Made by a program: the position numbers and the translations under genes. Below are positions 1-34,930 of a DNA stretch of 34,930 nt, in pieces (the stretch's first letter is position 1; each line of letters begins with the position of its first letter). The stretch is from positions 20,610 through 55,539 of the forward strand of contig MEKT01000002.1 in assembly GCA_001767435.1 (NCBI GenBank), read 5' to 3'. This DNA comes from Acidobacteria bacterium RIFCSPLOWO2_02_FULL_65_29. GTDB lineage: Bacteria; Acidobacteriota; Vicinamibacteria; Vicinamibacterales; CAVVIG01. Under the pieces are notes generated by a model that was not told where the DNA came from, made no database searches, and saw nothing but the letters and a program-made list of their open reading frames with translations.

Positions 1-623
1 CTCGAGACAAAAGCGATGAAGCCGGCGTCGACCAGCGAGATGGCGGCGATGAGCGCCGGCACCACCCATCGTGCGTTCGATCCGGACAGTTTCGCGACCA
101 CTGTGAGTCCCGCGACGTAGACGCCCAATACCGCGGCCCCGCCGACAACGAACGGCGTCAGCCCGCCCGCAGCGACCGCCGCAATGCAGTACACGAGCGC
201 ACGACAGACGCCCATGAGGATCGGCGCGACAGGATTGCTCTTGTGTCGGTAGTCGTACGAGACGATAGCGCCCGCGAGCGCCAGTCCCAGGAGCAGCGCC
301 GGCAGGGAGGGCGCCAGCAGCAGCTCGCCCCCGCCGAGCAGCGCGGCGCCGATGGTCGACACGTTCGCTCGAGTGACGATGCCGGACGGAATCGGCCGTT
401 CGGGCCGGAGCCGGGCGTCTGAATCGGCGTCGAACGCGTCGTTGAGGAACATTCCTCCGGCATAGAAAAGGGATGCGGCGAATGCGGTTCTCAGCAGCGT
501 CGACAGATCGAAATCGAGCCGCGAGCCGATCGTGCCCGCGAGAACATTCGTCCAAACCGTCGGCAGGTTCGACACGCGCGCCAGCACGAGATAGGCGCGC
601 CAGCGAGAACCGCGTGCGCTCAT
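1..623 (-). CDS. eboC: EboC-like UbiA-family prenyltransferase (3' end cut by window edge)
   Basis: This is an integral-membrane protein of the UbiA prenyltransferase superfamily. The first Asp-rich motif is visible as NDAFDADSD, followed by RPERPIPSG, the arrangement by which UbiA enzymes bind a Mg-prenyl-diphosphate. Several hydrophobic stretches follow. A second conserved motif region begins around SYDYRHKSNP. The start ATG at 623 overlaps the TGA of the upstream eboE gene (ATGA), so the two are probably translationally coupled. About 207 residues are present and the C-terminus lies beyond the window. The Ebo assignment rests on the neighbouring eboE and eboD genes. Ebo clusters are known in cyanobacteria, where they help move the scytonemin precursor to the periplasm, and in pseudomonads and Bacteroidota. 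The prenylated substrate is not known. Confidence 0.85.
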   Translation of the reverse strand, partial: MSARGSRWRAYLVLARVSNLPTVWTNVLAGTIGSRLDFDLSTLLRTAFAASLFYAGGMFLNDAFDADSDARLRPERPIPSGIVTRANVSTIGAALLGGGELLLAPSLPALLLGLALAGAIVSYDYRHKSNPVAPILMGVCRALVYCIAAVAAGGLTPFVVGGAAVLGVYVAGLTVVAKLSGSNARWVVPALIAAISLVDAGFIAFVS

Positions 624-1816
624 CGTTGCAGCGCGGTCGTCACCCACGCCAGCTCTCGCGCGATGGCCGTGTGCATGTCAACGGTTCGGTACTCGGCCGG
701 CAAGACATCCCAGGTGTATGTCTCCACCTCGAGCATCGGACAGAAACGCCGGAGACGCAACAGCTGGAGCACCGCCTGAAGGTACTCCTGCGTCGTCCCG
801 GTTTTGGCCATCCTGGGCAGAAACACCGGAACGTGGCAATGGACCCGCCATTCTTCCGGGACGCTCGAAGGGTGTGCGGCCAACGCCTCTGGAAGATCTG
901 TATAGCGCACCAATCCGCCCGAACGCCGCACGACGACCTGGTGCAGATAGGTATCGTCCGCAAAGCGAGCGAGCACGGTTGCGGGGGCCGGGGCGCCGGC
1001 CGCCTCCTGTATCCGCAGCGCCGAACTGAGCTGCACCTTGCGGACATGAATGCCCGCCCGCGCGAGACGGTCGATGGCGGCCGAGGGGTCCTCGAACTCG
1101 ACCGCCATGTGGCAGACGTCGAGACAGACGCCCACATGGGTACGGACGTCCTCGACGGTCAGCGCGACGCCGGTCTCGTGCGAAACACCGACGATCGCCT
1201 CGTTCGTGAACAGGTGGCTCTCGAAGAAGCTCACCGCGTCGTCAACCGTCTCGAGAAAACACGCGGGCTCGGGCTCGAGCGCCAGCGCGACGAGGATGCC
1301 GGTTTTCTCGCGCAGGGTTTTCAGGTACGCCGCGTGTCTGAGCATGCCGGCTGCCAGGGCCACGACGTCCGAATGCGACCTGATGTCGGCCCTGAACGCA
1401 CCCGGAACCGTGCTGACGCTCCCCACGACATCGAGCCGGTCGGCCAGCAGCGTGGCCAGAAGTCGGGCCAGGCGATTTGTGTACTCGAGTCGGTCCGGAC
1501 TTCGCCAGTCCGGCAGGTAGACGCGTTCCTTGACGCGGGTGCCATGAAAGGCACCGTACGGAAAGCCGTTGATGGTCGGAACGTAGTAGTTGCCGCGCGT
1601 CAGAAAATCGCGAAACGTCTCGAGGGCTGCCGGTTCTTCGAGCGCGAGGGCCGCAACAGCCGACAGACGAAGACCAACGGCGAAGGGGCCTTCGAACCCC
1701 AGCTGGGCGCGCACCTTCGGCAGCGCCGCGGCGAGTGCGGCGCTCACCTCAGGCCAGCTCTCGCCAGGATGGATATTGGAGCAATAGGTGAGATGAAACC
1801 CGCCGGCTGTTTTCAC
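620..1816 (-). CDS. eboE: EboE-like metabolite-traffic protein (sugar-phosphate isomerase/epimerase-like TIM barrel)
   Basis: A 398-residue protein recognised as EboE from its N-terminus (HLTYCSNIHPGESW) and the following segments TRGNYYVPTINGFPYG and VKERVYLPDW. The fold expected for the family is a xylose-isomerase-like TIM barrel. Candidate metal or substrate residues are in LEPEPACFLET, GVCLDVCHMAVEFEDP and CHVPVF. The GTG start overlaps the TGA of eboD by four bases (GTGA), and the stop overlaps the start of eboC, so eboD-eboE-eboC form one coupled unit. In cyanobacteria, Ebo proteins are linked to export of a secondary-metabolite precursor. The reaction of EboE is unknown, and nothing here identifies the metabolite. 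Confidence 0.88.
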   Translation of the reverse strand: MKTAGGFHLTYCSNIHPGESWPEVSAALAAALPKVRAQLGFEGPFAVGLRLSAVAALALEEPAALETFRDFLTRGNYYVPTINGFPYGAFHGTRVKERVYLPDWRSPDRLEYTNRLARLLATLLADRLDVVGSVSTVPGAFRADIRSHSDVVALAAGMLRHAAYLKTLREKTGILVALALEPEPACFLETVDDAVSFFESHLFTNEAIVGVSHETGVALTVEDVRTHVGVCLDVCHMAVEFEDPSAAIDRLARAGIHVRKVQLSSALRIQEAAGAPAPATVLARFADDTYLHQVVVRRSGGLVRYTDLPEALAAHPSSVPEEWRVHCHVPVFLPRMAKTGTTQEYLQAVLQLLRLRRFCPMLEVETYTWDVLPAEYRTVDMHTAIARELAWVTTALQR

Positions 1817-3018
1817 TGAAGGGCGTGAGCGACCGCCAACGCCGCGTCAGCGGCCGGATCCGCGGCACGCAGGGCGAGCGATTCGATTGCGCGACAGATG
1901 ACCGTCTCATCCATCTCCGTCACCTCGAAGCTCTCGCCGACCTTGCGAACGAGCGTCACGTGCAGCTCACCGCCCAGATGCTCCCGAAATTCCTGCAGCC
2001 CTTGGAGCACGCTAAAGCGGCCCTCCGGATCCCGTTCGAAGAGCGCTTCGTCCCACGACGGCAGGCCCAGCGCATCGAGCAGCCGAAGCACCCGATCCAG
2101 CGTGTGGCGACCGAGATATCCCACCAATGCGGCGTACGTGAGGTCGAGCGCCATCCCGATGGCGACCGCCTCGCCGTGACGCAGGCGATGCCGGGACATG
2201 ATCTCCAGCTTGTGCGCCGCCCAGTGGCCAAAGTCCAGCGGCCGGGCGCTGCCGAGCTCGAAGGGATCTCCGTTGCCGCAGATGTGCGCGACATGGAGAT
2301 CGGCTGAACGCTGAACGACGGCGGCCCTGACATCGGAGTCCCCGCGCGCGATTTCCACGGCGTGCGATTCCAGATAGTCGAACAATGCCGTGTCGCGAAG
2401 GAGCGATACTTTGATGACCTCCGCCATGCCGGCGATCTTGTCGCGCGGCTCGAGTGACTCCAGAAATTCCAGATCGTTGATGACGGCGAACGGGGGGACG
2501 AACGCGCCAATGAAATTCTTCTTCCCAAAGAGGTTCAGGCCGTTCTTGACGGCGATGCCCGAGTCCGCCTGCGACAGGACGGTCGACGGCAAGCGAACCG
2601 TTCGGATGCCTCGGTGAGCGATTGCGGCAGCGAACGAGACCATGTCAAGGACCGCGCCGCCGCCGATCACCGCGACGAACGACTGCCGATCCAATCCAGC
2701 CTCGTTGATCTGCTGAAGAATCGTGAAGCAGTGCGACAGGTCGTTCTTGACCGTTTCACCGCCCGGCACGAGAACGGGCGGAGCGACCAACTCCAACGCG
2801 GTGGCAAACGTCGCGAAATACTCCTCGATCTCGTCAAGGAGCGAGGGGTGCGTGAGGGCCACCCGGTCGTCGACCACAACCAGAACGCGGTGGCGGCGGT
2901 CCGGCTCGAGCGACCGGATGGTCTGGACGAACACGGGGTTTCCCTGGCGCCAGACACCGCGGGTGAAGCTGACCGGAAACTGGAACGGGACCGAGAACCC
3001 GTGGGTGGACAGGGACAT
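1813..3018 (-). CDS. eboD: EboD-like sugar-phosphate cyclase (3-dehydroquinate-synthase superfamily)
   Basis: This belongs to the sugar-phosphate cyclase superfamily, whose members use NAD and a divalent metal (3-dehydroquinate synthase, 2-epi-5-epi-valiolone synthase, EboD). Visible motifs are PGGETVKND, the nucleotide-binding IGGGAVLDMVSFAAAIAHRG, GKKNFIGAF, MAEVIKVSLLRD, FGHWAAHKLE and RHGEAVAIGM. The last three supply the expected Glu/His/His metal ligands. The ATG at 3018 (MSLSTHGFSVPF) is chosen because EboD-type proteins begin a few residues before an FxVxFxxPVxFT segment. A GTG at 3063 would add 15 residues. Neither start has a strong ribosome site. It is the first gene of the visible ebo unit. 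A role in making a cyclitol-like group is an inference from the superfamily. Confidence 0.85.
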   Translation of the reverse strand: MSLSTHGFSVPFQFPVSFTRGVWRQGNPVFVQTIRSLEPDRRHRVLVVVDDRVALTHPSLLDEIEEYFATFATALELVAPPVLVPGGETVKNDLSHCFTILQQINEAGLDRQSFVAVIGGGAVLDMVSFAAAIAHRGIRTVRLPSTVLSQADSGIAVKNGLNLFGKKNFIGAFVPPFAVINDLEFLESLEPRDKIAGMAEVIKVSLLRDTALFDYLESHAVEIARGDSDVRAAVVQRSADLHVAHICGNGDPFELGSARPLDFGHWAAHKLEIMSRHRLRHGEAVAIGMALDLTYAALVGYLGRHTLDRVLRLLDALGLPSWDEALFERDPEGRFSVLQGLQEFREHLGGELHVTLVRKVGESFEVTEMDETVICRAIESLALRAADPAADAALAVAHALQ

Positions 3019-3063
3019 GGCGGTCTCTATCGCCAGGACGTCGTGGTCATCCAGTAACCACAC

Positions 3064-3200
3064 AGGTTGTGGGCATGCTCACGCGAAAAGCGGCTCCCAA
3101 GGATCGAAGCAATATAGTTGCCACTGTGGCCCGTCCTTTGCCTCCAGAGCGGGAAACGAGGACGTCGGGCTTGAGGATTTGGGCGTAGAGGGGGCTCAGG
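3064..3200. other. Divergent intergenic region between eboD and the YdjY-like gene
   Basis: About 137 bases that must hold the promoter of the leftward ebo unit and that of the rightward secreted protein. I see no convincing -35/-10 pair. A TATATT-like hexamer lies near 3110 when read on the minus strand. A purine-rich run (gtagagggggctcagg) precedes the ATG at 3201 and could serve as its ribosome site. No repeat or RNA gene is recognised. Confidence 0.4.
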
Positions 3201-3971
3201 ATGCGGAACGGTTCGGAGGGGCCGTGTTATGCTCCGCCAGTATTGGTCGCGATCTTGGTTTCGCGAGTGTCTCTACGGCTGGCGCTGACGGCGATGCTCC
3301 TGGTCGGCAGCGCTGCGGGCTCTCCAATCGCTCAGCAGGGACTGCCGGCGGGAGTGAAGCGGGGTGCGCCGGTCGAACGGCTGGGGCCCGATTCACTGCG
3401 CGTCGGGAACGTCAAGGTCGACACGGCCAAGAAGGAAGTCGCGGTGGCTGGCGTCGTGAACAACGTCACGACGCTTGAATTCATCGCGAACACCAAGGGT
3501 GGGTTCAAGGCCTATGAGAGCGCGCTCGAGCTTGATACCGACGCTGTCAGCTTCAACTTGGCACTCATCCTGATTGGACTCGATCCCAGCCGCGCTATCC
3601 CGGCTCGATTCGCCCTGGATCCCACCCCGCCGCAGGGCGACCCCGTCGAGATCTGGGTGGAATGGGACGAGAGCGGACGTCGCCGGCGCGTGCGCGCGGA
3701 ACAACTCGTGTTCAACCAAACGAGCAAGCAGACGCTGTCGGAAGGTCCCTGGGTGTACACAGGTTCGACCTTTTCTGTCCAAAACAACGCGTACCTTGCC
3801 GACCTCGAGGGTTCGCTGATCGGCTTCATCCATTCGAATGCGCCCGTCATCGAGAGCCCGCGCCCGCTGGCTGTTGGCACCTACGGCAGCAACCGTGTCA
3901 ATCCCGACCTGAATCTGAAGGCCGGAACCAGCGTTCTCCTCATCGTTCGCGCCCTCCCGCGCGACAGATAA
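3201..3971 (+). CDS. Secreted YdjY-domain-like protein
   Basis: A 256-residue protein with an N-terminal hydrophobic export signal (LRLALTAMLLVGSAAG, cleavage probably near SPIAQQ). The mature part resembles the YdjY domain: VDTAKKEVAVAGVVNN, then GGFKAYESALELDTDAVSFNLALILIGLDP, then a WVEW segment and a C-terminal YLADLEGSLIGF region. YdjY-domain proteins are secreted or membrane-anchored and mostly uncharacterised, so no reaction is proposed. The ATG at 3201 gives about 30 residues before the hydrophobic core. A later TTG near 3243 would give a more typical short signal peptide. The gene stands alone, divergent from the ebo unit. Confidence 0.7.
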   Translation: MRNGSEGPCYAPPVLVAILVSRVSLRLALTAMLLVGSAAGSPIAQQGLPAGVKRGAPVERLGPDSLRVGNVKVDTAKKEVAVAGVVNNVTTLEFIANTKGGFKAYESALELDTDAVSFNLALILIGLDPSRAIPARFALDPTPPQGDPVEIWVEWDESGRRRRVRAEQLVFNQTSKQTLSEGPWVYTGSTFSVQNNAYLADLEGSLIGFIHSNAPVIESPRPLAVGTYGSNRVNPDLNLKAGTSVLLIVRALPRDR

Positions 3972-3985
3972 TCGAGCCGGACCCG

Positions 3986-4005
3986 CCTCACCGCCTCGCG
4001 TGAGG
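3986..4005 (+). terminator. Weak stem-loop after the YdjY-like gene
   Basis: CCTCAC (3986-3991) can pair with GTGAGG (4000-4005) across an 8-base loop, 14 bases after the stop codon. No run of T follows, so intrinsic termination is doubtful. Confidence 0.25.
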
Positions 4006-4179
4006 TTCCCTCAACCTTCCACGAACAGACATTTGTCGCCATACGGGCCGACTAATCGACGAGTAGAGTTCGATGGCTAAAGAATATTCAGGCCTGTGCA
4101 ACACGGGTGCACAATGGCGGAGGACGTCCGCGACTTCGCGCGGCTCGTCGCCCAGGCGATGTGTTCTCAAGGTGTGTCC

Positions 4180-4683
4180 ATGGTACACGTACGGCCCGCC
4201 ACGCTCGCCGACCTAGACGTCATCGTCGCCTTCAACGCGGCGCTAGCGGAAGAAACGGAGCGCCTGCGACTCGACACGGCGACGCTTCGCCACGGCGTCC
4301 TGGCCCTTCTCGAGGAGCGCGCGCCCGGCCGCTACTGGGTGGCCGAACGGGACAGCCGAATCGTGGGGCAGCTCCTCATCACGTTCGAATGGAGCGACTG
4401 GCGCAACCGCATGGTGTGGTGGATCCAGTCCGTGTGGGTCGTGCCCGAGGCGCGTCGGCAGGGCGTGCTACAGATGCTCTTCGCAACGGTGCGCCAGGAG
4501 GCGCAGAGGGCAGGAGCGGGAGGACTGCGCTTGTACGTGGACACCACGAACACGCGAGCGCAGGCGGTCTACGCCGCACTCGGCATGAAAGGCGAACACT
4601 ACCGCGTGTTCGAGGACATGTTCGCGGAGCCTGCGCGAGCAGTGGATAGTCGAGAGTCGAGAGTCGAGAGTCGAGAGTCATGA
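4180..4683 (+). CDS. GNAT-family N-acetyltransferase with a repeat-encoded C-terminal tail
   Basis: A 167-residue acetyl-CoA-dependent acetyltransferase. The fold runs from VRPATLADLDVIVAFN through WVAERDSRIVGQLLITFEWSDW to the acetyl-CoA loop VVPEARRQGVLQMLF. The C-terminal strand/helix pair is LYVDTTNTRAQAVYAALGM. The start is placed at the ATG at 4180 (MVHVRPAT), where GNAT domains normally begin. In-frame upstream ATGs at 4096 and 4114 would add residues unlike the family. The last residues (SRESRVESRES) are encoded by a 7-bp tandem repeat that runs to the stop codon, so the natural C-terminus was probably replaced or extended by the repeat. The substrate is unknown. Confidence 0.82.
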   Translation: MVHVRPATLADLDVIVAFNAALAEETERLRLDTATLRHGVLALLEERAPGRYWVAERDSRIVGQLLITFEWSDWRNRMVWWIQSVWVVPEARRQGVLQMLFATVRQEAQRAGAGGLRLYVDTTNTRAQAVYAALGMKGEHYRVFEDMFAEPARAVDSRESRVESRES

Positions 4684-4685
4684 GT
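4644..4685. repeat. Heptamer tandem repeat CGAGAGT, about 6 units
   Basis: Four perfect CGAGAGT units occupy 4651-4678. Degenerate units GGATAGT (4644-4650) and CATGAGT (4679-4685) flank them. The array spans the 3' end and stop codon of the GNAT gene. Because three 7-bp units equal seven codons, the frame stays open through the array. Confidence 0.9.
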
Positions 4686-4693
4686 CACCGGGG

Positions 4694-5080
4694 TTAGACC
4701 ACCCGCACGACCGGTCCGTATCGTGCGAGAAGGGCGTCGTTCGTCAACAACACCATCGGCTCGACGATGCTCTGTGCGACGAGCAGACGGTCGAAGGGAT
4801 CCCGGTGGATGGGTGGCAGTTCCGTGACGCCGACCGCGTGTTCGGACCGCACCGGCAATTCCTGCAGACCCATGGCGGGCAGCGTCGAGCGCATGAGCGA
4901 CAGGTCCACCTGAAAGTCGTCGCGCCGCAGTGTCGCTTTGATGGCGATCTCCCACAGGCTCGCGGCACTGTAGTGAGCCTCGTTGTGCGGATCCTCGATC
5001 AGTTGCCGCGCTGCGACAGGCAATCGGTGGCTGCTGGCAACGGCCCAAAGAAGCAGATGGGTGTCGAGCAGCAGTCGCAC
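4694..5080 (-). CDS. PIN-domain ribonuclease toxin (VapC-like, type II toxin-antitoxin)
   Basis: A 128-residue PIN-domain protein, the full length for the family. Acidic metal-binding residues are visible: D6 in LLLDTH, E44 in SLWEIAIKA, D94 and D97 in HRDPFDRLLVAQ, and D115 in LLTNDALL. PIN toxins of this type are Mg-dependent endoribonucleases that cut tRNA or rRNA. The GTG start at 5080 lies 9 bases after the antitoxin stop codon, the usual antitoxin-first order. The gene converges with the GNAT gene, and only 10 bases separate the two ORFs. Its expression should depend on the antitoxin promoter described at 5361-5389. The RNA target cannot be told from sequence. Confidence 0.88.
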   Translation of the reverse strand: MRLLLDTHLLLWAVASSHRLPVAARQLIEDPHNEAHYSAASLWEIAIKATLRRDDFQVDLSLMRSTLPAMGLQELPVRSEHAVGVTELPPIHRDPFDRLLVAQSIVEPMVLLTNDALLARYGPVVRVV

Positions 5081-5089
5081 GGGGTCGCG

Positions 5090-5350
5090 CTACGGTAGAC
5101 CCTCGAACGCGTCGAGTACCGCGTCGGGAAGCGGCCGATTGAAGTCGTCCGGAATCTCGAAGCGGCCGTCGAGCAGCCCAAGGCGCCGTGGCGCGCGATC
5201 GGGCGCCAGGGCGACGAGCTTCGCCACGGGCGTGCCGGCGCGAGCGATAACGATTTCCTCGCCGGCCTCCGCCCGCTCGACCAGCTTCGACAGGCCGGTC
5301 TTCGCCTCGTGGATGTTCACTTGCCTGGGCCGGCGCCTTCTCGCGACCAT
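5090..5350 (-). CDS. Phd/YefM-family antitoxin
   Basis: An 86-residue protein with the Phd/YefM N-terminal DNA-binding signature: VNIHEAKTGLSKLVERAEAGEEIVIARAGTPVAKLVAL. A C-terminal tail (FEIPDDFNRPLPDAVLDAFEG) is the typical toxin-binding segment of such antitoxins. It binds and inhibits the PIN toxin encoded just downstream and normally represses its own promoter. Two TTAGCTAA palindromes lie three bases before its start codon, which fits autoregulation. There is no Shine-Dalgarno site, because the operator occupies that position. Translation from a nearly leaderless mRNA is therefore likely. Confidence 0.88.
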   Translation of the reverse strand: MVARRRRPRQVNIHEAKTGLSKLVERAEAGEEIVIARAGTPVAKLVALAPDRAPRRLGLLDGRFEIPDDFNRPLPDAVLDAFEGLP

Positions 5351-5353
5351 GGG

Positions 5354-5373
5354 TTAGCTAATCTTAGCTAAGA
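5354..5373. promoter_or_regulatory. Paired palindromic operator TTAGCTAA x2 (probable antitoxin binding site)
   Basis: Two identical 8-bp palindromes, TTAGCTAA, lie at 5354-5361 and 5364-5371. Their spacing of 10 bp is one helical turn. The second is extended to a 12-bp perfect palindrome (TCTTAGCTAAGA, 5362-5373). Together they cover the -10 box and the predicted transcription start. Phd/YefM antitoxins commonly bind pairs of short palindromes as dimers, so this is the expected autorepression site. Confidence 0.75.
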
Positions 5374-5389
5374 TCACCGAGCTCGTCAA
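5361..5389 (-). promoter_or_regulatory. Sigma-70-like promoter of the toxin-antitoxin operon
   Basis: Read on the minus strand: TTGACG (5389-5384), a 17-base spacer, then TAAGAT (5366-5361). The -35 box matches TTGACA at five of six positions and the -10 box matches TATAAT at four. Transcription would begin about 7 bases further on, only a few bases before the ATG at 5350. This gives a very short leader or none. Confidence 0.65.
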
Positions 5390-5403
5390 ACCCGGAGAAC
5401 GCC

Positions 5404-5892
5404 TCATTTGACCGACGCGACGGCCGCGTTCGCGCACTGCCCGTCCTGCGGGCTCGTCCCGCCCGAGACGCCAATTGCCCCCACGATGGTGCCGGCCATC
5501 TGGATAGGGGCGCCACCCTCGACGGGCACCGCACCCTGCAGCGCCAGGATTCGAAGGCCCTCGCCGCCCGCGGCGAGCGTGTCCTGCAGCGCCTTGGTCG
5601 GCCGCTTGAAACGCGCGGCCGAGCGCGCCTTGTCGACCGCGATGGCGACGCTCGCCGCCTGCGTCGCGTCCATCTTCTCGAAGTACACGAGATCGCCCGC
5701 CGGATCGACGACCGCGACGGCCATGGTCCACCCGTTCTTGCGGGCTTCGGCCAGCGCGACGGCCGCCGCTTTCTTGGCGGTTTCCAGGTTGATCGATGCT
5801 CCGTAGGGGACGGCCAGCTGCGCGATCGCCGCCGCGGCCGAGAGCACGAACGCGAAGGTAGACAAACCGATGACGTACGACGGCGACAGCAT
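5404..5892 (-). CDS. Secreted GlcG/HbpS-like (DUF336) protein
   Basis: A 162-residue protein with a signal peptide (core VIGLSTFAFVLSAAAAIAQ) followed by a complete GlcG/HbpS domain. Visible parts are LETAKKAAAVALAEARKNGWTM, VAVVDPAGDLVYFEKMD, AVDKARSAARF, VPVEGGAPIQMAGTIVGAIGVSGG and a C-terminal DGQCANAAV. HbpS binds haem in Streptomyces, and GlcG lies in glycolate operons with an unclear role. No ligand is proposed here. The start at 5892 has a good ribosome site (GAGGAGGT, about 7 bases upstream). The gene is monocistronic in this window, with a REP-hairpin cluster behind its promoter region. Confidence 0.82.
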   Translation of the reverse strand: MLSPSYVIGLSTFAFVLSAAAAIAQLAVPYGASINLETAKKAAAVALAEARKNGWTMAVAVVDPAGDLVYFEKMDATQAASVAIAVDKARSAARFKRPTKALQDTLAAGGEGLRILALQGAVPVEGGAPIQMAGTIVGAIGVSGGTSPQDGQCANAAVASVK

Positions 5893-5989
5893 GGCCGGAC
5901 CTCCTCGAAACAGGTGAGTGAGCCGACGATCATACTGCCTGTGTCCACCAAATCCGAGAGGGCACTCGAGTCGATTTGCCGCCGCCCAC

Positions 5990-6013
5990 GTAGCGCAGGA
6001 CTTCAGTCCTGCC
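5990..6013. repeat. REP-like hairpin GCAGGACT/AGTCCTGC
   Basis: An 8-bp perfect stem (5995-6002 with 6005-6012) and a 2-base turn, preceded by the GTAGC motif shared by the other hairpins of this family in the window. It lies in the 269-base gap between the GlcG-like and DUF2892 genes. Confidence 0.8.
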
Positions 6014-6060
6014 CTCTGGCGGCGGCAGGACTGGAAGGTCTAGAGACACGCACCACGGCA

Positions 6061-6125
6061 GCACTACGGCAGGTCTAAAGACCTGCACTACGGCTGCACT
6101 ACGGCAGGTCTAAAGACCTGCACTA
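6061..6125. repeat. Tandem REP-like hairpins GCAGGTCT/AGACCTGC, 35-bp period
   Basis: Two copies of an 8-bp perfect stem with an AA turn lie at 6069-6086 and 6104-6121, in a unit repeated every 35 bases (CACTACGGCAGGTCTAAAGA core). Each is bordered by CACTAC. The same hairpin recurs at 22474-22491. No transposase of the REP-associated (RAYT) type is seen nearby. Confidence 0.85.
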
Positions 6126-6161
6126 CATACGGCAATGCAAGTGCCTTCCGGGACCAAAATC

Positions 6162-6374
6162 TCATCCCCGAGACGGTGATGGCGCGCCATCGCGCACGCC
6201 CGCGCGTCTGAGGAAGGTCATCATCGGGCACCAGCCGCTGAACGCCGACTGCGCCAGGTTGAGGCCGACAAACAGCGAGAACCAGAAAAAGTACGGGTGT
6301 ACGAATACCCCGAGCAGCACGCTCGCGGCCACAAATACGCCGGCGATGAGCCGGATCATCGACTCGACAGTCAC
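6162..6374 (-). CDS. DUF2892 / YgaP-like small inner-membrane protein
   Basis: A 70-residue protein with two membrane helices: IRLIAGVFVAASVLLGVFV and FFWFSLFVGLNLAQSAFSG. They are followed by the conserved WCPMMTFLRRAG. This matches the DUF2892/YgaP transmembrane family. Members often accompany rhodanese or sulfur-related proteins, but no such gene is adjacent here. The start is GTG at 6374, fixed by a strong AAGGAGGA ribosome site (6380-6387 on the opposite strand). A mobile palindromic element (6402-6486) sits immediately upstream, within the probable leader or promoter region. Confidence 0.82.
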   Translation of the reverse strand: MTVESMIRLIAGVFVAASVLLGVFVHPYFFWFSLFVGLNLAQSAFSGWCPMMTFLRRAGVRDGAPSPSRG

Positions 6375-6401
6375 GACAGTCCTCCTTAGATTGGAGCGTG
6401 T

Positions 6402-6486
6402 TTGCGAAATTACGGGACGTAGGCCGGGTCCTTTCGGACCCGGCGAGAGGCAGGTCTGAAAGACCCGCCCTACGATAATTTCGCAA
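6402..6486 (-). mobile_element. REPIN/MITE-like element, copy 1 (85 bp)
   Basis: Ends are an 11-bp perfect inverted repeat, TTGCGAAATTA (6402-6412) and TAATTTCGCAA (6476-6486). Inside are two hairpins, CCGGGTCC/GGACCCGG and a GGTCT/AGACC type. Read on the minus strand it matches the element at 26812-26896 over all 85 positions with about 6 differences. Two of those differences are compensatory and keep the terminal repeat paired. It carries no gene and would need a transposase supplied from elsewhere. A further GCTCT (6490-6494) and GGAGC (6393-6397) suggest slightly longer ends. Confidence 0.85.
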
Positions 6487-6508
6487 CCAGCTCTTAGATT
6501 CTCAAGAA

Positions 6509-6571
6509 CGACTAACGACTAGCGACTAACGACTAGCGACTAACGACTAGCGACTAACGACTAACGACTAA
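6509..6571. repeat. Heptamer tandem repeat CGACTAA/CGACTAG, 9 units
   Basis: Nine gapless 7-bp units, in order TAA, TAG, TAA, TAG, TAA, TAG, TAA, TAA, TAA at their 3' ends. The array covers the 3' end of the RND permease gene, whose TAG stop (6554-6556) and final residues LLVVSR are repeat-derived. The same heptamer recurs at 31622-31663. Confidence 0.95.
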
Positions 6572-9500
6572 CAACTCATCTGTCCGCAGCCGCCGATGCG
6601 TCATGTAGTAGGTGATCGGCACGGTCATGCGCGAGAGCAGCAGCGACGCGACTTCGCCCGCCATCAGCGAAATGGCCAGCCCTTGAAAAATCGGATCGAA
6701 CAATATGACCGCTGAACCGGCGATGACGGCCGCAGCGGTCAGCGCCATGGGCCTGAACCGCACGGCCCCGGCGTCGACCACGGCCTCTTCGAGCGGCATC
6801 CCATCGCGCACCCGCAGCTCGATGAAATCCACCAGGATGATCGAATTTCGAACGACGATGCCGGCGCCCGCGATGAAACCAATCATCGACGTCGCCGTGA
6901 AAAAGGCGCCGAGCGCGGCGTGAGCCGGCAGAATGCCCACCAGCGAAAACGGAATGGCCAACATGATCGTGAGCGGCGTGACGAAGGACTGGAACCAGCC
7001 GACAACGAGGATGTAGATCAGGACGAGCACGGCGGCGAACGCAATGCCCAGATCGCGGAAGACTTCATACGTGATGTGCCACTCGCCGTCCCACTTCATC
7101 GCGTACTTCGAGCTGTCGAACGGCGCGCGGGTGTTGTAGATCTCCAGACCGTAGCCTTCGGGCAGGCGAACCGACTCGAGCGCCCGGTTCATGTGCAGAA
7201 TCGCGTACACCGGACTCTCGATCTCGCCGGCCACGTCGCCGGTGACGTAGGTCACCGGCAGCAGGTTCTTGTGGTACACGCTCTGTTCCTCGGCGGCCTG
7301 GACGGTACGCGTCAGCTCGCCGACGGCGACCGGGTGCTCCGTGCCCAGCCGGATCGAGCGGATCGCGTCGAGCGTTCCGCGGCGTTCGCGCGGCAGCCGC
7401 AGGACCACCGGAACGTCCTCGCGCGCCTGCGGGTCGTGCAGCAGCCCCGCCATGGCTCCGGACCCTGCCATGCGCACGACGGCCGAGACGTCCGAGGCGG
7501 CGAGCCCGGCAGCCGCCGCCTTCTCGGTGTCCACGTCGAGCCGCCACTTCGGCCGCTCCGATTCGACATACCAGTCCACGTCGACGACGCCGGGCGTGCG
7601 CTCGAAGGTATCGCGCACGTGTCGGGCCAGCTCGAGCCGGCGCGACGCGTCAGGGCCGTATACCTCGGCGACGAGCGTCTGCAGGACGGGCGGTCCCGGC
7701 GGCGCTTCGACCACCTGGATGCGCGCGCCGAGCCGGGCGGCCACGGGTACGAGCGCCGTCCGGATGCGCTTCGCGATGGCGTGGCTCTGCTCGCTTCGCT
7801 CCTCCTTGCCGGTCAGCATCACTTGCAGATCGGCCAGGTTCGGCCCGCTGCGCAGGAAGTAGTGGCGCACCAGACCGTTGAACGTGTAAGGGGCCGGCGT
7901 GCCCGCGTAGCTCTGCACGCCGAGGACCGCGGGGTCGGCGAGCGCCTGGTCCGCGAGCGCCGCGGCCACGTGCGCCGTTGTCTCGAGCGGCGTGTCCTCG
8001 GGCATGCGAACGACCACCTGGAGCTCGCTCTTGTTGTCGAACGGCAGCATCTTCACGGTGACGACGCCGGCGGGCACCAGCACGGCAGCGGCCACCAGGA
8101 GCGCGGCCACCGCGCCGAGAAACGCATAGCGCGTGAACGGACGCGCGATGAGCGGTCCCATCGTCCGGCGATACAGGGCCGTCCACCGATCCTCGCGTTC
8201 GTCGTGATGTCCGCCTTCGCGCTTCAGCACCCGCACGGCCGCCCACGGCGTGACCAGGAAGGCGACGACGAGCGAAAAGAGCATCGCGGCGGTGGCACCG
8301 ATCGGGATCGGCCGCATGTAGGGCCCCATCAGGCCACCGACGAACGCCATCGGCAGAATCGCGGCGACAACCGTCAGCGTCGCCAGAATCGTGGGATTGC
8401 CCACCTCGTCGACCGCGCGGATCGCGACGTCCTCGATGCGTTCGTCCGCACCCGCCATACGCGCGTGGCGCACGATGTTCTCCACGACCACAATGGCGTC
8501 GTCGACCAGGATGCCGATGGAAAAGATGAGCGCGAACAGGGTGATGCGGTTGAGCGTGTAGCCGTAGAGATAGAACACGAAGAGCGTCAGCGCGAGCGTG
8601 ACGGGAATGGCCGTGAGCACGACGGCCGACTCCCGGCGGCCGAGCGCCAGCCAGATCAGAATCGACACCGAGATGACGGCGAGCAGCATGTGCCACAGGA
8701 GCTCGTTCGACTTCTGCGCAGCGGTCTCGCCGTAGTTTCGTGTGATGGTCAGCTGGACGTCGCGAGGGAGAAGGTATCCGCGGATCGTGTCGAGCTTCTC
8801 CTCAATCGTGTGTGTCAGCGCGATGGCGTTCACGCCCTTGCGCTTGGCGATCGACAGCGTCACAGCCGGGAACGACTGCCCGCGGCGCGGGTGATAGGCC
8901 ACGTAATCGGTCGGCTCGCCGGCGGCGTCGGCCACCGACGCGATGTCGGCGAGACGCACCGGCGCTCCGCTCGACTGCCCCACCACGAGATGCTTCAACG
9001 CCTCGGCAGACTCGGGCCACGCGCCCGATTCGACGCGCGTGGCCCGGTTGCCGACGACGATGGCATCGGCGTCCGCGCGCGCATTGGCGGCGGCGACGGC
9101 CTGCTGCACGCGAATCGGATCGAGACCACGGGCCGAGAGCGCGGCCGGATCGAGATCGACGGTGACCTGGCGCGGCCGGCCGCCGAGGATCGTGACCTCC
9201 GAGATGTCGGGCACCTCTTTGAGCGTCTCCTGAAGCTGCGCGGCCATCTGACGCAGCCGCAGGTCGTCGTAGGGCGCGCCCCACAGCGCGATCGCCATGA
9301 TCGGCACGTCGTCGATCGATCTCGGCTTGACGAGCGGCGGCGTCACGCCGTGCGGCAGCCGGTCCAGATTGCTCGAGAGCTTCTGGTTCAGGCGAACGAG
9401 CGCGCGCTCTTCGTCCTGGCCCACCAGAAATCGCACGACCACCATGGCCCGACCGGCGCTCGAGGTCGAGTAGAGGTACTCGACGCCGGGCACTTCCCAG

Positions 9501-9733
9501 AGGAGCTTCTCGAGAGGCCGCGTCACACGCTGCTCGACTTCGGCGGGCGACGCGCCCGGCATGCCGGCGAAGACGTCGATCATTGGCACGACGATCTGCG
9601 GCTCTTCTTCGCGCGGAAGCGCGATCACCGCGTAGACGCCCAGCAGCAGCGACGCGATGATGAAGAGCGGGGTCAGTCTGGAATGCACGAAGGCCGCGGC
9701 CACGCGGCCGGCGGCGCCGGTTCGGCGGCTCAT
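6554..9733 (-). CDS. RND efflux transporter permease subunit (HAE/AcrB-like)
   Basis: A proton-driven inner-membrane pump of about 1059 residues, the normal RND length. It starts [22 protein letters not shown], followed by the first membrane helix. The conserved [24 protein letters not shown] segment and the docking/porter domains come next. The proton-relay motif of helix 4 is present in full ([20 protein letters not shown]), with both Asp residues. The second half repeats the layout and ends in the usual [15 protein letters not shown] region. The ATG at 9733 overlaps the stop of the membrane-fusion gene (ATGA). The frame stays open further upstream, but that stretch is an arginine-rich shadow of the fusion gene. 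The last residues come from a heptamer array. Substrates are unknown; hydrophobic small molecules are usual for the family. Confidence 0.92.
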
Positions 9734-10917
9734 CGCCGGTCTCCTGCGCCGCTTGGCGGTTGGGCGGCGCGGGCGCCGCGAATCGACGTCCCGTCCACGA
9801 GCGATGCCGGTGGATTGGCGACCACCTCCTCGCCGTCCTGCACGCCCGCCAGGATCTCGACGAGGTCGCCGGAGGTCTGGCCGACCGAAATCGGACGCAG
9901 CCGCGCGAGGCCTTCGCCGTCGACGGCGAAGACGAACGTCATTTGACCGCGACGGACGAGCGCCGATGCGGGAACAGCCAGCGCTTGCCGCGGCGCGGAG
10001 GCAAATTGCGCGCGGCCGAACACACCAGATTGAAGTCCGGTCGACGGGGGCACGTCGATCTTCACCACGAAGCCGTGGCCGCCCGGATCGATACGCGACA
10101 CCTCGGCGACGCGGCCCTCGGTCCACTTGCCCGCGGTCGCGTCGTCGAACACGACCCGCGCCGCGTGGCCGACAGCAATCTGCCCCGCGCGACTCTCGTC
10201 GAGCCGTACCTCGAGCCTGAAGGCGGCCGTGTCCTCGAGCGTCAGGAGTGGGACGCCCGGTGCGGCCATCGTCCCAGGGTCCGTTGCCCGGCCGGTGATG
10301 AGCCCGTCGAAGGGCGCCGTCAGCGTGGAATAGGACGCGGCAATCGCGGCGCCGTTTGCCGCGGCTTCGGCGGCGGTCACCGAGGCGGCGGCTCCGGCGG
10401 CGTGGGCGCGTGCGCCGGCCACGCGCGCGGTGGCAGCCCGAAGGGCCGCGACGGCCTCGTCGAGCTCCTGAGGCGTCGCGGACCGCTTCGCGTGCAAGGC
10501 GCTCATCCGCTCGTGAGTTGCCGCAGCGAGCGTCCGCGCGGCCTCCGCGCCCTCGGCATCAGACTCGGAGGCGCGCACGGCCTGGCGCGCGGCAACGAGC
10601 GACGCGGCGGCCCGCTCGGCCTGAGCCTGAAGCTCCCGTCCTTCGAGCACGACGACGACCTGGCCCCGGCGCACGCGGTCGCCAGGGCGCACGCGGATCT
10701 CGGTGATGGGCGCGAGCACGCGGCTCGCGATCGCCGAGGTCAGCCTCGCCCGCAGCACGCCACCCGCCTCGAATTGCGATGGAAGCGCAGCCGTTGCGGC
10801 GCGAACCAGCACGGCGTCGGCGTGCGGCGCCCCGGCCGCAACGGGCCGCTCGGCCGGCCCGCAAGCCGTGGCAACCATGGTTCCCGAGATCATCAAGAGC
10901 AGGTGCAGGAGCTTCAC
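9730..10917 (-). CDS. RND efflux periplasmic adaptor (membrane fusion protein), probable lipoprotein
   Basis: A 395-residue HlyD/AcrA-type adaptor linking the RND pump to the outer-membrane channel. A signal sequence with a possible lipobox (TMVATAC, then GPAE) starts the protein. Then come the barrel-sandwich half-motif ([23 protein letters not shown]), a long Ala-rich alpha-helical hairpin, the second half-motif ([19 protein letters not shown]) and a beta-barrel ending in [12 protein letters not shown]. The start is the GTG at 10917 ([12 protein letters not shown]), preceded by GCGAGG. The frame is open further upstream only as a shadow of the TolC-like gene. It lies 17 bases after that gene and overlaps the permease start by four bases. 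Confidence 0.9.
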
Positions 10918-10934
10918 GTTCAACCTCGCAAGGA

Positions 10935-12269
10935 TTACGGCTTTCGGCCGACCGCCCGACCGAGCATCGCGTCGCCGACGATGGCGTCCACGATGGCGGC
11001 GACGCGTTCGGCGTCGGCGTCGAGAAGAGCGGACGAGGCGCGCAACACGTCGTTGGCGCTTGCAAGCCCCGCGTCGAATCGATCGCGGACGATGCGTTGG
11101 CTCTCGCGCGCCTGGTCGACGGCCGCCTGGCCGATGGCCTGGCGCGCCCGCGCCGATCCGAGCCGCTGCAGCGCGACGACGATCTCGACGTGCGCGGCGG
11201 ATCGCGCGTCCTCGCGCTCGGCCTGCGCGCGCACGGCCGCTTCGGCGGCGGCGGTCCGACCGGCCCGCTCGGCGCCTCCGGTTGACAGATTCCACCGGAG
11301 CTCGCCGCCGACGACCCACGCGGCCGCGCGATCCGCCAAGCGTGTGCCGTTCACTTCGTAGCCCGCCCGGGCCGCGACCTGCGGATACCAGGAGGCGCGC
11401 GCCAGCCGGCGGCCTGCGTCCGCGAGTCGTTCCGCGGCGGCCGCGCGCAGAAGATCCGGGCGCGAGGCCTCGGCTTCCGCAATGAGCGCGGGGATCGACG
11501 TCGTGCTGATCGAGGCGCCCGATGCCGCGGTCGGCTCTTGCGCGTCGAACACCCGGTCGATCGGCGCGCCCATGAGGCGGTTCAGTTCCGCGCGAGCGAC
11601 GGCCGCCGCGCCCTCTACCTGGATCTGCCGCTGGCGAACGGTCGCCAGGTGCACGCTCATGGCGAGCACGTCGGCATCGGTCGCGGTGCCGGCGTCGCGC
11701 CGGCGCTCGGCGCGTGCCAGATCCTGATCGGCGGCGGCGACCGCGCCTGCAGCCGCGCGCCCGGCCGCCAGGGCCGCCAGGAGACGGCCGTAGGTCTCGG
11801 TGGCCGTCAACGCGAGGCGGCCGGCCGCGTCGGCCTCCGCCTGGATCGCGATATCGCGTCCGAGCGAAGCCGACGACACCGACGCGAGCGTGCGCCCTCC
11901 ATCGAAGAGCGTCTGCTCGATCGACACGGCGCCGTGGAACAACCCCAGCGGGTCGGGCGAGTTCAGCGCATCGACGGCGAAGTTCGACTGGGCGAAGCGT
12001 CTCGCGGAGAGCAGCGAGCTGAAGGCGAACACGGGCTGGTTGGTCCGCTGCCAGGATTCGATGAACGACACGCGCGGAAACAGCCCGGCGCGCGCCTGCG
12101 AGGCGCGCGCATCGGCTTCGCGACTCTCTGCCCGCCTGGCCTCGAGCGATCGGTTGCGCTCGAGGGTCTGCTGGACGACCTGCTCGAGGGACAGCGTGGC
12201 CTGTGCCCACGCGGGCACGGGCCAGCCGAGGGCGAACACAGCGAGCGCAACGGAGGCCACACGGGTCAT
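10935..12269 (-). CDS. TolC-family outer-membrane efflux protein
   Basis: A 444-residue outer-membrane factor and the first gene of the tripartite efflux operon. It has a Sec signal (VASVALAVFALGWPVPAWAQ) and then two outer-membrane-efflux repeats: LSLEQVVQQTLERNRSLEARRAE near the start and a second helical repeat starting around ALIAEAEASRPDLLRAAAAERLADA. The coiled-coil helices are rich in Ala, Arg and Glu, as usual for TolC. The start is either the ATG at 12269 or a GTG one codon earlier. A TATAAC hexamer lies about 10 bases before it, but no matching -35 box is clear. The order TolC, adaptor, pump within one tight operon suggests a self-contained exporter. Confidence 0.9.
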   Translation of the reverse strand: MTRVASVALAVFALGWPVPAWAQATLSLEQVVQQTLERNRSLEARRAESREADARASQARAGLFPRVSFIESWQRTNQPVFAFSSLLSARRFAQSNFAVDALNSPDPLGLFHGAVSIEQTLFDGGRTLASVSSASLGRDIAIQAEADAAGRLALTATETYGRLLAALAAGRAAAGAVAAADQDLARAERRRDAGTATDADVLAMSVHLATVRQRQIQVEGAAAVARAELNRLMGAPIDRVFDAQEPTAASGASISTTSIPALIAEAEASRPDLLRAAAAERLADAGRRLARASWYPQVAARAGYEVNGTRLADRAAAWVVGGELRWNLSTGGAERAGRTAAAEAAVRAQAEREDARSAAHVEIVVALQRLGSARARQAIGQAAVDQARESQRIVRDRFDAGLASANDVLRASSALLDADAERVAAIVDAIVGDAMLGRAVGRKP

Positions 12270-12384
12270 CACCGGTTATAGATTCAGGCCGGCGGATTTG
12301 GTGACACGACTACAATGGCCGGCGGGCGTTCCCAGTGTCCTTCGTGGTCGAGCGTTCTCTTGTGCCACGGCTCGCGGTGACCGT
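12270..12384. other. Divergent intergenic region between the efflux operon and the sigma-factor gene
   Basis: 115 bases. On the plus strand a TACAAT hexamer (12311-12316) could be a -10 box, but no -35 box lies at a proper distance. On the minus strand TATAAC is close to the TolC-like start. The 13-mer GTGTCCTTCGTGG (12335-12347) also occurs at 24916-24928. Confidence 0.4.
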
Positions 12385-13008
12385 GTGACGAAAACGCGCA
12401 ACGCGCATCTCTCACCCAAGGCGGGCGACGAGCAGGGTGTCGAATACGCCCGACTCGTGCGAAAGGCGGCGCGAGGCGATCGCGTCGCCATGGAGGAGTT
12501 GCTCCTCCGCGCGCAGGAGGCGGCGTTCCGTTTCAGTTTCTTGGTGTGCGGCCACACGCAGGACGCGGAAGATGTCATGCAGGACGCGCTCCTCAAGACC
12601 TACCGGTATGTCGGCCGCATCCGGGAACCCGAGGCGTTCCGCACCTGGCTGTACAGAACGGTCCGCAACGCGTGCCTCATGAAGCGGCGGCGCCGCGTCG
12701 ACGAGCCGGCTCACATGGTGTCGATCGAACAGGGCATGCCGACCGGCGACGGCGGCTACGCGGCGGTCGATCTGGAAGATCCGGCGAAAGCGCCCGACGA
12801 GGCGGCGATGAACGCGTGGCTCGGCGAACGCCTGCGCGCGGCGCTGAGAGTGCTGCCCCCGTCGTATCGCATCATCGTGTTCCTGCGTGAGATGGAAGGG
12901 CTGTCGACGCGCGAGGTCGCCCGCGTAACCGGCATTTCCGAGGCGAACGTGAAAACGCGCCTGCACCGCGCCCGTGGGATTCTGCGCGAGCAGCTGGAGG
13001 GAGCATGA
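12385..13008 (+). CDS. ECF-type RNA polymerase sigma factor
   Basis: A 207-residue sigma-70-family factor with region 2 and region 4 only. Region 2 is visible as YARLVRKAARGDRVAMEELL through FRFSFLVCGHTQDAEDVMQDALLKTYRYVGRIREPEAFRTWLYRTVRNACL. Region 4 is LRVLPPSYRIIVFLREMEGLSTREVARVTGISEANVKTRLHRARGILREQL, with its helix-turn-helix. The start is set at the GTG at 12385 (VTKTRNAH), preceded by GGTGA; the open frame extends upstream without family similarity. The next gene, a zinc-finger anti-sigma factor, starts in the stop codon (ATGA). The regulated genes are unknown. The efflux operon transcribed divergently and the fusion protein downstream are candidates by position only. Confidence 0.92.
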   Translation: MTKTRNAHLSPKAGDEQGVEYARLVRKAARGDRVAMEELLLRAQEAAFRFSFLVCGHTQDAEDVMQDALLKTYRYVGRIREPEAFRTWLYRTVRNACLMKRRRRVDEPAHMVSIEQGMPTGDGGYAAVDLEDPAKAPDEAAMNAWLGERLRAALRVLPPSYRIIVFLREMEGLSTREVARVTGISEANVKTRLHRARGILREQLEGA

Positions 13009-13331
13009 GGCGGGCGATCGACGGCGGCTGCGGGGCGATGCTCGCGCACATCTCGGCGTATCTCGACGGAGAGCTCGACGCGGCCGAATGCTCGACGATC
13101 GAGCGACACTGCCGGACCTGCCCGCGCTGCGCGGCGGTCGTCGACGGCCTGCGCCGCACGATCGGGCTGTGCCGCAACGCCGGCAAGGCGCCGCTGCCCG
13201 ATCCTGTTCGCCGGCGGGCCAGGCAGAGCATTCGCCGACTGCTGGCCGCTGAAGCGATCCCGCGGAAGGCCGACGGCGCGACGGCTCGGCGATCGCGACG
13301 GCGGCGTGGGCGCCGCGGCGGGCGATCGTGA
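13005..13331 (+). CDS. Small zinc-finger (zf-HC2) anti-sigma factor without membrane segment
   Basis: A 108-residue protein starting with CGAMLAHISAYLDGELDAAECSTIERHC, then RTCPRC. This is the HxxxCxxC zinc-binding signature of anti-sigma factors (ZAS domain). No hydrophobic helix follows, so it should be soluble and sense a cytoplasmic signal. The C-terminus is a strongly basic Arg-rich tail (ARRSRRRRGRRGGRS). The gene overlaps the sigma-factor stop codon, which ties the two in stoichiometry. The general role, binding and holding the sigma factor, is known for the family; the signal is not visible. Confidence 0.85.
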   Translation: MRRAIDGGCGAMLAHISAYLDGELDAAECSTIERHCRTCPRCAAVVDGLRRTIGLCRNAGKAPLPDPVRRRARQSIRRLLAAEAIPRKADGATARRSRRRRGRRGGRS

Positions 13332-13355
13332 CGCACGCGCTCTGAGGACCTTCTC

Positions 13356-16300
13356 ATGTTCTTCCGGCGGCTCTTTCTACTGGCCTATGCGTGTTCCGGC
13401 CTGGCGGCCCTCGTGTACGAGGTGAGCTGGACCCGCCTTCTGACGCTCTACCTCGGACACACGACCGCGGCCGCGAGCGCCGTCGTGGCCGCGTTCATGG
13501 GCGGGCTGGCCATTGGCGCCGCAGGCGGCGGCCGCCTCGTCTCGCGGTTGACGGAGCGCCAGTGCCTCTTCGCCTACTGTGTCCTCGAGGCGGTCGTCAT
13601 TCTGGTGGCGCTCGTGCTGCCGCTCGAACTGGCCGCGCTCACGCCGGTCCTGCGGTGGTCGTATCGCGACGGCGCGGGCGGCCTGTTGTTTCCAGCGGTT
13701 CGTCTCATGGCCTGCTTCGGCGTGATGCTGGTGCCAGCGATCGCGCTCGGCGCCACATTTCCCGTCGCGATTCGCGCCTACGCGAGCGACCCGGACCGAA
13801 CGTCGCGGTCGGCCGGTGCGCTGTACGCCGCCAACACTGCCGGCGCGGCCATCGGCGCGATCCTCGCCGGGTTCGTCCTCATCCCGGCGCTCGGTGTGCG
13901 CGGCGCGACGCGCATCGGCATGGCCGCCAGCGCGGTCGCGATCCTCGGCGTGCTCGCGCTCACGGGTTCACGGGGGCTTGGTGCGCGGGTGCTGGGGCAC
14001 ACTGGCGCTCGAGCGCCAGGTCCGCGGTTGCGAGCGCGCAAGAAAGCAGAACGTTCCCGTGGGCCTATTCAGGATCCCGAGCCTGCTGGCGCGGTCGTGG
14101 CGCTCTGGCTCGCCCCCGTCGTGCTCGGGGTGACGGGATTTGCGTCGCTGATGTTCGAGATTGCGTGGACGCGCGTCCTCGCACTCACGGTCGGACCGAC
14201 GACGTACGCGTTTTCCGCGACGCTGGCGGCGCTCATCGTCGGGCTGGCCGCGGGGTCCGCGCTAGGCGCGTGGATAGCCGGCCGCGCCGAGCGTCCCACG
14301 ACGTGGCTCGGACTCGCGCTGGCGGTCTCCGCCATTTCCGCCGCGTGGACCTGTTCACTCGCCGGCACGGACATCCCCCGGTATGTCGCCAACGAGATCG
14401 CGCGCTCGCCCGAGCTCCTGCGGCAGATTCACACACGAGGCGCGCTCCTGGTGGCCGCGCTCATTCTGCCGACGGCCGTGGGTCTCGGCGCGGCGTTTCC
14501 CCTGGCTCTGGCGACCATCACGGGCGGCGCGACGTCGATCACGCGACGGCTTGGGCTCGTGTACGGAATCAACACGATCGGCGCCGTCGGCGGCTCGCTG
14601 GCGGCGGGCTTCGTGACAATCTCGATGATCGGCCTTCAGCACACACTGCAGGCGGTCAGCGCGCTTCTTGTCGCCGCCTCACTCGTGGTCGTCGTCTGGG
14701 GCCGATTGTCGCGAGCCGCTCAGGTCGTGAATGGAACGGCGCTGGCCGCGGCCGCGGTCATTCTGGCTGTGAGCCCGGCGTGGGATCGGGCGCTCCTCGC
14801 GAGCGGTATCTACCTGTACGCTCCCTACGTCCCGAAGGACCTGGACGTCGAACCGCTGCTCAAAGCGGGCACGCTCCTGTACTACCGTGAGGGCGCCGCG
14901 TCTACGGTTTCGGTGAAGCGCCTCACCGGCACGTTGTCGCTCGCCATCGACGGCAAGGTGGACGCGTCGAACCGGAGCGACATGCTGACGCAGAAGCTCC
15001 TCGCGCATCTACCGCTGCTCTTGCACGAGGACCCGAAAGAGGTGGCCATCATCGGGCTGGGGAGCGGGGTCACGCTCGCCTCCGCGCTCCGCCATCCGAT
15101 CGCGCGCGCGGACGTTCTCGAGATCTCGCCCGAGGTGGTGGAGGCTTCGCATCTGTTCGAGGCCGAGAACCGCCGCGCGCTCGAGGACGCGCGCACGCAC
15201 CTGATCGTCGGCGACGGCCGCTCGCACCTGCTCCTGTCGCGGCGTCAGTACGATGTGATCGTCTCGGAGCCGTCCAATCCCTGGATTGCGGGCGTGGCGG
15301 CGCTCTTCACGCGCGAGTTCTTCGAGGCCGTTCGCGATCGGCTGGCGCCGGGCGGCATCGTGTGCCAGTGGGCGCACACGTATCACATCAGTGACCGCGA
15401 TCTGCGATCGATTGCGGCGACGTTCACCTCGGTGTTCCCGAACGGTACGCTCTGGCTCGTCGGCGAGAGCGACATCCTGCTCGTCGCGTCGACGTCTCCG
15501 CTCGAGGCGCGGCTCGCGAACATCGAGCGCGGCTGGACGATGGCCGACGTCGCGGCCGACCTCCAGGCCTCGTCGGTTTCCGAACCGTTCGCGCTGTGGT
15601 CGCTGTTCGCCGGCGGCCCCGATGAACTGAGCAATTACGCGGCCCGCGCGGCCATTCTCACCGACGATCGCCTGTCGCTCGAATTTTCTGGTCCGGGGGA
15701 GCTCGAAGCCGAGTCGGCGGCCGACAACGCGGCGGCGCTCGCGGGACTGCTCGACGAAGGCGGCGGCCCGCCGATCGTCCGCCGGGCAGTCGAGGGGGCC
15801 AGCGCGGCGGCGTGGGGCCGTCGCGGGGCGATGATGTTCGCGTCGGACGCCCACGCGGCCGCGTACGACGACTACGAGCGCGCGCTGGCGCTCGATCCCG
15901 GCGACGGGGAAGCGCTCGATGGCCTGGTGCGCGCGGCCATTCCGGCGGGGCGCGTCCGGCAGGCGCTTTCGCGCGTGGAGGCGCTCGGCGCCGACCGGCC
16001 GCCAACCTCGGCGCTGCTCGTCACCCGATCGAAGCTGCTCGCGGCCAATGGATCCGCGGCCGATGCCCTCGCGGCCGCGCGAGACGCGTCAGGCCTCACG
16101 CCCCTCCGGCCGCTGGCGCTCGAGCAGCTGGCATCCCTTCTGGCGGACCTCGGCCTAGGCCACAACGCCGAGCTCGAGGCAACGGTCGAGTCGCTGCAGA
16201 AGGTGGCGCCGGAGGGAGCCGCCACGTGGTACTACGCGGGCGTGTCGCGATTTCTTCGCGGTCAATTCGAGGAGACGGTGCGGCTGGCTGAACGCGCGAT

Positions 16301-16586
16301 CGCGCTGGATCCACGCTACGCGCCGGTCTACGACCTGGTCGGCGCGGCCCACACAAAACTGAACCAGCCCGAGGCGGCGCGGGAAGCGTTCGAAACGTCG
16401 CTGCGCTTCAACGCGCACGACAGCAGCGCCTACACCAACCTCGGGCTGCTGGCGCTGGCCGCGGGCGACCGTGCGGCGGCGGCCAACTATTTCGCCGAAG
16501 CGTTATGGCTGGATCCCAACTCGGCGGCCGCGCGCGAAGGTCTGGCCGCCGCGCAGTCCTTTTCACTTTTCACTTTTCACTTTTAA
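13356..16586 (+). CDS. Fused MFS-like membrane / spermidine-synthase-like / TPR protein
   Basis: A 1076-residue multidomain protein. Residues 1-205 and about 240-480 are two hydrophobic, MFS-like halves, both starting with the same motif (ALVYEVSWTRLL and SLMFEIAWTRVLAL). Residues about 500-720 are a spermidine-synthase-like Rossmann domain: VAIIGLGSGVTLASAL, DVLEISPEVVEAS, LIVGDGRSHLLLSRRQYDVIVSEPSNPWIAG. About 820-1070 carries TPR-type helical repeats (DPRYAPVYDLVGAAHTKLNQ, SSAYTNLGLLALAAGD). Such fusions are common in environmental bacteria, and true polyamine synthesis is unproven. The linker between the membrane halves contains a perfect 18-bp DNA palindrome. The last residues (FSLFTFHF) and the stop are provided by a CACTTTT heptamer array. 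Confidence 0.88.
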   Translation: MFFRRLFLLAYACSGLAALVYEVSWTRLLTLYLGHTTAAASAVVAAFMGGLAIGAAGGGRLVSRLTERQCLFAYCVLEAVVILVALVLPLELAALTPVLRWSYRDGAGGLLFPAVRLMACFGVMLVPAIALGATFPVAIRAYASDPDRTSRSAGALYAANTAGAAIGAILAGFVLIPALGVRGATRIGMAASAVAILGVLALTGSRGLGARVLGHTGARAPGPRLRARKKAERSRGPIQDPEPAGAVVALWLAPVVLGVTGFASLMFEIAWTRVLALTVGPTTYAFSATLAALIVGLAAGSALGAWIAGRAERPTTWLGLALAVSAISAAWTCSLAGTDIPRYVANEIARSPELLRQIHTRGALLVAALILPTAVGLGAAFPLALATITGGATSITRRLGLVYGINTIGAVGGSLAAGFVTISMIGLQHTLQAVSALLVAASLVVVVWGRLSRAAQVVNGTALAAAAVILAVSPAWDRALLASGIYLYAPYVPKDLDVEPLLKAGTLLYYREGAASTVSVKRLTGTLSLAIDGKVDASNRSDMLTQKLLAHLPLLLHEDPKEVAIIGLGSGVTLASALRHPIARADVLEISPEVVEASHLFEAENRRALEDARTHLIVGDGRSHLLLSRRQYDVIVSEPSNPWIAGVAALFTREFFEAVRDRLAPGGIVCQWAHTYHISDRDLRSIAATFTSVFPNGTLWLVGESDILLVASTSPLEARLANIERGWTMADVAADLQASSVSEPFALWSLFAGGPDELSNYAARAAILTDDRLSLEFSGPGELEAESAADNAAALAGLLDEGGGPPIVRRAVEGASAAAWGRRGAMMFASDAHAAAYDDYERALALDPGDGEALDGLVRAAIPAGRVRQALSRVEALGADRPPTSALLVTRSKLLAANGSAADALAAARDASGLTPLRPLALEQLASLLADLGLGHNAELEATVESLQKVAPEGAATWYYAGVSRFLRGQFEETVRLAERAIALDPRYAPVYDLVGAAHTKLNQPEAAREAFETSLRFNAHDSSAYTNLGLLALAAGDRAAAANYFAEALWLDPNSAAAREGLAAAQSFSLFTFHF
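14002..14019. repeat. Perfect 18-bp palindrome inside the fusion gene
   Basis: CTGGCGCTCGAGCGCCAG is self-complementary over all 18 bases. It lies in the non-conserved, Arg-rich linker (about residues 204-238) between the two membrane halves. It may be another palindromic repeat that entered in frame. Confidence 0.6.
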
Positions 16587-16591
16587 CTTTC
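16557..16591. repeat. Heptamer tandem repeat CACTTTT, about 5 units, between convergent genes
   Basis: Units are TCCTTTT, CACTTTT x3 (16564-16584) and AACTTTC. The array lies exactly at the junction of two convergent genes. It supplies the stop of the plus-strand fusion gene (TAA, 16584-16586) and reaches the stop of the minus-strand permease (16591-16593). In transcripts of either strand it gives a low-complexity U-rich or A-rich tract. Confidence 0.92.
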
Positions 16592-18516
16592 TACCCCACA
16601 TGCACTCTCGGCCTGCGCAGCGGATCGGATTCCGACTGGCGCAGCACCTCGCGCGTGACCGGCGCGGTGTCGCCCTCGCCAAACGCCAGGAACTTCAGCA
16701 GGTAGGTAATCGGGTTGCCCTCCGTCCACCCGAAATAGACGTGTGGCAGATGGTTGGTACGATCGCGGATGTAGAGCAGCAGCGCGGCGATCGCATTGGG
16801 CACCGCGGGGCTCTTGCACCTGAGCACGCGATGGCCATCGACCTCGACGCCCTGCAGGTACAGCACCTCGCTGAACTGCGACGAATCGCCGGGCTGCACC
16901 TCGAGGAAGAGCACGGGATCGGCTGGCGGCACGTGGTGTGAATCTCGCGCTTCACGCAGTTTGCCTTCGTACTCGTCGCGCAGGCCGCTGCCGGGCCGGT
17001 TGGCGATGATGCGGATCGCCTCGCCACGCACGCTCTCGTCGATGAACCGTTCGGCGGCCTCGTCGGGTCGAATGCCTTGCACGCGAAGCTCGGTCGACCT
17101 GAGCGCGCGCGACACGAGCGACACGAACACAATCGACACGATGAACACGCTCGCGATCTTGATGCCTTCCGGCCGCTCGAACATGTTCGCCACGGTTGCG
17201 TAGATGAAGACGACGGCGATGGTCGTGAACGCGACCCAGCGGTGCGCGCTCCGCCAGGCCGTAATGGCCACGGCGACCGCGGCCGACGTCATGAGCACCA
17301 GCACGCCGGTGGCGTACGCGCCACCCTGGGCGTCGACGTCCGCATCGAAGATGATGGTCACGACCACGGTGATGAGCGTGAAGATCACGACCAGCGGGCG
17401 CGTGGCGCGTGCCCATTCGGGCGCCATACCGTACCGCGGCAGGTACCGGGGCACCAGGTTGAGCAGTCCGGCCATCGCGGACGCGCCGGCGAACCACAAA
17501 ATGGCGACCGTGACCGCGTCGTAGGCGGTGCCGAACGCCGTGCCCAGCCTCGTGTGCGCCAGGTACGCAAGCGCTCGGCCGTCGGCGGGTCCGCCGTGCT
17601 GGAACGCGTCGGCCGGGATCAACATCACGCTCACGAGGCTGCTGCCGATCAGCATCACGCTCATGATGGCCGCCGCCGTCCGCAGCAGCTTCCTGGTGTT
17701 GCGGATGCGGCCCGCCGGCTGCTCGTCGGTGTCGCCCGCGTCGCCGCGCACGAGCGGCATCACCGCGACGCCGGTTTCGAAGCCCGACAGCCCGAGTGCG
17801 AGCTTGGGAAACAAGATCAGCGCCACGGCAGCCATCATCAGGGGGTTGCCGTGTTGCTGGAAGAGCGACGCGCGCCAGCTCTCTACGATCGCCGGGTTGC
17901 GCAGAATCTCGCCGAACGCGGTAGCGAGCACGACGAGGTTGAAGGCCAGGTACAGGGCCACGATGCCGATCGCGAGCGTGATCGCTTCCTTGAAGCCTCG
18001 CATGAAGATCGCGCCGAGGGCGACGAGCAGCGCGAGGGTGACCGGGATCGGGTGATCGAGCCACCGCGGAACGAGCGGGTTCTCGACCAGGTGCGCCGTC
18101 GCATCGGCGGCCGACAACGTGATGGTGATCACGAAATCGGTGGCCGCGAACCCGAGCAGCGCCAGCACGACCAGCTTGCCCTTCCAGCGGGGAAACAGCT
18201 GCTCGAGCATCAGGATGCTGCCCTGGCCGTGCGGGCTCATGCTCGCGATGCGGCTGTACATCGGCAGCGCGCCGAACAGCGTCAGCAGCACGAGCACGAA
18301 TGTCGCAATCGGCGACAGCGCGCCGGCCGCGAGAAACGCGATGCTCGGCTGATAGGCCAGCGTGGAGAAGTAGTCGACGCCGGTCAGGCACATCACACGC
18401 CACCAGTCCGTCGTATGCGTCGGGTGCGCATGGGGACCGACCGGCTGAAGGTAGCCTTCGAAGAACCAGTTCGACAGCCGGCGTTTCCGGGAGGAATCGG
18501 CGAGCGCGGCGGGCAC
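16591..18516 (-). CDS. APC-superfamily permease with C-terminal soluble domain
   Basis: A 641-residue transporter. About 12 hydrophobic helices fill residues 40-480, including [81 protein letters not shown] and [23 protein letters not shown]. About 165 residues then form a soluble tail ([21 protein letters not shown] to [15 protein letters not shown]). The layout fits amino-acid/polyamine/cation permeases; the substrate is not evident. The start is the GTG at 18516. It lies 19 bases after the stop of the ABC-type permease on the same strand, so the two may share a transcript. Confidence 0.8.
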
Positions 18517-18535
18517 GGCGATAGTGTACTAGCCT

Positions 18536-20953
<2,418 letters not shown>

Positions 20954-21072
20954 GGTAACGCAAAGCGAATCGCTATAACATCTGCAGCGGGTTCGGCGTG
21001 CTCCTGGCGGTGCTGCGCCTCGTGGCGTCGCCCAGTGCGCCCTCGAAGACGACGCGATAAGTTGCCCGTTCC

Positions 21073-21417
21073 GTGACCCCACCCCGGCCGTCCGCCCTCC
21101 GCGTGCTCGAGAAATCGCTACATCTTCTGTCGGCTGGATGGGGCGTGAGCGTCTGCTGGCTGTGGGTCGCGCAAGTGCAGATGAACATCAGCCGCTACGG
21201 CGCCCCTCCCGCCAACTACGCGGTCGGGACGCTCCTCGAAGGTGTGTTTCCGGCCGCGCTTGTCGAGCTGATGGCGGCGTGGCTCGCCAGATGGATGGTG
21301 ACCGCGCCGGGCTGGGCCGATCCGCGGCGCGAGTGGCACCACGCGTTTTGGTGGACGCTCGTGCCGAACATTCTGCTGCTGGGGACGGCGTACCTCATGA
21401 CCGTTGAGGGACAGTAA
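21073..21417 (+). CDS. Small membrane protein of unknown function
   Basis: A 114-residue protein not recognised as any family. Three hydrophobic segments are clear: HLLSAGWGVSVCWLWVAQV, EGVFPAALVELMAAWLARWMV and AFWWTLVPNILLLGTAYLMTV. A short polar loop (APGWADPRREWHH) separates the last two. The start is a GTG at 21073 without a convincing ribosome site, so the N-terminus is uncertain. It is transcribed divergently from the ADOP permease. Its TAA stop is directly followed by the purine-rich arm of a heptamer repeat pair. Confidence 0.6.
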   Translation: MTPPRPSALRVLEKSLHLLSAGWGVSVCWLWVAQVQMNISRYGAPPANYAVGTLLEGVFPAALVELMAAWLARWMVTAPGWADPRREWHHAFWWTLVPNILLLGTAYLMTVEGQ

Positions 21418-21502
21418 AAGTGAGAAGTGAGAATTGCTGTGACGACGTCACGCCGCTGTCCTTCTAACTTCTGACTTTTCACTTTTAACTTTTCACTTTC
21501 CA
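21415..21502. repeat. Inverted pair of heptamer arrays around a GC-rich core
   Basis: The left arm on the plus strand is purine-rich (AAAAGTG, AGAAGTG, AGAATTG; 21417-21437). The right arm (21461-21502) has six pyrimidine-rich units: CTTCTAA, CTTCTGA, CTTTTCA, CTTTTAA, CTTTTCA, CTTTCCA. The arms can pair across a core holding the near-palindrome GTGACGACGTCAC. The right arm ends four bases before the methyltransferase start codon, where a ribosome site would normally be. Confidence 0.88.
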
Positions 21503-21505
21503 TTT

Positions 21506-22393
21506 ATGGATGATCCGCTGTTCGATCGATGGATGACGGCGCTCGAGGCGCGCCATCTCGCGGAGCTCACATTTCCTGAAGTCTCGCGCGCGCTCCGCGC
21601 GCTGTCGTCCGCGTACGTCGAGCGCCGCGCGCGGCTGAGCCAGGGCGCCGCGTTGTCGGGCGCGGGGAAGCGAGCCGCCTTTGCGCTGTTCTACGGCCCA
21701 CTCCATTACCTGATCCTCCGGCACATCGCTTCGGCGCTCGGCGCGGGAGGCGGGCGCGCGTCGACCATCGTCGATCTCGGATGCGGCACCGGCTCGGCCG
21801 GTGCCGGATTCGCGATCGGGTCCGGCGCCGCTTCGTCCATCGCGGGGATCGACCGTCATGGGTGGGCGCTCGCCGAGGCCGCGCGGACGTACAGCGATTT
21901 CGGATTGAAGGGCAGGACCATCCGCGGCGACCTTGCGACTGTCGCGTGGCCGGGCGCCAGTGGTGGTCCGGTTGTAGTGCGGGACTTTAGTCCCGCCGGG
22001 AGTGGTGGTCCGGTTGTAGTGCGGGACTTTAGTCCCGCCGGGAGTCCGGCCCGGGGCGGCCCCGACAAGAACTCGTCCGTGTTAGTTGCCGCGTTCGCGC
22101 TCAACGAGCTCGGCGACGCGGCGCGCGCCGAAGCGATGTCGCGTCTGCTCGACCGCGCCGCCCGCGGCGACGCCGTGCTCGTCGTCGAGCCTCTCGCCGG
22201 ATTTGTCGCGCCGTGGTGGGCGACGTGGCGCCGGGCGTTCGAGGAGGCGGGCGGCCGTGCCGACGAGTGGCGTGCGAGGCTCGAGCTGCCCCCGATTGTC
22301 CAGAAGCTCGATCGCGCGGCCGGACTGGATCACCGGGAGCTGACCGCGCGCACGCTGTGGATCGGGGACGTGCGCTCAGAAATCAAGAATTAG
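21506..22393 (+). CDS. Class I SAM-dependent methyltransferase with in-frame repeat insertion
   Basis: A 295-residue Rossmann-fold methyltransferase. Motif I is IVDLGCGTGSAGAG (about residues 88-101), followed by an acidic turn (IAGIDRHGWAL). The motif IV-like strand is SSVLVAAFALNELGD, and the post-motif is DAVLVVEPLAG. The N-terminal helical part (LRALSSAYVERRARLSQG) faintly recalls Rsm22-type rRNA methyltransferases; I am not sure of this. Between the AdoMet-binding half and motif IV (residues about 152-180), a 14-residue unit SGGPVVVRDFSPAG occurs twice in a row. It is encoded by a duplicated 42-bp REP-like hairpin sequence. The ATG at 21506 lacks a Shine-Dalgarno site; an ATG at 21533 is an alternative. 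The TAG stop is the first three bases of a palindromic element. Confidence 0.82.
   Translation: MDDPLFDRWMTALEARHLAELTFPEVSRALRALSSAYVERRARLSQGAALSGAGKRAAFALFYGPLHYLILRHIASALGAGGGRASTIVDLGCGTGSAGAGFAIGSGAASSIAGIDRHGWALAEAARTYSDFGLKGRTIRGDLATVAWPGASGGPVVVRDFSPAGSGGPVVVRDFSPAGSPARGGPDKNSSVLVAAFALNELGDAARAEAMSRLLDRAARGDAVLVVEPLAGFVAPWWATWRRAFEEAGGRADEWRARLELPPIVQKLDRAAGLDHRELTARTLWIGDVRSEIKN
21959..22042. repeat. Tandem 42-bp REP-like unit inside the methyltransferase gene
   Basis: Two identical 42-bp copies (21959-22000, 22001-22042), each containing the hairpin GCGGGACT/AGTCCCGC (21979-21996 and 22021-22038). The same hairpin type occurs outside genes at 22416-22433, and a GCAGGACT variant at 5995-6012. 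Since 42 is a multiple of three, the frame is kept and 14 residues are duplicated. Confidence 0.95.
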
Positions 22394-22517
22394 AGCGCTT
22401 TTCATGCGCGTGTAGCGCGGGACTTCAGTCCCGCCTAGCGCTTCGCCTAGCGCCGGCCTATTGCTGGCCTATTGCAGGTCTAAAGACCTGCGCTACACGG
22501 AATCTAAAACGGCTCTA
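22391..22517. mobile_element. REPIN-like element with two inverted REP hairpins (127 bp)
   Basis: Outer ends are TAGAGCGCTTTT (22391-22402) and AAAACGGCTCTA (22506-22517), inverted with two mismatches. Inside, CGTGTAGCGC (22409-22418) and GCGCTACACG (22490-22499) form a perfect 10-bp inverted repeat. Two hairpins lie within: GCGGGACT/AGTCCCGC (22416-22433) and GCAGGTCT/AGACCTGC (22474-22491). The middle holds short direct repeats (CCTAGCG; GGCCTATTGC). Its first bases are the stop codon of the methyltransferase. It has no coding capacity. Confidence 0.82.
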
Positions 22518-22520
22518 GGA

Positions 22521-22635
22521 AATTGAGAAGTAAGAATTAAGTCAAGAATCAAGAATTACTATGAAATGAAGAACACACAGCGTGTGTTCGCAACGCATTT
22601 TCAATTCTTACTTCTTAATTCATAATTACACTGTC
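22521..22635. repeat. Inverted heptamer arrays with a strong central hairpin
   Basis: The left arm (22521-22569) reads in 7-bp steps AATTGAG, AAGTAAG, AATTAAG, TCAAGAA, TCAAGAA, TTACTAT, GAAATGA. The right arm (22598-22632) reads TTTTCAA, TTCTTAC, TTCTTAA, TTCATAA, TTACACT. Between them is a perfect 8-bp stem, GAACACAC (22571-22578) with GTGTGTTC (22582-22589), on a 3-base loop. The arms share an inverted match of about 13 bases (AGAAGTAAGAATT). The array ends three bases before the NUDIX start codon. It could act as a terminator or as leader structure. Confidence 0.85.
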
Positions 22636-23454
22636 ATGAACAACGCCCCCTTTCCCGCGGCAACCGTCGTCGTGTTGCGCGACGGCGCGGTCGGGCTGGA
22701 GGTGTTCATGGTCCGGCGGCATGAGGGCGCCGGATCGTTTCGCGGGGCGCACGTGTTTCCGGGCGGCGGCGTCGACGAGCGCGACGCCGCGGACGCGACG
22801 TGGTCCGACGGCCTCGAGCACGCGACACGCCGGCTCGCGGCGCTCGACGCCTCCGAGGCCGTTTCGTACCACGTGGCCGCGGCGAGGGAATTGTTCGAGG
22901 AGGCGGGCATCCTGCTGGCGCGGGACCGATCGGGCGCGTTTGTGTCGATCGACGGAGCAGCGGAGTGGGAGCGCTTCAGACAGTATCGCCACGACGTGCA
23001 CGCCCAGCGGCGTACGCTCGGCGAGATCGCCGAGCGTGAGGGCCTCCGCCTGGCGCTCGACGCGCTAACGCTCTTCGCGCACTGGGTGACGCCGCCGGTC
23101 GAGGGCAAACGGTTCGACACGCGGTTTTTCGTCGCGCGTCTGCCGCGCGGCCAGCGGCCGGCGCACGACGAGACGGAAACGACGGGCAGCCTGTGGACCA
23201 GTCCCGCGGCGGCCATCAGCGCCGCCGAGCGGCGCGAGCTCGTGCTGCCGCCCCCGACGTGGATGACCATGATCGAGCTCGAGCCGTTTGGCAGCGTGGG
23301 CGCCGTGGTGGAGTGGGCGGCCGCGCGGTCTGTCGAGCGGCGGGAGCCGCGCCTGGTGCAAGAGAACGGCGCGCGCTCGCTCGTCATGCCGGACAATTTC
23401 ACGCGCTTTGTCTGGACCGACGGGTACTGGCGCCCTGAGAGGGTCGAACAATGA
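22636..23454 (+). CDS. NUDIX hydrolase, NUDT19-like
   Basis: A 272-residue NUDIX protein. The Nudix box is split: the first part is FRGAHVFPGGGVDERDA, and after an insertion of about 35 residues the catalytic helix appears as AARELFEEAGILLAR (RExxEExG pattern). This spaced box, and a later HWVTPPVEGKRFDTRFFVARLP segment, are typical of NUDT19-like enzymes, which in animals split coenzyme A and acyl-CoA. Substrate here is inferred only from that likeness. The start is ATG at 22636 (MNNAPFPAATVVVLRDG), directly after a heptamer array and without a Shine-Dalgarno site. The stop overlaps the start of the M64 peptidase gene (ATGA). Confidence 0.85.
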   Translation: MNNAPFPAATVVVLRDGAVGLEVFMVRRHEGAGSFRGAHVFPGGGVDERDAADATWSDGLEHATRRLAALDASEAVSYHVAAARELFEEAGILLARDRSGAFVSIDGAAEWERFRQYRHDVHAQRRTLGEIAEREGLRLALDALTLFAHWVTPPVEGKRFDTRFFVARLPRGQRPAHDETETTGSLWTSPAAAISAAERRELVLPPPTWMTMIELEPFGSVGAVVEWAAARSVERREPRLVQENGARSLVMPDNFTRFVWTDGYWRPERVEQ

Positions 23455-24890
23455 AAGCTGTCGCGTACACGGTGGTCATCGCGCTCGCGGTCTCCGCACG
23501 CGCGGGCCTTCTGTCGCAGAGCGGGCCTGGCACCGCCAGCGCGGCCGCCACACGCACGATGCGCGTCGATTACTACCACACCGGGAATGACAAGGAGGAG
23601 CGGTTCAGCGTCGATCGCATCCTGCTCGAGCCGCTTCCCTGGCCCGGCAACCCGGCGGCACGCGTCGACACGACCGACCGCGGCAAGTACTTCTTCGAGA
23701 TCGTGGACGGGGCGAGCGGGCAGACGCTCTACTCCCGCGGCTTTGCGTCCATCTACGGCGAGTGGGAGACGACGGCCGAAGCCAAGGTCATGAACCGGAC
23801 GTTCTCGGAGTCGCTTCGGTTTCCCGCACTCGAGAGGCCCGCGCGAGTCGTCGTGAAGAAACGCGATGCAACGAACGTCTTCAAAGACATCTGGACGTTC
23901 ACCATCGATCCAGCCGACAAGTTCGTCGAGCGCGGCGCGCGGATGCCGTCTGCCGGGGCGCTCATCAGGATTCAAGAATCGGGCGATCCGTCCGAGAAGC
24001 TGGATCTGCTCGTCATGGGCGACGGGTATACGGCGGCCGAGCGCGGGAAGTTCGAGCGGGACGCGCGTCGCCTGGTGAACGTGCTCTTCCAGACCGCGCC
24101 GTTCAAGGAGCGCCAGAAGGACATCAACGTGTGGGGGCTCGCGCCGCCCGCCGTTCAGTCGGGGATTTCTCGGCCCTCGCAGGGCATCCATCGCCGGTCG
24201 CCGCTCGGCACGACCTACGACGCGTTCGACTCGGAGCGGTACGTCCTGACGTTCGAGAACCGCGCGTTCCGCGACCTGGCGTCCAACGCGCCGTACGATG
24301 TCGTGGAGATCCTGACCAACAGCCGCACGTATGGTGGGGGAGGAATCTTCGGCTTGTACAGCACGGTGGCCGCCGACAGCGAGTGGGCGCCCTACGTGTT
24401 CGTCCACGAGTTCGGGCACCACATCGCGGGGCTGGCCGACGAGTACTACACGTCGGATGTCGCCTATCTGCCGGCGACCGATCGCGTGGAGCCCTGGGAG
24501 CCGAATGCCACGGCGCTCTTCGACCCGTCTTCCGTCAAATGGAGAGACCTGGTCGAGCCCGGGACGCCCCTGCCGACGCCATGGGCCAAGGAAGCGTTCG
24601 AGGCGCATTCGAAAGGCGTGCAGGAAGAGCGGCGGCAGATTCGGGGCGCGAACAAGCCCGAGGCCGAAATGGACGCGCTCTTCCGCCGGCAGATGGCGCG
24701 CGACATGACGCTGCTTGGCAGCGGGCCGTACGCCGGCAAGGTCGGGGCGTTCGAGGGCGCGAACTATGAGGCGCGCGGCTACTTCAGACCACAGGCCGAC
24801 TGCATCATGTTCTCGCGCGACCAGGTGCCGTTCTGCAAGGTCTGCCAGCGCGCGATCGGGCAGATTCTCGACCTTTACGCGAGAAGATGA
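23451..24890 (+). CDS. Secreted M64-family zinc metallopeptidase
   Basis: A 479-residue exported peptidase. A signal peptide (VAYTVVIALAVSARAGLLSQ) is followed by an N-terminal beta-rich domain (about residues 35-165, starting MRVDYYHTGNDKEERFSVDRI). The M64 catalytic domain begins with KLDLLVMGDGYTAAERGKFERDA. The zinc motif is VFVHEFGHHIAGLADEYY (HExxH with a downstream Asp-Glu), the M64 signature. YGGGGIFGLYSTVAAD, just before it, is also characteristic. Pairs of Cys near the end (ADCIMFS, PFCKVCQRAIG) are conserved in the family. M64 includes IgA peptidase of Clostridium ramosum, but the substrate here is not known. The start overlaps the NUDIX stop codon, so it is translationally coupled to a cytoplasmic enzyme. 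Confidence 0.9.
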   Translation: MKAVAYTVVIALAVSARAGLLSQSGPGTASAAATRTMRVDYYHTGNDKEERFSVDRILLEPLPWPGNPAARVDTTDRGKYFFEIVDGASGQTLYSRGFASIYGEWETTAEAKVMNRTFSESLRFPALERPARVVVKKRDATNVFKDIWTFTIDPADKFVERGARMPSAGALIRIQESGDPSEKLDLLVMGDGYTAAERGKFERDARRLVNVLFQTAPFKERQKDINVWGLAPPAVQSGISRPSQGIHRRSPLGTTYDAFDSERYVLTFENRAFRDLASNAPYDVVEILTNSRTYGGGGIFGLYSTVAADSEWAPYVFVHEFGHHIAGLADEYYTSDVAYLPATDRVEPWEPNATALFDPSSVKWRDLVEPGTPLPTPWAKEAFEAHSKGVQEERRQIRGANKPEAEMDALFRRQMARDMTLLGSGPYAGKVGAFEGANYEARGYFRPQADCIMFSRDQVPFCKVCQRAIGQILDLYARR

Positions 24891-24995
24891 GCATCGGATG
24901 GTCCTCCGTTCCCCTGTGTCCTTCGTGGCGGAGAGATGATTTGACACACAGGCGAAGGCAGGGACAGACTAGTCGGTCGCGAGCGTCGACACTCA

Positions 24996-25043
24996 CTTCC
25001 GGGGAGGGACCCCGGGTGCATATCCGGGGTAAGACCCCAGAAG
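24996..25043 (+). promoter_or_regulatory. 48-base imperfect hairpin upstream of the histone-like gene
   Basis: Two 20-base arms match in 15 of 20 positions. The inner stem ACCCCGG/CCGGGGT has the 8-base loop GTGCATAT, and the outer stem is CTTCCGGGG/CCCCAGAAG. The ends lie 13 bases before the start codon, so the hairpin would sit next to the ribosome site in the mRNA. It may control translation or mRNA stability, or be another palindromic repeat. The rest of the gap from 24891 shows only the 13-mer at 24916-24928. Confidence 0.5.
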
Positions 25044-25056
25044 AACAGGCGGCACT

Positions 25057-25401
25057 ATGGACGACTTTGATAACGGCGGTGCGGGGCTACCCGACGAGAT
25101 GACAACCGAGTTGCCCGATCTCGAAGTGGTTGAAGCCGAGGTCGAGATCGATCTCGAGGGCGCCGCCATGGCGCCGGCGGGCCGTAAGAGCGGCGGCGCG
25201 CGCGCCGGAAAGTCGGGCGGCGCGCACAAGGCGGCGGCGAAAGCGCCGGCGGCGAAGAAGAAAGCCAAGCCCGCCGCGAAGGCGAAAGCCAAGCCGGCCG
25301 CGAAGAAGAAGTCCAAGCCGGCGAAGAAGGCCGCGAAGAAGGCCGCGAAGAGGGCCCCGAAGAAGGCGTCGGCGAAGCGGAAAGCGGGACAGAAGAAATA
25401 G
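25057..25401 (+). CDS. Histone-H1-like Lys/Ala/Pro-rich protein with acidic N-terminus
   Basis: A 114-residue low-complexity protein. Residues 1-36 are acidic (DDFDNGGAGLPDEMTTELPDLEVVEAEVEIDLEG). The rest is built from KK/AK/KP steps (AAKKKAKPAAKAKAKPAAKK, then KAAKKAAKRAPKKASAKRKA), like bacterial H1-type (Hc1, AlgP) tails that bind DNA or RNA without a fixed fold. The acidic head could neutralise or regulate the tail; this is inference. AGGCGG precedes the ATG. The gene lies 12 bases before the DSD1-family gene on the same strand. Such tails evolve quickly, so homology beyond composition cannot be claimed. Confidence 0.7.
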   Translation: MDDFDNGGAGLPDEMTTELPDLEVVEAEVEIDLEGAAMAPAGRKSGGARAGKSGGAHKAAAKAPAAKKKAKPAAKAKAKPAAKKKSKPAKKAAKKAAKRAPKKASAKRKAGQKK

Positions 25402-25413
25402 TCGATTCACGCC

Positions 25414-26655
25414 ATGCAGCCGTCTTCGAAAGTGACGCGCCGTAACTTCTTGGTGACGTCGGGCGCCGGGGCCACCGCCGTGTGCCTCTCTCGAAAAACG
25501 AACGGCTACACCGGCACGGAAATGTCGGCCATGGCCGCCGCCGACAAGCTGACCGGGGTGTCCAAATGGGACCTCGATACCCCCGCCCTGTGCGTCGATC
25601 TGGACAAGTTCGAGCAGAACCTGCGGACGCTGCGAAACACGCTTGCCGGCACGGGCGTCGCCAGCCGTCCGCACGGGAAGACCCATAAGTGCCCCGCGAT
25701 CGCCAAGCTGCAGCTGGCGAGCGGGTCGATCGGCATCTGCGCCGCCAAGCTCAGCGAAGCCGAAGTGTTTGCGGCAAACGGGATCGACAAGATCCTGATG
25801 ACGACGTCCAACGTGTCGCCCGCCAAGATCCGGCGAGCGATGGCGCTCAGGAAGAAGAACCGGCACTTCATCCAGGCCGTGGACTACCCGAAGAACGCCC
25901 GCGATCTGAACGACGCGGCGAAAGAAGCGGGCATCGTCGCCGACGTCGTCGTGGATGTGGCGATTGGGACGCGCAGCGGGGTGCCCGCCGGCGACCAGGC
26001 CATCGCCCTGGCCGAGCTCGTCGACACGCTGCCACATCTCGAGTTGCGCGGTGTGATCAGCTATGACGGCGGCGCCCAGCACATCAAGGGATTCAAGACG
26101 CGACTCGAGCAAACGCTGGGTCGCTTCGCGGCGTCGGTGGAGACCTTCGAGCGTATGAAGCGATCGGGACTGAACACGGAGATCTTCAGCGGCGGCGGCA
26201 CCGGCACCTACAACATCCTGCCGAAAGCCGCCGGCGTGACCGACGTGCAGGTGGGCAGCTACATCTTCATGGACTGCCAATACGTCGAGATCGGCGGTGA
26301 ATCGAACGACGAGGTCTTCGACGATTTCGCTTCGTCGCTCACGGTCGTGACGACCGTTCTCAACACCTACTTCCCGGGCTCGCTCACAACCGATGCCGGC
26401 GCGAAGGCGTTGACGCTCAACAAGCCGGGTCCATGGGTGATTGGCGAGAAGGGCTTTGCCTACAACGCGGGCTCCGACGAGTTCGGCGTCATCCGTTACG
26501 AAAAGGCTGAACGATCCTACCAGGTGGGCGACAAGCTCGAGCTCGTCGTGCCACACTGCGATCCGGTCGTGAACGAGTACGACCAGATGTACGCGATCCG
26601 CAAAGATCGCGTCGAGTCCGTGTGGCCCGTCCTGGCACGCGGCCGATCACAGTAG
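25414..26655 (+). CDS. DSD1-family PLP-dependent enzyme (D-threonine aldolase / D-serine dehydratase-like), Tat signal
   Basis: A 413-residue fold-type III PLP enzyme. A twin-arginine signal (TRRNFLVTSGAGATAVCL) opens the protein, then LDTPALCVDLDKFEQNL begins the alanine-racemase-like barrel. The PLP lysine motif is SRPHGKTHKCPAIAKLQL (first Lys). The phosphate-binding region includes EIFSGGGTGTYN. The C-terminal barrel ends with VPHCDPVVNEYDQMY, where His and Cys are the metal ligands known in D-serine dehydratase and D-threonine aldolase. Which of these reactions it performs cannot be told. Export by Tat would place D-amino-acid turnover in the periplasm, which is unusual but seen in related environmental proteins. 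No good ribosome site precedes the ATG; coupling to the upstream gene is possible. Confidence 0.85.
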   Translation: MQPSSKVTRRNFLVTSGAGATAVCLSRKTNGYTGTEMSAMAAADKLTGVSKWDLDTPALCVDLDKFEQNLRTLRNTLAGTGVASRPHGKTHKCPAIAKLQLASGSIGICAAKLSEAEVFAANGIDKILMTTSNVSPAKIRRAMALRKKNRHFIQAVDYPKNARDLNDAAKEAGIVADVVVDVAIGTRSGVPAGDQAIALAELVDTLPHLELRGVISYDGGAQHIKGFKTRLEQTLGRFAASVETFERMKRSGLNTEIFSGGGTGTYNILPKAAGVTDVQVGSYIFMDCQYVEIGGESNDEVFDDFASSLTVVTTVLNTYFPGSLTTDAGAKALTLNKPGPWVIGEKGFAYNAGSDEFGVIRYEKAERSYQVGDKLELVVPHCDPVVNEYDQMYAIRKDRVESVWPVLARGRSQ

Positions 26656-26701
26656 GGTCGCCTTCTCGGCACGCCATGGTAAATCCCCGGCGGCGGTGGG
26701 T

Positions 26702-27613
26702 GTGAGGCTGCCGCGCGCGTTCCTGGCGCGTGCGCTCGGCGCAGCCGCGCTGTGCGCGCTTGTCCTGCCAGCGCCCGCTCTCGCCGATGAACGCCAGGCG
26801 CGAAGAGCAGCTTGCGACATTACCGTAGGGCGGGTCTTTCAGACCCGCCTCCCGCCGGGTCCGAAAGGACCCGGCCAACGTCCCGTAATGTCGCAACGCG
26901 CTCTACAGACGGAAACCCCTGTGGACCATGTCGTCGAGCCGGCGGCAGCGCCGTCTGTCGGGGTCGTGCTCCGCGAGGTGCCCCGCGACGTGTGGCGGTT
27001 CGTCTCGCTGGACACGGCCGTGGTGCTGGCGGGCGGAGGCGGCGTGGCGCTCGTCGCGCACGTGTGGGACGACGATCTTGTCAGGGAGATCGGGGAAAAC
27101 CCTGAGTTGAACAGCGCCTTTGAACCCGGTAGCCAGTACGGCGCGTTCGGCGTGATGCTCGGGGGTTCGTTCGCCGTCTATGGCGTCGGGCGTGTGGCCG
27201 GGCACCGGCACATGGCCGTGGTCGGCGCCGATTTGGTCCGCGGCCAGATCGTGTCGCAGGTCTGGGTCCAGGCGCTCAAGTTCACCGCGCTGCGGGAACG
27301 TCCGGACCACAGCAATCAGCGGTCGTTTCCATCGGGCCACGCCGCGGGGGCGTTTGCCACGGCGGCGGTGCTGACCCGCCACTACGGCTGGAAGGCGGCG
27401 ATCCCCGCATATCTCGGCGCGACCTACATCGCGGCGGCGCGCGTGCACGACAACAAGCACTATCTGAGCGACGTGACGTTTGGCGCGGCGCTGGGTCTCG
27501 CCGGAGCGCGAACGGTGATGCTGAAGGCTGGTCGTTACGGCTTTCAGGTGGCGCCGGCTCCCGTGCCGAGGGGGATCGCGGTGCGCGCGACGCTGGTTCC
27601 GGCGTTGCGATGA
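26702..27613 (+). CDS. Secreted PAP2-family phosphatase carrying an in-frame mobile element
   Basis: A protein of about 303 residues with a signal peptide (LARALGAAALCALVLPAPALAD) and a PAP2/acid phosphatase domain. The three catalytic motifs are visible: KFTALRERPD, FPSGHAAGAF and ARVHDNKHYLSDV. They form the vanadium-haloperoxidase-like active site that removes phosphate from lipids or small esters. Between signal peptide and domain, about 33 residues (AACDITVGRVFQTRLPPGPK and on to MSQRAL) are encoded by a palindromic mobile element (26804-26904). The start is GTG at 26702; GTG at 26696 is equally possible. It starts about 46 bases after the DSD1-family gene and may be co-transcribed with it. 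Confidence 0.85.
   Translation: MRLPRAFLARALGAAALCALVLPAPALADERQARRAACDITVGRVFQTRLPPGPKGPGQRPVMSQRALQTETPVDHVVEPAAAPSVGVVLREVPRDVWRFVSLDTAVVLAGGGGVALVAHVWDDDLVREIGENPELNSAFEPGSQYGAFGVMLGGSFAVYGVGRVAGHRHMAVVGADLVRGQIVSQVWVQALKFTALRERPDHSNQRSFPSGHAAGAFATAAVLTRHYGWKAAIPAYLGATYIAAARVHDNKHYLSDVTFGAALGLAGARTVMLKAGRYGFQVAPAPVPRGIAVRATLVPALR
26804..26904 (+). mobile_element. REPIN/MITE-like element, copy 2, inside the PAP2 gene
   Basis: The core 26812-26896 is 85 bp, bounded by the perfect 12-bp inverted repeat TTGCGACATTAC / GTAATGTCGCAA. Symmetric AGAGC (26804-26808) and GCTCT (26900-26904) extend the ends to 101 bp. Internal hairpins are GCGGGTCT/AGACCCGC (26830-26848) and CCGGGTCC-GAAA-GGACCCGG (26855-26874). 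It is about 93% identical to the 6402-6486 copy in inverse orientation. No clear target-site duplication is seen. Confidence 0.88.
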
Positions 27614-27712
27614 CCCATGGAGAGATTTCTACCTCGCGGTCGACGTGTACGATACCTTTGACGGCGCCCTGAGATTGAGAGATCGGGTCGAGTGTTCGAA
27701 TCGGAGCATGTC

Positions 27713-28582
27713 ATGTCAAACCATCTGAAGTGGATTCGATACGTCGGAACTCCGGCGCTGGTGGCTGCCGCCCTGGCGGTGCTGCCAATGGCTGCGATGT
27801 CGCGAGGCGTGGCCGTCGCCGAATGGCGCCAGCAGCCTGCGGCCAGCGAGGGCACACAGCCGGCGGTCAGCGCGAAGACCTGGGTGGGAAAGGCGGCCGA
27901 GATTGAGGAATACATCAGGACCGCCCCCATCGCCCGCACGACCGACGTGCCGCGAGGCGTGACCAAACCGCGCCGCGCCTATTTTGCGCCCGGCGGCCTC
28001 GTCGAATCGATGGCCTGGAAGCCGCTGAAGCCCGGCATGGTCAACGGCTTCTTCGAAAGCTACAAGTCGGAGATCGCGGCGTACGAAATCGACAAACTGC
28101 TCGAGCTCGACATGGTGCCGCCCAAAGTGGAGCGGCGCATCAGCGGCGATCTGGGTGTGGCCGTCATGTGGGTCGTTCCCACGAAGAGCTTCGCGGATCT
28201 GCGCGGCGTGCCAACGCCGCCGCCGGCGCAGGCCGAGTCGTGGAACCGGCAGCTCGTCCAGGCCAAGATGTTCCAGAACCTGGTTGGCGACCTCGATCCG
28301 AACCTCGGGAACTGGCTCGTCGATCCGATGTGGAATCTGATCCTGGTCGATCACTCCCGTGCCCTGACGCGCACCGAGAGGCTCATACACGAGATGCAGA
28401 GGATCGATGCCGACCTGTGGACGCGCATGAAGGCGCTCACGGCAGAGACGCTGACGAAGGCGGCCGGCACGTGGATCGGGAAGGGCGAGGTCGGCGCGAT
28501 CCTCGAGCGCCGGGAGAAGATGCAGGCGCAGATCGACAAGCTCGTCCGCTCCAGCAGCGAGGCCCGGGTGTTTATCCGCTAG
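27713..28582 (+). CDS. Exported protein with a HipA/PI3K/FAM20-like kinase signature
   Basis: About 289 residues, not recognised as a named family. An N-terminal hydrophobic stretch (VGTPALVAAALAVLPMAAM) suggests export or anchoring. The domain reads like an atypical kinase. FESYKSEIAAYEIDKLLELDMVPPKVERRISGDLGVAVMW resembles the helix-C and hinge part of HipA/PI3K-type kinases. AKMFQNLVGDLDPNLGNWLVDPMWNLILVDHSRAL resembles the catalytic DxxxGN loop followed by an xDHS metal-binding (DFG-equivalent) motif. The Lys of YFAPGGLVESMAWKPLK could contact ATP. Kinase activity is an inference from this pattern. The start at ATG 27713 has GGAG six bases upstream; ATG 27692 is possible. Neighbours are other exported enzymes, so its substrate may be extracytoplasmic. 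Confidence 0.65.
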   Translation: MSNHLKWIRYVGTPALVAAALAVLPMAAMSRGVAVAEWRQQPAASEGTQPAVSAKTWVGKAAEIEEYIRTAPIARTTDVPRGVTKPRRAYFAPGGLVESMAWKPLKPGMVNGFFESYKSEIAAYEIDKLLELDMVPPKVERRISGDLGVAVMWVVPTKSFADLRGVPTPPPAQAESWNRQLVQAKMFQNLVGDLDPNLGNWLVDPMWNLILVDHSRALTRTERLIHEMQRIDADLWTRMKALTAETLTKAAGTWIGKGEVGAILERREKMQAQIDKLVRSSSEARVFIR

Positions 28583-28669
28583 AACAACAGCGCGCGGTAT
28601 GCCGTCGAGTGCCTTTCTTGGGGATCGCGAAGCACCCAAGATTCGGCGGATGTCCTGCAGGGAGGAACC

Positions 28670-30280
28670 ATGGCGAAGAAATTGTGGGTATTACTGGCGC
28701 TGGCATTACTTCTGGGCGGCCGAACACTCGCTCAACAATTCCCGCCGGGCTTCGTCGACCCCGCGCCGCTGCTGGCGGCCGCTGCCAAGGAAATCGGCGA
28801 GGCGAGCTTCAGGTGCGTCACCTTTTCGGGCGCCGGCTACAGCGCTGCCGTCGGCCAGACCTTCGAACATGCGGTCAACATCGACTGGCCGCGGATCGAT
28901 GGGATGGCCAACTACACACGGACCATCAACTGGGAAACCGGGACGAGCAAGGAAACCTTCGATCGCAAGCCCGGACTGAATCCCGCGTCCTGGAAGTACG
29001 GCCTTGGCTGGGTCGGCGGGACGCCGACACAGAAGAACCTGCGGCAGACGCACATCACCAACGGCAAGTATTCATGGTCCATCGACGGCGACGGGCCCCC
29101 GGTGGCCGTTCCCCCGGAAGATGCCGAGCGTTACCAGTTGGACTTGTGGATGAACCCCCCGGGCTTCATCAAGGCCGCTCGCATGCCCGGCGCAAATCCC
29201 AGGGCCTTCTGGCGGTGGGAACAGATCGAGAAGGGCCGGGATGGCAACGTCGTGAGCCCGGAAAAGATGCACGTCGTCGCCATCACCGTGCTCGGCAAGT
29301 ACCGCATGGACGCCACGATCAACCCGCAGAATCAGATCCAGCGAATCAAGACGACGGTGTCGGAAAACGCCCTGGGCGATTTCAATATCGAGCACGAGTC
29401 CACCGACCAAATGAGCGTCGGCAACGTGAAGTGGCCGATCGCCTGGCACTCGCACCAGGGATGGGACGACAACTGGCAGTTCTACGGGAAGAGCACCGGC
29501 CACAATGCGTACGGCGGCAAGTTTCCAAAGGTGGAACCGAACGTGTGCGCCGATCCCGTTCCGGTGCCCCCGTCAGTGATGCAGGCGCAGTTCCCGAACA
29601 CGGTCACCGTCGACAAACTGGGAAACGGTATCTACATGCTGGGTGGCGGACCGGCGAACAGCTACATGATCGAGTTCAATGATTTCGTCGCCGTGTTCGA
29701 AGCACCCGTAAGCGAGGAGCGCAGCCTGGCGGTCATCGAGCAGATCGCCAAGCTGGCGCCCAACAAGCCGATCCGTTGGCTCATCAGCTCCCATCCGCAC
29801 TTCGATCACATCGGGGGAATCCGGACCTACAACCACATCGGCGCGACGATCATCATGCACATGAAGAATCTCGAATTCATGAATTCCGACGTCCTCACCT
29901 ACATCCCGAGGACCGTGAAGCCCGACATCACTGCGCTGTGGCCGCCGACCGAGTTGGCGGAGGGCTATAACTACGAGGCCATTCAGGAAAATTTCGTCAT
30001 CACGGACAACAGCCGGATTCTGCGGGTCTATTACGTGCAACCGCTGCAGCACGTCGCCGGCATGTTGATGGCGTACTTGCCAACCGAGCGCATCGCGTTT
30101 CAGGCGGACTTGTTCAACACGCATGAACCGCATACAGGGCCGCCGAAACCGGCGATGAACAGTTTCTGGAACCAGGTGAGACGGATGAAGCTGGACGTGA
30201 CGACGATCGCGCCTGTGCACGGTCGTCCCGTTCCATGGTCTGATTTTGCCAAGGCCATGGGCGCCGCGCCAAATCTCTGA
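28670..30280 (+). CDS. Secreted metallo-beta-lactamase-fold hydrolase with a large N-terminal domain
   Basis: A 536-residue protein with a signal peptide (LWVLLALALLLGGRTLAQQ). Residues about 20-315 form an unrecognised domain with many Trp and Tyr. The metallo-beta-lactamase fold begins near NTVTVDKLGNGIYMLGGGPANSYMIE. Its metal ligands are HPHFDH (HxHxDH), a later His in QPLQHVAGMLMAY, Asp in IAFQADLFNTHEP and His in APVHGRPV. The set for a two-metal site is complete, so it should be an active hydrolase with unknown substrate. A good ribosome site (GGGAGGAACC) precedes the ATG. It lies 87 bases after the kinase-like gene. Confidence 0.85.
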   Translation: MAKKLWVLLALALLLGGRTLAQQFPPGFVDPAPLLAAAAKEIGEASFRCVTFSGAGYSAAVGQTFEHAVNIDWPRIDGMANYTRTINWETGTSKETFDRKPGLNPASWKYGLGWVGGTPTQKNLRQTHITNGKYSWSIDGDGPPVAVPPEDAERYQLDLWMNPPGFIKAARMPGANPRAFWRWEQIEKGRDGNVVSPEKMHVVAITVLGKYRMDATINPQNQIQRIKTTVSENALGDFNIEHESTDQMSVGNVKWPIAWHSHQGWDDNWQFYGKSTGHNAYGGKFPKVEPNVCADPVPVPPSVMQAQFPNTVTVDKLGNGIYMLGGGPANSYMIEFNDFVAVFEAPVSEERSLAVIEQIAKLAPNKPIRWLISSHPHFDHIGGIRTYNHIGATIIMHMKNLEFMNSDVLTYIPRTVKPDITALWPPTELAEGYNYEAIQENFVITDNSRILRVYYVQPLQHVAGMLMAYLPTERIAFQADLFNTHEPHTGPPKPAMNSFWNQVRRMKLDVTTIAPVHGRPVPWSDFAKAMGAAPNL

Positions 30281-30404
30281 AAAAGCCGCGGCCCGGGCGG
30301 ATCGGTGGCGTGGGTTCCCTGCAAGTAGCGCGGGCATGACGCCGTAAGCTTGGCGTTCCTCCCGCGGTAGAGGCGTCGAGAGGCTGACGGCGTCGGTGTG
30401 TTGC

Positions 30405-30426
30405 CAGGAGGGTGACAGGAGGGTGA
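30405..30426 (+). promoter_or_regulatory. Duplicated Shine-Dalgarno segment CAGGAGGGTGA x2
   Basis: Two perfect 11-bp copies lie end to end, directly before the ATG at 30428. The second GGAGGG is about 5 bases from the start codon; the first is 11 bases further out. This could be a tandem duplication giving a standby ribosome site. Confidence 0.7.
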
Positions 30427-30427
30427 A

Positions 30428-31591
30428 ATGAGAGGACGGATTTTCGCTGGAGTCGCGCTCTTCGCTTCGACGCTGGCGCTCTCTCAAGCGGAGGCGCCAG
30501 CCGCGGGGCCGCAAACATCGGCCGCGGCTCCGCAATCACCAGCCACCGGCGGCGGAAGAGGCGGCGGGCGAGGCGGCGGCATACAGGGCAACGTGGGCGC
30601 GGAGCCGTGCGCCCTTTCGCCCATCTGCGCCTGGGGAAGAGAGCGCAACCTCATTTCTCATGAAGTGCGCACACCCGATTTGGGTTTCACCCACGCATAC
30701 CCGTTTGCCTTGCCCGAGGGCGGGGGCGGTGTCTCGGCGGTCGCCATCAATTCGAAAGGACATCTGTGGGCATTTCAGCGCAACGCCGCCGGAAAACCGC
30801 AGGTGTTCGAGTTCGACCAGAATCAGAAGCTCGTCCGCACGATCGGCGAAGACGTCATCGGCCATCAAAACAAGGCGCACGGCATGGCGATCGACGCCGA
30901 GGACAACGTCTGGATCTGCGACGAGAGCGGCGCCACCGTGCAGAAGCTCAGTCCCGAGGGCAAGCTCCTGCTGACAATCGGCGTGAGGGGACAACGGGGG
31001 GATTGGGATGAGGCCAAGGGACAACGGCTGCTCTGGGAGCCGCTGCACCTCGCCTTCGCGCCGAATGGCGATGTCTATATCGGTATGGGCCATGCGAACG
31101 AGAGTCCCAACGATACCGGCAAGTCTCCGACCAACAACATCGGCGCCGCGCGCGTGCTGCACCTCGACAAGAACGGCAAGTTCATCAATCAATGGGTCGG
31201 CAACCATGCCGGGCAAGGACATTTCAGCATGGTCCATGGGATTGCCATCAATCCCGACAACGGCAACGTGTACATCGCCGACCGTGAGGAATATCGCCTT
31301 GTCGTCTATGACGCGAAGGGTAAGTTCATCAAGACGATTCAGATGAGAAACCTCACGTGCGGCCTCTATGTGGACCCGCACAAACAGCTCTGGCTGGCGA
31401 CCGGTCAGGATGGCCAGATCTTCAAGATAGATTGGGAGGGCCGCGTACTCGGTGCGATGGGTAACGGACCGGGCAGAGGGGAGGGCCAGTTCGCCGAATC
31501 CAACTACATGGCCATGGATTCGCAGGGCAACCTGTATACAGGCGACACGAGCGTTGGCCGGATCACGAAAATGGTTGCGCCGAAGAAGTGA
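30428..31591 (+). CDS. Secreted NHL-repeat / six-bladed beta-propeller protein
   Basis: A 387-residue exported protein. A signal peptide (IFAGVALFASTLALSQAEA) is followed by a low-complexity linker (GGGRGGGRGGGIQGN). About six NHL/PAL-type blades follow, each with the pattern G-[MIL]-A-[IV]-[DN] followed by G-N/H-[VL]-[YW]. Examples are VSAVAINSKGHLWAF, AHGMAIDAEDNVWICD, PLHLAFAPNGDVYIGMG, VHGIAINPDNGNVYIAD and NYMAMDSQGNLYTGD. Propellers of this type resemble peptidyl-alpha-hydroxyglycine lyase but are mostly binding or scaffold proteins; no activity is assigned. Cys residues in AEPCALSPICAWG may form a disulfide. It lies about 150 bases after the metallo-beta-lactamase gene. Confidence 0.85.
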   Translation: MRGRIFAGVALFASTLALSQAEAPAAGPQTSAAAPQSPATGGGRGGGRGGGIQGNVGAEPCALSPICAWGRERNLISHEVRTPDLGFTHAYPFALPEGGGGVSAVAINSKGHLWAFQRNAAGKPQVFEFDQNQKLVRTIGEDVIGHQNKAHGMAIDAEDNVWICDESGATVQKLSPEGKLLLTIGVRGQRGDWDEAKGQRLLWEPLHLAFAPNGDVYIGMGHANESPNDTGKSPTNNIGAARVLHLDKNGKFINQWVGNHAGQGHFSMVHGIAINPDNGNVYIADREEYRLVVYDAKGKFIKTIQMRNLTCGLYVDPHKQLWLATGQDGQIFKIDWEGRVLGAMGNGPGRGEGQFAESNYMAMDSQGNLYTGDTSVGRITKMVAPKK

Positions 31592-31621
31592 TGGGTCGTG
31601 AGCGCGGAAACCTGCCGGCCG

Positions 31622-31663
31622 CGACTAACGACTAACGACTAACGACTAACGACTAACGACTAA
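31622..31663. repeat. Heptamer tandem repeat CGACTAA, 6 perfect units
   Basis: Six identical gapless copies, the same heptamer as at 6509-6571 some 25 kb away. The array lies between the NHL gene stop (31591) and the helicase start (31711) and is not coding. Unlike the copy at 6509 it has no CGACTAG variants. Confidence 0.95.
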
Positions 31664-31710
31664 GGCGAGGTGGCCGAGAGGCAGACACAACACAACGGCC
31701 TCCCATTCTC

Positions 31711-34473
31711 ATGGCGTCGCTCGCGCTGACCCCGCGCGGCCATCTGCTGTTCACGGCGGCGGACGGCACTTTCCAACCGCCGGGAGCGCTGTTGCGCAGG
31801 CTCGAGAGCGCCTTCGGTCGTGGCTCGGGTCACGGACTCCTCGAGCTCGGCGCCACCGAAGTCGGGACCGCGCTTCCAGCGGACTTCAGCTACTGGCGCG
31901 ACTTTGCCGCGCGGCTGGTCACGGCCATTTGTACGCATCCCGATATCGACGGGCAGCAAGCGCCGATAGCGGCGCCCCCGCTCACCGAGCTCGACGCGCT
32001 CGCTGCGGCCGCACCGCCAATGACCGGCGCCGAGTACATCACGGCCTCGGTTCTTGAGGTACTGTGGACCCAGACCGCTCTGGCGTTTCGATCCGAGCTC
32101 GCCGAATCGAAGGCGTCGGTCCAGGAGTTTCTCCGGCGTAAGAGCCCAGCGTGGCATCTCGTCGGCCGCGTTCACTTCAACCTCGCCGAGAACCGCCGCG
32201 ATGATGAAGCGCCGTTCGCGTTTCTGGCGACCTACACGACCCAACTATCGACAGAGGCCAGGGCGCAGCACCTGCCGCTCGGCCGCGCGTTGAGCGAATA
32301 CGCCGGCGCCGCCAACAAGCCGCAATTGCTCTCGCTGCTCTTGCCGGTCCAGCGCGCAGCCGCCGAGTGTCCGTGGCTGAAGACGATGGTCGAGTCGGGC
32401 GAGATCTATCACCCGTTGCGGTGGACGCCCGCCGAGGCGTTTCAACTGCTGACCGATACGCCCCGCCTCGAGGCCGCCGGCGTGATCGTGCGCGTACCGA
32501 CCGCATGGCGGGCAAGTCGTCCACCCCGCCCGCAAGTCACGGCCACCGTCGGGGGTAAGCCGCCGTCGGGTCTCGGCACGGAGGCTGTGCTCGACTTCAA
32601 GATGAACGTCAGCCTCGACGGCGAACCGCTGACCGAGGCGGAGATTGAGCAACTGCTCGCCGCGTCGAACGGCCTTCACCTCGTGCGCGGACGCTGGGTC
32701 GAGGTCGATCGCGACAGACTCAGCCGGATGCTCGACGAGTTCCGGGCGGTCGAGACCGCCGCGGCGAAGGACGGCCTCTCCTTCGGCGAAGCCATGCGCC
32801 TTCTCGCCGGCGCGCACGTGCCAGGCGACATCGTTGCGGCCACCGCGCCCGACTGGTCGCGAGTCGTCGCCGGGCGGTGGCTGACGAAGACACTTGCCGG
32901 CCTTCGCGATCCCGCCGAACTGGCGCAAGTGGATCCTGGTGCTGCATTGAGGGCGACGTTGCGACCGTATCAGCAGACAGGCGTGCGATGGCTGCACCTG
33001 CTCTCGAGCCTCGGCCTGGGCGCGTGCCTCGCCGATGACATGGGCCTCGGCAAGACGATGCAGGTGCTGGCGCTGTTGCTGATCCTGAGAAAGACGTCCG
33101 ACGCGAGCGGCGCGGGGTGTGGGGGCCCCGCAAGCGAAGCGGCGGGGAGCGGGGGAGGGGCCCCGCGACTGAAAGATGACGAGACGCGGCGCACCAGTCT
33201 CCTGGTGGCGCCGGCGTCCTTGCTGGCCAACTGGGCTGCGGAGATCGGACGCTTCGCGCCGACGCTCACCGCGATCATCGCGCATCCCTCGGCAATGACC
33301 GCCGCGGAGCTCAAGGCGCTCGATTCCGACCGGATTGCCGGCGTCGACCTCGTCATCACCAGCTACGGATCGCTGCTGCGGGTGCCCGCGCTGCTCGCCA
33401 CGCCCTGGCGCCTCGCCATTCTGGACGAAGCGCAAGCGATCAAGACACCGGGCGCCAAGCAGACGCGGGCCGCCAAGCAGATCGATGCGCGGGCGCGCAT
33501 CGCGCTCAGCGGCACACCGGTGGAAAATCGACTCGGCGATCTCTGGTCTATCTTCGACTTTCTCAACCCCGGTCTGCTGGGATCCGGGAAGGCGTTCTCC
33601 ACGTTCACCAAACGCCTCTCGTCACAGCCGCACAACCCGTACGCACCGCTGCGCGCGCTCGTGCGTCCGTACATCCTGAGGCGCCTGAAGACCGACAAGT
33701 CCGTCATCGCCGACCTGCCGGACAAGACCGAGGTGAGGGCGTTCTGTCACCTGACGCGCAAACAAGCGGCGCTCTATCAGCAGTCGGTGGCCGATCTGGC
33801 GGCCGAGCTCGAGCGAGCCGAGGGGATGAAGCGTCGCGGCGTCGTGCTCGCGTCGCTGATGCGCCTCAAGCAGATCTGCAATCACCCGTCCCAATGGCTG
33901 GGCGATGGATTGTGGAGCGAGGCCGACAGCGGCAAGCTGGCCAGACTGCGCGAGATCGCGGAGGTCATCGCGGCGAAGCAGGAGAAAGTGCTCGTCTTCA
34001 CACAGTTCCGCGAGATGACCACGCCCCTTGCCGCGTTCCTCGGGTCCGTCTTCGGCCGCCCGGGCCTTGTCCTGCACGGCGAGACGGCCGTGGGCAAGCG
34101 ACAGCCGTTGGTGCGGCAGTTCCAGGAGGACGAGCGCGTGCCCTTCTTCGTCCTCTCACTGAAGGCCGGGGGCGCCGGACTCAACCTCACCGCCGCCTCG
34201 CACGTCGTGCATTTCGATCGCTGGTGGAACCCCGCGGTCGAGAGTCAAGCCACCGACCGCGCGTTCCGCATCGGCCAGACCAAGAACGTGCTCGTGCACA
34301 AGTTCGTCTGTCGCGGGACAGTTGAAGAAAAGATTGATCAGCTCATTGACTCCAAACGCCAGCTCTCGCAGGATCTGCTGGAAGGCGGCGGCGAGATGCT
34401 GTTGACCGAGATGAGAGACGACGAGCTCCTGAAGCTCGTCGCGCTCGATCTCCACACCGCGTCCGGGGAATGA
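31711..34473 (+). CDS. SNF2-family helicase-like ATPase (HepA/RapA-like)
   Basis: A 920-residue superfamily 2 DNA-dependent ATPase. Residues 1-400 form an N-terminal part resembling the SNF2-helicase-associated region (FKMNVSLDGEPLTEAEIEQLLA, LVRGRWVEVD). The ATPase core has motif I ADDMGLGKTMQVLALLL (about 441-457), motif Ia SLLVAPASLLANW, motif II LDEAQAIK (about 571), motif III ALSGTPVENRLGDLWSIFDFLNPG, motif IV VLVFTQFREMT and motifs V/VI SLKAGGAGLNLTAASHVVHFDRWWNPAVESQATDRAFRIGQ. All catalytic motifs are intact. A Gly-rich insertion of about 20 residues between motifs I and Ia (33115-33166) is encoded by a GC-rich repeat. Chromatin-type remodellers in bacteria recycle RNA polymerase or act in defence or repair. 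The gene is followed immediately by a SWIM-domain gene. Confidence 0.92.
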   Translation: MASLALTPRGHLLFTAADGTFQPPGALLRRLESAFGRGSGHGLLELGATEVGTALPADFSYWRDFAARLVTAICTHPDIDGQQAPIAAPPLTELDALAAAAPPMTGAEYITASVLEVLWTQTALAFRSELAESKASVQEFLRRKSPAWHLVGRVHFNLAENRRDDEAPFAFLATYTTQLSTEARAQHLPLGRALSEYAGAANKPQLLSLLLPVQRAAAECPWLKTMVESGEIYHPLRWTPAEAFQLLTDTPRLEAAGVIVRVPTAWRASRPPRPQVTATVGGKPPSGLGTEAVLDFKMNVSLDGEPLTEAEIEQLLAASNGLHLVRGRWVEVDRDRLSRMLDEFRAVETAAAKDGLSFGEAMRLLAGAHVPGDIVAATAPDWSRVVAGRWLTKTLAGLRDPAELAQVDPGAALRATLRPYQQTGVRWLHLLSSLGLGACLADDMGLGKTMQVLALLLILRKTSDASGAGCGGPASEAAGSGGGAPRLKDDETRRTSLLVAPASLLANWAAEIGRFAPTLTAIIAHPSAMTAAELKALDSDRIAGVDLVITSYGSLLRVPALLATPWRLAILDEAQAIKTPGAKQTRAAKQIDARARIALSGTPVENRLGDLWSIFDFLNPGLLGSGKAFSTFTKRLSSQPHNPYAPLRALVRPYILRRLKTDKSVIADLPDKTEVRAFCHLTRKQAALYQQSVADLAAELERAEGMKRRGVVLASLMRLKQICNHPSQWLGDGLWSEADSGKLARLREIAEVIAAKQEKVLVFTQFREMTTPLAAFLGSVFGRPGLVLHGETAVGKRQPLVRQFQEDERVPFFVLSLKAGGAGLNLTAASHVVHFDRWWNPAVESQATDRAFRIGQTKNVLVHKFVCRGTVEEKIDQLIDSKRQLSQDLLEGGGEMLLTEMRDDELLKLVALDLHTASGE
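33122..33166. repeat. GC-rich insertion bordered by GGGGCCCCGC direct repeats, inside the helicase gene
   Basis: GGGGCCCCGC occurs at 33122-33131 and 33157-33166. Between them lies CAAGCGAAGCGGCGGGG, which can pair CCCCGC with GCGGGG. The insertion encodes a Gly/Ala/Ser/Pro-rich loop (GPASEAAGSGGGAP) not expected between helicase motifs I and Ia. Confidence 0.7.
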
Positions 34474-34474
34474 G

Positions 34475-34930
34475 ATGTATTACGACGACTATTACGGCTT
34501 CAAGCCCTATGTCTCAGTCGGTGCTCGACGGGCTCAAGCCGCGCGCGAACTGGCGAAGCTCCGGAAGAAGGGCCGCACGATATCGCCGGTCGTGATCGAA
34601 GGTCGCACGATCGCAGGAACGTTCTGGGGCAAAGCCTGGTGCGACAACCTCGAACGCTATAGCGACTACGCGAATCGGCTACCGCGCGGGCGGACCTACG
34701 TGCGTAACGGATCGGTGGTCGATCTGCAGGTCGGGCCTGGCCGCGTCACGGCGCTCGTCAGCGGTTCGACGATGTACGACGTGAAGGTGACGGTCGGACC
34801 GGTGCCGCGAGCCCGCTGGAGCGCCATCTGCGAGGACTGCTCGGGCGCCATCGACTCGCTCGTCGAGCTCCTGCAGGGACGCTTCTCGAAGGGCGTCATG
34901 ACGCGTCTCTGCGAGGAGAAGACGGGGCTG
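34475..34930 (+). CDS. SWIM zinc-finger protein (3' end cut by window edge)
   Basis: 152 residues are present, starting MYYDDYYGFKPYVSVGARRAQ, two bases after the helicase stop codon. The segments GRTIAGTFWGKAWCDNLERYSDYANRLPRGRTYVRNGSVVDLQV and GSTMYDVKVTV are typical of the N-terminal part of bacterial SWIM-domain proteins that accompany SNF2 helicases. The zinc-binding CxCx(n)CxH itself would lie beyond the window. The tight spacing implies one operon with the helicase and a joint role on DNA, which is inferred from recurrent pairing in bacteria. Confidence 0.85.
   Translation, partial: MYYDDYYGFKPYVSVGARRAQAARELAKLRKKGRTISPVVIEGRTIAGTFWGKAWCDNLERYSDYANRLPRGRTYVRNGSVVDLQVGPGRVTALVSGSTMYDVKVTVGPVPRARWSAICEDCSGAIDSLVELLQGRFSKGVMTRLCEEKTGL

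Follow-up and report, generated by a model that had tools for sequence, protein, structure and literature searches.

To our knowledge, kinases acting outside the bacterial cytoplasm are hardly known. The window analyzed here, a 34,930-nucleotide stretch of the Acidobacteria bacterium RIFCSPLOWO2_02_FULL_65_29 genome, encodes a 289-amino-acid protein in which the original prediction saw a possible signal-bearing atypical kinase of the HipA, PI3K-like or FAM20 type. The locus raises three questions: (i) whether this protein is an exported kinase, (ii) to which kinases it is related, and (iii) with which enzymes it might act.

The window gene and its product

The open reading frame extends from an ATG at 27713 to a stop codon ending at 28582, with a GGAG Shine-Dalgarno-like site ~8 bases 5' of the ATG. 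Its translation contains the motifs that first drew attention to it, YKSEIAAYEI (residues 117-126) and GDLDPNLGN (residues 192-200; ...VGDLDPNLGNWLVDPMWNLILVDHS). The motifs are not chance resemblances, as their residues are kept across a set of 31 sequences of homologues (24-58% identity) that was picked independently of the motif. The features of the gene, and the one neighbor to which we return below, are as follows.

26696-27613, plus strand: PAP2-superfamily phosphatase, candidate partner (Pfam PAP2, E = 2.6e-13)
27713-28582, plus strand: coding sequence of the predicted exported FAM20-like kinase, 289 aa (open reading frame and translation; family by profile and model)
27713-27820, plus strand: predicted signal peptide spanning residues 1 to ~36, with probable cleavage following AVA (hydrophobicity and c-region heuristic)
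28019-28021, plus strand: Lys103, the putative strand beta-3 lysine (counterpart of hydra Fam20 Lys133 in the alignments)
28055-28057, plus strand: Glu115, the putative FAM20-specific ion-pair acid (aligned with Asp152 of hydra Fam20 and Glu213 of C. elegans Fam20)
28061-28099, plus strand: helix C, residues 117-129, YKSEIAAYEIDKL (DSSP on the model; Glu120 at the canonical position)
28295-28312, plus strand: putative catalytic loop D195-P-N-L-G-N200 (D195 lines up with the catalytic base of hydra Fam20, Asp299)
28349-28360, plus strand: D213-H-S-R216, putative metal-binding (DFG-equivalent) Asp and Arg (aligns with LDNGR/LDNAK of FAM20)

A bacterial family resembling FAM20 kinases

Taken alone, the window protein has no Pfam or NCBIfam match, and a first single-sequence search of genome contigs found no homologue. 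Against the PDB it gave nothing significant; of two chance-level hits, the second (E = 0.65) was to hydra Fam20 and fell on the EIAAYEIDKLL helix. Whole-genome search identified five family copies in the window's own genome, window kinase included, and family matches were found in 23 of 60 genomes searched. Copies occur in 60 of 297 genomes sampled from the phylum, with up to seven in each. Among the named genomes listed, which are the top 80 among 210 matches to a single motif, the family is almost restricted to Acidobacteriota (with Aminicenantes) and a second phylum, so a wider taxonomic spread is possible. The record of the second phylum is titled Latescibacterota, and 3 of its 16 genomes have the family. 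Cyanobacteria (L054) and Acidimicrobiia (L064) were rejected as hosts: these titles look wrong because the hits share coordinates with genomes of the window's own order, and both are probably mislabeled assemblies. L110 is a third family record titled as another phylum. One weak family match, a hypothetical protein in Brevibacterium, was found in the plasmid collection.

Within alignment A1, which comprises 31 family members, weak matches were detected to NCBIfam SCO1664 (29 of 31, best E = 8e-14), Pfam PI3_PI4_kinase (26 of 31) and KDO kinase (16 of 31). In every case with a score seen, the family falls below the Pfam and NCBIfam cut-offs, yet it is present in about one-fifth of the sampled genomes of a major soil phylum. 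Judged by sequence, this is a large, unannotated, multi-copy bacterial family, mostly of Acidobacteriota. No description of FAM20-like kinases in Acidobacteriota was found in the open-access literature, preprints aside.

Significant sequence matches to FAM20 emerged only with the family profile. By sequence, the A1 profile matches PDB entries for FAM20A (1.6e-9), FAM20C (7e-7) and FAM20B-type enzymes (8e-7), then C. elegans Fam20 (1e-4) and type II PI4 kinase (PI4K-II; 2e-4); the match spans helix C and the catalytic loop and, for FAM20A, also the C-terminal helices. The AlphaFold (AF2) model of the window kinase is bilobal (pLDDT 89, pTM 0.81). With this model, the top 27 Foldseek chains are all FAM20 (E = 2e-9 to 3e-7), followed by PI4K-II. 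VIA-align ranks FAM20 at Z 20.8 to 18.6, PI4K-II at 18.1 to 17.1, CtkA at 15.6 and HipT, CotH and HipA at 12-13, and its 50 best rows are all kinase-fold entries; a family missing from the list was not counted as evidence. The best match, at Z 20.8 over 234 residues with an rmsd of 4.3, is hydra Fam20, a monomeric, FAM20B-type enzyme. The window kinase is thus predicted by its model to have a protein-kinase-like fold with the bilobal core, and of the three folds originally proposed, all of them kinase folds, FAM20 is the best solved match.

The active-site residues agree with this assignment. D195, N200, D213 and R216 are invariant in all 31 sequences of A1, the set cited here because the motif was used to collect a larger set of 96 sequences, which is biased for these four positions. 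Lys103 is kept in the window protein and its clade; its position is Lys in 23 of the 31 A1 sequences and in 51 of the 96, and Gln in a separate subfamily. Of the Lys, two Asp and Asn on which the original prediction drew, both Asp and the Asn proved invariant and the Lys conserved within the window's subfamily. Neither of the two outcomes that would have refuted the prediction, a fold lacking the bilobal core or variable Asp and Asn residues, was observed. Zhang et al. 2018 (PMC5865150) report that the partner of this Lys in FAM20 is an acidic residue located five positions ahead of the canonical Glu, as in the hydra pair Asp152-Lys133. Counting along the profile alignment places Lys133 over Lys103 and Asp152 over Glu115. 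All 96 sequences carry an acidic residue (Glu or Asp) at position 115, and position 120, that of the canonical Glu, is variable.

Among the 96 sequences, residues 103, 115 and 120 are Lys/Glu/Glu in 46, Lys or Arg/Asp/Glu in 11 and Gln/Asp/Asn in 31; five more Gln variants bring the replacement of Lys by Gln to 36 of 96, mostly with Asn for Glu120, so not all family members need be active kinases. In the Gln-type subfamily the catalytic and metal residues are kept; its members may be pseudokinases or work by a variant mechanism. FAM20A is a pseudokinase by loss of the acid, and it activates FAM20C. At L040, L043 and L045 a Gln-type gene adjoins an A-type gene of the window's clade; by analogy this pairing is a lead to a relationship like that of FAM20A and FAM20C. 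The window's clade reads DPN in the catalytic loop, and most of the family reads DRN (DRNxxN).

With animal FAM20A, FAM20B and FAM20C the family shares predicted export, a two-lobed fold, the best structural and sequence match, and details of the active site. Helix C of the window kinase, YKSEIAAYEIDKL, matches NAEIAAFHLDRLL of FAM20 in the alignments; the pattern EIAAYELDKLL...PP.V.R, the acid five residues before the canonical Glu, the D...D-x-x-R/K-x-F motif and the alignable C-terminal helices are common to both. Three positions past the metal Asp, the family has Arg like FAM20C, and hydra FAM20 has Lys. The differences are as clear. Identity between FAM20 and the window kinase is 14-18% in structural alignments. 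The four conserved disulfides of FAM20 (PMC5865150) are absent: the window protein has no cysteines and its homologues have 0-4, without the FAM20 cysteine pattern. The FAM20 loop is DRHHYE, with Glu where most kinases have Asn, whereas the family has DxNxxN with the Asn invariant. Unlike FAM20, the family is bacterial and linked to a PPP phosphatase. FAM20 kinases act on secreted proteins or on proteoglycan xylose. At the Pfam Fam20C gathering score of 26.8 the window protein has no match, and members with listed scores reach at most 18.1. We classify the family from its sequences as FAM20-like and not as a member of FAM20, because it has the FAM20-specific acid but neither the DRHHYE loop nor the disulfides.

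Other known families compare as follows. SCO1664 (NCBIfam TIGR03843, unknown function) scores at best 36 bits in the window's own genome and 54 at L085, against a cut-off of 172.4. PI4K-II and the PI3/PI4 kinases share the D-x-x-x-x-N catalytic loop, I-D-x-x-x-x-F and a Z of ~18; at the PF00454 gathering score of 27.1 the window protein has no match and the best listed score is 26.8 (L011), and the best member match, given without a score, has E = 1.2e-7. Unlike PI4K-II, the family is predicted to be exported, and a lipid is a candidate substrate for it. HipA (Z 12.3) lies well below FAM20, and matches to PF20613 HipA_2 are below the cut-off where scores are listed. The CotH spore-coat kinases of Bacillus are likewise bacterial, atypical and distantly related to FAM20, but reach a Z of only 12.7, and a link to a PPP phosphatase is not known for them. 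No CotH family or PDB sequence match appeared in the window-protein or family-profile searches. CotH phosphorylates spore-coat proteins, and the source of its ATP is likewise unanswered (PMC7821199).

Export, phosphatases and predicted mechanism

Under a heuristic that looks for n-, h- and c-regions, the N-terminus of the window kinase (MSNHLKWIRYVGTPALVAAALAVLPMAAMSRGVAVA/E) is consistent with a Sec signal peptide. The heuristic is passed by 58 of 79 family open reading frames (73%) and 16 of 22 PPP open reading frames, figures that misplaced starts depress, and by 175 of 605 other genes at the same loci (29%). The predicted signal peptide and its enrichment in homologues bear out the description of a signal-bearing protein and support predicted Sec-type export of the window kinase.

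The strongest partner family-wide is a secreted calcineurin-like (PPP) phosphatase, which is absent from the window. A long-ORF scan identified the kinase domain C-terminal to this phosphatase in 18 open reading frames, 16 in the tree set and two in the second phylum, where the fusions occupy 2 of 3 kinase-bearing genomes. A separate PPP gene lies within 700 bases of 35 more kinases. Across genomes, both genes occur in 48, the kinase only in 10, PPP only in 2 and neither in 237 (PPP in 48 of 58 kinase genomes; Fisher p = 8e-43, with species counted as independent). Kinase-linked genes served as seeds for the PPP profile, ~7 of them from genomes of the 297 sample, and the profile threshold of 1e-50 was chosen to separate a weaker group; at 1e-20, PPP-only genomes number 11 and p is 1e-34. 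Within 600 bases of a kinase lie 33 of 57 PPP places, a few genes being counted as two places. The nearest solved relatives of the partner are the Shewanella PPP phosphatases 1v73 (E = 2.4e-52), 2z72 and 2zbm, the latter two deposited as protein-tyrosine-phosphatase. The motifs GDxHG, GDxxDRG, GNHE, HGG and GH have most columns invariant in alignment A2 (n = 16). As in the Shewanella PPP-type tyrosine phosphatase, the PPP motifs are intact in nearly all; here the enzyme is linked or fused to a kinase.

The fusion label requires at least five changes on the tree, at least three of them on well-supported branches, so the kinase-PPP fusion appears to have arisen more than once or been lost repeatedly. 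The window's own genome has a single PPP of this kind, flanked by two paralogues on contig C204, and no PPP gene was found within 700 bases of kinases in the window's own clade (10 tree rows). Phosphatase adjacency and fusion suggest reversible phosphorylation outside the cytoplasm. The fusion also offers a handle on function, as one polypeptide (L085 or L124, for example) carries both opposing predicted activities. In genome G029 a kinase-PPP-kinase cluster occupies 6.864-6.867 Mb of the single contig. L120 and L121 encode kinase fusions with degraded PPP motifs, that is, pseudophosphatase-kinase fusions. L127, L132 and L135 (same phylum, family code f52) have two or three tandem kinases near a PPP gene or fusion.

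Beside the window kinase, the PAP2 gene is co-directional and ends 99 bases upstream. The neighbors are as first described, a phosphatase (PAP2), a hydrolase (a metallo-beta-lactamase-fold protein, 28670-30280) and a propeller (NHL, 30428-31591), and the suggestion that they are substrates or partners is more weakly supported than the kinase reading. PAP2 homologues adjoin Gln-type family kinases at L034/L075, L097 and L101; the beta-lactamase-fold and NHL proteins were rejected as partners, being absent beside other family kinases bar one weak NHL match. With no adjacent PPP in the window's clade and PAP2 homologues beside Gln-type kinases, PAP2 is the best local candidate partner.

We consider it probable that the product of the window gene is an atypical, exported kinase belonging to a FAM20-like family; a phosphatase would reverse its action. 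The kinase would be exported via Sec and its mature domain would be two-lobed. Nucleotide would be bound via Lys103 and Glu115, the FAM20-type ion pair, with Glu120 at the canonical position, and Mg or Mn held by Asn200 and Asp213. Asp195 would serve as catalytic base in phosphorylating a hydroxyl group of a protein or glycan located outside the cytoplasm. Family-wide, the fused or neighboring secreted PPP phosphatase would reverse the reaction; beside the window copy, the PAP2 phosphatase may do so. We infer that the kinase is active, that it transfers phosphate from a nucleotide, rather than another group, to an extracytoplasmic substrate, and that the partner phosphatase acts on its product.

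Several observations weigh against this reading: we know of no ATP pool in the periplasm, no PPP gene lies within 700 bases in the window's clade, whose loop has DPN in place of the DRN of most members, the Gln-for-Lys subfamily is large, and the FAM20 disulfides and DRHHYE loop are missing. Were the N-terminal hydrophobic stretch a membrane anchor, the kinase domain would work in the cytoplasm; we regard this as highly improbable. The signal-peptide call is heuristic and the cleavage predicted, but the n/h/c pattern with its AVA site is typical, hydrophobicity reveals no further segment of transmembrane strength, the same pattern recurs at the N-termini of family members and of the PPP fusions, and a Sec signal in the usual orientation puts the C-terminal domain outside. 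Kinase folds can also support other chemistry, as in AMPylation by SelO and glutamylation by SidJ, or regulate another enzyme as FAM20A does FAM20C. These precedents, the lack of known periplasmic ATP and the missing Lys in 36 of 96 sequences would fit such a role here. It nevertheless seems unlikely for the window protein. The Lys, the acid of FAM20 type, the Asn and the two Asp are all retained in it and throughout its clade, and recurrent PPP phosphatase fusions speak for phosphate esters.

A small-molecule, glycan or lipid kinase, exported likewise and resembling FAM20B acting on xylose or PI4K-II, would differ from the preferred reading in substrate only. We hold it possible, if somewhat doubtful. 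The model is closest in structure to the hydra enzyme, which is monomeric and of FAM20B type, and next to PI4K-II; the weak KDO kinase matches of 16 of 31 members point the same way, and the PAP2 class next to the window gene often acts on lipid phosphates. Against it, the partner phosphatase of the family has its nearest relative in a PPP-type protein-tyrosine phosphatase, and three positions past the metal Asp stands the Arg of FAM20C, not the Lys of hydra FAM20. Protein and glycan substrates are both possible, given a structural match of glycan-kinase type and a partner resembling protein phosphatases.

Atypical secretory kinases are known as a kind; what appears to be new is a phosphatase-coupled bacterial family as large as this one. 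Taken more broadly, exported FAM20-like kinases paired or fused with exported PPP phosphatases, possibly with the Lys-less subfamily as FAM20A-like pseudokinase activators, may constitute dedicated reversible phosphorylation outside the bacterial cytoplasm, possibly by prokaryotic kin of the animal secretory kinases; our confidence in this wider view is evenly balanced. The family raises two testable questions: what donates phosphate beyond the inner membrane, and from where the animal FAM20 kinases derive.

Other genes of the window and of kinase loci

A second exported family of ~545 aa (FYPDDP...) adjoins family kinases and lies beside a PAP2 gene in three loci. Members are found at L137:3773-5569 (own genome, C204), L075:3289-4947, L097, L101 and L089. 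Its WLNHVDAKxxNSL...LLDFGS looks kinase-like; a four-sequence AF2 model has a pLDDT of 41. Also in the window's own genome (C97), the 916-aa protein at L138:7619-10369 starts, by eye, like a Hanks-type Ser/Thr kinase and sits between two FAM20-like paralogues in the same direction.

Within the window, 25414-26655 encodes a PLP enzyme resembling D-threonine aldolase or 3-hydroxyaspartate aldolase, possibly exported given a weak twin-arginine match, and 25057-25401 a small protein with a Lys/Ala/Pro-rich, histone H1-like tail. At 21506-22393 and 22213-22518, an in-frame repeat, GGPVVVRDFSPAGS, occurs inside a methyltransferase-like open reading frame. The string AGLKTCATR/AGLKPCATS is common to the window and the flank of L007, which suggests a dispersed repeat.
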